From Micromonospora kangleipakensis (lineage in GTDB: Bacteria; Actinomycetota; Actinomycetes; Mycobacteriales; Micromonosporaceae), in NCBI RefSeq assembly GCF_004217615.1, contig NZ_SHLD01000001.1, positions 1,922,001 through 1,986,000 on the forward strand: a DNA stretch of 64,000 bases. Direction: 5' to 3'. Shown in pieces: positions 1 through 64,000 of the stretch (position 1 is the first letter of the stretch; every line of letters begins with the position of its first letter). A program made the translations under genes and the position numbers. The notes beneath the pieces were generated by a model. That model had not been told where the DNA came from. It did not search any database and was given only the letters and a program-made list of their open reading frames with translations.

Positions 1-123
1 GCGTGCCAAGAGCGTGCCAGGTCGACGGGTGAGGTCCGGGAATTCGCGGGGACTGGCGGGGAGAGTCGAGGGGCTACCGCATGTCAGCGCCAGGCCAGGT
101 CAGCGAGAACCGAGAGAGCCCAC

Positions 124-170
124 CTGGCAGTGTGGGGGTCAGGGGTTCGAGTCCCCTCGGCTCCACCCTT
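124..170 (+). repeat. Left attachment-site repeat (tRNA 3'-end fragment)
   Basis: A 47-bp sequence beginning CTGGCAGTGTGG and ending CGGCTCCACCCTT recurs without mismatch at 6739-6785 in the same orientation. It contains a T-arm (AGGGG-TTCGAGT-CCCCT) and an acceptor 3' strand CGGCTCC-A-CC. The U at position 70 of the acceptor is the tRNA-Ala identity feature. No 5' half of a tRNA precedes it, so it is a tRNA-derived core (attL or attR), not a working tRNA. Site-specific tyrosine integrases commonly use tRNA 3' ends, and an integrase remnant lies 80 bp away. Confidence 0.85.
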
Positions 171-172
171 CA

Positions 173-214
173 CGACAAAGGGCGTTCGTCAGACATGACG
201 GACGCCCTTTGTCG
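173..214 (+). terminator. Strong hairpin after the left tRNA-end repeat
   Basis: Two 18-nt arms (173-190 and 197-214) pair at 17 of 18 positions around a 6-nt loop, and TTCC follows. A tRNA gene is normally followed by such a terminator. A diverged hairpin with the same GGGCGTTCGTC left arm follows the right repeat, so homology between the two ends runs past the 47-bp core. Confidence 0.7.
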
Positions 215-228
215 TTCCTGACGGCGGA

Positions 229-248
229 AGTAGCCAAGCGAGTAGCCA
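229..248 (+). repeat. Paired AGTAGCCA repeats, likely integrase arm sites (left)
   Basis: AGTAGCCA occurs at 229-236 and 241-248, 12 bp start to start, between the left core repeat and the integrase stop codon. The same pair with the same 12-bp spacing and orientation lies inside the right end at 6634-6653. Paired short repeats flanking a core site are typical arm-type binding sites of tyrosine integrases. This reading is inferred from position and symmetry. Confidence 0.55.
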
Positions 249-251
249 CGG

Positions 252-506
252 TTACTTCCCCTCGCCCCACAGCACGTTCTCCATCGCGTCGGCAGCCTGG
301 ACGAGCTGAGTGGGCATGACGTGGCTGTAGATGTTCATGGTGACGCCGATCTGGGAGTGACCGAGGAGTTCCATGAGAACCCGGGCGGGCACGCCCTGGG
401 CGAGTAGGAGCGTGGCGGCAGTGTGCCGCAGGTCATGAAGACGGACCTTCGGCACTAGGCGAGTCGATCCGTCAGCGGCCGTTCCGGACTCTCTGTGACG
501 GGTTGG
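252..506 (-). pseudogene. int: Tyrosine recombinase/integrase, C-terminal remnant
   Basis: Only about 84 C-terminal residues of a phage-type integrase remain. The box II motif HDLRHTAATLLLAQG, the LGHSQIGVTMNIYSH segment and the nucleophile Tyr in NIYSH are visible. Reading upstream, natural integrase sequence (DGSTRLVPKVRLHDL) continues to about 500, where an in-frame TGA at 507-509 closes the frame. The N-terminal arm-binding domain and the first catalytic Arg are absent, so the fragment cannot be active. It abuts the permease promoter, so a deletion probably joined the two. A short product could start at GTG 455, but I treat it as a relic of the enzyme that inserted the island. Confidence 0.85.
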
Positions 507-518
507 TCACAGTAGGAT
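494..518 (+). promoter_or_regulatory. Palindromic operator with adjacent -10-like element
   Basis: TGTGAC-GGGTTG-GTCACA (494-511) is a perfect 6-bp inverted repeat with a 6-bp centre, followed at once by TAGGAT (513-518), a plausible -10 box. It lies just upstream of the permease gene and overlaps the broken integrase end. The 8-bp gap between TGTGA and TCACA is longer than the 6 bp of a CRP site, so the regulator is unknown. Confidence 0.4.
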
Positions 519-654
519 GCTGTCGTTGACTGGGAGAAGGTGATTCGCCCTGAGCACGACTGATCCAGCAGCCTCTGTCACGCCGGCCATCCCGGCCAGC
601 GCCGACGACCAGCCCGCCGTCCACGACAGACAAGGTCGGGTCGGCTCGACCGAG

Positions 655-1581
655 GTGCTGTGCTTCCTGCTCATCCTCCTTGGCGTGCTGCATCGGCAGG
701 TCGGCGCGCTGGTGGCGGATCCGCGTCTGCAGACCTGGCTGACCGTGTTCGTGTCGGTGATGGTGCAGGCGGTGCCGTTCCTCGTCTTCGGGGTGGTCCT
801 GTCGGCCGTCATCGCGGTGTTCGTACCCCGGTCGTTCTGGGCCCGGGCGCTGCCCCGCCACCCGGCCGTCGCCGTGCCGGTCGCCGGCGTGGCGGGCGTG
901 GTGCTGCCCGGCTGCGAGTGCGGCTCTGTACCGATCGCGTGTTCGCTGATCCGCTGCGGCGTCACTCCCGCTGCGGCGTTGGCGTTCCTGCTCGCCGCGC
1001 CGGCGATCAACCCGATCGTGCTCACCGCCACGGCGGTCGCCTTCCCCCGCAACCCGGAGATGGTGGCGGCTCGAGGCGGGGCCAGTCTGCTGGTCGCCCT
1101 GTTGATGGGCTGGTTGTGGCTGCGGTTGGGCCGCACTGAATGGATCCGTCTGCCGCATCGCGCCCACCTCGACGGGCTGCCCCGGATGGCGGCGTTCTGG
1201 ACCGCCTGCCGGCACGACGTCATCCACGCCGGCGGATTTCTCGTCCTGGGCGCCATGGCCGCGGCAACGATCAACGTTGCCATGCCCCAGCGGCTCCTGC
1301 ACGACCTGGCCGCCCGGCCGGTGCTGTCGGTGCTCGCCCTCGCCACGCTGGCGGTGCTGCTGTCCATCTGCTCCGAAGCCGACGCGTTCGTCGCCGCATC
1401 GCTGTCCCAGTTCTCCCTGACCGCTCGACTGGCCTTCCTCGTGGTCGGCCCGATGGTGGATTTGAAGCTCGTGTCCATGCAGGCCGGAATCTTCGGACGG
1501 CGGTTCGCCGCCCGCTTCGCCCCGGCCACCTTCGCCCTCGCCGTGCTCGTCGCGGCCGCAGTCGGGACGGTGGTCTGGTGA
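655..1581 (+). CDS. YraQ/UPF0718-type permease
   Basis: Polytopic membrane protein of about 308 residues with roughly eight hydrophobic segments. It carries the family signatures GCECGSVPIACSLI near residue 83 and AAPAINPIVLTA near residue 113. YraQ/ArsP_1 permeases move metals or metalloids, or act with a TIGR03943 partner; the substrate here cannot be read from sequence. GTG 655 is the first standard start, but it sits almost at the first membrane segment and has no Shine-Dalgarno. A GGAGAAGG at 533-540 would suit an in-frame CTG at 550, giving a 35-residue cytoplasmic N-tail. The last codons overlap the next gene through GTGA, so the two are translationally coupled. Confidence 0.85.
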   Translation: MLCFLLILLGVLHRQVGALVADPRLQTWLTVFVSVMVQAVPFLVFGVVLSAVIAVFVPRSFWARALPRHPAVAVPVAGVAGVVLPGCECGSVPIACSLIRCGVTPAAALAFLLAAPAINPIVLTATAVAFPRNPEMVAARGGASLLVALLMGWLWLRLGRTEWIRLPHRAHLDGLPRMAAFWTACRHDVIHAGGFLVLGAMAAATINVAMPQRLLHDLAARPVLSVLALATLAVLLSICSEADAFVAASLSQFSLTARLAFLVVGPMVDLKLVSMQAGIFGRRFAARFAPATFALAVLVAAAVGTVVW

Positions 1582-2300
1582 GTCGCGGCACCCAGGCGGT
1601 CGTGCTGGTCTTCCTCGGCGGCGCGATCCTGCGCGCCAGCGTCACCGACCTGTACCTGCGCTACGTCAAGCAGGGGCTGCGACCGTTCCTCATCGCCGCC
1701 GGGGTCGTGCTGGTCGTCGCCGCGGTCGTGGCCCTCGTGCAGGAACTGCGCTATCTGAACCGACCCGAGGCCGAGCCGGACGACGACGGGCACGGACACG
1801 GCCGGTCGGGCCCCATGGTCGGCTGGCTGTTGCTGCTGCCGGCGATCGCGCTGCTGTTCGTCGTTCCACCGGCGTTGGGCGCCGACACCGCGTCACGCGC
1901 CGGCTCCGCCCTGACCGACAATCGGGACGTCGCCTACCCGCCGCTGCCGCCCGGTGATCCGGCTGACCTCACCCTCCTCGACTACGGCTACCGCGCCGTC
2001 TACGACAAGGGACGCACCCTGAGCGGCCGGCGCATCAAGCTCACCGGCTTCCTCGCCACCGGCCCGGACGGCCAGCCCATGCTCGTGCGTATCGTGCTGT
2101 CCTGCTGCGCCGCCGACGGCGTCCCGATCAAGATCGGGCTACGCGGTGACGTTCCTGGCGTCCCGGACAACACATGGATGCGGGCCATCGGCCGGTGGAT
2201 CCCGCACACCGCAAAGGATCCTGTCAATGACGCCGACGTCCCCTACTTCCAAGTGGAGGACTGGCAGAAGATTACCGCCCCCGTTGAGCCATACGAGTAG
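1578..2300 (+). CDS. TIGR03943/YcgQ-type membrane protein
   Basis: A 240-residue protein with two to three N-terminal membrane segments, an acidic His-rich linker (DDDGHGHGR near residue 70) and a soluble C-terminal half with the conserved CCAAD motif (Cys176, Cys177, Asp180). Proteins of this family are usually encoded beside a YraQ-type permease, as here, and are thought to form a metal-related transporter pair. The GTG start at 1578 overlaps the permease stop. The His and Cys residues are possible metal ligands, which is inference. A translation begun further upstream in another frame would be only the shadow of the permease gene. Confidence 0.85.
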   Translation: MSRGTQAVVLVFLGGAILRASVTDLYLRYVKQGLRPFLIAAGVVLVVAAVVALVQELRYLNRPEAEPDDDGHGHGRSGPMVGWLLLLPAIALLFVVPPALGADTASRAGSALTDNRDVAYPPLPPGDPADLTLLDYGYRAVYDKGRTLSGRRIKLTGFLATGPDGQPMLVRIVLSCCAADGVPIKIGLRGDVPGVPDNTWMRAIGRWIPHTAKDPVNDADVPYFQVEDWQKITAPVEPYE

Positions 2301-2528
2301 ACGCGGACCGTTACACGGGCGGTTCCGGCACCGCGACCGCAACGACGAACGGCACGATCGCCGTCGTCCTGGACTGGCGGCCATCCGGCTGTTGGCGATC
2401 ATGCCCCGCTAGGTAGTGGGTGCAACACATCGCAACACACCCGCGGCTTCCTTGGCAGCCTAATGAAAATGGGTTCCAATTGCACTAGCTGCCGGCTCAC
2501 AGAGGGCCAGCGGAGAAGGAGGTTAGAG

Positions 2529-2921
2529 ATGTCGCTCGATGTGTCCGCTGCACTGTTGGAGCGCGCTGAGCGCGGGTCGGTCACCGACGAGGAGTTCGTG
2601 GCCTGCGTGCGTGAATCGCTGCCCTACGCCTGGCAGGTGGTGTCCGGGCTCAGCGCGGACCTGGCTGCCGGGGGTGGCGATTTTGCCGACCACGCCGTGC
2701 CGCCGCCCAGCGAGGCCGAACGCGGACAACTGTTGCGTGCCCTGGCCAGCGATGCGATCCGGGGCGGTCTGGAACGACACTTCGGGGTGCGTTTGGCGTT
2801 CCAGAACTGCCACCGGGTGGCAGCCTTCGCGCTAACGGCGGTGCAGTCCCCGGCATACCGAGAGTTCGTCTCGCCTGCTGGACAGTTGCGGAACCAGTCA
2901 CCGGAACTACGCAACTGCTAG
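2529..2921 (+). CDS. SCO5389-like conserved protein
   Basis: A 130-residue soluble protein beginning MSLDVSAALLERAERG, with a conserved core SLPYAWQVVSGL, a PPPSEAERGQLLRALASDAIRG segment and RHFGVRLAFQNCHRVA. I recognise it as close to the actinobacterial SCO5389 family, whose function is not known. ATG 2529 is chosen over an in-frame ATG 66 bp upstream because GGAGAAGGAGG at 2513-2523 gives a strong ribosome binding site. A TGAAAATG half-site at 2463 resembles half of a Zur box, but its other half is poor. Family copies normally sit in the core genome, so this one is probably an extra island-borne paralog. Confidence 0.75.
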   Translation: MSLDVSAALLERAERGSVTDEEFVACVRESLPYAWQVVSGLSADLAAGGGDFADHAVPPPSEAERGQLLRALASDAIRGGLERHFGVRLAFQNCHRVAAFALTAVQSPAYREFVSPAGQLRNQSPELRNC

Positions 2922-3230
2922 GCGGCTGGCGGCCGGGCGGGCGAATTCAGCCTTGGCCCGGCCGCCAAGCTGTGGCGACAGCGCTGCCGTCTCAGTCCTC
3001 ATCCAGCCATCAAGAGATCGACCCTCGACCGCTGACAGTGAGAGATGCCGAGAGGTGTTCCGCAGGCCGAGCGTGGTTCGCGCAGGTAGTCCGGCCTCAT
3101 GAGGGGCCGGCGTCAGCAACAAGTCAGCGAGACGCGCGACAACGACCGACAACCGCTGGTACAGGACAGCAAGGTCCTTGACTCCAACGCCAGTTGCCGA
3201 CATTGATCGGCAAGCGTCCACTGCACCGAG
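2922..3230. other. Non-coding stretch inside the island
   Basis: No open frame here shows family resemblance or a ribosome binding site. The sequence ends in a tRNA-like fragment at 3231-3276, so this is probably junction DNA between two parts of the island. The downstream bases to 3351 are also non-coding and follow the convergent HupE-type gene. Confidence 0.5.
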
Positions 3231-3276
3231 CCGCCTTTGCAAGGCAGGGGTTAGGGTTCAAGTCCCCTGGGCTCCG
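3231..3276 (+). pseudogene. tRNA-Ala(TGC)-like 3'-half remnant
   Basis: The sequence has an anticodon stem-loop with loop TTTGCAA (anticodon TGC) and near-paired stems CCGCC/GGCAG. A variable region, a T-loop TTCAAGT followed by CCCCT, and an acceptor strand GGGCTCCG come next. The T-stem has two mismatches and no 5' acceptor or D-arm exists upstream, so it cannot be a working tRNA. It resembles the tRNA-derived cores at both island ends and probably marks an old integration junction. Confidence 0.5.
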
Positions 3277-3351
3277 CGACGGCATGGCGCGGGACTGTCG
3301 GGCTTCGCCTGAAATCTGACCCCATGGTTCCGGGTCGGGCAACCCATAGAT

Positions 3352-4149
3352 TCAGGACCAGGGCCAGGGCGAGAGCCAGGAATGTACGGCGGTGGCGTCA
3401 GCCTGGATCGGTCGGAGCGCATGGCCGCCGGAGGCGAGGGCCAGCACCGACGCGGCGACCACACCGGCTGCCACTAGGGTGCCGTGGGCAAGGCGCGGGT
3501 CGCGCAGCCTGGGGATGTAGTGGCTGAGCACGTCACCGAGCATGAACATGCCCAGCACCGCGATCAGCTGGCCGATCTCCACGCCGATGTTGAAGGCCAG
3601 CACCCGGGGGATCATCCCGTCGGAGGGCAGCCCGATTGCCTGCAGCCGGGTGGCCAGGCCCAGGCCGTGCATGAGCCCGAAGGCCAGCACCGTGGCGGCG
3701 AACCACGTCCAGTCCTTCGGCCGGCCTCGCAGGCCGACCACTCCGACGAACACGAGGCTCAACGCCACAATCATGTCGACGAGGACTGGGGTGACCTGCC
3801 AGTCGGCGACGGTGGCGGTGAACAGGGTGATGCTGTGCCCGAGCGCAAAGAGCGAGATCAGCTTGGCCGCCCGCCGGATCTCGCCGGCGAGGAGCAGGAT
3901 GCCGCCGACGAAGAGGAGGTGATCCCAGCCGGCGAGCATGTGGGTGTTGCCCAACCAGACGAACCCGCCGACCGTGTCGGTCGGCCCACCGACGGAGTGT
4001 GCCCATGCAGGTTGCGGCAAGACCAGGACCGCGGCCACGAGGGTGGCCGCGATGATCGCACCTCGTCGCGCCGCAGCCGGCATCCGGGTCCACTGCCTCA
4101 GCCGTGCTGGGTCCTCAGCAAGTCGCTGCGCGGTCGCGTCTGGTTCCAT
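3352..4149 (-). CDS. HupE/UreJ-type membrane protein
   Basis: About 265 residues. A hydrophobic export or anchor segment ending LPQPAWAHS is followed by GNTHMLAGWDHLLFVGGILLL and FALGHSITLFTATV, then by the FGLMHGLGLATRL segment and three more membrane spans. This His-rich pattern (H-x3-G-x2-H, GHS, MHG) matches the HupE/UreJ_2 family, associated with nickel or other metal uptake. A sigma-70-like promoter sits so that transcription would begin at or next to ATG 4149, suggesting a leaderless message. An internal ATG at 4083 would give a more classical signal peptide but has no ribosome binding site. It lies downstream of the anti-sigma gene, on the same strand. Confidence 0.75.
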   Translation of the reverse strand: MEPDATAQRLAEDPARLRQWTRMPAAARRGAIIAATLVAAVLVLPQPAWAHSVGGPTDTVGGFVWLGNTHMLAGWDHLLFVGGILLLAGEIRRAAKLISLFALGHSITLFTATVADWQVTPVLVDMIVALSLVFVGVVGLRGRPKDWTWFAATVLAFGLMHGLGLATRLQAIGLPSDGMIPRVLAFNIGVEIGQLIAVLGMFMLGDVLSHYIPRLRDPRLAHGTLVAAGVVAASVLALASGGHALRPIQADATAVHSWLSPWPWS

Positions 4150-4156
4150 AAAAACT

Positions 4157-4184
4157 GCTATATGGTCCGATTTTGCCCAATCAA
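4157..4184 (-). promoter_or_regulatory. Sigma-70-like promoter for the HupE-type gene
   Basis: Read on the minus strand, TTGATT (4184-4179) and TATAGC (4162-4157) are separated by 16 bp in an unusually AT-rich patch. The -10 box ends 7 bp before ATG 4149, so the transcript would start at the initiation codon. Confidence 0.5.
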
Positions 4185-4223
4185 GCGCCACCGCCGGGGC
4201 GGCAGATGCGGGGCCGTGGGGTG

Positions 4224-5006
4224 TCACGCGGCGCGACGGTGTACAGCTTGCGCTGAGTATGGCTGCTGCGGCGGCAGCAGCCGCAGCGGGACCGATGGCT
4301 GCTCGGTGTCGTCGAGTTGGGCGCGCCACCGGGGCGGCTGCGGCTGACCCTGTTGCGGTGGTGGCCCACCGGGCCGCAGGCCGGGGCGGGACAGCAACAC
4401 GGTGATCAGGTAGCCGCCCAGCAGGAAGCCGTGACTGACGAGCCGGGTCACCGCGACCTGCGCGGTGATCAGGTCGTTCACCGACAGGAGCACCAGGGTC
4501 GCGACGAAGACGCTGAGCATTGGCAGCAGACCGGCAGGCGGGGTCCGCCGCAGAGCCACGAGCAGGAAGCCTGCCCCGACCGCGACGTTCCACGCCGCGG
4601 ACTCGTGCCACAGGTGCTGCCCGGCGTGCAGGTGATCGGTGACCGCTCCCGTGCCGACCTGAGCAAGTCCCAGCACAAGTTGTACCGCGCCGAGCAGGCC
4701 CAGCGCGCCACGGAGCCCGGCCACCAGCCGGCCGCGCCAGGCCACCGAGGGCCGCCATCGCGGCCGGCGGACCGGCGGCGGTGCGGCGGCGAGGATCGCA
4801 TCGGTCAGATCGGGCAGCGACGTCACGACCTGCGTACGGGTCCGCCGGGTCACCGCAGCCGCCGCATCGAACCACCTTCGGCAGTTCTCACACGATTTCA
4901 GGTGCTCTTCGGCCCCAGCTCGCTCCGCCGGCGTCTCCTCACCGTCGAGTTGGGCCGACAGGATCTCCCGCCACTGCTCACACCGCATATACCGATAGTC
5001 GTTCAC
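4224..5006 (-). CDS. Anti-sigma factor with zinc-finger (ZAS) domain
   Basis: A 260-residue protein. Its N-terminus (residues 9-45) has Cys9 and the H-x3-C-x2-C motif (His35, Cys39, Cys42) of zf-HC2 anti-sigma factors. Four or so membrane segments follow between residues 85 and 205, then a Pro/Gln-rich tail. ZAS proteins hold an ECF sigma factor inactive and release it on redox or metal signals. The gene lies 57 bp downstream of the ECF sigma gene on the same strand. The GTG at 5006 is used; an in-frame ATG six codons later is possible. The several membrane spans are more than the usual single anchor. Confidence 0.8.
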   Translation of the reverse strand: MNDYRYMRCEQWREILSAQLDGEETPAERAGAEEHLKSCENCRRWFDAAAAVTRRTRTQVVTSLPDLTDAILAAAPPPVRRPRWRPSVAWRGRLVAGLRGALGLLGAVQLVLGLAQVGTGAVTDHLHAGQHLWHESAAWNVAVGAGFLLVALRRTPPAGLLPMLSVFVATLVLLSVNDLITAQVAVTRLVSHGFLLGGYLITVLLSRPGLRPGGPPPQQGQPQPPRWRAQLDDTEQPSVPLRLLPPQQPYSAQAVHRRAA

Positions 5007-5063
5007 CGCCCCTGCCTGGTTCCCGACGCCGCCAGATGGGTTGAACTCTCCTACCTGCCGCCC

Positions 5064-5618
5064 TCAGCCGGCACGGCCTGCCCGCCGGTCGAGCTGACCC
5101 TCAACCGCGACGACCAGGTCCTCGCGGGCGCGGGCGACCCGGGAACGGATCGTCCCGACCGGGCACCCACACACCTGCGCCGCCTCCGCATACGACAGCC
5201 CGAGAACCTGCGTGGCGATGAACGCCTCCCGCCGCTCCGGCGACAGTCCCAGCAGCAACCGGCCCAACACCACCTCGTCCTCGAACCGCCCACCACCGGC
5301 CGGCGGCTCCCACTCGCCGAGCGGAGTCGTTCGGGGACGCGTCGCGGCCGCGCGCAGGTGGTCAGCGGCTACCCGCCGGGCGATGCCGAACAACCACGTC
5401 CGCGCCGATGACCGACCCTCGAACCGCGGCAGACTGCGCATCGCGCGCAGGTAGGTCTCCTGCACTAGATCATCAGTGTCCGACGAACCGAGCAGGTGGT
5501 GCAGGAACCGCCAGGTCTGGTGCTGGGTCGCCCGCACGAAGGCCGCCAATGCCTGTTGGTCCCCGCTGCCCGCAGCCAGTGCCCACGCCGTGACCTGCTC
5601 GTCCTCGCCTGTCGCCAC
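5064..5618 (-). CDS. ECF RNA polymerase sigma factor
   Basis: A 184-residue ECF sigma factor with region 2 (TDDLVQETYLRAMRSLPRFEG, then ARTWLFGIARRVAADHLR) and region 4 (LSPERREAFIATQVLGLSYAEAAQVCG, then VGTIRSRVARARE). GTG 5618 has GGAGG five bases upstream; this fits the usual length better than starts up to 5729. It is followed by its anti-sigma factor and is divergent from ycnI, which has an ECF-like promoter. The context suggests control of the island's metal genes. Autoregulation is likely but not shown. Confidence 0.88.
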   Translation of the reverse strand: MATGEDEQVTAWALAAGSGDQQALAAFVRATQHQTWRFLHHLLGSSDTDDLVQETYLRAMRSLPRFEGRSSARTWLFGIARRVAADHLRAAATRPRTTPLGEWEPPAGGGRFEDEVVLGRLLLGLSPERREAFIATQVLGLSYAEAAQVCGCPVGTIRSRVARAREDLVVAVEGQLDRRAGRAG

Positions 5619-5808
5619 CACAACCTCCGGTCCGGTCGCCTGCCCGCGGCGGTACCCGACTGTCCACAGCCAGCCACCACCATTCTCCCTTACGACAAGA
5701 CGTAGTAGAACGGCGTTGACCTTTGTCACAGTAATGCGCGCGAAGAGCCCAGTGTGCTCCCTTGATCGATTCGTCTGCGGTGAGTACGAGACCCGGTTGA
5801 AGGACGTC

Positions 5809-5835
5809 GGGAACTATCCGCGCGTGACGGACGAC
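5809..5835 (+). promoter_or_regulatory. Possible ECF-type promoter before ycnI
   Basis: GGGAACT (5809-5815) resembles an ECF -35 box. A CGAC at 5832-5835 lies about 16-17 bp downstream, with ycnI starting 58 bp further on. Match and spacing fit an ECF promoter, but the -10 box is short and degenerate. Confidence 0.35.
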
Positions 5836-5893
5836 TAGCAGAAGGTGCCGGAAACGCCCGGCACCTAGATTGAGAAAATGAGGACGCCCTGAC

Positions 5894-6610
5894 ATGACCC
5901 GGTCCCTGCTCACGCGAGCGGCCACCATCGCCGCTACTGTCGCCGCCATCACCCTCGGGGTGGCTGGCCCGGCATCAGCACACGTCACCGTCAACCCGAA
6001 GGAGGCGACGCAGGGCGGCTACACCAAGGTCACCTTCCGGGTGCCGAACGAGAAGGACAACGCCAACACCACCAAGGTCGAGGTCAACCTTCCCACCAGC
6101 TCGCCCATCGCGTCGGTGTCGCTGAAGCCGCTGCCCGGGTGGACCGCACAGACCGAGACGTCCAAGCTCGCAACGCCGATCAAGAGCGACGACGGGGAGA
6201 TCACCGAGGCGGTCACGAAGATCACCTGGACCGCTGACGCCAACTCGGCGATCAAGCCGGGGCAGTTCCAGGAGTTCGACGTCTCCCTCGGTCCGCTGCC
6301 GGAGACCGACCAGCTCGTGTTTAAGGCCCTGCAGACCTACTCCGACGGTGACGTGGTGCGGTGGATCGAGGAGCCGAGCAGCGGCGCTGAGCCGGAGCAC
6401 CCCGCGCCCGTGCTGAAGCTGGCGAAGAAGGACGCCGCCACGCCCGCCGCCGCCCCCGTGGCCGCAGCCGCGACGAGCAAGGACAGCGACAAGGACAGCA
6501 ACAAGGACAGCAACAACGGCACTGCCTACGGCATCGCCGGCATCCTGCTCGGTCTCGCCGGCCTCGTCGCCGGTCTGTTTGCTTACCGCCGCGCCGCACA
6601 GCCCCGCTAA
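5894..6610 (+). CDS. ycnI: YcnI-family (DUF1775) copper-binding protein
   Basis: A 238-residue exported protein. A signal peptide ends at PASA, so the mature protein begins with His30 (HVTVNPKEATQGG), the single-histidine brace that binds copper in YcnI proteins. The DUF1775 domain spans about residues 30-175 and includes the RWIEEP motif. An Ala/Pro and Lys/Asp/Ser-rich linker leads to a C-terminal membrane anchor (GIAGILLGLAGLVAGLFAY) and basic tail. It should act outside the membrane as a copper chaperone or acquisition factor. It is the last gene before the right island end and divergent from the ECF/anti-sigma pair. Confidence 0.9.
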   Translation: MTRSLLTRAATIAATVAAITLGVAGPASAHVTVNPKEATQGGYTKVTFRVPNEKDNANTTKVEVNLPTSSPIASVSLKPLPGWTAQTETSKLATPIKSDDGEITEAVTKITWTADANSAIKPGQFQEFDVSLGPLPETDQLVFKALQTYSDGDVVRWIEEPSSGAEPEHPAPVLKLAKKDAATPAAAPVAAAATSKDSDKDSNKDSNNGTAYGIAGILLGLAGLVAGLFAYRRAAQPR

Positions 6611-6633
6611 CCAGATCGGGTGAGGCCGAGTCG

Positions 6634-6653
6634 AGTAGCCACCCGAGTAGCCA
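6634..6653 (+). repeat. Paired AGTAGCCA repeats, likely integrase arm sites (right)
   Basis: AGTAGCCA occurs at 6634-6641 and 6646-6653, again 12 bp apart and in the same orientation as at 229-248. The pair lies 86 bp inside the right core repeat, in the 366-bp gene-free stretch between ycnI and the GH15 gene. Confidence 0.55.
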
Positions 6654-6738
6654 AGGCGGTGCATCCTGACGGACCGGCGCGTACCTTGGCGGACCCGTCG
6701 AGCAGCGCCGGGCGACATTGACCCGGCCTCGCCCGCTT

Positions 6739-6785
6739 CTGGCAGTGTGGGGGTCAGGGGTTCGAGTCCCCTCGGCTCCACCCTT
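6739..6785 (+). repeat. Right attachment-site repeat (tRNA 3'-end fragment)
   Basis: Exact 47-bp copy of 124-170, with T-arm and acceptor 3' strand but no tRNA 5' half. It marks the right island boundary; chromosomal-looking genes begin at 6978. Confidence 0.85.
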
Positions 6786-6792
6786 GATGACC

Positions 6793-6820
6793 AGGGCGTT
6801 CGTCGGAAACGACGGGCGCT
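6793..6820 (+). terminator. Hairpin after the right tRNA-end repeat
   Basis: AGGGCGTTCGTC pairs with GACGGGCGCT around a short GGAAAC loop, and CTTCGTCGTTT follows. It is a weaker, diverged version of the hairpin at 173-214. Confidence 0.45.
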
Positions 6821-6977
6821 CTTCGTCGTTTCCCGACCGGCAGGTAGCCGTGTGGATCCGGCCCGCGTCACCGGGCCGATTGTGGCTCCTCGTTCCGCTT
6901 CAACCCCGGGTGCGAGGTGTGCCCCGCCTGTCTGCGGGTAGTCGCCGCAGTCGGTGCGGCGAGAGCGGGGAGGTCTG

Positions 6978-8804
6978 GTGGACTCGTACCCTGCTGTGGA
7001 GGACCACGGCTTGATCGGCGACCTGCAGACCGCGGCGCTGGTGAGCAGAGACGGGACGTTGGACTGGTTCTGCGCTCCCCGCTTCGACTCGCCGAGCCTC
7101 TTCGCTAGCCTGCTCGATCGGCACAAGGGTGGGCACTTCCAGATCTCACCTGATGGCGTCGACTACCGGAGCAGACAGCTGTATGTGCCTGGAACGCCGA
7201 TTCTGATCACCCGCTTCCTCAGCGCGGACGGCGTGGCTGAACTCGTGGATTTCATGCCCGTTGCGGGAGATTGCGCCACAGACCGCCACCGCCTGGTCCG
7301 CGTGATCCGGATCGTCCGCGGCACGATGCGGTTCCGCGTCGAGTGCCAACCGCGGTTCAACTACGGGCGCGATCCGCACGAACTCGACGAGTATCGGGAC
7401 GGCGTCGTGTTCCGCGGTCCCGGCCTCACCCTCACCCTGAACCCCGTCCGCGACGTCGAGATCGGTGTCGACACGTACCTCCGGCAAACCACCGAGGGCG
7501 TGTGTTTGACCGGCACGTTCCAAGAGGGCGAAATCGGTGGAGTCGTGCTGGAAACAGCGTCGCCTGACCCGCCACGCGTGGTCAGCTCGGGTGAGGTGTG
7601 GGAGATGTTCGAGCAGACCCGCGACTTCTGGCGGCGCTGGCTCGGCCGCTCCTGCTACACCGGCCGCTGGCGGGAGATGGTCGAGCGGTCCGCCCTGACG
7701 CTCAAGCTGATGACGTACGCGCCGACCGGCGCGCTGATCGCCGCCCCCACCGCCGGGCTGCCGGAGCAGATCGGCGGCGAGCGTAACTGGGACTACCGCT
7801 ACACCTGGGTCCGGGACGCGTCGTTCTCGGTGCACGCGCTGCTCGGCCTGGGCTTCACAGACGAGGCCGGCCGCTATCTGGAGTGGGTCAACGACCGCAT
7901 CCGCGAATCGGCGGCCAACGGCGTGGGGCTTCAGATCATGTACCGGGTCGACGGCTCACCCGATCTCACCGAGGAGGTGCTCGACCACTTCGAGGGTTAC
8001 CGCGGATCGAGCCCGGTGCGCGTGGGCAACAGCGCGGCCGGCCAACTGCAACTCGACATCCACGGTGAGGCGATGAGCGCGCTGCACCTCGCCGACAGGC
8101 ACGGGTTTCAGGGCTCACACCAGGGGTGGCTGAACGTGCGGCAACTGGTGAACTGGCTCTGCGACCACTGGGACCAACCCGAGGACGGGATCTGGGAGAC
8201 CCGCTCCGGCCGGCAGGATTTCACCTACGGGCGGCTGATGTGCTGGGTGGCGCTCGACCGCGCCATCCGCCTCGCGAACCGCCGTGGTCTGCCGGCCGAC
8301 ACCACCCGCTGGGCGAATGCCCGCAACGACATCTACGAACAGATCATGGCGCGCGGCTTCCACCCCGGACGCGGTGCCTTCGTGCAGCACTACGCGACCG
8401 ACGTCCTGGACGCGGCGCTGCTCACCATGCCCGGCGTCGGATTCGTGTCGCCGACCGACCCGATGTGGCAGTCGACCCTGCGGGCCATGGACGCCGAACT
8501 CGTCTCCGACAGCCTCGTCTACCGGTACGAGCCGGCCGCCTCACCCGACGGCCTGCGCGGCAACGAGGGCACCTTCAGCATGTGCACCTTCTGGTATGTC
8601 CAGGCCCTCGCGCAGTCCGGTCGGCTCGACGAAGCCCGACTGACCTTCGAGAAGATGCTCACGTACAGCAGCGACCTCGGCCTCTACTCCGAGGAGATCG
8701 CGCCCACCGGCGAGCAGGTCGGCAACTTCCCGCAGGCGTTCAGCCACCTCTCGCTGATCAGCACCGCCGTCAACCTCGACCGACTCCTCGACGACCGCCC
8801 CTGA
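6978..8804 (+). CDS. Glycoside hydrolase family 15 protein (glucoamylase/trehalase-like)
   Basis: A 608-residue cytoplasmic protein. An N-terminal beta-rich domain starts IGDLQTAALVSRDGTLDWFC and an (alpha/alpha)6 catalytic domain starts near GGERNWDYRYTWVRDASFS. A likely catalytic acid lies in EDGIWETRSG and a base in EEIAPTGEQVGNFPQAFSH, both typical of GH15. Actinobacterial members include alpha-glucan hydrolases and trehalases, and sequence alone does not decide which. GTG 6978 is preceded by GGGGAGG; an in-frame start 24 bp earlier lacks this. It is monocistronic, ending at a strong terminator. Confidence 0.9.
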   Translation: MDSYPAVEDHGLIGDLQTAALVSRDGTLDWFCAPRFDSPSLFASLLDRHKGGHFQISPDGVDYRSRQLYVPGTPILITRFLSADGVAELVDFMPVAGDCATDRHRLVRVIRIVRGTMRFRVECQPRFNYGRDPHELDEYRDGVVFRGPGLTLTLNPVRDVEIGVDTYLRQTTEGVCLTGTFQEGEIGGVVLETASPDPPRVVSSGEVWEMFEQTRDFWRRWLGRSCYTGRWREMVERSALTLKLMTYAPTGALIAAPTAGLPEQIGGERNWDYRYTWVRDASFSVHALLGLGFTDEAGRYLEWVNDRIRESAANGVGLQIMYRVDGSPDLTEEVLDHFEGYRGSSPVRVGNSAAGQLQLDIHGEAMSALHLADRHGFQGSHQGWLNVRQLVNWLCDHWDQPEDGIWETRSGRQDFTYGRLMCWVALDRAIRLANRRGLPADTTRWANARNDIYEQIMARGFHPGRGAFVQHYATDVLDAALLTMPGVGFVSPTDPMWQSTLRAMDAELVSDSLVYRYEPAASPDGLRGNEGTFSMCTFWYVQALAQSGRLDEARLTFEKMLTYSSDLGLYSEEIAPTGEQVGNFPQAFSHLSLISTAVNLDRLLDDRP

Positions 8805-8809
8805 CGCGA

Positions 8810-8848
8810 AACGCCCTGGATCGGGAGATGATCCCGGTCCAGGGCGTT
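8810..8848. terminator. Bidirectional terminator between GH15 and DUF4173 genes
   Basis: AACGCCCTGGA (8810-8820) and TCCAGGGCGTT (8838-8848) form an 11-bp perfect stem, with CGGGA/TCCCG extending inside. It lies between two convergent genes. Confidence 0.75.
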
Positions 8849-8870
8849 CCTCGACCCCGCCCGACGGGCG

Positions 8871-11168
8871 TCAGCGCGGACGGCGGCTCTTGGGCAGGTC
8901 GAACTGATCCGCGGCCCGGCAGTCCTTCGGCCCGCCGACGGCGTCCTTGCCGATCCGGTCGAGGGCCTGACGGGCCCGGTACCGGCCCAGGTTCCAGGCG
9001 TACCAGGGGTCGGGCTCGGCCAGGTCGTCGTCGATCCAGCTCAGCGTGCACCGGCGGACCGGGTCGGGGAGCTTCGTCAGGGCCGGCGTGGCGTCGGCGG
9101 AGAGCGCCCGCAGGTACCAGGCGTCGATCTTGCCGCTCTGCTTGTACCGGGCGATGTTGCGCTGGGCGGCGTAGTCCTCCGGGTTGAGCACGGCCAGGCT
9201 GAGCAGCATCACCACGGCCAGCCCCACGGTCGCGCCGGGGATCCACCGGCCCCGCCACCGGACCCCGGCGGCCAGGACCATCAGGAAGACCGCCCCGAGC
9301 AGCAGCTCGAACGCCATCACGAAGATCCGCTCGCCGGTGAAGCTGTAGACCTTCTGGTACGTGTACATGCGCGACAGCGCCGACACCACGATCACCACGC
9401 TGAGCGCGCTGAGCAGGCCGAGCAGGACGCGCAGCGCGGTGCGCTCGACCTTGCGCTCCCGGCTGGCCCAGCGGCTCACCGCACCGAGCACCGCCAGGGT
9501 CAGCAGGGTGACGAAGAGCAGCTGCCAGAACCCGCTGCGGGCGTACTCGGAGTAGCTGAGGCCGGCAACCTTCTGGACGTGCCGCTGGCCACCGAAGAGC
9601 ACGGTGAACTGCACGACGACGAAGCCGGCGAAGAGCAGCGTCAGCGCGCCGATGGCCGGGCCCCACTCCAGCAGGCCGAGGTTGCGGCTGCTCGGCTTGT
9701 CCACGGTGGAGAGGTCCGGCGGGGCGGCCAGCGTGTAGACGGCGGCGACCGCGATCAGCGCGCCCAGCCCGGCCAGGAAGATCCAGCGGAACACCGTACC
9801 GATGTTGATCTCCGGGACGATCGCGCCGAGGACCTCGGAGAAGGCCGCGTCGGCCGAGGAGAGCAGGGTGCCGAAGACCAGCAGCACCACCACGGTCGCG
9901 ACCACCGAACCGGCGACCCGGCGGACCATGCCCGTGTCCGGGGAGGCCGTGATGTGCCGGCGTACCCAGGGCAGGCCGCGGAGCGCCGCGAACGGCGCGG
10001 CCACCAGGCTGAACAGGATCGAGCGGACCAACCGGCCGCCCACGATGGCCAGCGTCGCGCAGGCGAGCGCGCCGAGGACGCAGAACGTCACCAGCCACCA
10101 GGCGTTGCGGAAGGCGAGCACGGAGAGCAGCGCCAGGGCCGCCACCGCCCAGCCGCCGCGGATCAGGCGTTCGGTGCGGGGCAGCTCGGCCGTGCCCCGC
10201 CGGACCGCGGCGACGCCGGCGGTCAGCACGAGCCAGCCGAGGAACCAGCCGATGCCGGTCCGGCTCAGCGGAACGAAGAACGCGATCCCGAGCGCGCCGG
10301 CGAGCACCGCGAGCGGGGTGGCCCGGCCGGTGGCCTGCTTCGGCCCCGGCCACCGGGCGCCGAGGAACGAGGTCCGGGGCGTCGGCGGGCGGGGCGTCCA
10401 GGTCGCGCCCGGCTGCGGCGGGAAGGTCGCCCAGGGCGGTGCCGGCTGCGCGGCGTACGGCGGCATCGGGGCCCCGGGGGCGACGTGCGGCTGCGGCGCG
10501 GCCCCGCCCGGGACGGGACGCTGCTGCGGCACGGTCGGCGCGGGCCCGGACGGCGTCGCGGGCTGCGTCGAACCGGGGGATGTCGGTGCGGGCGCGGAGG
10601 AGTCCGCGTCGCCCGAGCCCGCCGCCGCGCTGACGGCGGTGGGCTGCGCAGACGCGCCGGTGGCGGGCGAGGAGACCTCGGCCGTGGCAGTTTCCCGGCC
10701 GTTCGTGCCGGTCTGCTCGGCCGAGCCGTCCGCGCCCGCTGCCGGGGCACCAGGGGTCGGGTGCTCGGCTTCGGCGACGCCCGCAGGCGCGGACGCCTCC
10801 GGCCCGACCGGCACCGGCGCGGCGACCTCGGTCGCACCGGGCGTCACGACCTGCGCGGGGATCACCCGGGCCGGAGCGCCGGCCGTGGCCTGCTGGGCGA
10901 CGGGGACCGGGGCGGCCGGCCCCTCGCCCGCGGGGGCCGGCACCAGCGGCAGAAAGACGGCGTATCCGCGGGTGCCGGCCGGGACGGTGACCGGGATCGC
11001 CCAGGCCGGCTGGCCCTCCTGACCGGGCCACACCAGCCCCGGCGGCGCCCCGTCTGTAGTGGGCATGACGAGCAGATAGGGCGTGGCGTCGGCGGGGATG
11101 CCGCCCTCCGAAGGCCCGGCCGCCGCGGCGGTCCGGGGAGAATCTGGCGCCGATGACGGCTCGGGCAC
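8871..11168 (-). CDS. DUF4173/DUF4153-type large membrane protein
   Basis: About 765 residues. A Pro/Ala-rich, low-complexity cytoplasmic N-third includes a short YLLVMP...GYAVFLPL region. From about residue 270 there are a dozen or so membrane spans including the family hallmark FGTLLSSADAAFSEVLG, and a soluble tail ends SWIDDDLAEPDPWYAWNLG. Family function is unknown. AAGGAG lies six bases before GTG 11168, so that start is preferred over GTG 11186, which has no ribosome binding site. It converges on the GH15 gene; upstream is a 226-bp gap after the DUF11 gene. Confidence 0.8.
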   Translation of the reverse strand: MPEPSSAPDSPRTAAAAGPSEGGIPADATPYLLVMPTTDGAPPGLVWPGQEGQPAWAIPVTVPAGTRGYAVFLPLVPAPAGEGPAAPVPVAQQATAGAPARVIPAQVVTPGATEVAAPVPVGPEASAPAGVAEAEHPTPGAPAAGADGSAEQTGTNGRETATAEVSSPATGASAQPTAVSAAAGSGDADSSAPAPTSPGSTQPATPSGPAPTVPQQRPVPGGAAPQPHVAPGAPMPPYAAQPAPPWATFPPQPGATWTPRPPTPRTSFLGARWPGPKQATGRATPLAVLAGALGIAFFVPLSRTGIGWFLGWLVLTAGVAAVRRGTAELPRTERLIRGGWAVAALALLSVLAFRNAWWLVTFCVLGALACATLAIVGGRLVRSILFSLVAAPFAALRGLPWVRRHITASPDTGMVRRVAGSVVATVVVLLVFGTLLSSADAAFSEVLGAIVPEINIGTVFRWIFLAGLGALIAVAAVYTLAAPPDLSTVDKPSSRNLGLLEWGPAIGALTLLFAGFVVVQFTVLFGGQRHVQKVAGLSYSEYARSGFWQLLFVTLLTLAVLGAVSRWASRERKVERTALRVLLGLLSALSVVIVVSALSRMYTYQKVYSFTGERIFVMAFELLLGAVFLMVLAAGVRWRGRWIPGATVGLAVVMLLSLAVLNPEDYAAQRNIARYKQSGKIDAWYLRALSADATPALTKLPDPVRRCTLSWIDDDLAEPDPWYAWNLGRYRARQALDRIGKDAVGGPKDCRAADQFDLPKSRRPR

Positions 11169-11394
11169 GGCAGGCTCCTTGATCACAGGGTGCCGTCACT
11201 GTAGGTGTAAGCCCGCCCCGCCCGCCGCCCCGTGAGCGGACCGTCTTACGTGGTCCGACCGGTCAGCAGACCCGGGCCGGTGACGCGTCCGCGCCGTGGC
11301 GCTCGACGGCGTTGAGGTCGGCGATCGTGGTGGCGGCGATGTTGCGGGTCGGGGCCGGGCATGCCGAGCGGCTCCCAGCACTCGGGCGGGTCGC

Positions 11395-12600
11395 TCAACC
11401 CACGACGGTGGTCTCGCTGGCCGCGTCGTTCGTCGGGTCCGGGTCGTATTCGCTGCCGGTCACCCGGGCCTGGCTGGTCACCGTGCCCCGGCCTTGGGGC
11501 CGCAGCTCGACCACCACGGTCGCGGTCGCTCCGCCGGCGAGCGTGCCGAGGTCGCACTCCACCCGGCCGACGTTGGGCGAGCCGCAGCCGCCCTGCGAGG
11601 CGCCGACGGAGAGCAGCGTGAGCCCACCTGACACCGTCGTCGACCACTCGTGGACGAGGTGGGCGGCGGACGGCGACGGACCGTGGTTGGTGACGGTCAG
11701 CGTGTAGGTGAGCGGCCGGCCGGGCGGGGTCGGGTCGGCGGATTCGCCGATCGTCACCGCCAGGTCCGCGGCGGGCAGGACGGTGACCGTGACGGCCGCG
11801 GCGTTGTTCGCCGGTTGCGGGTCCGGCTGGTCCGCGCCGATCGAGCCGGAGATCGTCCAGTTCCCCGGCGCGGACGCGGTCACCGCGATCGGCGCGACGG
11901 CCCCCGTCGACGGGGGCAGCTCCGTCGGTCCGAGGGTGCAGACGGGGTCGGTCCCGTCCGGGACGCAGGACGCGCTGGAGTGGATCGAGAGGCCGGCCGG
12001 AATCCGCAGCCGTGCGGTCACGCCGGTCGCGGTGGCCGGACCCGCGTTGGACATCGCCGCGGAGATGAAGAACAGCGTCCCCGCGTGGACGGGACCGTAC
12101 GGTCCGCTCAGCTGGAGCGCGACGTCGGCCTCGGTCGGCGCCGTCACCGTCGTGGTCGCCGTCCGGGCGTTGTCGGACGGGTCCCTGTCGGGTTCCGCGG
12201 CGGACACCGTGAAGGTCATCGAGAGCGTGCCGGCCACGGTCGGCGTGACCTGGATGATCAACGGGGACGCCATCCCGCTCGCACCCAACGTCGCCAGGTC
12301 GCAGGTCACCAGGGTCGTCGTCGCGCCGCACCGGTCGTCCCAATCCAGCGGCCGGAAGGACACCCCGGCGGGCAGCGGCGCGGTCACCCGCGTGCCGGTC
12401 GCCGTACCGGGGCCACGGTTTCCCACGGTGACCGTGTAGGAGACGGTCGAGCCGGCGAGCACCGGGTCGGGACCGTCGCTGACGTCCGAGACGAACAGGT
12501 CCACCCGCTCCGCCGCGTGGGCCGGGGCGGCGGGGACGACGAGGGAGACGAGGCCGAGCAGAAGAGCGGGCAGGAGTCGGGTGCGGGCGAAGCGGGACAT
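11395..12600 (-). CDS. Secreted DUF11 repeat protein
   Basis: A 401-residue exported protein. A signal peptide (MSRFARTRLLPALLLGLVSL to PAHA) is followed by three tandem DUF11 beta-sandwich repeats of about 110-120 residues, each with the pattern YTVTVGNRGPGTATG...LPAGVSF...N and closing on DP..NNA-type motifs. DUF11 modules are structural units of bacterial surface proteins. No sortase motif or membrane anchor follows the last repeat, so it is probably released or loosely wall-bound. ATG 12600 has GAGAGGAG at good spacing; longer forms to 12648 would hide the signal peptide. It is divergent from the LPMO gene. Confidence 0.85.
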   Translation of the reverse strand: MSRFARTRLLPALLLGLVSLVVPAAPAHAAERVDLFVSDVSDGPDPVLAGSTVSYTVTVGNRGPGTATGTRVTAPLPAGVSFRPLDWDDRCGATTTLVTCDLATLGASGMASPLIIQVTPTVAGTLSMTFTVSAAEPDRDPSDNARTATTTVTAPTEADVALQLSGPYGPVHAGTLFFISAAMSNAGPATATGVTARLRIPAGLSIHSSASCVPDGTDPVCTLGPTELPPSTGAVAPIAVTASAPGNWTISGSIGADQPDPQPANNAAAVTVTVLPAADLAVTIGESADPTPPGRPLTYTLTVTNHGPSPSAAHLVHEWSTTVSGGLTLLSVGASQGGCGSPNVGRVECDLGTLAGGATATVVVELRPQGRGTVTSQARVTGSEYDPDPTNDAASETTVVG

Positions 12601-12742
12601 CGGCATCTCCTCTCCCCAGCCCTCGACGACGAGGACTTCCGGAGGCATCCAGTCAGGGAAATGTACCGCTGCGCCGGACCGCTCGTCGCCCCGTCGAACT
12701 GTTGACGTCGCGCGCCCGTACCAGTGGGCGGAGGTCGATCAC

Positions 12743-13687
12743 ATGGCCGTACGCCGAATCCTCGCCGCCGTCGCGGCCGCCACCGCGATCCTGCTCCTCA
12801 CCGCCGCGCCCGCCGCCGCGCACGGCGCACCGACCAACCCGCTCAGCCGGGCGGCGGCCTGCGGCCCGGAGGGCGGCCAGGCGGCGACGCCGGCCTGCCG
12901 CGCGGCGATCGCGGCCGGTGCGGCGGTACGGGAGTGGGACAACATCCGGGTCGCCCGGATCGACGGCCGGGACCGGGAACGGATCCCCGACGGTGAGCTG
13001 TGCAGCGGCGGGCTCTCCGCGTACCGGGGGCTGGACCTGCCACGCACCGACTGGCCGGCGACGACGCTGACCTCCGGTGGCCGGTACACCTTCCGGTACC
13101 GGACCACGATCCCGCACCGGGGCACGTTCCGGCTCTACGCCACCACCGCCGCCTACGACCCGAGCCGGCGGCTGACCTGGGCCGACCTCGACCCGCGGCC
13201 GTTCCTGACGGTCGCCGACCCGCCGCTGCGGGACGGCGCGTACCAGATGCCGGGGCGGCTGCCCGCGGACCGCAGCGGCCGGCACCTGATCTACATCATC
13301 TGGCAGAACTCCGACACCCAGGACACCTACTACTCCTGCTCCGACGTGGTGTTCCGGTCGTCCGCCGGGGCCGCGTCCGGTGCCCGCGGCGGCCCGTCGG
13401 CCAGCCCGGCCGCCGCCGCCACGAAGCGGGCCGTCCCGCATACCGTCCCGCCGGCCGCCACGCCAAGCGGCGCGGCCGGCGTCCCGGCGGCGGAGGCCGG
13501 GGTGCCGGTGGCCTCGGTGACCGACCTCGGCGGTGTCCGCTGGCCGCTGGTGGCGGGGGCCGCCGCGGCGGTCACCGTGCTGCTGGCCGTCACCGTCGGG
13601 ATGCGGCTGCGCCGGGCCGGCAGGGTGCCGGTCGACCGTTCCTGCGAGGTACGCAACCACCGCGCCGGCCGCCGCCGGATCTGGTGA
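12743..13687 (+). CDS. Membrane-anchored AA10 lytic polysaccharide monooxygenase
   Basis: A 314-residue protein. A signal peptide ends AAPAAA, so the mature chain starts with His27 (HGAPTNPLSR), the first copper-brace residue. The second His is His125 in TIPHRGTFRLY, and the conserved end WQNSDTQDTYYSCSDVVF is present. AA10 enzymes oxidatively cleave chitin or cellulose. Unlike most, this one has no carbohydrate-binding module: an Ala/Pro linker (about residues 215-265) leads to a C-terminal membrane helix and basic tail, so it should stay on the cell. GGAGG precedes ATG 12743. It is divergent from the DUF11 gene with a 142-bp shared promoter region. Confidence 0.88.
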   Translation: MAVRRILAAVAAATAILLLTAAPAAAHGAPTNPLSRAAACGPEGGQAATPACRAAIAAGAAVREWDNIRVARIDGRDRERIPDGELCSGGLSAYRGLDLPRTDWPATTLTSGGRYTFRYRTTIPHRGTFRLYATTAAYDPSRRLTWADLDPRPFLTVADPPLRDGAYQMPGRLPADRSGRHLIYIIWQNSDTQDTYYSCSDVVFRSSAGAASGARGGPSASPAAAATKRAVPHTVPPAATPSGAAGVPAAEAGVPVASVTDLGGVRWPLVAGAAAAVTVLLAVTVGMRLRRAGRVPVDRSCEVRNHRAGRRRIW

Positions 13688-13784
13688 GCGGGGTCAGTCC
13701 CCGGAGTAGCCACCCTTCGTGGTGGAACCACACCGCCACGGCAGTCTGGCGACGGACCATGGCGGCGCGGTCCGACAACGCGGG

Positions 13785-14780
13785 TCAGCCCAGGTGGTGG
13801 TCGATCTCGGCCAGCTCCTCAGCGGTGAAGTCGAGGTTGTCCAGCGCGGCCACGTTCCCCTCCAGCTGGGCCACGCTGCTCGCGCCGATGATCAGGCTGG
13901 TCATCCGCGGGTCGCGCAGCGCCCAGGCCAGCGCCAGCTGGGCCAGCGACTGGCCGCGCCGCTCGGCGATCGCGGCGAGCGCTCGGATGGTGGCCATCTT
14001 CTCCGCGCTGAGGTCGCTCTCGTTGAGGAAGACGCTGGTGCGGACCCGGGAGTCCGCGGGGATGCCACCCAGGTAGCGGTCGGTGAGCAGGCCCTGCGCG
14101 AGCGGGCTGTACGCGATGCAGCCGGCGCCGACCTTCTCCAACGTGTCGAGCAGGCCGTCGTCCTCGGTCCAGCGGTTGAGCATCGAGTACGACGGCTGGT
14201 TGATCAGCAGCGGCGTACCCAGGTCGCGCAGGATCGCCGCGGCCCGGGCGGTCTGCTCGGAGGTGTAGTTGGAGATGCCGACGTAGAGCGCCTTGCCGGA
14301 GCGGACGATGGCGTCCAGCGCGCCCATCGTCTCCTCCAGCGGGGTGTCCGGGTCGAACCGGTGCGAGTAGAAGATGTCGACGTAGTCCAGCCCCATCCGG
14401 CGCAGCGACTGATCCAGCGAGGAGATCAGGTACTTGCGGGAGCCCCACTCGCCGTACGGGCCGGGCCACATCAGATAGCCGGCCTTGCTGGAGACGACCA
14501 GCTCGTCCCGGTACGGCTTGAGGTCGGTGGCGAGCAGCCGGCCGAAGTTCTCCTCCGCCGAGCCGGGCGGCGGGCCGTAGTTGTTGGCCAGGTCGAAGTG
14601 GGTGATGCCGAGGTCGAAGGCGCGCCGGACGATGTCCCGCTGCCGCTCGAACGGCCGGTCCGGCCCGAAGTTGTGCCACAGCCCGAGCGAGATGGCGGGC
14701 AGCCGGAGCCCGCTGCGCCCGCTCCGCCGGTAGGTCATCGTGTCGTAGCGCTCATCGGCGGCAAGGTAGGTCACGATCAC
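13785..14780 (-). CDS. Aldo/keto reductase, YghZ-like
   Basis: About 331 residues forming a TIM-barrel NADPH-dependent oxidoreductase. The catalytic tetrad is visible as Asp in HFDLANNYG, Tyr in ANNYGPPPGSAEENFG, Lys in VVSSKAGYLMWPG and His in IFYSHRFDPDTP. The GPPPGSAEENFG and KAGYLMWPGPYG segments match the YghZ/GpR group, which reduces small aldehydes such as L-glyceraldehyde 3-phosphate. GTG 14780 is used; GTG 14774 is equally possible. It is divergent from a second, unrelated aldo/keto reductase gene. Confidence 0.88.
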   Translation of the reverse strand: MIVTYLAADERYDTMTYRRSGRSGLRLPAISLGLWHNFGPDRPFERQRDIVRRAFDLGITHFDLANNYGPPPGSAEENFGRLLATDLKPYRDELVVSSKAGYLMWPGPYGEWGSRKYLISSLDQSLRRMGLDYVDIFYSHRFDPDTPLEETMGALDAIVRSGKALYVGISNYTSEQTARAAAILRDLGTPLLINQPSYSMLNRWTEDDGLLDTLEKVGAGCIAYSPLAQGLLTDRYLGGIPADSRVRTSVFLNESDLSAEKMATIRALAAIAERRGQSLAQLALAWALRDPRMTSLIIGASSVAQLEGNVAALDNLDFTAEELAEIDHHLG

Positions 14781-14890
14781 GACCCTAGTCCCGCCCGCAC
14801 GGGAGGCGCTCAGAGGTCGTGGCGGGGGCGGGGACCGCCCGGGTCGCGGAACGGGCGTGCCGGCCCGCCTGCGCGGGTAGCTTCGAGGCC

Positions 14891-15859
14891 ATGCGTTTCG
14901 TTCAGCTCGACACCCCCAAGCCGATCTCGAAGATCGGCCTCGGCACCTGGCAGTTCGGGTCGAAGGAGTGGGGCTACGGCCCCGACTACGAGCGCCGGGC
15001 GGCGGAGATCGTCCGGCGGGCGCTGGAGTTGGGCGTCACCCTCTTCGACACCGCCGAGCTGTACGGGTTCGGCCGCAGCGAGCGGATCCTCGGCGCGGCG
15101 CTCGGCGACGACCGGGCCAAGGTCGTGGTGGCCAGCAAGATCTTCCCGGTGCTGCCGATCGCAGCGGTGGTGCAGCAGCGCGCGGTCGCCTCCGCCGGCC
15201 GGCTCGGCGTCAGCAGCATCGACCTCTACCAGGTGCACCAGCCCAACCCGGTGGTCGCCGATACCACCACCATGCGCGGCATGCGTGCCCTCCAGGACGT
15301 CGGGCTGGTCGGCGAGGTCGGGGTCAGCAACTACAACCTGCGCCGCTGGCGGTTCGCCGAGGCCGCGCTGGGCCGCCGGGTGCTGAGCAACCAGGTCCGC
15401 TACAGCATGGTCGACCGCGGCCCCGAGGAGGACCTGATCCCGTACGCGGAGCAGGCCGGCCGGATCGTGATCGCGTACAGCCCGCTGGGGCAGGGCTTCC
15501 TCTCCGGCCGGTACGACGCGAAGAACCCGCCGAGCGGGGCGGTGCGCCGGGCCAACCCGTACTTCCTGCCGGAGAACCTGGAGCGCGGTACCGCGCTGAT
15601 CGCCACGCTGCGCGAGGTCGCCGACGCCCACGACGCCACCCCCAGCCAGATCGCCCTGGCCTACCTGCTGCGCCACCCCAACGTGGTGGCCATCCCCGGC
15701 GCGTCCGGCGTTGAGCAGATGGAACGCAACGCGGCCGCCGCCGAGATCGACCTGACCGACGACGAGTACGCCGCCCTGGCCACCGAGGCCCGACAGTTCC
15801 GCCCGATCACCGGGCTGGCCGCGGTGCCGAAGCTGGTCCGCGCCCGTACCGGAAGGTGA
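14891..15859 (+). CDS. Aldo/keto reductase
   Basis: A 322-residue aldo/keto reductase. The tetrad lies in LFDTAELYGFGRSE (Asp, Tyr), VVASKIFPVLP (Lys) and LYQVHQPNP (His), with the NADPH-binding GASGVEQMERNAAA motif near the C-terminus. The substrate is not predictable. It is not a close copy of the 13785-14780 gene, since motif spacing and N-terminus differ. The stop codon lies 5 bp before the hemerythrin gene's ATG, so they probably share a transcript. Confidence 0.88.
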   Translation: MRFVQLDTPKPISKIGLGTWQFGSKEWGYGPDYERRAAEIVRRALELGVTLFDTAELYGFGRSERILGAALGDDRAKVVVASKIFPVLPIAAVVQQRAVASAGRLGVSSIDLYQVHQPNPVVADTTTMRGMRALQDVGLVGEVGVSNYNLRRWRFAEAALGRRVLSNQVRYSMVDRGPEEDLIPYAEQAGRIVIAYSPLGQGFLSGRYDAKNPPSGAVRRANPYFLPENLERGTALIATLREVADAHDATPSQIALAYLLRHPNVVAIPGASGVEQMERNAAAAEIDLTDDEYAALATEARQFRPITGLAAVPKLVRARTGR

Positions 15860-15864
15860 CCACG

Positions 15865-16362
15865 ATGGACGACATCACCGCCCTCATCCTCGACGACCAC
15901 GCCGCGTTCCGGCGCGGCTTCGCCCGGCTCGACGACGCCCGGGACGACGCCGAGCTGCTGGCGATCTGGGACGCGCTCGCGCTGCACCTGGACATCCACG
16001 CCGAGGCGGAGGAGACGATCCTCTACCCGCACCTGGTCAGGCACGGCGACGACGGCGAGGACGAGACCTCCGACGCGATCGGCGACCACAACAAGATCCG
16101 GGACGCGATCGCCGAGTCGAAGCTGCACCCGGTCGGCTCGGACGAGTGGTGCGCGGCGGTGTGGACGGCCCGCCGGGAGAACAGCGAGCACCTGGCCGAG
16201 GAGGAGGACGAGGCGCTGCCCGACTTCCGCCGGCACGCCAGCGCCGAGCTGCGGGCGGAGCTGGGGTCGCGCTGGCTGAAGTTCTACGGCGAGCACAAGA
16301 ACGGCCGCAACCTGCGCTTCCAGGACAAGGACCCGGAGAAGTACGTCGAAGAACACCGCTGA
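15865..16362 (+). CDS. Hemerythrin domain protein
   Basis: A 165-residue four-helix HHE protein. Di-iron ligands appear as His in LDDHAAFRRG, His/Glu in LHLDIHAEAEETILYPHLVRH, His in IGDHNKIRD and His in SEHLAEEEDEALPDF. Such proteins bind oxygen, sense it or sequester iron; which applies here is unknown. GGAAGG 8 bp upstream supports ATG 15865 over the GTG at 15856 that overlaps the preceding stop. It is probably cotranscribed with the aldo/keto reductase gene. Confidence 0.85.
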   Translation: MDDITALILDDHAAFRRGFARLDDARDDAELLAIWDALALHLDIHAEAEETILYPHLVRHGDDGEDETSDAIGDHNKIRDAIAESKLHPVGSDEWCAAVWTARRENSEHLAEEEDEALPDFRRHASAELRAELGSRWLKFYGEHKNGRNLRFQDKDPEKYVEEHR

Positions 16363-16383
16363 GACGCCTCGGTGGGCGGCGAT

Positions 16384-16401
16384 CTCCCCGATGTGGGGGA
16401 G
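16384..16401. promoter_or_regulatory. TCCCC-N6-GGGGA palindrome before the two-component operon
   Basis: CTCCCC-GATGT-GGGGGAG, 34 bp upstream of the histidine kinase start. The same TCCCC-N6-GGGGA arrangement occurs at 18389-18404 before the next gene after the operon, so it is a candidate operator for the response regulator. Confidence 0.5.
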
Positions 16402-16435
16402 CCGGCGGGGCGCCGGTCGGCGGGAGAATGGCCCG

Positions 16436-17719
16436 GTGACTCCCCGGGAGGTGCTGAGGCCGCTGGTTCGCGGCAGCACGTGGCGGCGGGCCGTGTTCCT
16501 GCTGCTCGGCGGGGTGCTCGTGCTGCCGTACGCGCTGCTCGCTGCGGCCTTCGCCCAGTTGCTGGCCAACGACGACGTACCCCGCCCGGCGGGTGCGGGG
16601 TTGCTGCTGGTGGGCGCGGTGCTCGCGGCCGTGCCGGTCTTCCTGGCCGGCAGCCGGGCGCTGGAGATCGCCGCCGCCCGGGCGCTGCTCGCGGTCGACC
16701 TGCCGGAGCCGGCGGCGGGCTGGCGGATCGACCGGGAGACCCGGCTGCGTTCCGCGCTCTGGATCGCCCTGCACCTGGTCACCGGAGGCCTGGTGCTCTT
16801 CGCGGCGATCAGCGCGTTCCCCATGGCGCTGGTCTTCATCGCCCAGCAGTTCGGCCTCGACGTCGGGGCGGCGGACGTCGACGGGCTCGGTCCGCTGGCC
16901 GGTCGGGACCCGCGCTGGATGACCCTGACCGGGGTGGTGCTGCTGGTCGGGCTCGGGTACGCCGTCGCCGGGCTGGGCGCGCTCGCCGCGTCGATGGCGC
17001 CGGTGCTGCTCGGCCCGTCCCAGGGGGAGCGGCTCGCCGCCCTGGAGGCCAGGGCCACCCGACTGGCCGAGCGGAACCGGCTCGCCCGGGAACTGCACGA
17101 CTCCGTCGGGCACGCCCTGACAGTGGCGACCCTCCAGGCCGGCGCCGCCCGGGAACTGCTCGACGCCGACCCGGAGTTCGCCCGCCGGGCGCTCACCGCG
17201 ATCGAGGAGACCAGCCGGCACGCGATGGACGACCTGGACCACGTGCTCGGGCTGCTCCGGGAGACCGAGGCCGGGGCGCGGGTACCGGCCGGCACCGCGC
17301 CGCAGCGCACCCTGACCGAGCTGGACCGGCTGGTCGCCGACACGCGGGCCACCGGGCTGGCGGTCCACGCGCGGGTCAGCGGGGCGCTCGCCGACCTGCC
17401 GGCGGCGGTGTCCCGGGAGGGGTACCGGATCGTCCAGGAGGGGCTGACCAACGCCGCCCGCTACGGCCGCGGCCCAGTGACGCTGCGGGTCGACGTACCC
17501 CCGGACGGTCTGGAGATCGAGCTGGTCAATAGCCTCGCCGGCGCGACCGGGCCGCCACGCGACGGACGTGGCCTCGCCGCGTCCCACGGCGGCGGGCGCG
17601 GCCTGGACGGCATGCGGGAACGGGTGCTGCTGCTCGGCGGCCGGATCACCGCCGGGCCGGCGGACGGACGGTGGCTGGTCCGGGTCCAGCTGCCGACCCC
17701 GAGGGGTGAACCGCGATGA
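16436..17719 (+). CDS. NarL-type sensor histidine kinase
   Basis: A 427-residue membrane kinase. Four membrane spans (residues 18-42, 53-72, 108-138, 163-195) form a sensor-type N-terminal domain. A HisKA_3 dimerisation helix with phospho-acceptor His221 (ARELHDSVGHALTV) follows, then a HATPase domain with an N-box (REGYRIVQEGLTNAARYG) and glycine-rich ATP lid (GRGLDGMRERVLLLGG). GTG 16436 is preceded by GGGAGAA. The stop overlaps the response regulator ATG by four bases. There is no large extracellular loop, so the signal is probably within or near the membrane. Confidence 0.88.
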   Translation: MTPREVLRPLVRGSTWRRAVFLLLGGVLVLPYALLAAAFAQLLANDDVPRPAGAGLLLVGAVLAAVPVFLAGSRALEIAAARALLAVDLPEPAAGWRIDRETRLRSALWIALHLVTGGLVLFAAISAFPMALVFIAQQFGLDVGAADVDGLGPLAGRDPRWMTLTGVVLLVGLGYAVAGLGALAASMAPVLLGPSQGERLAALEARATRLAERNRLARELHDSVGHALTVATLQAGAARELLDADPEFARRALTAIEETSRHAMDDLDHVLGLLRETEAGARVPAGTAPQRTLTELDRLVADTRATGLAVHARVSGALADLPAAVSREGYRIVQEGLTNAARYGRGPVTLRVDVPPDGLEIELVNSLAGATGPPRDGRGLAASHGGGRGLDGMRERVLLLGGRITAGPADGRWLVRVQLPTPRGEPR

Positions 17720-18366
17720 CCACGGACGTGCTGATCGTCGACGACGACGAGCTGATCCGGGTCGGGCTGCGGGCGATCATCGACGCCCAGCCGGACCTGC
17801 GGGTGGTCGGGGAGGCCGCCGACGGCGCCGAGGTGCCGCCGCTGGTGGCGAAGCTGCGTCCCCAGGTGGTGCTGATGGATGTCCGGATGCCGGCCATCGA
17901 CGGCATCCAGGCCACCCGGCGCCTGCTCGCCACCTCGGCCGACCCGCCCCGGGTCCTGGTGATCACCACCTTCGCCAACGACGAGTACGTCTACGACGCG
18001 CTGCGCGTCGGGGCCAGTGGCTTCCTGCTCAAGCGGGCCCGCCCGACCGAGGTGGTGGAGGCGATCCGGGTGGTGGCGGCCGGTGAGTCGCTGCTCTTCC
18101 CGGCGGCGATCCGCCAGCTCGTCGGCGCGTACGGCGGGCGGGGCGGCGACGGGCTGCGCTCCGCCCGGCTCACCGACCGGGAGGCGGAGGTGCTCCGGCT
18201 GATGACCACCGGCCTGTCCAACACCGAGATCGCCGCGCACCTGGTGGTCGGGGCCGAGACGGTGAAGACGCACGTCGGTAACGTGCTGGCCAAGCTCGGC
18301 GTCCGGGACCGCACCCAGGCGGTCATCGCCGCGTACGACTCCGGTTTCGTCGTCCCTTCCGGCTGA
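17716..18366 (+). CDS. NarL/LuxR-family response regulator
   Basis: A 216-residue regulator. The receiver domain (1-120) has acidic Asp9-Asp11, phosphorylation site Asp55 (VVLMDVRMPAIDG), a conserved Thr in ITTFANDEY and Lys in FLLKRARP. The C-terminal LuxR helix-turn-helix (about 152-207) reads LTDREAEVLRLMTTG then VKTHVGNVLAKLGVRDR. It is the cognate partner of the overlapping kinase. The shared palindromes before the operon and before 18461 suggest it regulates itself and the next gene. Confidence 0.9.
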   Translation: MTTDVLIVDDDELIRVGLRAIIDAQPDLRVVGEAADGAEVPPLVAKLRPQVVLMDVRMPAIDGIQATRRLLATSADPPRVLVITTFANDEYVYDALRVGASGFLLKRARPTEVVEAIRVVAAGESLLFPAAIRQLVGAYGGRGGDGLRSARLTDREAEVLRLMTTGLSNTEIAAHLVVGAETVKTHVGNVLAKLGVRDRTQAVIAAYDSGFVVPSG

Positions 18367-18388
18367 GCGTTCCCGGCGGGCCGAGCCG

Positions 18389-18404
18389 TCCCCCGGCCGG
18401 GGGA
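18389..18404. promoter_or_regulatory. Perfect 16-bp palindrome before the 18461 gene
   Basis: TCCCCCGGCCGGGGGA is a perfect palindrome and shares TCCCC-N6-GGGGA with the site at 16384-16401. It lies 56 bp upstream of the membrane protein gene and just after the response regulator gene. Confidence 0.5.
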
Positions 18405-18460
18405 GCGGGTTCACCGTCGCACGGGAGGGCTCGCGGCGCCCGCCCGCCGAGGCTGGAGCC

Positions 18461-19519
18461 ATGACGACGACAACCATCGTTCCCACCCACCGCGCCGGGC
18501 GGGCCGCGCCGCTCGCCGCCGGCTGGCTCGGGCTCTGGGGCGTCCTCGCCCTGGTCGCCACGGTCACCGGCACCGGCTACCCGTTCGGCGTCGACGACCC
18601 GGACGGCGACGCCAACCTGCTGCGGCTGATCCCCGATCCGGTCGGGCCGCCGCTCTTCGCGGCGCTGCTGCTGACCGCGGCGGTCGCCGCGCTCGCCATG
18701 AACGAGCCGGCGCACCCGTCCCGGCCGCTGCGGGCCCTGCTGCTCGGCTACGGCTGGACGGTCGCCTTCGTCCTGGCCGTGGTCGTGCCGGACGCCCGGG
18801 TACTGATCATCCTCGGCTACGCGCCGATGCTCCTCCTCGGGGCGCCGTTCGGCTGGCCGCCGGTCGACTACGCCGACGTCTTCACCTGGGCGCTGTTCGC
18901 CAGGGCCGCCGCGATGGCCGGCGGGGTGCTGCTGGCCCTGGCGGTGCTGGGCTGGCAGCGGCGTACCGCCGGGGCCTGCCCCGGCTGCGGCCGGGACGGC
19001 GCCGACCACGGCTGGACCACCCCCGCCGCCGCGGCCCGGTGGGGCCGGTGGGCGGCGTACGTCGCCGCGGCCATCCCCACCCTGTACGCGCTCACCCGGT
19101 TCGCCTGGGCGGCCGGCATCCCGCTCGGCATCCCCCGCAGCTTCCTCGACGAGATGCAGGAGAGCGGACTGGTCTGGGCCGGCGCCGGGCTGGGGGCGTT
19201 CGCCGTGGTCGGCGCGATCCTCACCCTCGGGCTGGTGCAGCGCTGGGGTGAGCGGTTCCCGCGCTGGATGGTCGGCCTGGCCGGCCGTCGGGTGCCGGTG
19301 CTGCTCGCGGTCGTCCCGGCAGCCCTGGTCTCGCTGGCGGTCACCGCGGCCACCCTCGGCCTGGTCACCAACCCGGAGTTCTGGCACCTGACCGGCGGGT
19401 TCAGCATGGCCAGCGCGCCGATGCTGCTCTGGCCGTTCTGGGGGCCGGCGCTCGCCGCCGCCACCTACGCCTACCAGCTGCGCCGCCGGGGCGTCTGCCG
19501 GCGCTGCGACCGGGGCTGA
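18461..19519 (+). CDS. Polytopic membrane protein of unknown function
   Basis: A 352-residue protein with about eight hydrophobic segments. A Cys motif CPGCGRDGADH lies in the central cytoplasmic loop, and the C-terminus CRRCDRG could complete a zinc ribbon. I do not recognise the family. Start ATG 18461 has GGAG close by. Position after a two-component system and a shared palindrome suggest it is that system's target or accessory. Confidence 0.75.
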   Translation: MTTTTIVPTHRAGRAAPLAAGWLGLWGVLALVATVTGTGYPFGVDDPDGDANLLRLIPDPVGPPLFAALLLTAAVAALAMNEPAHPSRPLRALLLGYGWTVAFVLAVVVPDARVLIILGYAPMLLLGAPFGWPPVDYADVFTWALFARAAAMAGGVLLALAVLGWQRRTAGACPGCGRDGADHGWTTPAAAARWGRWAAYVAAAIPTLYALTRFAWAAGIPLGIPRSFLDEMQESGLVWAGAGLGAFAVVGAILTLGLVQRWGERFPRWMVGLAGRRVPVLLAVVPAALVSLAVTAATLGLVTNPEFWHLTGGFSMASAPMLLWPFWGPALAAATYAYQLRRRGVCRRCDRG

Positions 19520-19566
19520 TCTCCGATCGGCGGGACCGGACAGAATCGTGAGCTAGCGTTGCTCGG

Positions 19567-21021
19567 GTGACTGCGCCAAACCAGGTTTCCCCGGTCCCGC
19601 CCGCCGACCTGCCCGGCACGCTCGGTGAACTGCGGGCGTCCGGCCACCACTACCGCACGGTCAAGCAGGAGATCCGCGACAACCTCCTCGCCCGGATGCG
19701 CTCCGGCGAGGACCGTTTCCCCGGCATCGTCGGGTACGAGGACACCGTGCTGCCCGAGGTCGAGCGGGCCCTGCTCGCCGGCCACGACATGGTGCTGCTC
19801 GGCGAGCGCGGCCAGGGCAAGACCCGGCTGATCCGCTCGCTCGGCGCGCTGCTCGACGAGTGGACCCCCGTCATCCCCGGCTCGGTGCTCAACGAGCACC
19901 CGCTGCACCCGCTCACCCCGGCCTCCCGCGCGCTGGTCGCCGAGGCCGGCGACGACCTGCCGGTCGGCTGGCTGCACCGCTCGATGCGGTACGGCGAGAA
20001 GCTGGCCACCCCGGACACCAGCGTCGGCGACCTGATCGGCGACGTCGACCCGATCCGGATCGCCCAGGGGCGCACCCTCGGCGACCCCGAGACGATCCAC
20101 TTCGGGCTGGTGCCCCGCACCAACCGGGGCATCTTCGCCGTCAACGAGCTGCCCGACCTGGCCGAACGCATCCAGGTGGCGCTGCTCAACGTGCTGGAGG
20201 AGCGGGACATCCAGGTCCGCGGCTACCAGCTGCGGCTGCCGCTGGACCTGCTCCTGGTGGCCAGCGCCAACCCGGAGGACTACACCAACCGGGGCCGGAT
20301 CATCACCCCGCTGAAGGACCGCTTCGGCGCGGAGATCCGCACCCACTACCCGGTCGACCTGGAGCTGGAACTGGCCTTGATCCGGCAGGAGGCCGATCTG
20401 GTCGCCGACGTGCCCGAGCACGTGCTGGAGGTGCTGGCCCGGTTCGCCCGCGCGGTCCGCGAGTCGCCGTCGGTGGACCCGCGCTCCGGCGTCTCCGCCC
20501 GCTTCGCGATCGCCGCCGCCGAGACGGTCGCCGCCGCCGCGCTGCGCCGCGCCGGCCTGCTCGCCGCCGGTCCCGCTCCCGAGGGGGTACGCCCCGAGGC
20601 GCCGGTCGCCCGGGTCGGCGACGCGGTCTCCGTCACCTCCACGCTGCGCGGCAAGGTCGAGTTCGAGAGCGGCGAGGAGGGGCGGGAGATCGAGGTGCTG
20701 GCCCACCTGCTGCGTACCGCCACCGCCGAGACGTTCCGGGCCCGGCTGGCCGGGCTGGACCTGTCCGGGTTCACCGCGCTGGTCGCCGAGGACGGGGTGA
20801 TCGAGACCGGGGAGCTGGTCTCCTCGGCCGAGCTGCTGCGCCAGGTCGGCACCGTGCCGGGGCTGGCCAAGGCGCTGGACCGGCTGGGGCTGGGCGACGC
20901 GCCGACTCCGGAGCAGGCCGCCGCCGGGGTCGAGTTCGTCCTGGAGGGGTTGCACCTTACCCGCCGGCTCGGCAAGGACGTCACCGCGTCGGGTCGCACC
21001 GTCTACGGCGGCCGGGGCTGA
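19567..21021 (+). CDS. MoxR/magnesium-chelatase-like AAA+ ATPase
   Basis: A 484-residue AAA+ ATPase. Walker A is GERGQGKT (79-86). A Walker B-like segment GIFAVNELPDL, sensor 1 in LLVASANPEDYTNRG and an arginine region ITPLKDRFGAEIRTHYP follow. MoxR-type ATPases act as chaperones or metal-insertion motors with a vWA-domain partner, and such a partner starts 3 bp after this stop codon. Start is GTG 19567. The target complex is not evident from neighbours. Confidence 0.88.
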   Translation: MTAPNQVSPVPPADLPGTLGELRASGHHYRTVKQEIRDNLLARMRSGEDRFPGIVGYEDTVLPEVERALLAGHDMVLLGERGQGKTRLIRSLGALLDEWTPVIPGSVLNEHPLHPLTPASRALVAEAGDDLPVGWLHRSMRYGEKLATPDTSVGDLIGDVDPIRIAQGRTLGDPETIHFGLVPRTNRGIFAVNELPDLAERIQVALLNVLEERDIQVRGYQLRLPLDLLLVASANPEDYTNRGRIITPLKDRFGAEIRTHYPVDLELELALIRQEADLVADVPEHVLEVLARFARAVRESPSVDPRSGVSARFAIAAAETVAAAALRRAGLLAAGPAPEGVRPEAPVARVGDAVSVTSTLRGKVEFESGEEGREIEVLAHLLRTATAETFRARLAGLDLSGFTALVAEDGVIETGELVSSAELLRQVGTVPGLAKALDRLGLGDAPTPEQAAAGVEFVLEGLHLTRRLGKDVTASGRTVYGGRG

Positions 21022-21023
21022 CC

Positions 21024-22976
21024 ATGGCCGGCAACCGGTTCCGGTACGGCCAGTGGCGGGGCGGGCCCGACCCGCTCGCCCCGCCGTACGACGTGCGCGC
21101 CGCGGTGGACGCGGTCGGCGCGGAGGTGCTGAACGGCGGGAGCCTCCGGGAGGCGCTGCGCGACCTGCTGCGCCGTGGCCCGCAGGGGCGGGGCGGCCTG
21201 GACGACCTGGCCGCCCGGGCCCGGCGGCTGCGCCGCGACGCGCTGCGCCGGGGCGACCTGGACGGCGCGGTCACCCGCGCCCGGGCCCTGCTCGACCAGG
21301 CCCTCGCCGCCGAGCGGGACGAGCTGCGTGGCCGCGACGGCGACGACGCCCGCTTCGCCGAGGCGGTGCTGGACAACCTGCCCCGCTCCACCGCCCGCGC
21401 GGTGGAGGAGCTCTCCGGCTACCAGTGGGCCAGCGACGAGGCCCGGCAGACGTACCAGCGGATCCTCGACGGGCTCCGCGGCGAGGTGCTGGAACAGCGC
21501 TTCGCCGGGCTGCGGGACGCCGCCCGGGCGGCCGCCGACCCGGCCGTGCAGCGGCAGCTCGGCGAGATGATGCGGGACCTCAACGACCTGCTGGCCCGGC
21601 ACGCCCGCGCCGAGGACACCACCGATGCGTTCGCCGAGTTCATGCGCCGGCACGGCGAGTTCTTCCCGGAGCAGCCGAAGGACGTCGACGAGCTGGTTGA
21701 CGTGCTGGCCCGCCGGGCGGCGGCCGGGGAGCGGCTGATGCGGTCGCTGTCCGACCGGCAGCGGGAGGAGCTGGCCGGGCTGATGCGCCAGTCGCTCGGC
21801 GAGCAGCTGGCCGGCGAGCTGTCCGCGCTCGACGCCCACCTGCAGGCGCTGCGCCCCGACCTGAACTGGCAGCGCGGGGAGCGGGTCCGCGGTGACCAGC
21901 CGCTCGGCTACGGCGAGGCGACCGGGGCGCTCGGCGAGATCGCCGAGCTGGACGAGCTGTTGGACTCCCTCGACCAGGAGCACGCGGGCGCCACCCTCGA
22001 CGACGTCGACGTCGACGCGGTGGCCCGGACGCTGGGTCGGGACGCCGCCGACGACGTACGCCGGCTGCGGGAGCTGGAGCGGGAGCTGCGCCGGCAGGGC
22101 TGGGTGAGCCGGGACGCGGACGGGCTGACCCTGAGCCCGAAGGCGCTGCGCCGGCTCGCCGGGACCGCGCTGCGCCGGGTCTTCGCCGACCTGACCGCCG
22201 GGCCGCGCGGCCAGCACGACCTCCGCTCGGCGGGTGCCGCCGGCGAGGTCAGCGGGGCGTCCCGGCAGTGGGAGTACGGCGACGAGCAGCCCCTCGACGT
22301 GGTGCGCACCCTCACCCGCGCGGTCCGCCGGGCCGGCCCGACTGTGCCGGTGCAGCTGGCGGTCGAGGACTTCGAGGTGGTGGAGACCGAGCGGCGGGCG
22401 TCGGCGGCGGTGGCGCTCTGCGTGGACCTGTCGTACTCGATGATCTCGCAGGGGCGGTGGGGGCCGATGAAGCAGACCGCCCTCGCGCTGTCGCACCTGG
22501 TGGCGACCCGGTTCCCGCAGGACGCGCTGCAGATCATCGGCTTCGGCCGGGAGGCGCTGCCGCTGACCCAGCAGGAGCTGGCGGCGGTGGAGCCGGACAT
22601 GGAGCAGGGCACCAACCTGCAGCACGCGTTGCGGCTGGCCGGTCGGCACCTGCGCCGCCACCCGGGCGCGGAGCCGGTGGTGCTCGTGGTCACCGACGGC
22701 GAACCCACCGCCCACCTCGACCCGGAGGACGGCGAGGCGTACTTCCACTGGCCGCCGCTGCCGGAGACGATCGAGGCGACGATCCGCGAGGTGGACAAGC
22801 TCACCCGCTACGGCGCCACGCTCAACCTCTTCATGCTCGGCGACGACCCGGGCCTGCGCCGCTTCGTCGACGCCGTGGCCCGCCGCTCCAAGGGCCGCAT
22901 GTTCACCCCGGACCTGGACGACCTGGGCGAGTACGTCGTCAGCGACTACCTCCGCGCCCGCCACGGCCGCCGCTGA
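21024..22976 (+). CDS. vWA-domain partner of the AAA+ ATPase
   Basis: A 650-residue soluble protein. A long helical, charged N-terminal region (1-430) is followed by a C-terminal von Willebrand factor A domain with an intact MIDAS. This comprises D-x-S-x-S at Asp468 (DLSYSMISQG), a Thr in EQGTNLQHAL and Asp558 in VTDGEPTAH. AAA+/vWA gene pairs form RavA-ViaA or CoxD-CoxE-like assemblies in which the vWA protein delivers the substrate. ATG 21024 follows the ATPase stop by 2 bp, so coupling is near certain. The intact MIDAS implies metal-dependent ligand binding. Confidence 0.88.
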   Translation: MAGNRFRYGQWRGGPDPLAPPYDVRAAVDAVGAEVLNGGSLREALRDLLRRGPQGRGGLDDLAARARRLRRDALRRGDLDGAVTRARALLDQALAAERDELRGRDGDDARFAEAVLDNLPRSTARAVEELSGYQWASDEARQTYQRILDGLRGEVLEQRFAGLRDAARAAADPAVQRQLGEMMRDLNDLLARHARAEDTTDAFAEFMRRHGEFFPEQPKDVDELVDVLARRAAAGERLMRSLSDRQREELAGLMRQSLGEQLAGELSALDAHLQALRPDLNWQRGERVRGDQPLGYGEATGALGEIAELDELLDSLDQEHAGATLDDVDVDAVARTLGRDAADDVRRLRELERELRRQGWVSRDADGLTLSPKALRRLAGTALRRVFADLTAGPRGQHDLRSAGAAGEVSGASRQWEYGDEQPLDVVRTLTRAVRRAGPTVPVQLAVEDFEVVETERRASAAVALCVDLSYSMISQGRWGPMKQTALALSHLVATRFPQDALQIIGFGREALPLTQQELAAVEPDMEQGTNLQHALRLAGRHLRRHPGAEPVVLVVTDGEPTAHLDPEDGEAYFHWPPLPETIEATIREVDKLTRYGATLNLFMLGDDPGLRRFVDAVARRSKGRMFTPDLDDLGEYVVSDYLRARHGRR

Positions 22977-22995
22977 CCCCTCCCCGCCCCCTCGC

Positions 22996-23075
22996 CCCGT
23001 CGATCATGGAGTTGTGGTCGTGGACGAATCCCCTCATCCGGGTGAAATGGAGGCCATAACTCCCTGATCGACGGG
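22996..23075. repeat. Long imperfect intergenic palindrome (REP-like)
   Basis: CCCGTCGATCA (22996-23006) pairs perfectly with TGATCGACGGG (23065-23075). The inner TGGAGTTGTGG and CCATAACTCCC extend the stem imperfectly around a 36-nt loop. It lies between the vWA and DinB genes and may act as a terminator. The shape resembles dispersed intergenic repeats of actinomycetes. Confidence 0.55.
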
Positions 23076-23098
23076 TGGGGGCGGGGTTGACTGCGGGG

Positions 23099-23575
23099 AT
23101 GGAGAGTGGGGGGTTGCGGCGGGTCTATGACGAGGTGCTCGAGGAGGTGGACGCGGGCGGGTTCGGGGCGCCGGCCGAGGGGGAGCTGAGCGCGGAGCAG
23201 ATCGTGGCGCACCTGGCCGCCAACGACGAGCTGCTGAGCGAGGCGACCGAGGCGGTGCTCGCCGGGTCGCCGTTCGCCTACTACGACCTGGAGACGATCC
23301 ACCGCCCGCAGCTCGACGCGCTGGTCTCCGAGTGCGGCGGGCTGGACGGGGTGGGCAGCCTGCTCCGGGCGACCAGCCAGAAGCTCTGCGTGCTGGTCGA
23401 GCGGCTCGGCCCGGCCGCCGACACCCCGGTCGAGACCCACCTGCGCGAGGGCTTCGACCTGATCGTCGACCAACACCTGCCCTGGGGACGCACCCTCGAC
23501 CTGCACACCCGCGTCCACCTCCCGATGCACCTCGCCCAACTCCGCACCCTCCGCCGCCACCCCCATCCCGCTTGA
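23099..23575 (+). CDS. DinB/maleylpyruvate-isomerase-like four-helix protein
   Basis: A 158-residue protein. The helical segments SAEQIVAHLAANDELLSEATEAVL, LGPAADTPVETHLRE and VHLPMHLAQLRTLRRH place His residues as in DinB-like metal-binding four-helix bundles, which include mycothiol-dependent enzymes. The reaction is unknown. ATG 23099 is chosen because GGGG precedes it; a GTG at 23075 would begin inside the palindrome. Confidence 0.65.
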   Translation: MESGGLRRVYDEVLEEVDAGGFGAPAEGELSAEQIVAHLAANDELLSEATEAVLAGSPFAYYDLETIHRPQLDALVSECGGLDGVGSLLRATSQKLCVLVERLGPAADTPVETHLREGFDLIVDQHLPWGRTLDLHTRVHLPMHLAQLRTLRRHPHPA

Positions 23576-23685
23576 CCCCCCGCTCGCCGCGATCGTGCCG
23601 TTGTTGCCTGGACGAGTGCCGCGAAAGTGTCATCCCGGCTACCGGAGTGCCCGGTCGCCGGAGCCGCAGCCGGAGCCGGCAGGGG

Positions 23686-24657
23686 TTAGGCGGTGTGGTG
23701 GAAGGTGCGACGGTAGGCCGTGGGGGCGACGCCGACGCGGTGGTGGAAATGCTGGCGCAGGGCGGCGGTGGTGCCGAAGCCGGCGTGCCGGGCCACCTGG
23801 TCGACGGTCAGGTCGGTGGTCTCCAGCAGCAGCCGGGCGTGCTCGGTGCGCTGCTGGAGCAGCCACTGCGCCGGGCTCAGCCCGGTCTCGGAGCGGAAAT
23901 GCCGGGTGAAAGTGCGCACGCTCATCCGGGCGTGCGCGGCCAGGTCGCGCAGCGCGACCGGCTCGTGCAGCCGTTGCCGGGCCCACTCCCGGGTCGCCGC
24001 GGTGCCGGTCTCCGCCGCCCGGGGGATCGGCCGCTCGATGTACTGGGCCTGGCCGCCGTCCCGCCACGGCGGCATCACGCAGCGCCGCGCCGCCCGGTTG
24101 GCCACCTCGCTGCCGTGGTCGGTGCGGATGACGTGCAGGCAGAGGTCGATGCCGGCGGCCACCCCGGCCGACGTGAGCACCCCGTCGTCGATGAAGAGCA
24201 CCTCCGGATCCAGGTCGACGTCCGGGTGCAGCCGGCGGAACAGGCTGGCGTACGCCCAGTGGGTGGTGGCCCGGCGGCCGTCGAGGAGCCCGGCGGCGGC
24301 CAGCACGAAGGCCCCGGTGCAGATCGACATGATCCGGGCGCCCCGCTGGTGGGCCGCCCGGAGCGCCGCCGCGACGTCCGGGTCGACCGTGCCGTCGGTC
24401 AGTGCGGGCCCGCCGTGGATGCCGGGGACGACCACCGTGTCGGCGGCCTCGATCAGCTCCAGCCCGTGGTCGGGGAGGACCCGGAAACCGGCGGTGCTGC
24501 GGACCGGCCGACCGCCCGGGGTGCAGGTGCCGACGGTGTAGAGCTGCGCCAGGTTGTCGGTGCGGGCGGTGCCGAAGACCTGGGCCGGGGTGCCGAGGTC
24601 GAGGCCGACCACCTGGTCGATGGCGAGCACCGCGATCCGGTGCGGGACGAGGGTCAT
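23686..24657 (-). CDS. GlxA-like AraC-family regulator with DJ-1/PfpI domain
   Basis: A 323-residue regulator. The N-terminal DJ-1/PfpI-like domain (1-175) has an elbow Cys in SICTGAFVLAAAGLLDG. The C-terminal AraC domain (about 215-315) has two helix-turn-helix units, LRDLAAHARMSVRTFTRHF and VDQVARHAGFGTTAALRQHF, and ends VAPTAYRRTFHHTA. GlxA-type regulators sense small metabolites. It is divergent from an MFS transporter, the likely target. An ATG at 24657 gives the usual family N-terminus. Confidence 0.88.
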   Translation of the reverse strand: MTLVPHRIAVLAIDQVVGLDLGTPAQVFGTARTDNLAQLYTVGTCTPGGRPVRSTAGFRVLPDHGLELIEAADTVVVPGIHGGPALTDGTVDPDVAAALRAAHQRGARIMSICTGAFVLAAAGLLDGRRATTHWAYASLFRRLHPDVDLDPEVLFIDDGVLTSAGVAAGIDLCLHVIRTDHGSEVANRAARRCVMPPWRDGGQAQYIERPIPRAAETGTAATREWARQRLHEPVALRDLAAHARMSVRTFTRHFRSETGLSPAQWLLQQRTEHARLLLETTDLTVDQVARHAGFGTTAALRQHFHHRVGVAPTAYRRTFHHTA

Positions 24658-24727
24658 GGCCCGATTATTGCGCATGATGGCTTTCCGGCCACTCGTCGTT
24701 CCGGCCGCCGATGCCGAGACTCGTACG

Positions 24728-26029
24728 GTGACCCGATACCGCCGTCTCCACCCGGCCTGGTCCGTCGCCGCCGTCGCCTTCGTGGCGCTGGTCGGCGCGG
24801 CCGGCTTCCGCGCCACGCCCGGGGTGCTGCTGCACCCGCTGCACGCCGAGTTCCGCTGGCCGCTGGCCACCATCTCCGCCGCCGTCTCGGTCAACCTCAT
24901 GCTGTACGGGCTGACCGCGCCCTTCGCCGCCGCGCTGATGGATCGCTTCGGCATCCGCCGGGTGGTGGCCGGCGCGCTGGTGCTGGTGGCGCTCGGCAGC
25001 GGGCTGACCGTCTTCATGACCGCGAGCTGGCAGCTGATCCTCTGCTGGGGCGTTCTGGTCGGGCTGGGCACCGGGTCGATGGCGCTGGCCTTCGTGGCGA
25101 CCGTCACCGGGCGCTGGTTCGTCCACCGGCGGGGCCTGGTGACCGGGGTGCTGACCGCGGGCGGGGCCGCCGGGCAGCTGGTCTTCCTGCCGCTGGTGGC
25201 GGTGCTGGTCCGCGACCACGGCTGGCGGGTGGCGGCGCTCGTCGTCGCCGGGGCCGCGCTGGCGGTCGTACCGCTGGTGGTCTGGCTGCTGCGCGAGCAC
25301 CCGGCGGATCTCGGGCTGCCGGCCTACGGCGCGACCGAGGTGGTGCCCCCGACGCCGCCGGCCGGCGGCGCGGCGGCCCGGGCGGTCGGCGCGCTGGCCG
25401 AGGCCGCGCGGACCCGGCCGTTCTGGCTGCTCGCCGGGGGCTTCGCGATCTGCGGGGCGACCACCAACGGCCTGGTCGGCACCCACTTCGTGCCGGCCGC
25501 GCACGACCACGGCATGCCGGAGACGACCGCCGCCGGGCTGCTCGCCCTGGTCGGGCTCTTCGACATCGTCGGCACGGTGGCCTCCGGCTGGCTCACCGAC
25601 CGGATGGACAGCCGGCTGCTGCTCGGCATCTACTACGCGCTGCGCGGCGCCTCGCTGCTGGTGCTGCCCGGCCTCTTCGCCGGTACGGCCCATCCGAGCA
25701 TGCTGGTCTTCATCGTCTTCTACGGCCTGGACTGGGTGGCCACCGTGCCGCCGACGGTGGCGCTGTGCCGGGAGTACTTCGGCGCCTCCGGCGCGGTGGT
25801 CTTCGGCTGGGTCTTCGCCGCCCACCAGGTCGGCGCGGCAATCGCCGCCACCGGCGCCGGGCTGGTTCGGGACCGGCTCGGCGACTACGCCCTGGCCTGG
25901 TACGTGGCCGGCGCCCTGTCGATCGGCGCGGCCGGGCTCTCGCTGCTGCTGCGCCGCCGGGGACCGGCGCCCGCGCCGGTCGCGCTGCCCGTGGCGGCGG
26001 GCGGCCGGGCGTGGAGCTACCGGGGCTGA
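24728..26029 (+). CDS. MFS transporter (12 spans)
   Basis: A 433-residue major facilitator with about twelve membrane segments. The loop 2-3 motif is MDRFGIRRVVAG and a central loop is rich in Pro/Gly. The pattern resembles monocarboxylate or oxalate/formate-type MFS proteins. GTG 24728 is preferred over ATG 24674 because codons between them have much weaker third-position GC bias, and starting at 24674 would leave only 16 bp of intergenic DNA for two divergent promoters. It is probably controlled by the divergent GlxA-like regulator. Confidence 0.8.
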   Translation: MTRYRRLHPAWSVAAVAFVALVGAAGFRATPGVLLHPLHAEFRWPLATISAAVSVNLMLYGLTAPFAAALMDRFGIRRVVAGALVLVALGSGLTVFMTASWQLILCWGVLVGLGTGSMALAFVATVTGRWFVHRRGLVTGVLTAGGAAGQLVFLPLVAVLVRDHGWRVAALVVAGAALAVVPLVVWLLREHPADLGLPAYGATEVVPPTPPAGGAAARAVGALAEAARTRPFWLLAGGFAICGATTNGLVGTHFVPAAHDHGMPETTAAGLLALVGLFDIVGTVASGWLTDRMDSRLLLGIYYALRGASLLVLPGLFAGTAHPSMLVFIVFYGLDWVATVPPTVALCREYFGASGAVVFGWVFAAHQVGAAIAATGAGLVRDRLGDYALAWYVAGALSIGAAGLSLLLRRRGPAPAPVALPVAAGGRAWSYRG

Positions 26030-26081
26030 GGCCGCCTCGCCGGGCCCGGCGCCGTCCCGGCCCGGGACATGGGGGAGCCGG

Positions 26082-26819
26082 TCAGCCGACCGCCCACTGC
26101 TGCTCGGGCGCGCCCGTGCAGGGGGCCTGTTCGAGCTCGTCACCGGCCTCGGTGCCGGCGTCGTCGACCTGGGCGCACTTGCCGCTGTGCACGGCGACCA
26201 GCAGCACCGGGCCGGCGCCGGTCGGGGCGAGCCGCCACTGCTGGTTGGGCTGGCCGTTGCAGGACCACTGCTGCACGTCCACGCCGTCGTCGGTGCGCTG
26301 CCCGTCGACGTCCAGGCACCTGCCGCTGGCCGCGTTGGTCAGGGTGAACACGTCGGCGGCGACCGGGGTCGCCACCCACTGCTGCTCGGGCCCGCCGGTG
26401 CAGTCGGCCAGCTGCGCGTCCGCGCCCTCGGGGTCGTCGCCGGTCACCCCGACGCAGAGCCCGGAGGCGGCGGCCCGGAACACCCTGGGCCCGGCCGCCG
26501 GCGCCGGCGGGGTGGTCGGCGCGGCGGTGGGTGAGGGCGCGGCCGGGGTGGTCGGCGTGGCCTCGGTGGTCGGTGCGGCCTCGGTGGTCGGCGCCGCCCC
26601 GGTCGGCCCGTCGGCCGGCGGGGTGGGCGCGGCCGCCGCGGGCAGCACCGGCTCGTCGTCGCCGCCGAGCACGCCGGTGGCGAAGAACGCCCCGAGCAGT
26701 ACGCCCACCAGCGCCACCCCGAGCGCGATCCGCATCAGCGGGTCCCGCGGCAGGCCGGGGCGGGCCGCGCGGGGGGCGCCGTACACGGTGCCGGGCGGGT
26801 CGGTGCGTGGGTCGGACAT
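26082..26819 (-). CDS. Membrane-anchored ricin B-type lectin
   Basis: A 245-residue protein. A short cytoplasmic N-terminus and one membrane helix (about 29-52) are followed by a Thr/Ala/Pro-rich stalk (55-110) and a beta-trefoil ricin domain with three QxW repeats (QQWVA, QQWRL, QQWAV) and paired cysteines. This should display a carbohydrate-binding head outside the cell. No catalytic domain is attached. ATG 26819 is used; a longer frame to 26837 adds only six residues. Confidence 0.85.
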   Translation of the reverse strand: MSDPRTDPPGTVYGAPRAARPGLPRDPLMRIALGVALVGVLLGAFFATGVLGGDDEPVLPAAAAPTPPADGPTGAAPTTEAAPTTEATPTTPAAPSPTAAPTTPPAPAAGPRVFRAAASGLCVGVTGDDPEGADAQLADCTGGPEQQWVATPVAADVFTLTNAASGRCLDVDGQRTDDGVDVQQWSCNGQPNQQWRLAPTGAGPVLLVAVHSGKCAQVDDAGTEAGDELEQAPCTGAPEQQWAVG

Positions 26820-26877
26820 GGGGGCATCCTGACCCAACCCGACCGTCGATGGCCAGCCGCCCCGGTGCCGGGGTGAC

Positions 26878-27162
26878 TCAGTCGACGACCCGGACGTCCT
26901 TCCAGAAGGCCACCCGGTCGCGCACCATCGCCGCCTCCGGCTTGGGGTCCGGGTAGTACCAGACCGCGTCGGCGCTGGTCTTTCCGTCGTGTTCCAGCGT
27001 GTAGTACGAGGCGGTGCCCTTCCACGGGCAGACGGTGTGCGTGGCGGAGTCGCGGATCAGGTCGTCGCGCAGCGCCGCGCGGGGAAAATAGTGGTTGCCC
27101 TCGACCACCACGGTGTCGTCGCTCTCGGCGACGATCAGGTCGTTCCAGACGGCTTTCGGCAT
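26878..27162 (-). CDS. DUF427 protein
   Basis: A 94-residue protein matching DUF427 throughout: KAVWNDLIVAESDDTVVVEGNHYFP, the central CPWKGTASYYTLE and the ending DVRVVD. The fold is a small beta barrel; the function is unknown. It lies 46 bp downstream of the YbaK-type gene on the same strand. Confidence 0.85.
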   Translation of the reverse strand: MPKAVWNDLIVAESDDTVVVEGNHYFPRAALRDDLIRDSATHTVCPWKGTASYYTLEHDGKTSADAVWYYPDPKPEAAMVRDRVAFWKDVRVVD

Positions 27163-27208
27163 GGCCTCACGCTATGCCGCCCACCCGGCGGCGGCCAGCG
27201 GCCGGCGG

Positions 27209-27679
27209 TCAGCGGGTGGGCTCGGGATCGGTGACGTCGGCCACCGTGGCCGCCAGCGCCGTGACGGCCGCGTCGGCGTCCACCGCGACGGCCAGCCCGT
27301 GCTCGCCGGCGCCGAGGGTGATCTCCCGGCCGCGCAGCCGCTCGTCGGCCACCACCGGCCAGGCGGTGGTCGAGCCGAACGGGGTGATGGTGCCGCGCTC
27401 GTAACCGGTGGCGGCCCGGGCTGCCTCGGCGTCCGGCATGGACAACCGGCTCACCCCGAGCAGGGCGCGCAGCTTGGGCCAGGAGACGACCCGGTCGCCG
27501 GGGGTGAGCACGAAGAGGTGGTCGTCCTCGCCCCGGCGTACCACGATCGTCTTGACCACGTCGGGGACCGCGACGCCGCGGGCGGCGGCGGCCTCGGCGA
27601 GGCTGCGGACCGGGCCGTGCCGGATGGCCCGGTACGGCAGGCCGGCGGCGTCGAGGGCGGCGATCGCGGGGGACGGCAT
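27209..27679 (-). CDS. YbaK/EbsC-type aminoacyl-tRNA deacylase
   Basis: A 156-residue protein of the YbaK/ProRS-INS fold, which clears mischarged aminoacyl-tRNAs in trans. Visible features are VPDVVKTIVVRRGEDDHLF with the key Lys, GYERGTITPFG with the conserved GxxxPFG loop, and the beta hairpin REITLGAGEHGLAVAVD. ATG 27679 fits the family N-terminus; upstream codons to 27775 lie in the promoter region shared with tmsA. Confidence 0.85.
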   Translation of the reverse strand: MPSPAIAALDAAGLPYRAIRHGPVRSLAEAAAARGVAVPDVVKTIVVRRGEDDHLFVLTPGDRVVSWPKLRALLGVSRLSMPDAEAARAATGYERGTITPFGSTTAWPVVADERLRGREITLGAGEHGLAVAVDADAAVTALAATVADVTDPEPTR

Positions 27680-27773
27680 GCCCGCCACGGTAACCCGGCG
27701 GCCTTGTGCGGGACGCGAAATGGCCATCGTGGACATCCCACCAGATCTGGCGGGTGAGGCGTAATGTGATCTC

Positions 27774-29171
27774 ATGCGCGCGGAGCGTGTGGATCATCCG
27801 GTTGACCATGATCAGGCGGTGGACACGCTGCGGCGGTCGTACGCCGCGGTGCCACCCGGCGAGCCCGTGCGGCTGGCCAAGCGCACCTCCAACCTGTTCC
27901 GGCCCCGATCGGCGCCCCGGACCCCGGGGCTGGACGTCAGCGGCCTGACCGGGGTGCTCGGCGTCGACCCGGCCGCCCGCACGGCCGACGTGCAGGGCAT
28001 GTGCACCTACGAGGACCTGGTCGACGCGACCCTGCCGCACGGGCTGATGCCGCTGGTGGTGCCGCAGCTGCGCACGATCACTCTGGGCGGCGCGGTGACC
28101 GGGCTGGGCATCGAGTCCACCTCCTTCCGCAACGGCCTGCCGCACGAGTCGGTGCGGGAGATGGACGTGCTCACCGGGGCGGGCGAGATCCTCACCGTCC
28201 GGCCGGAGGGCGAGCACGCCGACCTGTTCCGGGCCTTCCCCAACTCGCTGGGCAGCCTCGGCTACGCCACCCGGCTGCGCATCGAGCTGCAACCGGTCCG
28301 TCGGTACGTGGCGCTGCGCAACATCCGGTTCAGCCGGCTGGAGGAGCTGGCCGACGCGATCCGCGACGTGGTCGCCAAGGGGGAGTGGGCCGGCGAGCCG
28401 GTCGACGCGATGGACGGGGTGATGTTCAGCCCCGGCGAGGCGTACCTGCTGCTGGGGACGTTCACCGACGAGGCGGAGCGGCCCAGCGACTACACCGGCC
28501 AGGACATCTACTACCGCTCGTTGCGCCGGCGCACCCGGGACGCCCTCACCACCTACGACTATCTCTGGCGCTGGGACACCGACTGGTTCTGGTGTTCGGC
28601 GGCGTTCGGGGTGCAGCACCCGGTGGTCCGCCGGTTCTGGCCGGCGCGGTACCGGCGCAGCGACTTCTACCACCGGCTGGTCCGGCTGGAGCACCGCCAC
28701 CAGGTGGCCGCGCGGGTCGACCGCTGGCGCGGCCGGCCGGCCCGGGAGCGGGTGGTGCAGGACGTGGAGATCCCGCTCGACGGCACCGCCGAGTTCCTGC
28801 GCTGGTTCGACCGGCACGTGGGGATGACCCCGGTCTGGCTCTGCCCGCTGCGGCTGCGGGAGCCGGCCGGCTTGGGATCCGCCCGGGCGTGGCCGCTGTA
28901 TCCGCTCCAACCAGCCGAAACGTATGTGAACATCGGCTTCTGGGGAAGCGTGCCGATCGCCGAGGGCGCCGCCGACGGCGACGTCAACCGGGCAGTCGAG
29001 CGCGCGGTGTCGGAGGCGGGCGGGCACAAGTCGCTCTACTCGGACGCGTACTACGACCGCGCGGCGTTCGACCGGCTCTACGGCGGCGAGACCTGGCGCG
29101 CGGTGAAGGACCGTTACGACCCGGACCACCGGCTCACCGGACTCTACGAAAAGGCGGTAAGACGTCAATGA
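27774..29171 (+). CDS. tmsA: FAD-binding oxidoreductase, likely TmsA
   Basis: A 465-residue FAD-dependent enzyme of the DprE1/24-dehydrocholesterol reductase group. The FAD domain (about 30-195) includes VRLAKRTSNLFRP, VVPQLRTITLGGAVTGLGIES and FPNSLGSLGYATRLRIEL. It overlaps by ATGA a cyclopropane-synthase-like methyltransferase, the arrangement of tmsA-tmsB, which make 10-methylstearic (tuberculostearic) acid. TmsA reduces the 10-methylene intermediate. Actinomycetes such as Micromonospora contain 10-methyl fatty acids, in keeping with this. No third gene (tmsC) follows. Confidence 0.78.
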   Translation: MRAERVDHPVDHDQAVDTLRRSYAAVPPGEPVRLAKRTSNLFRPRSAPRTPGLDVSGLTGVLGVDPAARTADVQGMCTYEDLVDATLPHGLMPLVVPQLRTITLGGAVTGLGIESTSFRNGLPHESVREMDVLTGAGEILTVRPEGEHADLFRAFPNSLGSLGYATRLRIELQPVRRYVALRNIRFSRLEELADAIRDVVAKGEWAGEPVDAMDGVMFSPGEAYLLLGTFTDEAERPSDYTGQDIYYRSLRRRTRDALTTYDYLWRWDTDWFWCSAAFGVQHPVVRRFWPARYRRSDFYHRLVRLEHRHQVAARVDRWRGRPARERVVQDVEIPLDGTAEFLRWFDRHVGMTPVWLCPLRLREPAGLGSARAWPLYPLQPAETYVNIGFWGSVPIAEGAADGDVNRAVERAVSEAGGHKSLYSDAYYDRAAFDRLYGGETWRAVKDRYDPDHRLTGLYEKAVRRQ

Positions 29172-30511
29172 GCCTGATCGACCGTGAACAGGGGGCGGCG
29201 GACGCCCCGTCCGGCCCGCCGGCGGGAGGCCGGCGTACGGGCCCGACCGTGGCGGACGTGGTCCGTGCGGTCACCACCGGCGCGCTGCCGGTCCGCGTCA
29301 CCGGTTACGACGGCAGCGCCGTCGGCCCCGCCGACGCCGGGATCACCCTGTCGATCCGCTCCGAGCGGGGCCTGTCGTATCTGCTGACCGCGCCGGGCGA
29401 CCTGGGCATGGCCCGGGCGTACGTCAGCGGCGACCTGGGGCTGGAGGGCGTCCACCCGGGTGACCCGTACGAGGCGCTGCGGGTGCTCAAGGACGAGATG
29501 CCGCTGCGGTTGCCGCCGGTGGCGGAGGCGCTGGCCCTGGTGCGAGGGCTCGGCTGGGAGCGGCTGATGCCGCCCCCACCCCCGCCGCAGGAGGCGCTGC
29601 CGCGCTGGAAGCGGGTGGTGAACGGGCTGCGGCACTCGCGCACCCGGGACAGCACCGCGATCTCCCACCACTACGACGTCTCGAACGCCTTCTACGAGAA
29701 GGTGCTCGGCCCGTCGATGACGTACACCTGCGCGGTCTTCCACAGCCCGGACGACACGCTGGAGCAGGCGCAGCAGGCCAAGTACGACCTGGTCGCGAAC
29801 AAGTTGGCGCTGAAGCCGGGGATGCGGCTGCTCGACGTCGGCTGCGGTTGGGGCGGCATGGTCCGGCACGCCGCCCGGGAGTACGGCGTCAAGGCGCTCG
29901 GGGTGACCCTGTCGAGGGCGCAGGCCCAGTGGGCGCAGGCGGCGATCGAGCGGGAGGGGCTGGGCGAGCTGGCCGAGGCGCGGCACCTGGACTACCGGGA
30001 CGCCCCGCGCGAGCAGTTCGACGCGATCTCCTCGATCGGGCTGACCGAGCACATCGGCGTGCGCAACTACCCGGCCTACTTCGGCTTCCTGCGGGACCGG
30101 CTGCGGCCGGGCGGGCGGCTGCTCAACCACTGCATCACCCGGGCGGACAACCGGGCCCCGCACCGCTCCGGCGCGTTCATCGACCGGTACGTCTTCCCGG
30201 ACGGCGAGCTGGCCGGGCCGGGCCGGCTGATCAGCGAGATCCACGACGCCGGGCTGGAGGTGCACCACGAGGAGAACCTGCGGCAGCACTACGCGCTGAC
30301 CCTCGCGGGCTGGTGCCGCAACCTGGTGGAGCACTGGGACTTCTGCGTCGGCGAGGTGGGGCAGGGCACGGCCCGGGTGTGGGGGCTCTACATGGCGGGC
30401 TCGCGGATGGGGTTCGAGCGCAACGGCATCCAGCTGCACCAGATCCTCGCCACTCACAACGGCCAGGACGGCGTGAACGGCTACCCGCTGCGTCCCGACT
30501 GGACGCCGTGA
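29168..30511 (+). CDS. tmsB: Cyclopropane-synthase-like methyltransferase, likely TmsB
   Basis: A 447-residue SAM-dependent fatty-acyl phospholipid methyltransferase. An N-terminal lipid-binding domain is followed by SAISHHYDVSNAFYE-type and MTYTCAVFHSP signatures (here TAISHHYDVSNAFYEKV), the SAM motif LLDVGCGWGGM and SIGLTEHIG. It would methylate oleate-type double bonds. Pairing with the overlapping FAD enzyme favours 10-methylene formation (TmsB) over cyclopropanation. A perfect terminator follows the stop. Confidence 0.82.
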   Translation: MSLIDREQGAADAPSGPPAGGRRTGPTVADVVRAVTTGALPVRVTGYDGSAVGPADAGITLSIRSERGLSYLLTAPGDLGMARAYVSGDLGLEGVHPGDPYEALRVLKDEMPLRLPPVAEALALVRGLGWERLMPPPPPPQEALPRWKRVVNGLRHSRTRDSTAISHHYDVSNAFYEKVLGPSMTYTCAVFHSPDDTLEQAQQAKYDLVANKLALKPGMRLLDVGCGWGGMVRHAAREYGVKALGVTLSRAQAQWAQAAIEREGLGELAEARHLDYRDAPREQFDAISSIGLTEHIGVRNYPAYFGFLRDRLRPGGRLLNHCITRADNRAPHRSGAFIDRYVFPDGELAGPGRLISEIHDAGLEVHHEENLRQHYALTLAGWCRNLVEHWDFCVGEVGQGTARVWGLYMAGSRMGFERNGIQLHQILATHNGQDGVNGYPLRPDWTP

Positions 30512-30517
30512 CGATCT

Positions 30518-30555
30518 GACGAGAGGGGACGGCCGCGCGGCCGTCCCCTCTCGTC
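30518..30555. terminator. Perfect 38-bp palindromic terminator
   Basis: Two 18-nt arms (GACGAGAGGGGACGGCCG and its exact complement) around a CG loop, 7 bp after the tmsB stop. It insulates the next promoter. Confidence 0.85.
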
Positions 30556-30562
30556 GTTCCCA

Positions 30563-30589
30563 TTGACAAAGAAGTTTTGTACGTACAAA
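30563..30589 (+). promoter_or_regulatory. -35 box with perfect palindromic operator
   Basis: TTGACA (30563-30568) is followed by the perfect 14-bp palindrome TTTGTACGTACAAA (30576-30589), 11 bp before ATG 30601. The palindrome covers the spacer and -10 region, fitting autorepression by the downstream helix-turn-helix protein. The -10 box itself is weak. Confidence 0.6.
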
Positions 30590-30600
30590 CTGATTTTGCC

Positions 30601-31161
30601 ATGAGAGACGTCCTGTACCTGGAAGAGCGCGAGCAGGCCGAGGTCCTGCTCAAGCCGCAGCGCATCGAGGTGCTGCGGCAGCTGGCCGAGCCGCGCACCT
30701 GCACCGAGGTCGCCGCCCTGCTGGAGCAGACCCCGCAGCGGGTCTACTACCACGTCAAGCAGCTCGCGGCGGCCGGCCTTGTCGAGCAGGTCTCGACCCG
30801 CAAGGTGCGCGGCATCAGCGAGGGCATCTACCAGGCCGCCGCCCGGTCGTACTGGCTCTCGCCGCGGCTGGTCGGCCGGATCGGCGGGCTGCGCCGGGCC
30901 CGGGACGAGCTGAGCCTGGGCTACCTGCTCGACCTGATGGAGGAGGTCCAGGCCGACGTCGCGGCGCTCGACCGCACCGCGCCCGAGCTGCCGTCGATCG
31001 GCGTCTCCGGCGAGATCCGGGTGCCGGCCGAGCGGCGCCAGGAGTTCCTGCACGACCTGCAGTCGACGCTGCGGGACCTGTTCACGCGCTACGGGGGCGC
31101 CGAGGGGGACGCCTTCAAGCTCGCCGTGGCCTGCTACCCGAAAGGCGACAACCATGAGTGA
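30601..31161 (+). CDS. ArsR-like winged-helix regulator
   Basis: A 186-residue regulator. The winged helix-turn-helix (about 10-75) reads LKPQRIEVLRQLAEPRTCTEVAALL then QRVYYHVKQLAAAGLVEQV, typical of HTH_20/ArsR-like proteins. A helical C-terminal domain follows with no visible metal-binding cysteines. ATG 30601 is used, since the promoter and operator lie immediately upstream. The stop overlaps the SRPBCC gene by 8 bp. Confidence 0.82.
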   Translation: MRDVLYLEEREQAEVLLKPQRIEVLRQLAEPRTCTEVAALLEQTPQRVYYHVKQLAAAGLVEQVSTRKVRGISEGIYQAAARSYWLSPRLVGRIGGLRRARDELSLGYLLDLMEEVQADVAALDRTAPELPSIGVSGEIRVPAERRQEFLHDLQSTLRDLFTRYGGAEGDAFKLAVACYPKGDNHE

Positions 31162-32014
31162 CCTGCTGACCGTGCGGGCCCGCCTGGCCGCGCCGGCCGA
31201 GGCCGTCCGCCACGCCCTGACCGACCCGGCCGAGCTGCGCGTCTGGCTGGCCGAGCACGCCGAGGTCGACCTGCCCCGGCGGTACGCGTTCTGGGGCCGC
31301 TTCACCCCCGAGGGCGACGCGCCGCACCAGCGGCTGCTCCACGTCGACGAGCACGTACTGCGCTTCGCCTGGCCGCTCGACGGGGTTGAGACCACCACCG
31401 AGTTCGAGCTGACGCCCGAGGGGCAGACCAGCGTCCTCACCCTGCGGCAGAGCCACTTCGACTTCGCCGAGGCGATGAGCGGCAGCAGCATCCGCGGTGT
31501 CCTGCAGACGTTCTGGGCCCTGGGGATCGCCAACCTCGCCGCCCACCTGGAGGGCCGGCCGCTGCTGCCCCGGACCGACTTCACCTCCGCCGACCTGCGC
31601 GGTGAGCTGACCATCGCCGCCCCGATGGACCGGGTGTGGCGGTCGCTGACCGACTCCGAGCAGGCCAGCGCCTGGTTCGGGTACCCGATCGGCATCGAGC
31701 CCTGGGTCGGCGGCCGGTACGCCATGGGCGGCTTCGAGTCCGGGTACGCCGCCAAGGTGGTCGACCTGGAGCCCGGCCGGAAGATGTCCGTCGACTGGGG
31801 ACCGGTCGGCGTCACCACCTGGGAGCTGGCCGAGTCCGCCGGGAAGACCAAGCTGACCTTCGTGCAGAGCGGCTTCGACGAGGGCAACCCGCCGTACGCG
31901 GCCTGGAGCGGGTCCGTCGCCGGGCTGGCCGAGCTGCGCCGCTACCACGAGATGGCGGAGTGGCAGCCGATCTGGCTTTCCGTGGAGATGCCGACGGCTG
32001 ACGCGACAAGCTGA
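31154..32014 (+). CDS. Tandem SRPBCC/AHSA1 domain protein
   Basis: A 286-residue protein with two SRPBCC (START-like) ligand-binding domains. The first, residues 1-130, begins LTVRARLAAPAEAVRHALTD. The second, about 148-280, begins LRGELTIAAPMDRVWRSLTD. They are probably an internal duplication. Such domains bind hydrophobic ligands, and ArsR/SRPBCC operons are common and usually stress or solvent related. It is translationally coupled to the regulator. Confidence 0.82.
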   Translation: MSDLLTVRARLAAPAEAVRHALTDPAELRVWLAEHAEVDLPRRYAFWGRFTPEGDAPHQRLLHVDEHVLRFAWPLDGVETTTEFELTPEGQTSVLTLRQSHFDFAEAMSGSSIRGVLQTFWALGIANLAAHLEGRPLLPRTDFTSADLRGELTIAAPMDRVWRSLTDSEQASAWFGYPIGIEPWVGGRYAMGGFESGYAAKVVDLEPGRKMSVDWGPVGVTTWELAESAGKTKLTFVQSGFDEGNPPYAAWSGSVAGLAELRRYHEMAEWQPIWLSVEMPTADATS

Positions 32015-32064
32015 CCAAGGATCCGAAGGTCAGGGCCCGAGTCCCGCCGGGAGCGCACCGCAGG

Positions 32065-32106
32065 GAAGCCTCCGACCAGCCCAAAGGCGAGGTCGGGGGC
32101 TTCTTT
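32065..32106. terminator. Terminator between SRPBCC and LtrA genes
   Basis: GAAGCCTCCGACC (32065-32077) pairs with GGTCGGGGGCTTC (32091-32103) around 13 nt, followed by TTTC. It lies between convergent genes. Confidence 0.75.
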
Positions 32107-32123
32107 CACCGCCCGGTGGCGGG

Positions 32124-33311
32124 CTAGCCCGCTGCCGCGCGCGGTGGAGTGGGGATGCTTGGATTACGCCGCCAGCCGGCGACGTCGCCGGCGGCAACCC
32201 CGAGGAGGATCGCCACCATCGCCGCGGCGACCGCCAGCGGCGGCACGGCGATCATCGCCGGAGCGATGGCCACCAGCACGGCGAGCCCGATCCGTCGCGA
32301 GTACGAGACCCGGCTGAACACGGTGTACTCCAAGCGGGCCCGGCCGAGCAGGAACAGCACCGGTCCGGCCATGATCGCCGCGGTCCATGCCGCGTTCGGG
32401 CGCGCCAGCGGCTGGGCGATGACGAGCCGGTCAGCGACGCTGACGGTGATGGCGGCTGCCGCGATGAGGAGATGGGTGTACGCGGTGGAACGGCCCAGGT
32501 GTGCGGGATTCGCCGACCGGGCGAGCGCCTCACACATCAGCTCACCCGCCCGGTAGATGTAGATCCGCCAGAGCAGACCGGTGACGGCGAAGGAGACCAC
32601 CAGCGCGGCCACACTGTGGAGGCCGAAGTCGCTCGCCCCGAAGGTGGTTCCGGCGACGATGATGGTTCCGCCGAGGGCTACGATGACGACCTGTCGATAC
32701 CGCTCGGACATGTGCGCCGCAGCGAGGCCCCACTCCGAGATCGGGGATCGGCCGGCCCTGGGTGTGGGAAAGTCGAGCCGGGCCGCCACGTACTCCATCG
32801 TGATGGCGAGCGCCCACAGCGCCAGCCGCAGCCGCTCGCTGCTGGCGGCGCCAAGCAGCCACGGCACGGCCGACACGGCGAACCAGAACAGCGTACGCAT
32901 GCTCCGGCGGCGCAACTCGTGGCGGCGCAGGACGACCACCAGGTACAGACTTCGCCCCAGCTGAACCGCGACGTACGTGCCGGCGAAGAACCAGCCGCGG
33001 TGGCCGAAGGCGTCCGGCACCGCGGATGCCAGCATGAGGCTGCCCAGCATGATCCCGATGACGGTCAGCTGGGTTGAGGCCCGTTCCGGATCGAGCCGGT
33101 CGGTCATCCAGACCGTCATCATCCAGATCCACCAGATGGCTGGCAGCAGCACCGTCGCCTGCAGGAGATCGAGCCAGTCCAGGTCATCGATCAGGCCTTG
33201 GGAGACGCGGTCCAGCGCGAACACGAAGACCAGGTCGAAGAACAGCTCGAGAAATGTCACGTGCTGCGGGCTGGTGGGATCGCGCAACACCCCAGCATCG
33301 CTCGCCGGCAT
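32124..33311 (-). CDS. Low temperature requirement A (LtrA)-like protein
   Basis: A 395-residue integral membrane protein with about eleven spans and the LtrA signature VTFLELFFDLVFVFALDRVSQ near the N-terminus. Also present are WMMTVWMTDRLDPE, the ERYRQVVIVALGGTII segment and internal repeat-like helices. LtrA proteins were linked to growth at low temperature in Listeria; their biochemical role is not settled. GGAAGG eight bases before ATG 33311 decides the start. Longer frames to 33449 run into a hairpin. Confidence 0.85.
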   Translation of the reverse strand: MPASDAGVLRDPTSPQHVTFLELFFDLVFVFALDRVSQGLIDDLDWLDLLQATVLLPAIWWIWMMTVWMTDRLDPERASTQLTVIGIMLGSLMLASAVPDAFGHRGWFFAGTYVAVQLGRSLYLVVVLRRHELRRRSMRTLFWFAVSAVPWLLGAASSERLRLALWALAITMEYVAARLDFPTPRAGRSPISEWGLAAAHMSERYRQVVIVALGGTIIVAGTTFGASDFGLHSVAALVVSFAVTGLLWRIYIYRAGELMCEALARSANPAHLGRSTAYTHLLIAAAAITVSVADRLVIAQPLARPNAAWTAAIMAGPVLFLLGRARLEYTVFSRVSYSRRIGLAVLVAIAPAMIAVPPLAVAAAMVAILLGVAAGDVAGWRRNPSIPTPPRAAAG

Positions 33312-33447
33312 CGGCATGCCCTTCCGAAAGTCGGTCGCTGTTCCGCGCCCGGCTGTCGTACCACGTTGATGGACGCCGCCGAGCCGAAACGGCTCGCCCG
33401 CCGGCAGGCCGCGTCCGCAACCGCCTGCTCCACCAACTGACGTCACC

Positions 33448-33490
33448 AAAAGGGCCTGCTGTCACCCCATCGTGGTGCAGGGGCCCTTTC
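33448..33490. terminator. Orphan terminator-like hairpin
   Basis: AAAGGGCC near 33449 pairs with GGCCCTTT near 33482, and GTCACC/TGGTGCA extends inside. It ends in TTTCC, yet no gene on the plus strand leads into it, suggesting a lost gene or an attenuator for the divergent unit. Confidence 0.5.
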
Positions 33491-33607
33491 CGGTGCGAAG
33501 TCGCGCAAGACGTGGGCCGCCGGTCAACGGGTTCCGAAGATCTCTCGCGGTCGGATCAGGGAAGACGACCACGACATCGGGCAAATGTGGGAAAATTTCA
33601 CCATAGG

Positions 33608-33669
33608 GGCGCCTGTTCAGCCCGAGTGCCGCAGCTCATCACGACTCTCGTTCTCGGCTGAACGGCGCC
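33608..33669. repeat. Long inverted repeat upstream of the CHRD gene
   Basis: GGCGCC-t-GTTCAGCC-c-GAG (33608-33626) pairs with CTC-GGCTGAAC-GGCGCC (33653-33669), 17 bp with two bulges, ending 82 bp before the CHRD start. It could be a 5' UTR structure or terminator. Confidence 0.5.
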
Positions 33670-33751
33670 TTCCTGCCTGTGTCCCCCAAATGGTGGCAAA
33701 CCGCCCTCAACGAGGTTGGGCCCAGGCTTCGCCTAGGAAGGAGCAGCAGTA

Positions 33752-34423
33752 ATGGTGGGACGTACCCGACTGTGGGCAGCAACGATGGCGCTCAGCGCGG
33801 CGGTGGCGGGCACCGCCGTGGGAAGCGCGGCCATGGGCGACGGAGGAGACGACTCCCGCGACTCGCACGACTCGTTCGACTGGCGGGACGCCGGCAATCA
33901 AGACTCGCGGGACGCAGGCAACGAGCGGGAGCGGGGGACCGTGCGGGCGAAGCTCAGCGGCTTCCAGGAGGACCCGCTCACGATCTCGACGCCCGGCTCG
34001 GGTCGGTTCGTGGCGCACATCGACGAACGAGATAAAGAGATCGAGTTTCGACTGAGCTACGAGGACCTCGAGGGAGACGTCCAGCAGGCGCACATCCACT
34101 TCGGGGGGAGGCACCAGAGCGGCGGGATCGCCGTCTTCCTCTGCTCGAACCTGAAGGACGCGAAGGGCGGCGCGCCACACGGCGTTCAGCCCTGCCCCAA
34201 GTCTCCCGCCACCATCGAGGGAACCATCAAGCCCGGTGATGTCATCGGCCCGGCAGACCAGGGCATCCAGCCCGGAGAGTTCGACGAGCTCGTCGACGCG
34301 ATCGAGGCCGGCGTCACGTACGCCAACGTGCACACCTCGAAGTACCCGGCGGGCGAGATCAGGGGCCAGATCAGCGACGACCAGGACGACGACCACGGTG
34401 ACCACCACGGTGACGACGACTGA
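33752..34423 (+). CDS. Secreted CHRD-domain protein
   Basis: A 223-residue exported protein. A signal peptide (1-27) is followed by an Asp/Ser/Arg-rich linker and a CHRD domain (about 62-208) with VRAKLSGFQEDPLTIST, QQAHIHFGGRHQSGGIAVFLC and YANVHTSKYPAGEIRGQI. An Asp/His-rich tail (DDQDDDHGDHHGDDD) could bind metal ions. CHRD domains are structural; the role in bacteria is unknown. AGGAAGGAG precedes ATG 33752. Confidence 0.85.
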   Translation: MVGRTRLWAATMALSAAVAGTAVGSAAMGDGGDDSRDSHDSFDWRDAGNQDSRDAGNERERGTVRAKLSGFQEDPLTISTPGSGRFVAHIDERDKEIEFRLSYEDLEGDVQQAHIHFGGRHQSGGIAVFLCSNLKDAKGGAPHGVQPCPKSPATIEGTIKPGDVIGPADQGIQPGEFDELVDAIEAGVTYANVHTSKYPAGEIRGQISDDQDDDHGDHHGDDD

Positions 34424-34439
34424 CCGGGGTGCGCTCACT

Positions 34440-34487
34440 CCGGAAGGTATCCACTCATCCGGTGATGAGTGGGTGGATGCCTTCCGG
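34440..34487. terminator. Strong terminator between CHRD and sigma genes
   Basis: CCGGAAGGTATCCACTCATC pairs nearly perfectly with GATGAGTGGGTGGATGCCTT and the following CCGG around a CGGT loop, between convergent genes. Confidence 0.8.
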
Positions 34488-34527
34488 GGGTGCAGGACAG
34501 CGTCCCGCGGTGCCATGTCGCGGACGC

Positions 34528-35736
34528 TCAATCCGCCAGACCCGTGGCGCGCCGGAGCAACGCCCGTCGCTCCGCCGCAGAGCCCACCACATCGGCGGCG
34601 GCCCGGAACAGGGCGGCGGCGCGGACCGGGTCGCCGTGGCGGGCGGTCAGCTCGGCCTCCGCGGCCAGCGCCGGCGGGTAGCCGTCGAGCGCCCCGCCGG
34701 AACGGGCCTCGGCGACCAGGGACAGCCCGGCCGCCGGACCGTACGCGTACCCGTGGGCCACCGCGCGGTTGAGCCGGATCACCGGCGTGGGGCGGATCAG
34801 GGCCAGGTCGTCGTACCAGCGGGCGATGGCCGGCCAGTCGGTGTCGGCGGCGGTCGGCGCGGTGGCGTGGCAGGCGGCGATCCGGGCCTGGAGGGCGTAC
34901 GGGCCGTGGCCGGCCCGGTCCAGCAGCGACCGGCCCTCGGCCACGGCGGCCCGGTCCCAGCGGGAGCGGTCCTGCTCGTCGAGGGTGAGCAGGTTGCCGT
35001 CGGCGTCGCGGCGGGCCGCCCGGCGGGAGTCGTGCAGCAGGAAGAGCGCGAGCAGCCCGGCCGCCTCGGGCTGCTCCGGCATCAGCCGGTCGAGCAGCCG
35101 GGCCAGCCGGATCGCCTCCGCGGCGAAGGCGGGCTCGCCGTCGGCGTCGTACCCCCGGGTGAAGAGCAGGTAGAGCACGGCCAGGACGCCCGGCAGCCGC
35201 TCGACCAGCGCGGGCCCGGTCGGCACCCGGTACGGGATGCCGGCCGTGGCGATCTTCGTCTTGGCCCGGGTGAGCCGCCGGGTCATGGTGGACTCGGTGA
35301 CCAGGAAGGCGCGGGCGATGTCGGCGGTCGGCACCCCGGCCACGGTGCGCAGCGTCAACGCGACCCGCGCCTCCAGGGCCAGCGCCGGGTGGCAGCAGGT
35401 GAAGATGAGCCGCAGCCGGTCGTCCACCACGTCCCCCTCCGGCTCGGACGGCGCCGGCTCCGGGTCGGTGAGCCGGGCCAGCTCGCGCAGCTTGCGGCGT
35501 TCCACGCTGGCCCGGCGCAGCACGTCCAGGGCCCGGTTCCGGGCGGCCGTCATCAGCCAGCCGCCCGGATTGGCCGGTACGCCGTCGCGCGGCCAGCGCT
35601 CCAACGCCGTGGCCACCGCCTCCTGGGCGCAGTCCTCGGCGAGCGTCCAGTCACCGGTGACGCGGATCAGCGTCGCCACGATCCGCGGGTACGCCTCGGC
35701 GCCCGCGACGGCGACCGCGTCGGCCGCGTCGGTCAC
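34528..35736 (-). CDS. ECF42-type RNA polymerase sigma factor
   Basis: A 402-residue protein, twice the usual ECF length. Sigma regions 2 and 4 occupy about residues 10-175 (WTLAEDCAQEAVATALERWP, PADIARAFL-type helix VPTADIARAFLVTESTMTRRL). A long helical C-terminal extension of the DUF6596/TPR-like kind follows (FTRGYDADGEPAFAAEAIRLARLL, PVIRLNRAVAHGYAYGPAAG). This is ECF42, which has no anti-sigma factor and is regulated through its extension. GTG 35736 starts 5 bp after the YciI stop, the usual partner gene. Confidence 0.88.
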   Translation of the reverse strand: MTDAADAVAVAGAEAYPRIVATLIRVTGDWTLAEDCAQEAVATALERWPRDGVPANPGGWLMTAARNRALDVLRRASVERRKLRELARLTDPEPAPSEPEGDVVDDRLRLIFTCCHPALALEARVALTLRTVAGVPTADIARAFLVTESTMTRRLTRAKTKIATAGIPYRVPTGPALVERLPGVLAVLYLLFTRGYDADGEPAFAAEAIRLARLLDRLMPEQPEAAGLLALFLLHDSRRAARRDADGNLLTLDEQDRSRWDRAAVAEGRSLLDRAGHGPYALQARIAACHATAPTAADTDWPAIARWYDDLALIRPTPVIRLNRAVAHGYAYGPAAGLSLVAEARSGGALDGYPPALAAEAELTARHGDPVRAAALFRAAADVVGSAAERRALLRRATGLAD

Positions 35737-35741
35737 CGGCG

Positions 35742-36074
35742 TCAGTCCAGGTCCACGAGGGGCCGCAGCTCCAGCCGGCCGCTGTACGCCATCGGGTGGG
35801 CGCGGGCCACCTCGATCGCCTCGTCCAGGTCGGCGCACTCGAGCAGGTCGAAGCCCACGATCACCTCCTTCGTCTCGGCGAACGGGCCGTCGGAGAGGAG
35901 CAGCTCGCCGTCGCGTACCCGGACGGTGGTGGCCGCCGACGCGGGCCCCAGCGCGCTGCCCATGAGCCGCTGGCCCCGGCCGTCCCGCTCGGCCACCCAC
36001 TCCTCGATGTCCGGGGCGGCGGTCGGGTCGGCGTCCGGCTCGGTGTCGGTGCAGACAAACATCAGGTACTTCAT
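35742..36074 (-). CDS. YciI/DGPF-domain protein
   Basis: A 110-residue protein with MKYLMFVC, the DGELLLSDGPFAETKEVIVGF core containing the DGPF motif, and the ECADLDEAIEVARAHP helix. YciI-like proteins are found encoded beside ECF42 sigma factors and may modulate them or be their main target. GGAGGAG precedes ATG 36074. It leads the two-gene operon. Confidence 0.9.
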   Translation of the reverse strand: MKYLMFVCTDTEPDADPTAAPDIEEWVAERDGRGQRLMGSALGPASAATTVRVRDGELLLSDGPFAETKEVIVGFDLLECADLDEAIEVARAHPMAYSGRLELRPLVDLD

Positions 36075-36196
36075 CGGTTCGCTCCTCCGTGTCGTGGTTG
36101 CAGCAGCCTGACGAACGGCACGCCCGGATCCGGACACCTGCCTACCAGAATTTTTTCGTGGGTGATTTTCCGGGCCCGACTGGGTACTGCCGGGCG

Positions 36197-36430
36197 ATGT
36201 TCTTCATCTTCGGGCTCCGTACCAAGGTCGACCGGTCCGGTGTCGTCACCCGGGTCTGCCGCAACTGCGGCAACCAGGCCGCGCAGGTGATCACCCGCCG
36301 GTCCACCAGGTTCACCCTCTTCTTCGTCCCGCTGATCCCGGTGCGCACCCGGTACACCCAGCAGTGCACCTTCTGCGGCGCCGAGTACGACATCGCCCGG
36401 GCCGAGGCGCAGCGCCTCCCGGTCGGCTGA
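36197..36430 (+). CDS. Small zinc-ribbon protein
   Basis: A 77-residue protein starting MFFIFGLRTKVDRSG with two Cys pairs, CRNCGN and CTFCGAEYD, flanking a hydrophobic TLFFVPLIPVRTRYTQ stretch. It matches the zinc-ribbon family of small actinobacterial proteins of unknown role. The hydrophobic segment may associate with membrane. ATG 36197 is the family start; upstream frame to 36089 is intergenic. Confidence 0.8.
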   Translation: MFFIFGLRTKVDRSGVVTRVCRNCGNQAAQVITRRSTRFTLFFVPLIPVRTRYTQQCTFCGAEYDIARAEAQRLPVG

Positions 36431-36432
36431 CC

Positions 36433-36609
36433 ATGGCCGCCTTCCTCTGCTGGCTGATCGGCCGGCAGCCGGTCGTCCCGGCCACCGCCCCGGTGCACAC
36501 CGTCTCCCGGCCGCCGTGCACGCCCGGCCGCCGGCACCGCCGCCGCAGCCGACCCTCGGCCGGCGCCGAGTCACCCCGCTCGCCCTGGAACCGCTCCGCC
36601 GGCCGCTGA
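36433..36609 (+). CDS. Possible 58-residue basic protein
   Basis: Begins MAAFLCWLIGRQPVVP two bases after the zinc-ribbon stop and ends in an Arg/Pro/Ser-rich tail. No Shine-Dalgarno is evident, the composition could arise by chance in GC-rich DNA, and I know no family. It is listed for its tight linkage to the preceding gene. Confidence 0.3.
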   Translation: MAAFLCWLIGRQPVVPATAPVHTVSRPPCTPGRRHRRRSRPSAGAESPRSPWNRSAGR

Positions 36610-36692
36610 CCGGCCGGTGATCCTCCACCCCGTACGGACCCCGTCCCGCCTGCGCGATCTACGCTGGCGCCGCCGTCCGAACGGGGAGAATC

Positions 36693-38096
36693 GTGCGCAA
36701 TCACCCGGCCGTCGTGCTGGTGGCCGTCCTGCTGTCCACCGTCGCGCTCCCGGTCTCGCTGACCGGCGCGTCCGTCGCGCTGCCAGACATCGGCCGCGAC
36801 CTGCACGCCGGCCTGGCCGGCGTCCAGTGGGTGGTGAACGGCTACAACGCCACGTTCGCCAGCTTCATGCTCGCCACCGGCGCGCTGGCCGACCTGTTCG
36901 GCCGCCGCCGGGTCTACGCCCTCGGCGTCGCGGTCTTCGCCGCCGGCGGGCTGCTCGCCGCGGTCGCCGACAGCATCCTGCTGCTAGACGTCGCCCGCGC
37001 CCTCGCCGGCGTCGGCGCGGCCGCCGCGGCGACCAGCGCCTCCGCGCTGCTCGCCGGGGCGTTCCAGGGACGTGCCCAGGCTCGCGCGTTCGGCCTCTTC
37101 GGTACGGCGATCGGCGTCGGCCTCGCCTTCGGCCCGTCGATCGCGGGACTGCTCATCGAGGGCTTCGGCTGGCGGGCGGTCTTCGCCGCCCCGGCGCTGG
37201 CCGCCTGCGCCGTCCTCGCCCTGGTGCCGCTGCTGCCGGAGTCCCGCCAGCCGCACCCGGGACGGGTCGACTGGGCGGGCACCGTCTCGTTCACCGCCGC
37301 GCTGCTGCTGCTCATCTTCGGTTTCGTGCAGGGTCCCGCGTACGGCTGGGCGGCCCCGGTCATCGTCGGGGCGTTCGCCGCCGCGGCGGCGCTGCTGGTC
37401 GTCTTCGTCCGGGTGGAACGCCGTCGCGCCGAGCCGATGTTCGACCTGGCCCTGCTGGCGAGCCCCCGGTTCCTCGGCATCTGCCTGGCGGCGGCCACCA
37501 TCGTCGCGGTGCTGGTGCCGCTGCTGGTCTACCTGCCGTCGTACCTGACCACGGTGGTCGGGCTCAGCCCCGGCGCGGCGGGCGCGACGCTGATCCTGCT
37601 GACCGCGCCCACCCTGGTGCTGCCGCTGCTCAGCGGGGCGCTGACCCGGCTGGTCCCGGCCACCGCGGTCACCGTCGTCTCGGTGGTGGTGGTCGCCGGC
37701 GGCGCGGCCTGGGCCACCGTGCTCCGGCCCGACGCGGACACGGCGACGCTGGCCGGGCCGCTGCTGACCATCGGCGTCGGGGTGGGGCTCTCCATCGGGC
37801 TGCTCGACGCGATCGCGATCGGCAGCGTCGCGCCGGGCCGCGCGGCGACCGGCGCCGGGATGATCAACACGGCCCGGTTGACCAGTGAGACCATCGCCAT
37901 CGCCGTGGTGGGGGCGGTGCTGGCGAGCACCACCGCTGGCCGGCTCGCCGACCCGGGCTTCACCGGCGGCCTGCGTACGGTGCTCTGGTCGCTGGCGGGG
38001 CTGGCCGTCGCGGCCGCGGTGGCCACCGCGGTGCTGGTCCGCCGCGGCGCGCTCCCGGCCGTACCGGCGGAGAGCGCCTATCCTGGCGGATCATGA
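36693..38096 (+). CDS. MFS transporter, DHA2/EmrB-QacA type
   Basis: A 467-residue drug:H+ antiporter-like MFS protein. Features are the N-terminal VALPDIGRDLHAGLAGVQWVVNGY motif, loop motif GALADLFGRRRVYALG and a motif C-like GTAIGVGLAFGPSIAGLL, with roughly 14 membrane spans. It probably exports drugs or metabolites. The GTG start is at 36693. Its stop overlaps the start of the Cas4-like nuclease gene by four bases, an unusual coupling. Confidence 0.88.
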   Translation: MRNHPAVVLVAVLLSTVALPVSLTGASVALPDIGRDLHAGLAGVQWVVNGYNATFASFMLATGALADLFGRRRVYALGVAVFAAGGLLAAVADSILLLDVARALAGVGAAAAATSASALLAGAFQGRAQARAFGLFGTAIGVGLAFGPSIAGLLIEGFGWRAVFAAPALAACAVLALVPLLPESRQPHPGRVDWAGTVSFTAALLLLIFGFVQGPAYGWAAPVIVGAFAAAAALLVVFVRVERRRAEPMFDLALLASPRFLGICLAAATIVAVLVPLLVYLPSYLTTVVGLSPGAAGATLILLTAPTLVLPLLSGALTRLVPATAVTVVSVVVVAGGAAWATVLRPDADTATLAGPLLTIGVGVGLSIGLLDAIAIGSVAPGRAATGAGMINTARLTSETIAIAVVGAVLASTTAGRLADPGFTGGLRTVLWSLAGLAVAAAVATAVLVRRGALPAVPAESAYPGGS

Positions 38097-39181
38097 CGAG
38101 CAGCGCGCGGCGACTGGCCGAGATCCGCGGCGGGGTGCCGCCCCGCCGGCACAACGCCCGGACCGTCGCCGCGCTGACCGGCAACCCGGGCTGCACCCGC
38201 CGGGCGGTGCTGGACAGCGCGGGGGTGGACAAGCCGAAGCTGGCTGAGCGGATCGGCTTCCCGGCCCGGTTCGGCCAGTCCCGCTTCGCCATCACCCGGG
38301 GCAACGCGTTCGAGGCGCAGGTCAAGGCCGACGGCGGGGCGGAGCTGCTGCGGCTGGTCGCCGAGCGGTTGGGCGTGCCGGTGCCGGCGGAGGCGAGCTG
38401 GACGGACCTCGGCGGCGCCGACGACCTGCCGGACCGGCACGAGCGGTCCCGGGCGGCGCTGACCGACCCGGGCGAGGGCGCGGCGCTCTTCGACCATCCG
38501 CTGCTCGGTCTCGACGTCGCCGGCCAGCGGGTGCACCTGGAACCGGACCTGGTCGCCGCCCGGCTCGCCGGCCGGTTCCACGTCGTGGAGGTCAAGTCCT
38601 TCCCGGTGGTTGACGGGCAGGCCGACCCGGCGAAGGTCTCCGCCGCCGCCGTCCAGTCCGCCGTCTACGTGCTGGCGCTGCGCGAGCTGCTCGCCGCCGA
38701 GGGGCACGGCCCGGAGCTGGTGTCGCACGAGGTGGTGCTGGTCTGCCCGCGCGACTTCGGCAACCGGCCGGTGGCCAGCCTGCTCGACGTTCGCAAGCAA
38801 CTGCTGGCGCTGCGCCGCCAGCTCGACCGGATGGCCCGGATCGAGGCCCTGCTCGCCGACGTGCCGGCGGAGTTCACCGCCGACCTGGACGCCGACCCGG
38901 GCACGCTGGTCGCCGCGCTGTCCCGGGTGGAGGCCCGCTATGCGCCGGAGTGCCTGGCCGCCTGCGAGCTGGCGTACTTCTGTCGGCACGAGGCGCGCGG
39001 GCACACCTCGGCGCTGGGCCGCCCGGTCCGCGAGGCGCTGGGCGGGATCGTTGAGGTCGCCGAGGTGCTGGCGCTGGCGGCCGGCGAGCGGGCCCCCGAC
39101 CCCGAGCAGGGGGAGGCCGCCGCGCTGCTGCGCGCCGCCGCCCGCCTGCGCGCCGACGCCCTCACGGGAGGCCCCGCATGA
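38093..39181 (+). CDS. Cas4/AddB-like Fe-S PD-(D/E)XK nuclease
   Basis: A 362-residue protein. The nuclease core has Asp152 (HLEPDLVAAR), the E-x-K signature Glu166/Lys168 (FHVVEVKSFP) and the Q-x3-Y motif Gln188/Tyr192 (AVQSAVYVLALREL). Four cysteines are placed as in Cas4 and AddB iron-sulfur nucleases: Cys34 (NPGCTRRAVL) and Cys287-x3-Cys291-x5-Cys297 (ECLAACELAYFCRHEA). It should therefore be a 4Fe-4S exonuclease acting on DNA. No cas genes or CRISPR repeats are nearby and no helicase is fused. It overlaps an MFS gene upstream and a gene of unknown function downstream, both by ATGA. Confidence 0.72.
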   Translation: MTSSARRLAEIRGGVPPRRHNARTVAALTGNPGCTRRAVLDSAGVDKPKLAERIGFPARFGQSRFAITRGNAFEAQVKADGGAELLRLVAERLGVPVPAEASWTDLGGADDLPDRHERSRAALTDPGEGAALFDHPLLGLDVAGQRVHLEPDLVAARLAGRFHVVEVKSFPVVDGQADPAKVSAAAVQSAVYVLALRELLAAEGHGPELVSHEVVLVCPRDFGNRPVASLLDVRKQLLALRRQLDRMARIEALLADVPAEFTADLDADPGTLVAALSRVEARYAPECLAACELAYFCRHEARGHTSALGRPVREALGGIVEVAEVLALAAGERAPDPEQGEAAALLRAAARLRADALTGGPA

Positions 39182-40722
39182 GTACGCTGCGCGCGCTGGC
39201 GAAGGCGCAGGCCCTCGCCGCCGGGGTGGCCCAGCCGGTGGCCACCGTCCGGCACCTGCACCTGTCGGAACGCCCGCTGGTGCTGGTGCCGCTGGCCATG
39301 GCGGGCGAGGCGAACGCCCCCCTGGCGGCCCTGGTCGGCGCGGCCCCGGACGAGGCGCGGCTGCTGATCGTGCCGCAACCCCGCAACCGCCAGCAGCGGT
39401 TCGCGTTCGCCGCCGAGCTGGCCGGCGTCGTGCTGCCGTACCTGGACTCGTTCCGGAGCGTCACCGAGGCGGTGCCCACCGACCGGGGCCGGGACGTCCG
39501 CCACCGGTACGTCGACGCGCCGCAGCTGCTGGTGCCGAACCCGGCCGGGGTCACCTTCCTGCGACTGTTCGGCCGCTCCACCCGGTTCCGGCGGCCGGAC
39601 GGCGACTACCCGGTGCACCCGTCGGTGCCGCTGCTCGGCCGCTGGCTGACCTTTTTCGCCGAGCGGGCCGAGTACCCCGGCTCGGCGGCGCTGCTGGCGA
39701 TGACCGAGGCGCTGACCCTGCACTGGGCGACCGGGCAGAGCGCGGTGGAGGACCTGCACCTGCCGGCACTGCTCGGCTGGATCGACCCGCCGGCCGGGCT
39801 GACCGGCGCCGCGGCGGCCGCCCGGGCCGAGGATCCGACGGTCTGCCCGCCGGCCGGCCCCGCCACCGACCCGGACTTCGACAACCGGCGGCTGGCCCCG
39901 GCGATCGCCGCGTACGCCGACGCCGAGGCGGACCCGGTCGCCCGCGCGGCGGCGTACGCGGAGTTGGAGCGCCTGCTGCGCGACCAGCTCGCGCCCACCT
40001 GGGAGCTGATGTGGCGCGGCGTGGGGCTGCTGCGCGCCCTGCCGCCGGGGGCCCGGGTGGCCGGCCGGTGGGACGGCGACAAGGACGCCTTCACCGGCTA
40101 CGCCGAGCACGTCGACGCCGGGGGCGGCCCGCAGCCGCGCCGCGACGGCGCGGTGGCCGCCGCCGTGCGCCTGCACCGGCTGGAGCGGGTGCTGACCTCG
40201 TACGCCGTGCAGCGCGCCTACGACGATCCGCTGGTGATGGCCGAGCACCGGCTGACCGGGGAGGCGTTCGTCGGCGACGTGGCCCTGGCCGACCCGAAGC
40301 GGGTGGACGACACCGGAAAGCGGCCGGTGCTGCGCCCCCGGATCCAGCTGGTCACCACCGAGTCGGTGCTGGTGCCGGTCGGCGCGACGCTGTGGTCGCC
40401 GGCCCGCCCCGCGCAGAAGGCCCGGGTGGTCTTCGTGACCCCGGGCGCGGACGGCAAGACCGAGGTGGTGCTGGAGCTCTCCGGCGGGATGGGCCGGGGG
40501 TTGACGGCGCCGCCGGGCACCGTGCCGGAGGTGGGGGAACGGCTCTGCTTCACCACCCTGTCGGACGCCTTCCTGCCGGCGGGGAACTTCCCCCCGCCGG
40601 AGGAGACCCCGTGGACGCACGGCGGCCCGCCGGCCGCCGCGCCCGCCGCTGACGGCCCGGCAGCCGAGGCCAAGGGCGGCTCCGGCAGCGGCGACGGCGA
40701 CCCGGCGGAGGAGTGGGCCTGA
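39178..40722 (+). CDS. Unknown protein coupled to the Cas4-like nuclease
   Basis: A 514-residue soluble protein I do not recognise. An N-terminal helical part (LRALAKAQALAAGVAQPVA) is followed by a mixed domain with LIVPQPRNRQQRFAFAAELAGVVL and a central helical region. A C-terminal beta-rich domain (VLVPVGATLWSPARPAQKARVVFV, VVLELSGGMGRGL) resembles a small barrel, and the tail is Gly/Pro/Ala-rich. No Walker motifs or catalytic signature are visible. The ATGA overlap with the nuclease implies stoichiometric expression and probably a complex. A helicase-associated or substrate-recognition role is possible but only inferred. Confidence 0.65.
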   Translation: MSTLRALAKAQALAAGVAQPVATVRHLHLSERPLVLVPLAMAGEANAPLAALVGAAPDEARLLIVPQPRNRQQRFAFAAELAGVVLPYLDSFRSVTEAVPTDRGRDVRHRYVDAPQLLVPNPAGVTFLRLFGRSTRFRRPDGDYPVHPSVPLLGRWLTFFAERAEYPGSAALLAMTEALTLHWATGQSAVEDLHLPALLGWIDPPAGLTGAAAAARAEDPTVCPPAGPATDPDFDNRRLAPAIAAYADAEADPVARAAAYAELERLLRDQLAPTWELMWRGVGLLRALPPGARVAGRWDGDKDAFTGYAEHVDAGGGPQPRRDGAVAAAVRLHRLERVLTSYAVQRAYDDPLVMAEHRLTGEAFVGDVALADPKRVDDTGKRPVLRPRIQLVTTESVLVPVGATLWSPARPAQKARVVFVTPGADGKTEVVLELSGGMGRGLTAPPGTVPEVGERLCFTTLSDAFLPAGNFPPPEETPWTHGGPPAAAPAADGPAAEAKGGSGSGDGDPAEEWA

Positions 40723-40754
40723 GTCCGCCGTGGAGGCGGTGCCATGCTGACCCG

Positions 40755-41393
40755 ATGAACCGTGACCACGACCGGGTGCGGCGCAGCTACGACACGGTGG
40801 CCGAGGAGTACCGGTCGCGGCTCGCCGACGAGCTGGCGGGCAAGCCGTTGGACCGGGCGCTGCTGGCGGCGCTGGTCGAGGAGGCCGGGCCGGGCGCGGT
40901 CGTCGCCGACCTGGGCTGCGGGCCCGGGCACGTCACGGCCTGGCTCGCCGGGTCCGGTGTCCGGGCGGTGGGGATCGACCTGTCGCCGGAGATGGTGGCG
41001 GTGGCCCGGCGCGCGTTCCCGGCGGCGGAGTTCCGCGAGGGTGACCTGCTGCGGCTGCCCGCCGCCGACGGCGAGTTCGGCGCGGCGGTGGCGCTCTACT
41101 CGGTCATCCACCTCGACCCGGGGGAGCTGCGCCCGGCCTGCGTGGAGCTGCGGCGGGTGCTGCGCCCCGGCGCCCCGCTGCTGGTCGCGGTCCACCTCGG
41201 CACCGAGGTCCGGCACCTGGACGAGTGGTGGGGCCACCGGGTGGACGTGGACTTCCACTTCTTCGCGGCCGAGACGGTGGTGGCGGCGCTGACCGACGCG
41301 GGCCTCGCGGTCGAGGCGCGGCTGGAGCGGGTCGCGTACCCGCAGGAGGTGGCGACCCGCCGCCTCTACGTCCTGGCCCGTCACGCACGGTAG
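40755..41393 (+). CDS. Class I SAM-dependent methyltransferase
   Basis: A 212-residue methyltransferase. Motif I is VVADLGCGPGHVTAWLA (about 47-63), followed by VRAVGIDLSPEMVAVARRAFP and the motif IV-like FGAAVALYSVIHLDPGELRP. It resembles ubiquinone/menaquinone-type small-molecule methyltransferases; the substrate is unknown. ATG 40755 starts 32 bp after the preceding gene, so it could be the last gene of that operon. Confidence 0.85.
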   Translation: MNRDHDRVRRSYDTVAEEYRSRLADELAGKPLDRALLAALVEEAGPGAVVADLGCGPGHVTAWLAGSGVRAVGIDLSPEMVAVARRAFPAAEFREGDLLRLPAADGEFGAAVALYSVIHLDPGELRPACVELRRVLRPGAPLLVAVHLGTEVRHLDEWWGHRVDVDFHFFAAETVVAALTDAGLAVEARLERVAYPQEVATRRLYVLARHAR

Positions 41394-41415
41394 CCGCACC
41401 GAGTTATCTTCCTGC

Positions 41416-41437
41416 GGCCGGTCAGGAGAGACCGGCC
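41416..41437. terminator. Short hairpin after the methyltransferase gene
   Basis: GGCCGGTC (41416-41423) pairs with GACCGGCC (41430-41437) around AGGAGA. No T-tract follows, so termination is tentative. Confidence 0.35.
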
Positions 41438-41640
41438 AGCGCCGCGCGCCCCGGTACCGCGTGCTGGTCGCCCTCTATCGGCAGGGCGACAGCGCGTCAC
41501 CGTCCTGATCGGGCGGGTGACGGTTGCCGATCGGCTCTGGCGGCGGCATCGGGCGGTGACTACGCTTGCGCCGTTCGCCGTCCGTGACCGGTCCTCATCG
41601 TCGAGGGTGCACGTCTGAGAGAGAGCCGGAGCGAATAGTT

Positions 41641-43929
41641 GTGCTGCCGCAGGACGTGAGCCGCGCCGTCGTGGCCCGTCCCACGCTGTCCGGCCGCGTC
41701 GGTCTCGTCGCGGCCGCGGTCGTCGTACTCGGGGAAGCCTGCTGGCTGCTGGCCGGGCTGCCCGGTGCGGCCCTCGCCAGCGACCTGGGAGCGGTGGCCG
41801 TCGCGGCCTGGGCGGCGGTCGCCTGCGTCGGCGTGGCCCGCCGGCACCCGGTGGCGCTGCGCCGGTTCTGGACCCTGCTCGCGGTCACCATGGCGCTCGC
41901 CGCGCTCGGCCGGGTGCTGTGGATGGTGCAGCGGCTCAACGGGCACCAGCTGCCGCACAACCCGCTGATCGGTGGCATCTTCACCGCCGGCATCATCACC
42001 GGCACCGCTGCGCTGCTCTGCTCCCTGGCCGCCCCGCACAGCCTGATCGGGCAGGCCCGGACCCTGCTCGACGGGGTGATCGTCGGGCTGGCCCTGATCC
42101 CGATCGGCTGGGTGGTGGTGTTCCGCGACGTCGCCGCCGCCGACCTCGCCGACCCGCTGCGCACCTTCGGCCTGCTCTACCCGATGTTCGACCTGATGCA
42201 GCTGACCATCCTGGTCGCGGTCGCCGGGCCGTCCCGGCCGATGTGGCGGCCGTTGACCGTGATCGGGGCGAGCCTGGCCATCCGGGCCGCCGCCGACACG
42301 GCCTACGTCTCGCTCGTCGCGCACGGCAGCTACACGCCCGGTCACCCGATCGACCTGTGCTGGCCGCTGAGCTACCTGCTGATCGGCGCCGCCACCACGT
42401 GCCCGCCGCCCACCGGCAGTGGCGGCGGTGAGGAGACCGCCGAGTCGCCGCTGCCGCCCTGGTGGCGGGTGGCACTGCCGTACCTGCCGGTCGGCGGGGC
42501 GATCGTCGCGGTGGGGCTCGCCCGCCGGCCCACCGGGCAGACCCCGCATCTGATCTTCCTCGGCATGATGGCACTGCTCGGCGTGCTGGCGCTACGCCAG
42601 GGGCTGGCCGCCAACGAGAACCTGCGGCTGGTGGCCCGGCTGCGCCGGCTCGCCTACTCCGACCAGCTCACCGACCTGCCCAACCGGCTGACCTTCAACC
42701 GGCGGCTGCGCCGCGCCCTGCGCGACGACGCGCCGGTCGCCGTGCTGCTGCTCGACCTGGACGGGTTCAAGCAGGTCAACGACCGCTTCGGGCACGTCAC
42801 CGGCGACCGGCTGCTGACCAGCATCGCCGAGCGGATGCGGGACGCCACCGGCGCCGACGGGATGATCGCCCGGCTCGGCGGCGACGAGTTCGCGGTGCTG
42901 GTCCACGGCGACCGGCCGGTGCCGCCGGAGCGGCTCGCCGAGCGGCTGCTCACCGCCCTGGAGCCGCTGCCCGGCGAGGAGGACCTCGGCCTCAACCCGT
43001 CGGCGAGCATCGGCATCGCCGAGTACGGGCCGCAGCACACCTCCCACACCGACCTGCTCCGCGACGCCGACATCGCCATGTACGCGGCCAAGGCGGCCGG
43101 CAAGTCCGCGTACCGGACGTGCACCCCGGCGCTGCGCGAGTCGGCGGTGACCCGCGCGGAGCTGATCGCCGACCTGCGCCGCGCCGTCGACGAGGGGCAG
43201 CTCCACCTGGAGTACCAGCCCATCGTCGACCTGGCCACCGGCGCGGTACGCAGCGTCGAGGCGCTGATCCGCTGGCGGCACCCCCGGCTCGGGCTGCTGG
43301 CCCCGGCCCGCTTCCTGCCGCTGGCCGAGGAGACCGGGCTGATCCTGCCGGTCGACCGCTGGGTGATCCACGAGGCGTGCCGGGCCGCGGCGGCCTGGCG
43401 GGAACGCGCACCCCAGGTGACCGTCGCGGTGAACATCGCCGCCGCGCACCTGCGCCGGCCCGACCTGATCGCCACGGTCACCGCCGCCACCGCCGGCGCC
43501 GGCCTGCCGCCGCGCGCGCTCACCCTGGAGCTCACCGAGTCGGCGCTGATCGAGGGGAGCGACGCGGTGCTGGACCGGCTGCGCCAGCTCCGCGAGCTGG
43601 GCATCCGGATCGCCATCGACGACTTCGGCACCGGCTACTCCTCGCTGAGCTACCTGCACCGGATCCCGGCCACCGAGCTGAAGGTCGACCGGTCCTTCGT
43701 GGCCCGGCTCGGCACCGAGGACCCCCGGGCGTACGCCACGGTGGACATGGTCAACCGGCTCGCCGCCGCGTTCGACCTGGCCGTGGTGGCCGAAGGGGTG
43801 GAGACCGACGCGCAGCACGCGGCGGTCACCGCGATCGGCTGCGTGCACGGCCAGGGCTGGCGGTACGGCCGCCCGGCCGCCCTGCCAGAACTGCTGACCA
43901 CGCTGACCCCGGTCGACGTCGTCCGCTGA
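41641..43929 (+). CDS. Membrane GGDEF-EAL protein (c-di-GMP turnover)
   Basis: A 762-residue protein. About ten membrane spans (1-340) form an N-terminal sensory region. A GGDEF domain with intact RLGGDEF (413-417) follows, then an EAL domain with E540-A-L, NIAAAHLRRP, LTLELTES, IAIDDFGTGYSSLSYLH, LKVDRSFV and VVAEGVET all conserved. Both active sites look intact, so it may both make and degrade cyclic di-GMP; the terminal GCVHGQGWRYGRP loop departs slightly from the usual GCxxxQGY. GTG 41641 has GGAG 9 bp upstream; earlier codons to 41566 lack coding bias. It is transcribed alone. Confidence 0.9.
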   Translation: MLPQDVSRAVVARPTLSGRVGLVAAAVVVLGEACWLLAGLPGAALASDLGAVAVAAWAAVACVGVARRHPVALRRFWTLLAVTMALAALGRVLWMVQRLNGHQLPHNPLIGGIFTAGIITGTAALLCSLAAPHSLIGQARTLLDGVIVGLALIPIGWVVVFRDVAAADLADPLRTFGLLYPMFDLMQLTILVAVAGPSRPMWRPLTVIGASLAIRAAADTAYVSLVAHGSYTPGHPIDLCWPLSYLLIGAATTCPPPTGSGGGEETAESPLPPWWRVALPYLPVGGAIVAVGLARRPTGQTPHLIFLGMMALLGVLALRQGLAANENLRLVARLRRLAYSDQLTDLPNRLTFNRRLRRALRDDAPVAVLLLDLDGFKQVNDRFGHVTGDRLLTSIAERMRDATGADGMIARLGGDEFAVLVHGDRPVPPERLAERLLTALEPLPGEEDLGLNPSASIGIAEYGPQHTSHTDLLRDADIAMYAAKAAGKSAYRTCTPALRESAVTRAELIADLRRAVDEGQLHLEYQPIVDLATGAVRSVEALIRWRHPRLGLLAPARFLPLAEETGLILPVDRWVIHEACRAAAAWRERAPQVTVAVNIAAAHLRRPDLIATVTAATAGAGLPPRALTLELTESALIEGSDAVLDRLRQLRELGIRIAIDDFGTGYSSLSYLHRIPATELKVDRSFVARLGTEDPRAYATVDMVNRLAAAFDLAVVAEGVETDAQHAAVTAIGCVHGQGWRYGRPAALPELLTTLTPVDVVR

Positions 43930-44066
43930 CCCCGGCAACCCGGCCCGCCCGAGGCAGGTCGAAGGTCCCGGGCCGGACAGGGGGTTCGGCCCTGCTCCGG
44001 GCACCCCGCCGACCGCCACGATGGGACGGTCACCGAGAAGCGCCACCATCCTTTCAGGAGCCCCCC

Positions 44067-44705
44067 ATGAAGCGACGGACGTTGGATCTGCTGTTCAGCA
44101 TCGGCGGGCTGGGCCTTGCGGTCCTGCTGCTCGTCGTGGGCATCGTCCTGACGACGAACGCCAACTTCGCCAACACCTACGTGCACGACCAGCTCGGCGC
44201 CCAGCACATCAGCTTCAAGCCGGCCGACACCCTCACCGACGAGGAGAAGAAGTCCGACTGCCTGCGCGAGTACGCCGGTCAGCAGCTCACCACCGGCAAG
44301 CAGGCCGAGTGCTACGCGAACGAGTTCATCGGCCTGCACCTGAAGTCGATCGGCGGCGGCAAGACGTACGCCGACCTGGGCGGCCCGCAGACCGCGCTGA
44401 GGGAGCAGGTGGCCCAGGCCGAGCAGACCAAGGCCGCGAACCTGGCCGACCTGCAGAAGCAGCTCGCCGACGTCACCGCGCAGCGGGAGACGGTCTTCAA
44501 GGGCGAGACGCTGCGCGGTCTGCTGCTCACCTCGTACGGCTTCAGTGAGTTCGGCCGCAAGGCCGGCCAGGGCGCCCTGGCCATGTACCTCGGCGCGGCG
44601 CTGCTCCTGCTGCTGTCGCTCGCCGGCCTGCTGCACGCCTTCCGGACCCCGGCCAGTGAGACGTTCGCCGCCCCCGAGCAGGCCCGGGACCGCGTCACCA
44701 CCTGA
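44067..44705 (+). CDS. Conserved two-span membrane protein
   Basis: A 212-residue protein with a membrane helix near each end (9-30 and about 172-190). The extracytoplasmic middle contains a coiled-coil-like stretch (REQVAQAEQTKAANLADLQKQ) and two cysteines (DCLREY, ECYANEF). No function is known; similar proteins occur in actinobacteria. AGGAG precedes ATG 44067 and a terminator follows. Confidence 0.75.
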   Translation: MKRRTLDLLFSIGGLGLAVLLLVVGIVLTTNANFANTYVHDQLGAQHISFKPADTLTDEEKKSDCLREYAGQQLTTGKQAECYANEFIGLHLKSIGGGKTYADLGGPQTALREQVAQAEQTKAANLADLQKQLADVTAQRETVFKGETLRGLLLTSYGFSEFGRKAGQGALAMYLGAALLLLLSLAGLLHAFRTPASETFAAPEQARDRVTT

Positions 44706-44723
44706 CCCGATCAGCCGCACCCG

Positions 44724-44764
44724 CCGCCCCCGGCCTCCCACCCGCTTCGGGAGACCGGGGGCGG
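44724..44764. terminator. Terminator after the 44067 gene
   Basis: CCGCCCCCGGCCTCCC pairs with GGGAGACCGGGGGCGG at 15 of 16 positions around a 9-nt loop. Confidence 0.7.
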
Positions 44765-44808
44765 CCGTGTTCCCGCACACGTCCGTCGGCCCGGTCCCAG
44801 AATTGGGG

Positions 44809-44830
44809 TTGACCCTCACGTAACGGCAGG
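44809..44830 (+). promoter_or_regulatory. TipA-like autoregulated promoter
   Basis: TTGACCCTCACGTAACGGCAGG contains a -35 box followed by an imperfect inverted repeat (CCTCACGT-a-ACGgcAGG). As I recall it, this closely matches the Streptomyces tipA promoter, in which the MerR-type TipA protein binds such a repeat. The TipA-type gene starts 32 bp downstream. Confidence 0.6.
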
Positions 44831-44861
44831 CGGGAGCCTTGGTCGCGGAAGGGAGGGAACC

Positions 44862-45620
44862 ATGGCGTACACGGTGGGTCAGGTGGCGAAGCTGGCCGGG
44901 GTGACGGTGCGGACGCTGCACCACTACGACGAGATCGGCCTGCTCTCGCCGAGCGGGCGCACCTCGGCCGGCTACCGCCGCTACGACGACGCGGACCTGG
45001 AGCGGTTGCAGGTCGTCCGCTACTACCGGGAGCTGGGGTTCCCGTTGGACGAGATCGCCGCGATCCTCGACGACCCGGATGCGGACCCGGCGGCGCACCT
45101 GCGCCGGCAGCACGAGCTGCTCACCGGGCAGATCGGGAAGCTTCAGGACATGGTGGCGGCGATCGAGCTCGCGATGGAGGCGAGAAGGATGGGGATTCAA
45201 CTGACGCCGGAGGAGCGGTTCGAGGTCTTCGGGGACTTCGACCCGGACGCGCACGCCGAGGAGGCGGAGCAGCGGTGGGGCGGCACCGAGGCGTACCGGG
45301 AGTCGACCCGGCGCACCGCCGGCTACTCGAAGGAGGACTGGCTGCGCAACAAGGCCGAGAACGAGGAGTGGGGGCGGCGTGTCGCCGCGGTCATGGACTC
45401 GGGCGCGCCGGCCGACAGTCCGGCGGCGATGGAGCTGGCCGAGGAGCACCGGCAGCTGATCAGCCGCTGGTTCTACGAGTGCTCGTACGAGATCCACACC
45501 GGGCTGGCCGACATGTACGTGGCGGACCCGCGGTTCACCGCGTACTTCGAGAAGATCCGGCCGGGGCTGGCCGAGTACCTGAGCGAGGCCATCCACGCCA
45601 ACGCGATCAGCCGGGCCTGA
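44862..45620 (+). CDS. MerR/TipA-type regulator with TipAS domain
   Basis: A 252-residue regulator. The MerR DNA-binding domain (YTVGQVAKLAGVTVRTLHHYD, GYRRYDDADLERLQVVRYYR) and dimerisation helix are followed by a TipAS/SkgA effector domain (about 115-248: YSKEDWLRNKAENEEWG, RWFYECSYEIHTGLADMYVADPRF). TipA proteins bind thiopeptides and related ligands and activate their own promoter. The conserved Cys in the TipAS segment is retained. ATG 44862 is used. Confidence 0.88.
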   Translation: MAYTVGQVAKLAGVTVRTLHHYDEIGLLSPSGRTSAGYRRYDDADLERLQVVRYYRELGFPLDEIAAILDDPDADPAAHLRRQHELLTGQIGKLQDMVAAIELAMEARRMGIQLTPEERFEVFGDFDPDAHAEEAEQRWGGTEAYRESTRRTAGYSKEDWLRNKAENEEWGRRVAAVMDSGAPADSPAAMELAEEHRQLISRWFYECSYEIHTGLADMYVADPRFTAYFEKIRPGLAEYLSEAIHANAISRA

Positions 45621-45677
45621 CGCTGCCGAGCTGCGACCATGGGCGCTGAGGTGTCCGCTCAGCCCGGGAGGTCCACA

Positions 45678-45962
45678 GTGCTCATCGTCGCCGGCAGTCT
45701 CTATGTCGACCCGGACGGCCGGGACGCCTACCTGGCCTCCTGTGTGGAAGCGGTCCGGCAGGCGCGCTCCGCCCCGGGCTGCATCGACTTCGCGGTCAGC
45801 GCGGACCTGGTCGAGCCGGGCCGGATCAACGTCTACGAGCGGTGGGAGACCGACGAGCAGTTGCTCGACTTCCGTGGCTCCGGCCCGTCTGAGGAGCAGA
45901 CGGTGGCGATCCTCGGCGCCGAGGTGCACCGGTACCGCGTCTCCGGCGTCGAGGCCCCCTGA
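45678..45962 (+). CDS. Antibiotic biosynthesis monooxygenase (ABM) domain protein
   Basis: A 94-residue ferredoxin-like ABM/YgiN-type protein: LIVAGSLYVDPDGRDAYLAS, PGCIDFAVSADLVEPGRINVYERW and FRGSGPSEEQ. Members oxidise quinols or act without known substrate. GGGAGG six bases before GTG 45678 decides the start over an ATG at 45651-type upstream codons. It ends 12 bp before a bidirectional terminator. Confidence 0.82.
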   Translation: MLIVAGSLYVDPDGRDAYLASCVEAVRQARSAPGCIDFAVSADLVEPGRINVYERWETDEQLLDFRGSGPSEEQTVAILGAEVHRYRVSGVEAP

Positions 45963-45974
45963 GTTGCCGGGCGT

Positions 45975-46009
45975 CCGGCCCTGGCGGCGGCCACCACCGC
46001 CAGGGCCGG
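45975..46009. terminator. Bidirectional terminator
   Basis: CCGGCCCTGGCGG (45975-45987) and CCGCCAGGGCCGG (45997-46009) form a perfect 13-bp stem between convergent genes. Confidence 0.8.
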
Positions 46010-46016
46010 AGAGCCG

Positions 46017-47549
46017 CTACAGAATCAGGTCGAGCAGCAGGACGCCGACGAACCCGACCACCGAGATGATCGTCTCCATCACCGACCAGCTCTTGATGGT
46101 CTGCCCGACCGTCAGCCCGAAGTACTCCTTGACCAGCCAGAATCCGGCGTCGTTGACGTGCGAGAAGAACAGCGATCCACAGCCGATGGCCAGCGCCAGC
46201 AGCGCCACCTCCGGTCCCTGGAGCGTGGCGGCCAACGGCGCGACGATGCCGGCGGCCGTGATGGTGGCGACGGTGGCCGAGCCGGTGGCGACCCGGATGC
46301 CGACCGCGACCAGCCAGCCCAGCAGCAGCGGGGAGAGGTTGGCGTCCTTGGCCGCGTCGGCGACCAGGTTGCCCACGCCCGCGTCGACCAGCACCTGCTT
46401 GAAGCCGCCGCCGGCGGCGACGATCAGCAGGATGCCGGCGATCGGCGGCAGCGACCCGCCGAGGAAGCCCGAGACCTGGGAGCGGCTGAAACCGGTCCGG
46501 TAGCCGAGGAAGATCATCGCGAAGATGACGCCGGCCAGCAGGGCGACGATCGGGGTTCCGATGATGTCCAGCGTCTTGCGTCCCGCGGTGCCCTTGTCGA
46601 GGGTCAGCTCGCCGATCGCGCGCAGCAGCATCAGCGCCACCGGCAGCAGGACCGTGACGACCGCGGCCCACAGGGCGGGTGCCCGGCGCGCGCGTACCCG
46701 CTCGGTGGCGGCCTCGTCGATGAGCTCGCCGGGGTGGCCGGTGCCGGGGTTGATGAGGTCGTCCTCGGCGACCAGGTCCCCATCGGCGTCGACCGGGCCG
46801 CGGCCGGTGGCCGCGGGCCCCCGCCGGCCGGCCGGGGTCAGCGGTCGTCGGGTGGGCAGCAGCGCCTCCGGCGCGGTGGCGGGCACGTAGCGGGCGATGA
46901 AGTTGCCGAAGACCGGACCGGCGATGATCACCGTCGGAATGGCCACCAGGAGGCCCAGCGCGAGGGTCTGGCCGAGGTTGGCGCCGAGGGCGTCGATCGC
47001 GACCAGCGGGCCCGGGTGCGGCGGCACCAGGCCGTGCAGCACCGACAGGCCGGCCAGCGCCGGGATGCCGATCTTCATCAGCGGTACGTCGGTCCGCCGG
47101 GACACCAGCAGCACGATCGGCACCAGCAGCACCACGCCGACCTCGAAGAAGAGCGGCAGCCCGATCAGGGCGGCCACCCCGGCCATCGCCCAGGGCAGGG
47201 CCGTGCCGGAGACCCGGCTGACCACCCGTTCGACGATGCTGTCCGCCCCGCCGGACTCGGCGAGCAGGCCGCCGATCATCGCGCCCAGGGCGATCAGCAG
47301 GCCGACCCCGCCCACGGTGGAGCCGACCCCGCCGCTGAACGAGGTGATGATCTTGTCGGCTGACACGCCGGCGACCACGCCGAGCACGGCCGCGCCCAGG
47401 ATGAGCGACAGGAACGGGTGCACCTTGCCCCAGGCGATGAGCAGCACCACCGCGGCGATGCCCAGCAGGGCCGCGATGATCAGTTGGGTGTTCCCGGCGT
47501 CGGTGAGCGGTTCCGCCGGTGCGGCGAGCAATGTGACCACGGTTATCAC
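46017..47549 (-). CDS. gntP: GntP-family gluconate:H+ symporter
   Basis: A 510-residue permease with about 12-14 membrane spans. GntP family features include SADKIITSFSGGVGSTVGGVGLLIALGAMIGGLLAESGGAD-like segments, GLPLFFEVGVVLL, LVPPHPGPLVAID and the C-terminal SHVNDAGFWLVKEYFGLT. It imports gluconate. A charged cytoplasmic loop (about 235-300) is longer than in enteric GntP. It lies 39 bp downstream of gntK in the same operon. The GTG at 47549 is used. Confidence 0.92.
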   Translation of the reverse strand: MITVVTLLAAPAEPLTDAGNTQLIIAALLGIAAVVLLIAWGKVHPFLSLILGAAVLGVVAGVSADKIITSFSGGVGSTVGGVGLLIALGAMIGGLLAESGGADSIVERVVSRVSGTALPWAMAGVAALIGLPLFFEVGVVLLVPIVLLVSRRTDVPLMKIGIPALAGLSVLHGLVPPHPGPLVAIDALGANLGQTLALGLLVAIPTVIIAGPVFGNFIARYVPATAPEALLPTRRPLTPAGRRGPAATGRGPVDADGDLVAEDDLINPGTGHPGELIDEAATERVRARRAPALWAAVVTVLLPVALMLLRAIGELTLDKGTAGRKTLDIIGTPIVALLAGVIFAMIFLGYRTGFSRSQVSGFLGGSLPPIAGILLIVAAGGGFKQVLVDAGVGNLVADAAKDANLSPLLLGWLVAVGIRVATGSATVATITAAGIVAPLAATLQGPEVALLALAIGCGSLFFSHVNDAGFWLVKEYFGLTVGQTIKSWSVMETIISVVGFVGVLLLDLIL

Positions 47550-47588
47550 GACCTTCGGTAGTCGTCCGTGCCGGACTGGGACGGGCGA

Positions 47589-49133
47589 TCACACAGGAGC
47601 GGTGGGTGCTGGCTCCGGCGGCAGGCTCGGCGCCAGCCGTCGCAGCGACGCGAACGTCGGAACGAGCGCGTCGTACAGCTCGGAGAAGAGCGGCAGCAGG
47701 GCCGCGTAGGTCGCCGCCGAGGCCGGGTCGGGGCGTACCGTCTCGTCGATCTCCACCAGGTCGGCGGCGACGTCGATCGAGTCGATCAGGCCGAGGGCCT
47801 GCATGCCGAGCAGCGCGGCGCCGAAGCTGGACCCCTCGTGCCCGGCGGGGAAGCGCACCGGCATGCCGAGCGCGTCGGCGAGGATCTGCCGCCACAGCGG
47901 GCTGCGGGCGAAGCCGCCGCTGGCCCGGATCTCCCGGACCTCGTTGCCGGCCGCCCGCACCGAGCCCAGGACCAGGGCGAGCTGCTGGCAGACCCCCTCC
48001 AGCGCGGCCCGGACCAGGTGCTCGCGCCGGTGGCCGTGGGTCAACCCGACGTACGCGCCACGGGGCAGCGCGCTCCAGTGCGGCGCCCGCTCGCTGAGCA
48101 GGTACGGCAGCATGATCAGCCCGCCGGAGCCGACCGGCGCCCGGGCGGCCAGGTCGAGCAGCTCCTCCTCGGCGTGCTCGCCCAGCTCGGGGGCGAGCGC
48201 CTCGCCGGCCCACTGCAGCACGATGCCGCCGTTGTTGATCGCCCCGCCGACCACCCAGCGGCGCTCGGTGAGCGCGTAGCAGAACACGCCGCCGAGCGGG
48301 TCGACGGCGGGCCGCTCGACGGCCACCCGCATCGCCCCGGAGGTGCCGATCGAGCAGGCCACCACGCCGGGCTTGACGGCGCCGAGGCCGAGGTTGGCCA
48401 GCGGGCCGTCGCCGGCGCCGACGACGACGGGGGTGGTCGCGGGCAGGCCGGTCGCCGCGGCCGCCTCGGCGGTGAGGCCGGGCAGCACGGTGGTGGTCGG
48501 GACCAGCTGCGGCAACTGCTCCTCGGTGATCCCGGCGATGCGCAGCGCCTGCGCGTCCCAGGCCAGCTTGTGGATGTCCATCAGGCCGGTGGCGGAGGCG
48601 ACCGAGTGGTCGATGACCAGCGCCTCGGCGAGACGCAGCAGCACGTAGTCCTTGATGCCGACCCAGTGCGCGACCCGCTCGAAGAGCTTCGGCTCCTGCT
48701 CGGCGTACCAGACCAGCTTGGGCAGCGGCGCCATCGGGTGCACGGGCGTGCCGGTGCGGCGGTGCAGGGCCAGCCCGGACGGCGCGGCGCGCAGCCGCTC
48801 GGCCTGGGCACTGGCCCGGGAGTCCGCCCAGGTGATCGACGGGGTGAGCGGGGTGCCGTCGGCGGCCAGGCCGATCAGGCTGTGCATGGCGGTGCTGAAC
48901 GACAGCCCGGCGATCGGCTCGGGCAGCTCGGCGACCACGGACCGGACCGACTCGACCACCGCGTCGAAGATCAGCGCGGGGTCCTGCTCGGCGTAGCCCG
49001 GGTGCGGTTCGTCGAGCGGGTAGCCGACCGAGTGCGCGGCGAGCTGCCGCCCCTCGGTGTCGTACGCGACGACCTTGGTGCTGGTGGTGCCGATGTCCAC
49101 GCCGACCACGACGGTGGAGGTCGTGTCGCCCAT
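47589..49133 (-). CDS. gntK: FGGY-family gluconokinase
   Basis: A 514-residue sugar kinase of the FGGY family. The N-terminal phosphate loop is VVGVDIGTTSTKVVAYD. The carbohydrate domain contains GLSFSTAMHSLIGL and TWADSRAS, and the C-terminal ATP domain contains VGAGDGPLANLG, CSIGTSGA and EIRASGGFARSPLWRQILAD. It phosphorylates gluconate for the pentose phosphate pathway, supported by the downstream gntP. AGGAGGTGA precedes ATG 49133. No GntR regulator lies alongside. Confidence 0.9.
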   Translation of the reverse strand: MGDTTSTVVVGVDIGTTSTKVVAYDTEGRQLAAHSVGYPLDEPHPGYAEQDPALIFDAVVESVRSVVAELPEPIAGLSFSTAMHSLIGLAADGTPLTPSITWADSRASAQAERLRAAPSGLALHRRTGTPVHPMAPLPKLVWYAEQEPKLFERVAHWVGIKDYVLLRLAEALVIDHSVASATGLMDIHKLAWDAQALRIAGITEEQLPQLVPTTTVLPGLTAEAAAATGLPATTPVVVGAGDGPLANLGLGAVKPGVVACSIGTSGAMRVAVERPAVDPLGGVFCYALTERRWVVGGAINNGGIVLQWAGEALAPELGEHAEEELLDLAARAPVGSGGLIMLPYLLSERAPHWSALPRGAYVGLTHGHRREHLVRAALEGVCQQLALVLGSVRAAGNEVREIRASGGFARSPLWRQILADALGMPVRFPAGHEGSSFGAALLGMQALGLIDSIDVAADLVEIDETVRPDPASAATYAALLPLFSELYDALVPTFASLRRLAPSLPPEPAPTAPV

Positions 49134-49396
49134 CGGTTCACCTCCTCGCCCCGAGGGCCACGGCGCACCCCGGCTTGCGGCTGACGTTACCGACGCCGTG
49201 ACCCCCTCGCACGGTGAAGCGGCCCGACCCGGCGTACCCGGTCCGGCCCAGGAATCGACGCAGCGGATTCCGCCTATCGTGCGGGTCAATCCACCGATCG
49301 GCCAGATTAATGACTTTCGCGTGTCTTTTCGGTCTTCCGTCGTAGTTGATGTGAATGACACCCCGATTGGTGGACTCGCGCGGCGGAGGAGTCGGC

Positions 49397-50569
49397 GTGG
49401 CGAAGACTGATTCGACGGGTTCCACATGGCGGTACCGGTGGGCGTACCGGCAGAACGAACGGCGGCAGCGGGCCTTCCGCGACGCCGACGAGGCGTGGCG
49501 GCGGCGCGACGACGAGCTGCGCCGGCTGCGTGCCCTCGCCGGCTCCTTCCAGGGATCGGTGGAGGCCGGCGTCGGCCTGCCGATTGAGCTGGCCCCCGGC
49601 GAGGTCGTCTTCTGGACGCTGCCCGCCGCGCAGCTGGTCGAGGTGCGGCACACCGCCGTGCTGCCGGCCCCCGAGCTGACCATCGACCCGGACCCGCTGG
49701 CGGTGCGCCCGCGCCGCCCGGAAGGCCTCAAGGTCACCGACGCGGGGCTCGCCGTCCTCACCAACCGCCGGCTGGTGCTGCTCGGCGGGCGCGGCCGGCG
49801 CGACTGGGCGTACGGGCGGATGACCGGCCTGGCCCACGACCCGGCGGCCCCGGTGACGCTGATCCAGGTGCTCGACCGGCGGCGCACCTCCGGGCTGCTG
49901 CTGCCGACCGGCGCGGTCGCCGACTTCCGGTTCAAGCTGACCCTGGCCTTCGCCGACGCGATCGAACAGCGCGCCGCCGTGGTCGCCCAGCTCGACGAGC
50001 TGATCGCCGAACACACGCAGACCCAGCCGTTCCGGCCGGGCATCGTCACCCCGGCGCAGGCCCGGTTCAGCGCGCGGGTGCCGGGCGGCCGGCGTACCGT
50101 CGCGGTGGCGGCGGCCCTCGCCCTGGTCGTGCCGGCGATGCTCTTCGAGTCCGACCCGCCGGTGCGGCCCGGCTCGGACGTCGCCTCCGCCGCCACCCCG
50201 GCGGCCACCGCGACGCCCACGCCCCGACCGGTCGCCCCCGTAGTGCGGGTCGAGACCACGATCGCGCCCAAGCCCCGGAAGCGGACCGGCGCCGCGCCGA
50301 CCCCCTCGCAGTCCCGTACCGCCGCGCCGCAGCTCGCCGGCGAACGCCGCTGCGGCGCCCCGGCGAACCCCTTCGGGTACGACTACTGCGGCGGCTCCCG
50401 GATCCGGAAGCCGGCCGAGCGGATCTGCGACTACTTCGAGTGCGTCCCGGGCTTCTGGTCCGGCCGCGGCTACGTCGTGCAGTGCCGCGACGGGATGCTC
50501 AGCCTCACCGGCGGCCAGGCGACGGCCTGCGCGGGCCGCCAGGGCGTCCGCCGCACCCTCTGGACCTGA
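49397..50569 (+). CDS. PH-like/Cys-rich single-span membrane protein, copy 1
   Basis: A 390-residue protein of unknown family. A basic N-terminus (WRYRWAYRQNERRQRAFRDAD) leads to a bacterial PH-like region (VTDAGLAVLTNRRLVLLGG, WAYGRMTGLAHDP). One membrane helix (about 232-252) and a Pro/Thr-rich stalk follow. A short extracytoplasmic C-domain has six cysteines (CGAPANPFGYDYCGG, CDYFECVPGFW, CRDG, ACAG). GGAGGAG precedes GTG 49397. A diverged paralog with the same order lies at 51196-52506. A link from cytoplasm to surface is suggested, but the function is unknown. Confidence 0.75.
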   Translation: MAKTDSTGSTWRYRWAYRQNERRQRAFRDADEAWRRRDDELRRLRALAGSFQGSVEAGVGLPIELAPGEVVFWTLPAAQLVEVRHTAVLPAPELTIDPDPLAVRPRRPEGLKVTDAGLAVLTNRRLVLLGGRGRRDWAYGRMTGLAHDPAAPVTLIQVLDRRRTSGLLLPTGAVADFRFKLTLAFADAIEQRAAVVAQLDELIAEHTQTQPFRPGIVTPAQARFSARVPGGRRTVAVAAALALVVPAMLFESDPPVRPGSDVASAATPAATATPTPRPVAPVVRVETTIAPKPRKRTGAAPTPSQSRTAAPQLAGERRCGAPANPFGYDYCGGSRIRKPAERICDYFECVPGFWSGRGYVVQCRDGMLSLTGGQATACAGRQGVRRTLWT

Positions 50570-50573
50570 CCCC

Positions 50574-51017
50574 CTACGACTGGCCTCGGCCGCCGAAGTC
50601 GGGGACGGTGAGCGTGCCGTCCTCGGCGAGCGGGAAGCCCGGGTTCCAGGCGACCTCCCACAGGTGACCGTCCGGGTCGGTGAAGCAGCCGGCGTACCCG
50701 CCGTAGAAGGTCTCCCGGGCCGGTCGGGTCACCGTCGCCCCGGCCTCCGCCGCCTCGCGCAGGACCGCGTCGACCTCCTCGCGGCTGCGCACGTTCTGCG
50801 CCAGGCCCAGCCCGCCGAACCCGTCGCCGCCCCGGTCGGTCAGGCCGGCGTCGTCGGCCAGCTTGTCCCGCCCCCAGAGCACCAGGGCCAGCCCGCCGGC
50901 CTGGAAGAAGACGGTCTCCTCGACCTCCTGGCCCCGCCAGCCGAGCCGCTCGTAGAAGGCCCGGGCCCGGGCCAGGTCGGTCACCCCGAGGGTGACCAGG
51001 CTGATGCGTTGCTCCAT
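50574..51017 (-). CDS. VOC-family (glyoxalase-like) protein
   Basis: A 147-residue vicinal oxygen chelate protein: SLVTLGVTDLARARAFYERLGW, FFQAGGLALVLWG and the C-terminal FTDPDGHLWEVAWNP with a metal-ligand Glu. It could be a glyoxalase, resistance protein or dioxygenase; the substrate is unknown. ATG 51017 is used. It is inserted between the two paralogous PH-like genes on the opposite strand. Confidence 0.88.
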   Translation of the reverse strand: MEQRISLVTLGVTDLARARAFYERLGWRGQEVEETVFFQAGGLALVLWGRDKLADDAGLTDRGGDGFGGLGLAQNVRSREEVDAVLREAAEAGATVTRPARETFYGGYAGCFTDPDGHLWEVAWNPGFPLAEDGTLTVPDFGGRGQS

Positions 51018-51195
51018 GTCTTGACCGTATCGACTCGTCCCGCCGGGGCTCGGGCCAGCGCCGCCACCCGTCCGCCATCCACCGTTCGACCGCCATGAAT
51101 CCACCGAACCGGCCCACGGCGATGGCGTGTCCTGCGGCGGCCCGGACGGTTGTACCAGGCGGACGCGGAAACCCCTCGCGATGAGAGGCGACACG

Positions 51196-52506
51196 GTGGC
51201 GGCGACGGACGGCACAGCCTCGGGCTGGCGGACCCGGTGGGCCAGGCGGGAGAACGAGCGGCGGCGCACGGCGTACGAGGCCGCCGTGGCGGCGTGGCGA
51301 CGACGCCAGGACGAGCTCCGACAGTGCTGCGACCAGGCCGAGGAGGCCGAGGAGCCGGCGGAACCGCCGGTGGGACTGCCCGTGCCCCTGGCGCAGGACG
51401 AGGTCGTGGCCGCCGTGCAGCCCGCGGCGGAGCTGATCGAGGTGACGGCCCGGCACACCACCGGTCTGCCCGCGCCCGAGCTGACCGTCGTTCCCGTCGA
51501 GGAGACCGCCCGGAAGCCACGGCTGCCGAAGGGCGTGGCCGTGGTCGACGCCGGGATGGCGGTGGTGACAAACCGGCGGCTGATCCTCGTCGGCCGCGGC
51601 GGGACCCGGGAGTGGGCGTACCCGGAGGTGGCCCGGGTGGCGCACGATCCCCGTGAGCCGTTCACCCTGCTGCACCCGCACGACGCGGGCGGGATCGGGG
51701 GAGTGCGGGTACCCCGGGCCGCCGCGTCCGGCTTCCGGCTGCGGCTCACCCTGGCGTACGCCGAGGCGACGGGAGCGCGGGACGCGCTGCTGGACCGGCT
51801 CGACGAGGCGGTGGTGGCGCACTGGCGCAGCCGGCCCGCGGAGCCGGCCGCGGCCACCCCGGCCGAAGCCCCGGTGGTCGCCCGGCTCGCCCGCCCGGCG
51901 CTGGTCGCCGCCGTCGCGGTGCTGGTCGCCGTGGCAGCGGTCTCGGGCGTGGTCCGCCGGTCCACAGCCGACCGGCCGGTGGTCGGGATGCAGGTCGACG
52001 GCGGGACCGGTCCGGCCGTGGCGGACCCGAGCGCACCCTCGACGTCCGCCTCCATCGGCGCGCCGATCACGTCCACCGGGCCCACCACCGGCCCCCTGCC
52101 CACCGGCACCGGCGCGCCCGGCAGCCCCGCGCCCGGCACCGCGCCGGCGGCACCCGGCTCCGGACCGGCCACGTCGGGCGCTCCGGGCCCGACCTCGGGC
52201 GGGTCGCGGGTCACGCCCTCGAATCGGCCGACGCCCGGCGGCACCGGTCCGAGCACCGGCTCGCCGAGCCCGACCGCGGTCGACTTCTGTGGCGCCCCGG
52301 AGAACCCGTACGGCTACAACTACTGCGGCGGCTCCTACATCGACGACCCCGCCCCGGACGTCTGCGACTGGTTCGACTGCGTCGACACCCTCTGGGACGG
52401 CAAGGGCTACCTGGTCCTGTGCGAGGACGGCCTGATCAGCATGACCGGCGTCCAGAGAGGTCCCTGCGCCGACCACGGTGGCACCCGGCACCCGGTCTAC
52501 GTCTGA
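51196..52506 (+). CDS. PH-like/Cys-rich single-span membrane protein, copy 2
   Basis: A 436-residue paralog of the 49397 gene: GWRTRWARRENERRRTAYEAA, VDAGMAVVTNRRLILVGRGG, WAYPEVARVAHDP, a membrane helix near 240-258 and a longer Gly/Pro/Ser/Thr stalk. The Cys-rich end (CGAPENPYGYNYCGGSYID, CDWFDCVDTLW, CEDG, PCADHGG) keeps all six cysteines. GTG 51196 is chosen by alignment with copy 1; ATG 51181 is also possible. The shared CGAP-NP-GY-YCGG head looks like a small disulphide module I cannot name. Confidence 0.75.
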   Translation: MAATDGTASGWRTRWARRENERRRTAYEAAVAAWRRRQDELRQCCDQAEEAEEPAEPPVGLPVPLAQDEVVAAVQPAAELIEVTARHTTGLPAPELTVVPVEETARKPRLPKGVAVVDAGMAVVTNRRLILVGRGGTREWAYPEVARVAHDPREPFTLLHPHDAGGIGGVRVPRAAASGFRLRLTLAYAEATGARDALLDRLDEAVVAHWRSRPAEPAAATPAEAPVVARLARPALVAAVAVLVAVAAVSGVVRRSTADRPVVGMQVDGGTGPAVADPSAPSTSASIGAPITSTGPTTGPLPTGTGAPGSPAPGTAPAAPGSGPATSGAPGPTSGGSRVTPSNRPTPGGTGPSTGSPSPTAVDFCGAPENPYGYNYCGGSYIDDPAPDVCDWFDCVDTLWDGKGYLVLCEDGLISMTGVQRGPCADHGGTRHPVYV

Positions 52507-52542
52507 CCGGTTTCCCGGGCAGGGGCCGTCGACCCCGTCGGC

Positions 52543-53118
52543 TCAGGGCGCGGGCTGCCGAACCGGAAGCAGCCCACCGAAGACGAGCGCGGCGCCGACC
52601 GGCAGCAGGTCCAGGTCGACCCCGATCGCGACGAAGCCGACCAGCACCAGCGCCGGCGCCCAGAACGGCAGCAGCCGGGGCCGGACGACGGCGGCCCGGA
52701 CCAGGAGCGTCAGCAGACCCAGCTGGAACAGCGCCGGGCCACCGATGAGCACCAGGTCCGGCGTCGACACCGCCTCGGCGAAGCGCGGGAACAGGTCGCC
52801 GAGGATCACCCAGCCGAAGGCGGTCGCGCCCATCAGCCCGGCCACGGTCGCCAAGTCGGTGAGCACCCGCTGGCGGGGCGAGGTGGCGAGCAGCCGGCCG
52901 CGCAGCCCGACCATGAACACGGCGAACAGGACGATGCCGAGCAGGAACAGGGTGTGCCCGGCCAGCCAGGGCCACCCCGACTTGTCGCGGTACCCGTCCA
53001 GGCCGTCGAGCAGGCGGAGGACGCCGTAACTGAAGAGCAGCAGTGACGCGGTCACGGCCGTCGGCCGCAGCCAGACGTACGGGGCGGGGGCGGTCGCGCG
53101 GGAATCGGTGGTGATCAT
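52543..53118 (-). CDS. Five- or six-span membrane protein, unknown
   Basis: A 191-residue hydrophobic protein (MITTDSRATAPAPYVWLRP start) with membrane segments around 22-40, 52-72, 90-110, 122-142 and 150-180. No conserved motif is recognised. ATG 53118 is chosen as the first start with normal coding bias. It converges on the second PH-like gene. Confidence 0.7.
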   Translation of the reverse strand: MITTDSRATAPAPYVWLRPTAVTASLLLFSYGVLRLLDGLDGYRDKSGWPWLAGHTLFLLGIVLFAVFMVGLRGRLLATSPRQRVLTDLATVAGLMGATAFGWVILGDLFPRFAEAVSTPDLVLIGGPALFQLGLLTLLVRAAVVRPRLLPFWAPALVLVGFVAIGVDLDLLPVGAALVFGGLLPVRQPAP

Positions 53119-53219
53119 TGCGTCAGCCTGGCAGCGCAGCCGGGTTGGAGCATCGGGGTCTTTCCCGTAGCGATCCCGGAGGTCCAAGCCCCGACACGGT
53201 CAGGAATCACGCCGGACAA

Positions 53220-54137
53220 TCACGGTGCGGGGTCGGCGGGCGAGAGACCGGCCGGTCGCGGCGCGGGTGCCGAAGGCCGCTGGGCGGCGGATGGCGCGGC
53301 CGTCACCTGGTCCTGTCGTAGCAGTGCCAGCAGAGCCGAGATGCGCGCGTTGCGCACGGCGTGGCCATCGCGTCTCAGCTGGTCGGCCAGGGTGTCGCGG
53401 GTCAGCGGCAGACCTTCGCACTCCAGTGCTTTCCTGGCGGCCCGAGCGACCGGTAGGAGATCGTCCATCGTGGCGTCTGGCGGCGCTGTGCGGCGTGGGG
53501 AGAGCGACGCTGCGCTGCTGTTCCGGTCACCGTCTTTCGATACGGCGACGCCACCGGCGCGTCCATGATCGTCCCCATGGCGACGGGGACGATCTTCGGT
53601 GCTGCGCCGTGGGCGGGCGCCCCGTCCCGCGACAACGGGTCCGTCCCCGCTGCCGGTGGGGACGAGGGCGCCGCGGTGGGGACGGGGCATGGCAGCTCGA
53701 TTCAGGGCGATCTTGGTCATGACCAGAAAGCCGAGCGCGGGCAGGGCGGCGGCGATCCACCCGATGACGGACTGTTCCGCTTCCACGACCTGCGCGGCGA
53801 TGGACAGGGTGACCGCACACATCAGGACGGTGGCGGGGAACCTGGTCGAGGCGTGCTGGCGTTTGCGGTAACGCAGCTCCAGCCCGGCAGCGATGGACAT
53901 CAGCTCCAGGACGATGGCGTCGGCCCAGGCGAGCCAGCCGTCCTGACCGTGGGAAGCGGCGACGTTGTGGACGTGGGTGAAGCTTGCCGCCCCAGCGGCG
54001 CCACCGATCGTGAGCATGATGACGATCTGGGTGAGGTTCTCGGCACGCGATCCGCGTGAGGGCGGCACGTCGAAGGAATCTGCGCCAACGGGGACGCTGT
54101 GCTGCTGGTCAGCCGTCGCGGCTGTGGGTGGGGCCAT
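53220..54137 (-). CDS. DUF2637 (SpdB-like) integrative-element protein
   Basis: A 305-residue protein. Four membrane spans (IVIMLTIGGAAGAASFTHVHNVAA, WLAWADAIVLELMSIAAGLEL and two more; about 35-150) form a DUF2637 domain, found almost only on actinomycete plasmids and integrative conjugative elements. A basic, Arg-rich linker and a C-terminal region with a likely winged helix (ALECEGLPLTRDTLADQLRRDG) follow. GAGGAG precedes ATG 54137. No tra, rep or int gene accompanies it, so it is a relic or a satellite part of an element. Confidence 0.82.
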   Translation of the reverse strand: MAPPTAATADQQHSVPVGADSFDVPPSRGSRAENLTQIVIMLTIGGAAGAASFTHVHNVAASHGQDGWLAWADAIVLELMSIAAGLELRYRKRQHASTRFPATVLMCAVTLSIAAQVVEAEQSVIGWIAAALPALGFLVMTKIALNRAAMPRPHRGALVPTGSGDGPVVAGRGARPRRSTEDRPRRHGDDHGRAGGVAVSKDGDRNSSAASLSPRRTAPPDATMDDLLPVARAARKALECEGLPLTRDTLADQLRRDGHAVRNARISALLALLRQDQVTAAPSAAQRPSAPAPRPAGLSPADPAP

Positions 54138-54424
54138 AGGACTCCTCGGATCGGGAGGGACAGGGCATGAGCTGACGGGCTGACATCACAGCGGTGTCCC
54201 CTCCTGGTCGAGTCGTCGGCAATCGCAACCTGCCTACCTATGGATGCTCGTTGCGGTGCGTCTTGTCAAGGCACAGTGCTAGCCGGATGGCACGTCGCTG
54301 CCGCATGATCACGGTCGCAGTGTGACCCCCTTGGGGAGTAGCCCTCACAGGGCAGTCGGAGCGGGTCACACCTCGGCGGCGATGGGTAACAATGCAGGTC
54401 ACGGCGCTGACAGGCGGCCCCAGC

Positions 54425-54500
54425 GCCCTCGTTTGGGGGCTCGTTTCGCGAACTGACCCAAACGCTGACGGAAACGAGCCCCCAAACGAGGGCCCAAACG
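54425..54500. repeat. Perfect 23-bp inverted repeat with CCCAAACG iterations
   Basis: Arms 54425-54447 (begins GCCCTCGTTTGGGGG) and 54471-54493 are exact reverse complements around a 23-nt loop. CCCAAACG occurs at 54457, 54481 and 54493 and inverted at 54430. This is far beyond a simple terminator and suits a replication or transfer locus of the element that carried the DUF2637 gene. Confidence 0.75.
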
Positions 54501-54634
54501 CACACCGACATCAGGGCTGACAGTGGCCATGCCCTACGGCAGCCGGAAGGCGACGCCGGCCGCCCCCGGACGCATTCCATCAACGGCACTGCGGCCAGCA
54601 CGCCGCCACCGGCCGCCGGCAGTCGCGGCACTGC

Positions 54635-54716
54635 TGTCAGGCCGTGTCAGGCCCTGTCAGGCAACGCGCCCATCATGGTCAGCTTCCAGCCCCGGGGCCG
54701 TCAGGTCATGTCAGGT
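54635..54716 (+). repeat. TGTCAGG iterons with 10-bp period
   Basis: TGTCAGGC starts at 54635, 54645 and 54655, exactly one helical turn apart. CGTCAGGT (54699) and TGTCAGGT (54709) repeat with the same period. All are on one face of the helix and one strand, as for a cooperatively bound protein such as a replication initiator or a TraB-type transfer protein. The recognising protein is unknown. Confidence 0.65.
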
Positions 54717-54831
54717 CGCGATCGATGCCGCCGCCTTGAACCGCCGCGCGCGGCGCAGCGCACGGGTCATGCCGGCGGCGTTGACGCGATAACCACTCGC
54801 CCGCAGGTTGCGCCAGCGCTACCGTCCCGGC

Positions 54832-56010
54832 GTGTCCCGTACCCTGACCCTCGTCCTGGTCGACCCCGCCGGCCAGCCATTGGGCGCCCTCCCCCCTTAC
54901 GACGTGCCGGAGCCGTGGTGGCAGGAGGTCGGCTCGGTGGTCGCCGAGGCGCGACGGCGGCACGCCCTCGACGTGGCGGTGCTGCGGCTGCTCGCCGCCG
55001 ACCGGCCCGAGCCGCCCGGCGGCCACCTCACCTATCTCGGCCAGGTGGCCGAGCGGCCGACCGTGCCGCTGGACCTGGTGTCGGTGGACCTGTCGCCGCA
55101 CCCGCTGCGCGCCCCCTGGGCCGAGCCCGGCGGCCCGGCCCGCAGCCTCGCCTGGGCCACCGCGCAGCTGCACCGGCTCGGCCGGCCGGCGACCGTCGTC
55201 GCGCAGCAGCGCACCTGGAACCTCTCGGCGATCTGGCGCCTCGACGGCGACCACGGCACCGCGTGGCTCAAGCAGGTGCCCGACTTCTTCCGGCACGAGG
55301 CCGCGGTGCTGCGCTGGCTCGGCCACACCGCGCCCGGCACCGCCCCGACCCTGCTCGCCGACGACGGGTCGGGGCGAGTGCTGCTCGACCACGTGCCAGG
55401 GGAGGACCGCTACGCGGCCGGCGTCGAGGAGCGGGCAGGCGTCGCCGCCGACCACCATGCCATCCAGGTCCGCGCCGCCGACGATGTGGCGGCGCTGGTC
55501 GCGGCCGGCGTACCGGACCGGCGAGGGCCGGCCCTGGCCCGGTGGATCCGCGCGGCCCTCGCCCCGCACGACGTCTCCACCGTGGACGGCCTGCTCGCCG
55601 GCCTCGACGACCGCCTCGACGAGGTACGCCGCTGCGGGCTGCCCGACACCCTCGTCCACGGCGACCTGCACCCCGGCAACGTGCGCGGCGACGGCGAGCG
55701 CCGGGTGATCATCGACTGGGGTGACGCGTTCGTCGGGCACCCCGCCTTCGACATTCTGCGGCTCACCGAAGCCCTCGACCCGGCGACGGCCGGCCCGCTG
55801 CTGGCGGCGTGGGCGGCCCGGTGGCGGGCCGACGTGCCCGGCTGCGACCCGGAGCGGGCAGTGACGCTGCTGCGTCCGGTAGCGCCGCTGCGGCTGGCGG
55901 CGGTGTACGCGATGTTCCTCGCCGGCATCGAGCCGAGCGAGCACCCGTACCACGCGGGCGACGTGCCGGCCTGCCTGGACCGGGCCGCCGCGGAGGCGAA
56001 GCGAGACTGA
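54832..56010 (+). CDS. Aminoglycoside-phosphotransferase-like (APH) protein
   Basis: A 392-residue protein. An N-terminal mixed alpha/beta region (TLTLVLVDPAGQPLGALPPYD) precedes an APH/kinase fold (about 130-380) with Lys in AWLKQVPDFF, the catalytic HGDLHPGNVRGDG and the metal-binding IIDWGD. Substrates of such proteins range from antibiotics to sugars and cannot be assigned. GTG 54832 matches the family start; eight upstream codons lack a ribosome binding site. It converges on the AraC-type gene with 3 bp between stops. Confidence 0.82.
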   Translation: MSRTLTLVLVDPAGQPLGALPPYDVPEPWWQEVGSVVAEARRRHALDVAVLRLLAADRPEPPGGHLTYLGQVAERPTVPLDLVSVDLSPHPLRAPWAEPGGPARSLAWATAQLHRLGRPATVVAQQRTWNLSAIWRLDGDHGTAWLKQVPDFFRHEAAVLRWLGHTAPGTAPTLLADDGSGRVLLDHVPGEDRYAAGVEERAGVAADHHAIQVRAADDVAALVAAGVPDRRGPALARWIRAALAPHDVSTVDGLLAGLDDRLDEVRRCGLPDTLVHGDLHPGNVRGDGERRVIIDWGDAFVGHPAFDILRLTEALDPATAGPLLAAWAARWRADVPGCDPERAVTLLRPVAPLRLAAVYAMFLAGIEPSEHPYHAGDVPACLDRAAAEAKRD

Positions 56011-56013
56011 CGG

Positions 56014-56874
56014 TCAGGCCCGCTGCACCGGGATCCACAGCTCGGCGTCGGCCTGCCTGCCGTCCGCCGACACCCGGACCTTCGAGATCTCCGGGCCGGG
56101 TCGGGTCTGGTACGGGTTCGAGGGGAACCACTGGGTGAAGACGTCCCGCCACAGGTACTGCAGCGTCTGCGGGAACTCCCCCGAGGAGTCGAAGACGGCC
56201 CAGGCGCCCGCCGCAACCGGCAGGCTCGCCATGTCCTCCGGCGCGTCGGCGCCGGTCACCACCCCGTGCCAGTAGTCCAGCTCCGTGCCCTCCGCCCGGC
56301 TGCCGGCGAGGTCGTCGCTGACGTTCACGATGCCCCGCGGCTCCTGGTCGGACAGCGCCTCCATCCGGCGTACGGTCTCCTGGTCGATGCCGCGGACGAA
56401 CGCGACGATGGCGGGGTTCATCCCCTCGTGGACCAGGGGGACGCGGGCCTTCCGCCCGACCAGGCGGAACTCGTCCTTCTCCACGATCCGGTATCGCATG
56501 CTGGTGTTCCCTTCGACGACGAGTCGGAAGGACATCCGGGGCTGGGCGCGAAGCGCCGCCCTCGTACGCCGGGCTTCGCTCGGCCCGATGCCGTGCACGG
56601 CGCGGAAGGCCCGGGCGAACGCCTCGTTGGAGCCGTACCCCCAGCGGACCGCGATGTCGAGCAGCGACTCCTCGCCGGCCAGCACCTCCGCGCCGGCGAC
56701 GGTGAGCCGCCGCCGCCGGACGTACTCCGACAGCGGGATGCCCGCGAGGGCGGAGAACAGCCGCCGGAAGTGGTACTCCGACGTGACCGCGATCCGCGCC
56801 AGCTCGACCACGTCGACCGGCTGGTCGAGGTGCCGCTCGATGTGCTCCATGGCCTGGTTGAGCCGCTCCAGCAC
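56014..56874 (-). CDS. AraC-family regulator with GyrI-like effector domain
   Basis: A 286-residue regulator. The N-terminal AraC domain (about 8-105) has VVELARIAVTSEYHFRRLFSALAG and LLDIAVRWGYGSNEAFARAFRAVHG. The C-terminal GyrI-like/effector-binding domain (about 118-285) has RYRIVEKDEFRLVGRKARVP, LDYWHGVVTG and WFPSNPYQTRPGPEI. Such Rob-type proteins sense small hydrophobic compounds. GGAAGGAG before GTG 56874 decides the start. Confidence 0.88.
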   Translation of the reverse strand: MLERLNQAMEHIERHLDQPVDVVELARIAVTSEYHFRRLFSALAGIPLSEYVRRRRLTVAGAEVLAGEESLLDIAVRWGYGSNEAFARAFRAVHGIGPSEARRTRAALRAQPRMSFRLVVEGNTSMRYRIVEKDEFRLVGRKARVPLVHEGMNPAIVAFVRGIDQETVRRMEALSDQEPRGIVNVSDDLAGSRAEGTELDYWHGVVTGADAPEDMASLPVAAGAWAVFDSSGEFPQTLQYLWRDVFTQWFPSNPYQTRPGPEISKVRVSADGRQADAELWIPVQRA

Positions 56875-57092
56875 CCGGTGCTCCTTCCTGTTTCCACCAC
56901 CGACGCTAGGCGCCCGGGTGATCCCCGACCCGACATCCTGAGCCCGGCGCGGTCGGTTGCGCTCTGACCGACCGGTGGCGGAAGTGTCGCCGAGACGTGA
57001 CGAACAGCACCAGGACCCCCCTGCGTTGCCCGTCGTTGGGCTCTTGAGCGATGGCTGGCAGAGCGGCACGCCATCGTCGAGGGGGCCGAAAG

Positions 57093-57272
57093 ATGGATGA
57101 GCACGCCGAGTGGGACGACCTGTGCGAGCGCCGGATGGCGGAGCCGGGCGCCGCAGAGGCGTACGAGGCCGCCCGGATCGCGTTCGAGCTGGGTCGTGCG
57201 GCGCGGAAGTTGCGGGAGCACACCGGCCGGATCGCTCTCCGCCGGCGGGCGGCTCGCCCGTCAACACGTTGA
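57093..57272 (+). pseudogene. Truncated XRE-type antitoxin
   Basis: The N-terminus MDEHAEWDDLCERRMAEPGA and then ARIAFELGRAARKLREH match the start of HigA-like XRE antitoxins. The frame then turns into RIALRRRAARPSTR and stops, without the helix-turn-helix that should follow. No toxin gene is evident upstream. The break abuts a yidD fragment, so this is probably a casualty of recombination. Confidence 0.5.
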
Positions 57273-57358
57273 AGCCGGGAGACGTGCTGGCTCGTGCCAC
57301 TGGTGCACCGGCTCGGGCGACGCAGAAACGAAGCGCGTCGGTCGGGCTGTGACGCGTC

Positions 57359-57478
57359 GCGTACGGGTTGGCGGCGCTGGAGCGGTACGGCCTCGCGGTG
57401 GGTGGGCGGATGGCCGCCGACCGGGTGCGCCGTTGCCGGCCGGGCGTGCCGCTCGGCACCCACGACCCGCTGCGCTGA
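57359..57478 (+). pseudogene. yidD-like C-terminal fragment (left copy)
   Basis: Reads AYGLAALERYGLAVGGRMAA, then DRVRRCRPGVPLGTHDPLR and stop, the C-terminal half of a YidD membrane-insertion factor. Upstream the frame is broken by a TGA, and the Cys-rich N-terminus is missing. Its first 58 bp match 59450-59507 at 54 positions, and 57456-57480 is identical to 59513-59537. Confidence 0.65.
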
Positions 57479-57546
57479 CCTCGGTTGCCGCGGACGGCCC
57501 GACGGCTGTCCACCCTGACATGCGCCCTTCGGATTTCCGTCTGTGT

Positions 57547-57583
57547 TATAAGCATTATCTGAGGAGGTCGGGTGATGCTTATA
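57547..57583 (+). promoter_or_regulatory. Inverted repeat enclosing the AbiEi-like gene's ribosome binding site
   Basis: TATAAGCAT (57547-57555) and ATGCTTATA (57575-57583) are perfect 9-bp inverted repeats. The second begins at the start codon and the loop holds the GAGGAGG ribosome binding site (57561-57567). AbiEi-type antitoxins bind inverted repeats at their own promoter. In RNA the hairpin could also hide the start. The AT-rich sequence contrasts with its surroundings. Confidence 0.55.
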
Positions 57584-58591
57584 TCGACGGCTGCTTGGCG
57601 GGCTCTGGTGGATGCCGGCCTCACGGTCATCCCGCTCGACGCTGAGCACGTCGAGCTGCAGCGCGGGGCCGCCCAAGCTGTATTGAGAGTGGTCAGCTCC
57701 TCAGCCGTCCTGAACCCGAGCGACATCGCCGCCTTGCGAACCCAGCATCGGCAGCCGGTCCTGCTCATTGTGCCGTCGGCGACGCCTGCTGTCCGAGCAG
57801 CAGTCGAGGCCGCTGGCTGGTCCTGGCTGGTTGATGCCGGTCGCCAGGTCAGCGGCCTCCTGTCCATGGCAGGTCACCCGTTGCCCATCGGGAGCCGGGA
57901 CGCTGATGCCCCGCCTCGCCGCACCAGACCAGGTCGCGTGCCGTGGGGCACGTTCACCCTGTTGCGACGACTGGCAGACCACCCGTGGGCCACGCAGCAG
58001 CAGTTGGCTGCGCTTGCCGGTGTCTCCCAGCCTCGCGTGTCACAGGCCCTTGCCGCGTTGGCTGACCAAGGTCTGGTTCATCGCACACCGGCTGGTTGGG
58101 ACGTCACCGACATTGACGCCGCCTTCCAATGGTGGCTGCACGCGTACCCGGGGCCAGGTGGTTTACGAACCCTCTGGTATGGCTTGGAGCCGCCGGTGGA
58201 GCAGGCGGAGACAGTCATTGGCCTGCTGACGAACGGCGATCATGGACGGACCGCCGTGTCCGGTGACGTCGCGGCCGACTTCATCGCCCCATGGCGAAGC
58301 CCGCGCCGAGCGATCGTCTATGCCCAGACCGGCTTGGACCTGACCTCTGCGGGCCTGACACCGGCCGACGAGGATGACGCGACGTTGGAACTCATCGTGC
58401 CCAAGGACCCTGGAGTTTGGCCCTGCCCGGCGGTCCAAGTGCAGCCCGAAAGCATGCCATTGGCAGACCTGTTGCAGGTCCTCTGGGATGTGTCGCGTAC
58501 GCCGGGCACTGACACAGACGAGGCAGTACAACACCTTCAGCGAGTGATGCGTGAGCGTCGTGAACGAGTACGTAGGAGCCAGGTGGCATGA
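57575..58591 (+). CDS. AbiEi-like type IV antitoxin/regulator
   Basis: A 338-residue protein. An N-terminal region with LLIVPSATPAVRAAVEAAGWSW is followed by a winged helix-turn-helix (about 125-175: WGTFTLLRRLADHPWATQQQ, AGVSQPRVSQALAALADQGL). A C-terminal AbiEi-like domain has SGDVAADFIAPWRSPRRAIVYA and LLQVLWDVSRTPGTDTDEAVQHLQ. It overlaps by ATGA a nucleotidyltransferase-fold gene, the AbiEi-AbiEii order. The antitoxin probably represses the operon. ATG 57575 has GAGGAGG seven bases upstream. Third-position GC is lower than in neighbours, suggesting transfer. Confidence 0.72.
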   Translation: MLISTAAWRALVDAGLTVIPLDAEHVELQRGAAQAVLRVVSSSAVLNPSDIAALRTQHRQPVLLIVPSATPAVRAAVEAAGWSWLVDAGRQVSGLLSMAGHPLPIGSRDADAPPRRTRPGRVPWGTFTLLRRLADHPWATQQQLAALAGVSQPRVSQALAALADQGLVHRTPAGWDVTDIDAAFQWWLHAYPGPGGLRTLWYGLEPPVEQAETVIGLLTNGDHGRTAVSGDVAADFIAPWRSPRRAIVYAQTGLDLTSAGLTPADEDDATLELIVPKDPGVWPCPAVQVQPESMPLADLLQVLWDVSRTPGTDTDEAVQHLQRVMRERRERVRRSQVA

Positions 58592-59409
58592 TCGGGCACA
58601 CTTCAAGTGACCCGATTCCTTCCCGACCCGACGCCCTCGCACTGACCTCGACAAGCCGCGCGGCCGACGCAGGTTTTCTGGCACTTGCCGACATGTCGTC
58701 GATCGCCGCAGAGCTGCGGTTGGATTACCGAATCGTCGGCGGTCACATGGTCACCCTGCTGACCGCAGCACATGGCGTCGCCGGGCAGGTACCGATGCGT
58801 GAGACTCTTGATGCCGACTTTGCCGCTCTGCCGACTGTCATCGCAGATCCCCGGCTTCTCCGCGCTCTGGCCGAGCGCGGTTACCAACGCGTGGATGCCG
58901 CCAATCGCTTTGTCCGCGACCGCCGCGACGACCTCGGCCCACTGAATCTCGTGGTTGACATCCTTGCCCCGTCCTACCAGAGCACGCTGGTGCCGAACCA
59001 ACGTCATGGCGACCTCGTCGTAGACGAGGTGCATGGACTTGTCCTCGCGCTGAATCGTCCAGCGACCCTGCTCCACCTGGACGTTCGGCTGACAAGCGCC
59101 GACGAGCTGTCCCTGCGGGTGGCGCTTCCCGACGTGGCGTCGGCGCTGTGCGTGAAGGCGCTGGCGTACCGGGGCCGCTTCGCCGGGAAGGACGCCATCG
59201 ACCTCTGGCGTCTGCTCAATGCGGCATACGTCGCAGGGCTGAGAGTGGAATCGTGGCCAACCAGCGTCACGGGCCGCGACGCCGCTCAGATACTTCACCG
59301 CTTCTTCGGGGCTCCCGGCGCAACCGGCCTCAAGCAGGTGTCCGCCAGGTCCGCAGACCGGACGCGTATGCAGGCGTTGGTGGGTCGTATCGTCGCCCGG
59401 CCAGAATGA
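58588..59409 (+). CDS. AbiEii-like nucleotidyltransferase (toxin candidate)
   Basis: A 273-residue protein of the nucleotidyltransferase fold. LDYRIVGGHMVTLL supplies the hG-G-[HS] motif, RETLDADFAAL the metal-binding D-x-D, LGPLNLVVDIL a third acidic strand and AYRGRFAGKDAIDLWRLL the K-D-x2-D helix typical of AbiEii-type enzymes. These toxins transfer nucleotides to RNA or protein targets, arresting growth on phage infection. The gene overlaps its antitoxin. A yidD fragment begins 2 bp after the stop. Confidence 0.72.
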   Translation: MIGHTSSDPIPSRPDALALTSTSRAADAGFLALADMSSIAAELRLDYRIVGGHMVTLLTAAHGVAGQVPMRETLDADFAALPTVIADPRLLRALAERGYQRVDAANRFVRDRRDDLGPLNLVVDILAPSYQSTLVPNQRHGDLVVDEVHGLVLALNRPATLLHLDVRLTSADELSLRVALPDVASALCVKALAYRGRFAGKDAIDLWRLLNAAYVAGLRVESWPTSVTGRDAAQILHRFFGAPGATGLKQVSARSADRTRMQALVGRIVARPE

Positions 59410-59411
59410 GC

Positions 59412-59537
59412 GTGCCCGGCCAGTGTCGCTACAGCCTGACGTGCAGCGGGTACGGGCTGGCGGCGGTGGAGCGGTACGGTCTCGCCGTGGGTGGGCGGAT
59501 GGCCGCCGCGCAGCACCCACGACCCGCTGCGCTGACC
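59412..59537 (+). pseudogene. yidD-like fragment (right copy)
   Basis: Reads CRYSLTCSGYGLAAVERYGL then AVGGRMAA, holding the YidD Cys motif C-x5-C-S-x-Y that the left copy lacks. A 34-36 bp deletion relative to the left copy then shifts the frame, and the common end CACCCACGACCCGCTGCGCTG is shared. Together the two copies bracket the AbiE-like pair. Confidence 0.65.
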
Positions 59538-59548
59538 GGGGAGTTGAC

Positions 59549-60286
59549 ATGCTGGATGCGGAGACCCTCGCCGCGATCGACGCCCGGATCGCGGCCCGGC
59601 GGCCGATCTTCCCGTGGTCGTTGACCTGGGCGGAGGTCGACCCGGCCCGGCACCCGTTCGACCCGTCGACCGTCCCGGACGTGGTCCGCGGCCTGCCGGC
59701 CGCCGCCGCGGTGCCCGGCCGGGGCGGCGGTGACCGGGCGTGGGAGGTGCCCGGCGGTGATGAGTGGGCCGACGCGGTGAGCTTCGGCCTCGTGGACCGG
59801 TACGGCCGGTGGGCGTGCGGTTGGCGCTACAGCGTCGGCGAGGGGGACTTCGACTGCGGCCCGGTGGGTGCCTGGTGCTGCCCCAACCACTCGATCACCA
59901 CCCCCGACGCCACCCTCGCCCTCGTGGCGGAGTCGCTCGTGGAGTGGCGGCGCTGGCTGGAGGACCTGGCCGAGCGCTTCGACCGGTTCCTGCCGCTGGT
60001 GACCGGTGACGACGCGGAGGTGTCCCTGGACGCGTGGGAGCGGGCCGTCGTCCACGTCGTCACCGTCGTCGTGGACCGCACCCAGGCGGAGAGCGCCTGG
60101 TACAACCACTGCAAGCAGGTGCTGGGCTGGTTCCTCACCGTCGCCGGGGTGCCGGACGACCGGCACGATGCGCTCATCGACGCCGCCGTCGGCGGGACCT
60201 TCGCCAGTTGGGTCGCCCCGTCGAACCTGGCCATCGGCGAGCTCGCCGAGCGGCTGGCCGCCGAGGTGGCCAACCGTGCGCGATGA
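59549..60286 (+). CDS. Unknown protein encoded with Fic
   Basis: A 245-residue soluble protein (MLDAETLAAIDARIAARRPI start) with a central region containing CCPNHSITTPDATLALVAES and a helical C-terminal half (WRRWLEDLAERFDRFLPLV, WYNHCKQVLGWFLTVAGV). I do not recognise the family. Overlapping the Fic gene by 11 bp suggests it is its regulator, antitoxin or substrate adaptor. It lacks an obvious Phd/AbrB or other known antitoxin domain. Confidence 0.65.
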   Translation: MLDAETLAAIDARIAARRPIFPWSLTWAEVDPARHPFDPSTVPDVVRGLPAAAAVPGRGGGDRAWEVPGGDEWADAVSFGLVDRYGRWACGWRYSVGEGDFDCGPVGAWCCPNHSITTPDATLALVAESLVEWRRWLEDLAERFDRFLPLVTGDDAEVSLDAWERAVVHVVTVVVDRTQAESAWYNHCKQVLGWFLTVAGVPDDRHDALIDAAVGGTFASWVAPSNLAIGELAERLAAEVANRAR

Positions 60287-60950
60287 CCTGCTGACCTGGT
60301 GCCGGGTCCGCGAAGAGGTCCGCTGGGCGGCGGCGGCCCGCCCGGTCGGCGGCCCGGTCGCCGGTCGCCGCGACGGGGTGGTGGACTTCGTCCGCGGCCC
60401 GGTCGCCGCCCGCGACCCGGCCCGGGCCGCCCGGCTGCTGCGCGCCGTCGGCCGGGCGCGCGCCGCCGCCACCGCCGGCGAGGAGCTGTCGTACGAGCTG
60501 CTGGCCGGCTGGCAGGCCGACGTGCTCGGCGTACCGGAGGTGGGGTTTCGGCGCGGGCCCGCGTACGCGAAGGGCGGCCGGGAACGGTACGACCTGGCGC
60601 CGGACACGCCGGCCCGGTTCCGGCGCTGCCTCGCCCAGGCGGCCGAGCCGGACGTGCCGCTCGCCGCGCGGGCGGCCCGGGCCTACCTGGACGTGGCGTT
60701 CTTCCACCCGTTCTCCGACGGCAACGGGCGGGCCGCCATGCTGACGTTGGACTTCGTGCTGCGGCGGGACCGGGTGGTGCTGGACCTGGCCGCCCCGGCG
60801 CTGGTGGTCGTCCGCCGCGCCGACGACCCGGGCGGGGCGGCGGACCTGGCCCGGCTGGTCGACGTGCTGATCACCGCCACCCGCCGACGTGCGGGGGACG
60901 GAGGCGGTCGCGCGTCGGCTCGGGCGGTCAGCGGGGTCGGCGCAGGGTGA
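60276..60950 (+). CDS. Fic-domain protein
   Basis: A 224-residue Fic-fold protein with the catalytic motif HPFSDGNGRAAM at His144, matching HxFx(D/E)GNGRxx except that the last Arg of the consensus is replaced by Met. Fic enzymes transfer AMP or other nucleotide parts to proteins. No clear inhibitory motif (S/T-x3-E-G/N) is seen in the chain, so control may come from the overlapping 59549 gene. GTG 60276 is chosen for its coding-like frame. It overlaps the DUF2071 gene end by 23 bp on the other strand. Confidence 0.82.
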   Translation: MRDDLLTWCRVREEVRWAAAARPVGGPVAGRRDGVVDFVRGPVAARDPARAARLLRAVGRARAAATAGEELSYELLAGWQADVLGVPEVGFRRGPAYAKGGRERYDLAPDTPARFRRCLAQAAEPDVPLAARAARAYLDVAFFHPFSDGNGRAAMLTLDFVLRRDRVVLDLAAPALVVVRRADDPGGAADLARLVDVLITATRRRAGDGGGRASARAVSGVGAG

Positions 60951-61671
60951 CCGGTGGGCCGAACCGGACCGGGACGCCGGGGGAGTAGAGCACGCTCGCC
61001 GGCGGTTCGGCCGGCGGCGGCAGCCCGGCGGCGGCGACCAGTTCGTCGTCCAGGTGCAGCAGTTCGGCCCGGTGCAGCGGCCAGCGGGGATGCCAGTTCG
61101 GCAGGTGCAGTGTGCGCCCGTAGGCCCGGGTGTGCAGTCCCCAGCGGGCGGTGACGAAGTGTTCCAGCGGGGTCGGGTCGGCGATCGGCTCACCCACCCG
61201 GACCACCATCCGGCTGGTCGCGCCGACCGGGCCGGGCCAGCGGCGCCGGCAGCGGTAGGTCCAGCATTGGCCGTCCCGGTCCATCCGCATCGCCGACCAT
61301 TTGTACGGCAGCCGCACGCTCAGCTGCGCGACCAGCACCAGCACCAGCCGGGACGCGTCGAGCGAGCGGAATACCACGGCCCGCCGGCCGGTGCCGTCGA
61401 CCGAGTACAGCCGGACGTTGGTCTCCCAGAAGCTGCCGAAGTACGGCACTCCCGGTCCCCGTCCGAGGCCCAGCCCGACCATCCGGAAACCGGTCAGGCC
61501 GACGTAACTGACCCCGTCGAGCGTGTCGGGTCGGGTGCCGACGGGCAGCAGCGGCGCGACGACCTCCGGCGGCACGGCCCAGTGCACGAAGGTGAGGTTC
61601 CGCCAGCGTTGCCGCAGGACGGCCCAGGGGAACGCCCGCTCGGGCGCGGCGTCGACCGGCTCGATGTCCAC
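60928..61671 (-). CDS. DUF2071 (YqjF-like) protein
   Basis: A 247-residue protein of the DUF2071 family: LRQRWRNLTFVHWAVPPEVVAPLLP, DGVSYVGLTGFRM, VPYFGSFWETNVRLY and RWGLHTRAYGRTLHLP. These have an acetoacetate-decarboxylase-like fold and unknown function. Start is GTG 61671. It is downstream of the HxlR-type gene on the same strand, 46 bp away. Confidence 0.88.
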   Translation of the reverse strand: MDIEPVDAAPERAFPWAVLRQRWRNLTFVHWAVPPEVVAPLLPVGTRPDTLDGVSYVGLTGFRMVGLGLGRGPGVPYFGSFWETNVRLYSVDGTGRRAVVFRSLDASRLVLVLVAQLSVRLPYKWSAMRMDRDGQCWTYRCRRRWPGPVGATSRMVVRVGEPIADPTPLEHFVTARWGLHTRAYGRTLHLPNWHPRWPLHRAELLHLDDELVAAAGLPPPAEPPASVLYSPGVPVRFGPPVTLRRPR

Positions 61672-61717
61672 GTGCCCATCCTGCCCGCACCGGTCGACGG
61701 CGCATGTCCGCCGGTCG

Positions 61718-62197
61718 TCAGGTGCTGCGGATCAGGCCCGGCCCGGCGACGATGTCCACGTCGCCCTCGTTGACGTCGTGGCCCAGCTCGCAGCGGAGCA
61801 CCGGCCGGACGCGGTGGCCGCACTCCCGGTGGGTGGAGAGGACGGGGGGACCGGCGTCGTCGGCGGCCCAGGTGTCGCCCCAGTTGCGCAGCGCGGTGAT
61901 GACGGGCAGCAGTTCGCGGCCCTTGCGGGTGAGCTGGTACTCGTGGCGGGTGCGCTGCCCCGGCTCCCGGTAGGGCACCCGTTCGAGCAGGCCGGCGGCG
62001 ACCAGCTCCTTGAGCCGGGCCGCCATGGCGGGCTCGCCGAGACCGACCCGGTGGACGAAGTCGTCGAAACGGCGCGTACCGAGCAGGGCCTCACGCATGA
62101 TGAGCATCGCCGACCTGCTGCCGACGATGTCCATCGCCCGGGCGATCGAGCAGTTCGCCATCGACCAGGCGTCCCGGTCGTCCCGTAGATCCGTCAT
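61718..62197 (-). CDS. HxlR-family regulator
   Basis: A 159-residue winged-helix regulator: CSIARAMDIVGSRSAMLIMREALLGTRRFDDF, VGLGEPAMAARLKELVAAGLLERVPY and YQLTRKGRELLPVITALRNWGD. A Cys (NCSIARAMDI) near the N-terminus is the redox/electrophile-sensing position in some HxlR proteins. It is divergent from a collapsed SDR gene and an MFS exporter, its likely former and present targets. Confidence 0.9.
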   Translation of the reverse strand: MTDLRDDRDAWSMANCSIARAMDIVGSRSAMLIMREALLGTRRFDDFVHRVGLGEPAMAARLKELVAAGLLERVPYREPGQRTRHEYQLTRKGRELLPVITALRNWGDTWAADDAGPPVLSTHRECGHRVRPVLRCELGHDVNEGDVDIVAGPGLIRST

Positions 62198-62314
62198 ACC
62201 GGCCAGCCTACGAGCTGACTTGCGTTGACGCCAGTCAGGTGCTTCACTGGGTGCCTGGCTGGCTTGCTTCTACATAAGCTAGCTCGCCGACACTACTCCG
62301 CAGACTGGATCGAC

Positions 62315-62466
62315 ATGGACATCTCGGCTGCAACCGCCCTGGTCACCGCCGCCAACCGTGCCTTCGGCCGGGCCGTCGCCAGCGAGTCCTCGCCGACAAC
62401 CTGAGCCGCGACGTGCGCCGCAAGCGTTCCGGCGGCGTGGCCGCGCTCTACCCGCAGCTCCCGTGA
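62315..62466 (+). pseudogene. Internally deleted short-chain dehydrogenase (SDR)
   Basis: The frame starts MDISAATALVTAANRAFGRAV, the cofactor-binding beginning of an SDR (normally TGANRGFGR). It is cut within about 25 residues and, after a frameshift, continues as LADNLSRDVRRKRSGGVAAL then YPQLP and stop, an SDR C-terminus. The central 200 or so residues are missing. Position beside a divergent HxlR regulator fits a former regulated oxidoreductase. Confidence 0.6.
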
Positions 62467-62560
62467 CCGCCGCCCCTCACCTCTCGCCGTGCGCCACCGG
62501 CGCGGGAAGCACCGCCTTCCCCGCCGGCGCCACCGCGGACCGACCCCTCCAGGAGTCCAC

Positions 62561-64000
62561 GTGACCGACCAGCGAACCCTGCCCCCGACCGGGCCGGCCA
62601 CCACCCAGGGCGCGTCGGCGCCGCCGCCACCCGTCCGCCGCGGCCAGGTGGCGACCCTCGTCGCGATGTGCCTGGGCGCGGCGATCACCTTCCTGCAGAT
62701 CACCGCGACCGTCTCCGCCCTGACCACCGTCCAGCGGGACCTGCACGTCGAGCCGACCACCCTGATCTGGATCCCGAGCGCCTACACCCTGGCCGTGGCG
62801 AGCCTGGTCCTCTCGGCCGCCACGCTGGGCAACCGTTTCGGACGCAAGCGGATGTTCGGCGCCGGCGTCGCCGCGATGATCGCCGGCGGGGCCGTGCTGG
62901 CGCAGGCCGGCACCCCGGCCTGGGTGATCGCCGGGCAGCTCGTGGCGGGCATCGGCGGGGCGCTGATCCTGCCGAACAGCCTGGCCATCCTCGGTGCGAC
63001 CTTCACCGACCCGCACCGGCGCACCGAGGTCATCACCGCCTGGTCGGCCGCCTCCGGCATCGGCCTGGCGGTAGGCCCGCTCATCGCCGGGGCGCTGCTG
63101 CGGCAGCACCACTGGCACACCGTCTACCTGTCCACGATCGTGCTGGGAGTGGTCACCCTCGTCGTCGCCGCGGTCGGCGTGGCCGAGTCCCGGCAGGGCA
63201 CCGGCCGACTCGACGTGCCGGGCCTGCTGCTGGCCACCGTCACCATCGCCGCGTTCGTCTACGCCCTGATCCGGTCCGGACGTGACGGCTGGACCAGCCC
63301 GCCGGTGGTCACCGCGTGGCTCGGCTCCGCCGCCGCGCTGGTCGGGTTCGTCCTGGTCGAGCTGCGCACCGCCGCACCGATGCTCGACGTGCGACTGTTC
63401 CGGTCGGCCTCGTTCAGCGCCGTCATGGTCGTCGCCGCGGTGTCGCTGTTCGGCTTCACCGGCGTGGCGATCCTGCTCGTCCTGTTCCACGAACGCGCCC
63501 AGGGCCTCAACCCGCTGGACACGGGCTGGCGGATGCTGGTGCTGTTCGGCGTCTACGCGCTCGCCGCGTTCGGCGCCGGGCGGACCATCCGCCGCACCGG
63601 CTTCAAGGCGCCGCTCACCGCCGGTCTCCTCCTCGGCGGCCTGGCCAGCCTCGGCCTGGCCGCGCAGGGCCCGGCCACCACGTTCGGCCAGCGCTGGCCG
63701 CTGCTCGCGCTCTTCGGCGCCGCCTGCGGTCTGGTGGTTGCCCCGGCGACCGCCGCCGCGCTGGCCAGCGTCGCGCCCGCCCAGGCCGGCATGGCCTCCG
63801 GGGCGGTCAACGCGGCCCGCCAGGTGGGATCGGTACTCGGCGCGTCCCTGCTGGGCACCCTGCTCACCACCCGGCTGCTCGCCGAGCTGCCGGAGCGGCT
63901 CGCCGCGCACCAGGTCGCGGAGCCGGCCCGCGGCGCGGTGCAGTCGGCGGTGGCCGCCGGCACCAGCGGCACCCAGCCGCTGCCCGATCCGGTCCGGGCG
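62561..64000 (+). CDS. MFS transporter, DHA2 type, cut by window end
   Basis: At least 480 residues with no stop before the window ends. A Pro-rich N-terminus precedes about 13 membrane spans. Features include DLHVEPTTLIWIPSAYTLAVAS, the loop motif LGNRFGRKRMFG, motif C-like SGIGLAVGPLIAGALL and SGAVNAARQVGSVLGASLLG. It is a probable drug or metabolite exporter of the EmrB/QacA group. AGGAG lies five bases before GTG 62561. The divergent HxlR gene is a likely regulator. Confidence 0.88.
   Translation, partial: MTDQRTLPPTGPATTQGASAPPPPVRRGQVATLVAMCLGAAITFLQITATVSALTTVQRDLHVEPTTLIWIPSAYTLAVASLVLSAATLGNRFGRKRMFGAGVAAMIAGGAVLAQAGTPAWVIAGQLVAGIGGALILPNSLAILGATFTDPHRRTEVITAWSAASGIGLAVGPLIAGALLRQHHWHTVYLSTIVLGVVTLVVAAVGVAESRQGTGRLDVPGLLLATVTIAAFVYALIRSGRDGWTSPPVVTAWLGSAAALVGFVLVELRTAAPMLDVRLFRSASFSAVMVVAAVSLFGFTGVAILLVLFHERAQGLNPLDTGWRMLVLFGVYALAAFGAGRTIRRTGFKAPLTAGLLLGGLASLGLAAQGPATTFGQRWPLLALFGAACGLVVAPATAAALASVAPAQAGMASGAVNAARQVGSVLGASLLGTLLTTRLLAELPERLAAHQVAEPARGAVQSAVAAGTSGTQPLPDPVRA

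Follow-up and report, generated by a model that had tools for sequence, protein, structure and literature searches.

In the CIMEs of streptococcal ICEs, cargo that is bounded by att sites and devoid of recombination genes adjoins an ICE on the same site. The corresponding elements of actinobacteria, AICEs, are recognized in one account by an integrase, a RepSA, RepAM or Prim-Pol protein and an FtsK-type Tra protein, flanked by att sites in a tRNA gene (PMC3218068). A report on Streptomyces describes arrays in which a row of elements with different integrases shares a single tRNA-Arg gene and identical direct repeats; these arrays include defective AICEs (DAICE), with a remnant element without traB, and its discussion treats cis-mobilization in Streptomyces as likely, with few actinobacterial examples (PMC9513070). 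On the side of metal physiology, the ycnKJI operon of Bacillus subtilis is described as a copper uptake system (PMC8424229), and SigC of Mycobacterium tuberculosis has been reported to prevent copper starvation (PMC7924339).

We analyzed a 64,000-nucleotide stretch of the Micromonospora kangleipakensis genome (the window; positions 1,922,001 to 1,986,000 of contig NZ_SHLD01000001.1), the left end of which had been predicted from its letters to carry a transferable metal-sensing and acquisition package between tRNA-derived repeats. We find that this 6.6-kb unit is probably a defective, cis-mobilizable AICE remnant with intact cargo, a mosaic of two modules that stands in an array at tRNA-Ala(GGC). 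Handles such as G086 denote compared genomes, and coordinates below 10,000 refer to the window.

A Tandem Array at tRNA-Ala(GGC)

The features of the locus, with strand where one applies, are as follows.

1..123: right inner end of the 20-kb AICE; homologous stretches in G118 and G086
124..170, +: att copy 1, AICE/remnant boundary; tRNA-Ala(GGC) from anticodon loop to 3' end plus 3 nt
230..248, +: paired repeat GTAGCCA-N5-GTAGCCA at the left inner end; probable integrase arm-type site
252..455, –: tyrosine integrase remnant, C-terminal 67 codons; relatives beside the same att in G118 (two) and G087
550..1581, +: YraQ/ArsP_1 permease (Pfam/NCBIfam); probable CTG start at 550 (GTG at that place in G147)
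1578..2300, +: TIGR03943/DUF1980 partner protein; 154.7 bits, above the curated cut-off of 88.8
2529..2921, +: SCO5389-family protein (Pfam KH_NucS_shadow); the only match in the genome at E ≤ 1e-20
3233..3275, +: tRNA-Ala(UGC) fragment, anticodon arm to acceptor, 43 of 44 nt; separates the two cargo modules
3352..4149, –: HupE_UreJ_2 membrane protein (Pfam/NCBIfam)
4224..5006, –: ZAS-type anti-sigma factor with HxxxCxxC (zf-HC2; Pfam/NCBIfam)
5064..5729, –: ECF sigma factor, SigC-like; SigC is both the best curated model and the best solved-structure match
5894..6610, +: YcnI (DUF1775; Pfam); copper ligands conserved
6635..6653, +: second GTAGCCA paired repeat, right inner end; also in G032 and G086
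6739..6785, +: att copy 2, distal boundary; exact repeat of copy 1
6786..6860: scar beyond copy 2; 84% identical over 38 nt to the left inner end after copy 1, with one degenerate arm repeat
6954..8804, +: GH15 trehalase-like gene; right neighbor of the distal repeat in G000, G032 and G118

The two 47-bp direct repeats (124–170 and 6739–6785) were identical, as predicted, within a surrounding 58-nt alignment of 93% identity. Their derivation from a tRNA also held, although not the predicted extent of T-arm and acceptor, the repeat beginning in the anticodon loop and ending 3 nt beyond the tRNA. The original prediction would have been in doubt had the repeat been common elsewhere in the genome; a search of the 7.27 Mb with the 38-nt core, allowing up to three mismatches, found three array copies, all exact, and none beyond them. 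The third copy, at 1901949, precedes window copy 1 by 20.2 kb and forms the 3' half of a genuine tRNA-Ala(GGC) gene (1901912–1901986). Window copy 1 was ruled out as the tRNA of integration, since ARAGORN found no tRNA gene within the window and the real one lies 20 kb upstream.

Between the tRNA and window copy 1 (1901943 to 1922170) lies a 20-kb element that encodes an integrase (PF00589), RepSA (PF20199, E 3.8e-141) and FtsK_SpoIIIE (PF01580). With all three signatures and att sites in a tRNA, it is apparently a complete, intact-looking AICE, adjacent to the 6.6-kb unit on the same att. Small ORFs are also present in it. Across its right end, window positions 1–430 are homologous to a stretch of G118 (77.5%) and positions 1–142 to one of G086 (76.9%). 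The GC content is 67 to 69% in the AICE and the 6.6-kb unit versus 74 to 76% in the flanks, and both att copies bounding the unit are identical to the tRNA 3' end. The order of the array would be tRNA-Ala(GGC), AICE, att, remnant, att, and then an older scar and the GH15 gene; the 6.6-kb unit is the distal member of this tandem (accretion) array, and the scar is possibly the trace of an older, largely lost element.

The tRNA-Ala(GGC) repeat site is a genus-wide hotspot. We found the repeat core in 149 of 151 genomes of the genus and at least two copies in 28 of the 151, some of them on other contigs or far apart. Relatives carrying the same genes at this locus without the repeats would have told against an integrated unit at a variable tRNA site; homologues of its cargo were present at none of 13 repeat sites in 13 other genomes (12 to 20 kb fetched each). 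Near-identical flanks enclosed other contents, a 4.9-kb LtrA/protease element in G032 and a K+ transporter in G147. In the latter, the transporter gene and a degenerate arm lie between the tRNA and GH15; nothing suggests that this KUP gene is the ancestral neighbor of the tRNA, and it was absent from the other 11 tRNA stretches tested. None of the compared genomes had a strictly clean empty site with the same right flank.

A Probable AICE Remnant without Machinery of Its Own

Only a C-terminus of the integrase remains, as predicted: Pfam and NCBIfam assign it 67 amino acids that keep about the last 43 of the 172 positions of the integrase domain. Across the eight unit proteins scanned, we found no rep or tra, and of int this tail alone. 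The paired GTAGCCA motif has two exact matches in the window, both just inside the unit ends, and zero in shuffled sequences; in the other scanned loci, every arm repeat adjoined an Ala(GGC) att site or att arm. The pairs are probably arm sites of the integrase, and the unit would have inserted as one element, with matching core sites and inner repeats, through the enzyme now reduced to its C-terminus.

Today the unit could probably move only with an outside integrase that acts on the common att sites, such as that of the neighboring AICE, which might excise AICE and remnant together. Because the AICE and remnant integrases share only 42% identity, over 45 aa, it is uncertain whether the former could excise the remnant. 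This divergence and the loss of most of the integrase domain would also fit a stranded fossil whose ends no integrase in the cell recognizes, a reading to which we give serious weight, though somewhat less than an even chance. Against it, AICE and unit have an identical core site; G120 has a full-length integrase, 83% identical to that of the AICE, between two copies of the same repeat; and in Streptomyces one tRNA is reported to serve different integrases (PMC9513070). Of the predicted transferability, what stands is the integration of a unit between repeats at a tRNA site of variable content, while transfer by itself is doubtful because the unit's own integrase is destroyed.

As a defective AICE remnant, the unit has parallels in both described settings. 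Like a streptococcal CIME, it is att-bounded cargo with a neighboring element on the same site; unlike there, the neighbor is of the actinobacterial FtsK/RepSA type rather than a type IV secretion ICE, and mobilization of the remnant would be putative. It resembles the Streptomyces DAICE in its place within a row of elements with different integrases and identical direct repeats at one tRNA, in lacking traB and in its possible cis-mobilization, but relative to the description there it also lacks rep and most of int and holds a fragment of a second tRNA within its cargo (PMC9513070).

Two Cargo Modules Apparently Joined at a Foreign tRNA Fragment

The fragment at 3233–3275 differs from tRNA-Ala(UGC) by a one-nucleotide deletion. 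We ruled out a decayed copy of the Ala(GGC) repeat, as over 22 nt the fragment has no mismatch to Ala(UGC) versus two to Ala(GGC). It lies between module A (YraQ, TIGR03943 and the SCO5389-type protein) and module B (HupE, the ZAS and sigma factors and YcnI), which would have been joined there, and it is the apparent joint between them. Modules A and B were found apart in other species, with different partners; judged from its sequence, the unit is a mosaic that draws on two sources or more.

A former role of the fragment as an active attachment site is not proven because no arm repeat of the same type lies beside it. This absence and the deletion would equally suit a piece of tRNA that was carried in by some other event and had no part in joining the modules. 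We consider this explanation unlikely: the piece covers the anticodon arm to the acceptor, as do the repeats at other tRNA sites here, and comparable fragments, of Tyr in G086 and of Tyr and Arg in G124, lie at 0.2 to 0.6 kb from related cargo, a count from an incomplete tRNA library and uncontrolled for the frequency of fragments near other genes. Two matches labelled tRNA-Cys (L091 and L092) fall on copies of the Ala(GGC) repeat and were excluded from the foreign fragments. The broader idea, that att-type tRNA fragments inside AICE-type elements are joints at which arrays at different tRNAs exchange cargo modules, we put forward as a speculation with the odds well against it.

Cargo and Its Regulation

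Pfam and NCBIfam agreed with the predicted gene content of a YraQ/TIGR03943 pair, a HupE/UreJ protein, an ECF sigma/ZAS pair and YcnI. The SCO5389-family gene, the tRNA-derived site at 3233–3275, the GTAGCCA repeats and the 20-kb element to the left are additions to the original prediction. The metal specificity of the cargo was judged from neighbors and homologues. In 9 of 13 YraQ loci fetched elsewhere, Fur-family and/or ZnuA/ABC-3 (zinc-uptake) genes occurred in the same stretch, and the other 4 had no zinc-type neighbor; module A may thus serve zinc limitation. The permease reached 71.8 bits against the SO_0444 Cu/Zn efflux transporter model (curated cut-off 300), and we found no relative of YraQ in the PDB by sequence. 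PADLOC had no match for the four unit proteins scanned.

In YcnI, His30, Glu53 and Trp157 align with residues 1, 24 and 111 of the 7me6 chain, the Cu(II) ligands of the B. subtilis protein, which would place signal-peptide cleavage before His30. The unit shares these ligands with ycnKJI as described but has no YcnJ- or YcnK-type gene, and instead has an ECF sigma/anti-sigma pair and HupE (PMC8424229). The sigma factor scored 194.6 bits against the M. tuberculosis SigC equivalog PRK09649, below the NCBIfam cut-off of 219, and by this measure is to be called SigC-like only; it further departs from the published picture of SigC (PMC7924339), its best match by curated model and solved structure, in having an adjacent ZAS anti-sigma factor. 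Module B may serve copper uptake or handling under this sigma factor. Overall, the predicted metal function gained partial support, from the retained YcnI ligands and from the many relatives in zinc or copper neighborhoods.

The sigma/ZAS pair has its closest relatives in another species, G086 (89.8% identity over 1,582 nt), on an element that carries RepSA and is seated at tRNA-Val; 45-bp tRNA-Val repeats enclose the pair and a RepSA homologue. A Tyr site and half-sites of Ala(GGC) also lie close to this cargo within the tRNA-Val element of G086. None of 29 matching plasmid records covered at least 80% of the module B query, and none held most of the module.

The original prediction had seen in the cargo a single integrated package. 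Under that reading, the unit would be one selected, co-regulated set in which the ECF sigma factor and the zinc-binding anti-sigma factor sense metal and control all transporters. In its favor, no internal stop interrupts the cargo ORFs, in contrast to the destroyed integrase; the sigma and YcnI genes are no more than 7 kb apart in G118, G122, G009, G086 and at a core locus of G000; zinc- and copper-type genes share one region in G009 and G056; and inverted repeats of the TGAC/GTCA type can be read both ahead of yraQ and in the interval from ycnI to the sigma gene. The halves are nevertheless separated by the foreign tRNA fragment and occur apart elsewhere with different partners, and yraQ has its own upstream motif, conserved across yraQ loci and not found near other cargo (trained on 12 of 14 yraQ upstream regions, G127b and G032 being unaligned there and omitted, its specificity is partly circular). 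Sigma and YcnI homologues were absent from the wide context fetched around three Micromonospora HupE loci; of the seven sigma loci closest among those fetched, only that of G086 had YcnI within the 14 to 16 kb read, and the other six lacked it there. We found no promoter motif common to all cargo or other sign of shared regulation of the whole set, and no riboswitch in positions 1–9000 at E ≤ 0.5, the sole line being a sub-threshold tmRNA match on att copy 2. We regard a single co-regulated package as improbable and favor the mosaic of two modules.

Discussion

A decayed element lined up with a larger, apparently complete one behind a tRNA is a known kind of arrangement, and it is the piecework of the cargo that is instructive. 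The case shows copper and zinc genes becoming accessory cargo in actinomycetes: decay of the element has spared its cargo and the att sites on either side, and the adjoining element, to all appearance complete, could take the unit along. The internal tRNA fragment, together with the same sigma/anti-sigma cargo at another tRNA, makes the shuffling of AICE cargo between sites directly testable. If true, such tRNA-fragment joints would be an integron-like shuffling route for the accessory genes of actinomycetes.

A Tandem Array with the Unit in Second Place

The original prediction was correct in describing a repeat-bounded unit: the 47-bp repeats are exact, at window positions 124-170 (copy 1) and 6739-6785 (copy 2). 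In the genome, a single contig of 7.27 Mb in which the window covers G000:C1:1922001-1986000, we found a third exact copy at 1901943, consisting of the 3' half of tRNA-Ala(GGC) (1901912-1901986) from the anticodon loop, plus 3 nt. The 20.2 kb separating this tRNA gene from copy 1 contain an element (AICE) with a 378-aa tyrosine integrase adjoining the tRNA, the replication initiator RepSA, and an FtsK/SpoIIIE-type transfer protein, the three hallmarks that have been reported for actinomycete ICEs (PMC3218068). With a third repeat in the tRNA and the AICE lying before copy 1, the unit is therefore the second element in a tandem array. The GC content is 67.3% in the AICE and 68.0% and 69.0% in the unit halves; the flanks have 75.5% and 73.9%. 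The AICE also encodes an HNH-type protein (G000:C1:1918181-1918975; L005:6181-6975) for which PADLOC gives a match to candidate defence effectors (PDC-M68A, E 7.8e-27) across residues 29-134 of its 264.

On the inner side of each repeat (230-248 and 6635-6653) we found the paired motif GTAGCCA-N5-GTAGCCA, which occurs twice in the whole 64 kb and not at all in shuffled sequence; in the other loci scanned, every paired GTAGCCA lay next to an Ala(GGC) att site or arm (in G032, G118, and G086, numbered genomes of the genus). Their position suggests putative integrase arm sites of one attP, and their presence at both ends supports the 6.6-kb unit having the ends of a single element. The integrase of the unit is decayed, with 67 codons left, and related remnants adjoin this att in G118, which has two, and in G087. 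It is distinct from the AICE integrase (42% over 45 aa); different integrases at one tRNA have been reported in Streptomyces accretion arrays (PMC9513070). The cargo ORFs contain no internal stops, and the unit would be mobilized together with the AICE.

The sequence 3' of copy 2 resembles the left inner end of the unit (84% over 38 nt, with one degenerate arm repeat), which suggests an older third element. The adjacent GH15 trehalase-like gene (window 6954-8804; GC 67.7%) is low in GC and GC3, as is the island, and may therefore itself be cargo of an older element; it has four matches at E <= 1e-100 in the genome.

The Integration Site in Related Genomes

Searching 151 genus genomes for a 28-nt repeat core with up to one mismatch, we found it in 149. 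By our own tally, 121 genomes have one copy, 2 have none, and 28 have two or more, some of these copies being on other contigs or far apart. At 13 repeat sites read in 13 other genomes (12-20 kb each, with the tRNA inside the stretch in 12 and absent from that of G060), no homologues of the unit cargo were detected at E <= 1e-5, and integrase remnants were present in G118.

The site is variable among the three genomes sharing close flanks. G032 (left 92.6%, right 94.3%) holds a 4.9-kb LtrA/protease element terminating in the same right inner arm as the unit, and G118 (left flank 82.3%, GH15 gene 77.7%) possesses its own array. G147 (92.5 and 92.8%) contains a potassium transporter and is not a pristine empty site; no second repeat precedes its GH15 gene, and a further copy with one mismatch is found on another contig.

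tRNA Fragments and Apparent Exchange between Arrays

Within the unit, window 3233-3275 matches 43 of 44 nt of tRNA-Ala(UGC), with one G missing; that tRNA gene, at 818373-818446, is distinct from tRNA-Ala(GGC). Module A (the YraQ/TIGR03943/SCO5389-family genes) lies left of this joint and module B (HupE, ZAS anti-sigma, SigC-like ECF sigma, and YcnI) right of it. With the 3'-terminal 45 nt from 18 types of tRNA as queries, we scanned 56 sequences totaling 1.02 Mb (the window and locus L005 overlap) and found four fragments differing from the tRNA of the surrounding repeats, the tRNA library being incomplete and chance proximity uncontrolled:

Window: Ala(UGC)
G086: Tyr
G124: Tyr and Arg, 0.2-0.6 kb from HupE, both putatively foreign

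The two other tRNA-Ala genes observed in the genome each have a second 3' copy downstream:

G000:C1:818373-822890 (L190): tRNA-Ala(UGC), second copy 4.4 kb downstream, integrase-like remnants close by
1548698-1552210 (L193): tRNA-Ala(CGC), second copy 3.4 kb downstream, integrase-like remnants close by

Decayed arrays are present at three tRNA-Ala genes.

The closest sigma/ZAS pair, in G086 (89.8% over 1582 nt), sits between 45-bp tRNA-Val repeats 23.3 kb apart (L075/L183/L184; G086:C2:2694484-2717854). The same repeats enclose the Tyr fragment, a RepSA homologue, and two further genes, one for YcnI (59%) and one for a more distant YcnI-like protein (44% over part). Sigma/ZAS cargo therefore does occur on RepSA-bearing tRNA elements. 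The inner ends of both the unit and the AICE are present within this element, the former running into the first 14 nt, and the latter into the first 19 nt (one mismatch), of the Ala(GGC) att; it appears that pieces are exchanged between arrays at different tRNAs.

Contents of the Two Modules

YraQ orthologues of 89-94% identity are found at other locations in other species. Among 13 loci sampled from 10 genomes, TIGR03943 follows YraQ in 12, the exception being G032 with just the 5' part of yraQ; 9 of the 13 stretches also contain Fur-family and/or ZnuA/ABC-3 genes, and 4 do not (Pfam on examples). These neighbors point to a zinc role of module A. SCO5389-family genes, found in 40 of 61 genomes (E <= 1e-20), are located close to yraQ and zinc-uptake genes in several species, within ~6 kb of YraQ in G056, G009, G084, and G110, with a partial match in G127; window 2529-2921 is the sole copy in the genome (Pfam "NucS shadow"; E <= 1e-20). 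The yraQ gene likely starts at CTG, 550. Upstream, at 505-520, the motif GRTCACNNTAGGATNC, discernible in 12 of the 14 yraQ upstream regions that were aligned, is likely a promoter or operator.

For module B, a copper role is probable. The closest models of the sigma factor are SigC, with a score under the cut-off, and it is also closest to a solved SigC domain; in M. tuberculosis, SigC reportedly prevents copper starvation (PMC7924339). The anti-sigma factor carries HxxxCxxC, and YcnI His30, Glu53, and Trp157 align with the residues that ligate copper in B. subtilis YcnI. The sigma factor would control module B only.

Sigma and YcnI homologues are less than 7 kb apart in G118, G122, G009, G086, and at a core locus of G000, and 14 of the last 15 sigma matches listed (54-61% identity; not G063) have a YcnI match within 3 kb. 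However, in the sigma loci that rank next in closeness to G086's (G149, G050, G126, G075, G089, and G038), no YcnI was seen in the 14-16 kb read. HupE was found in 15 of the 151 genomes, G000 included (E <= 1e-30). A YcnI homologue (33-34%) lies immediately upstream of HupE in two of four loci of other genera (Planosporangium and Dactylosporangium); no sigma or YcnI homologue was found in 11 Micromonospora HupE loci, nor in three with wide context.

The proposal of one transferable metal-sensing and acquisition package holds in part: the unit is a remnant of a known kind, but it is a mosaic, with the tRNA-Ala(UGC) fragment dividing module A from module B, and this composite history is what makes it instructive.
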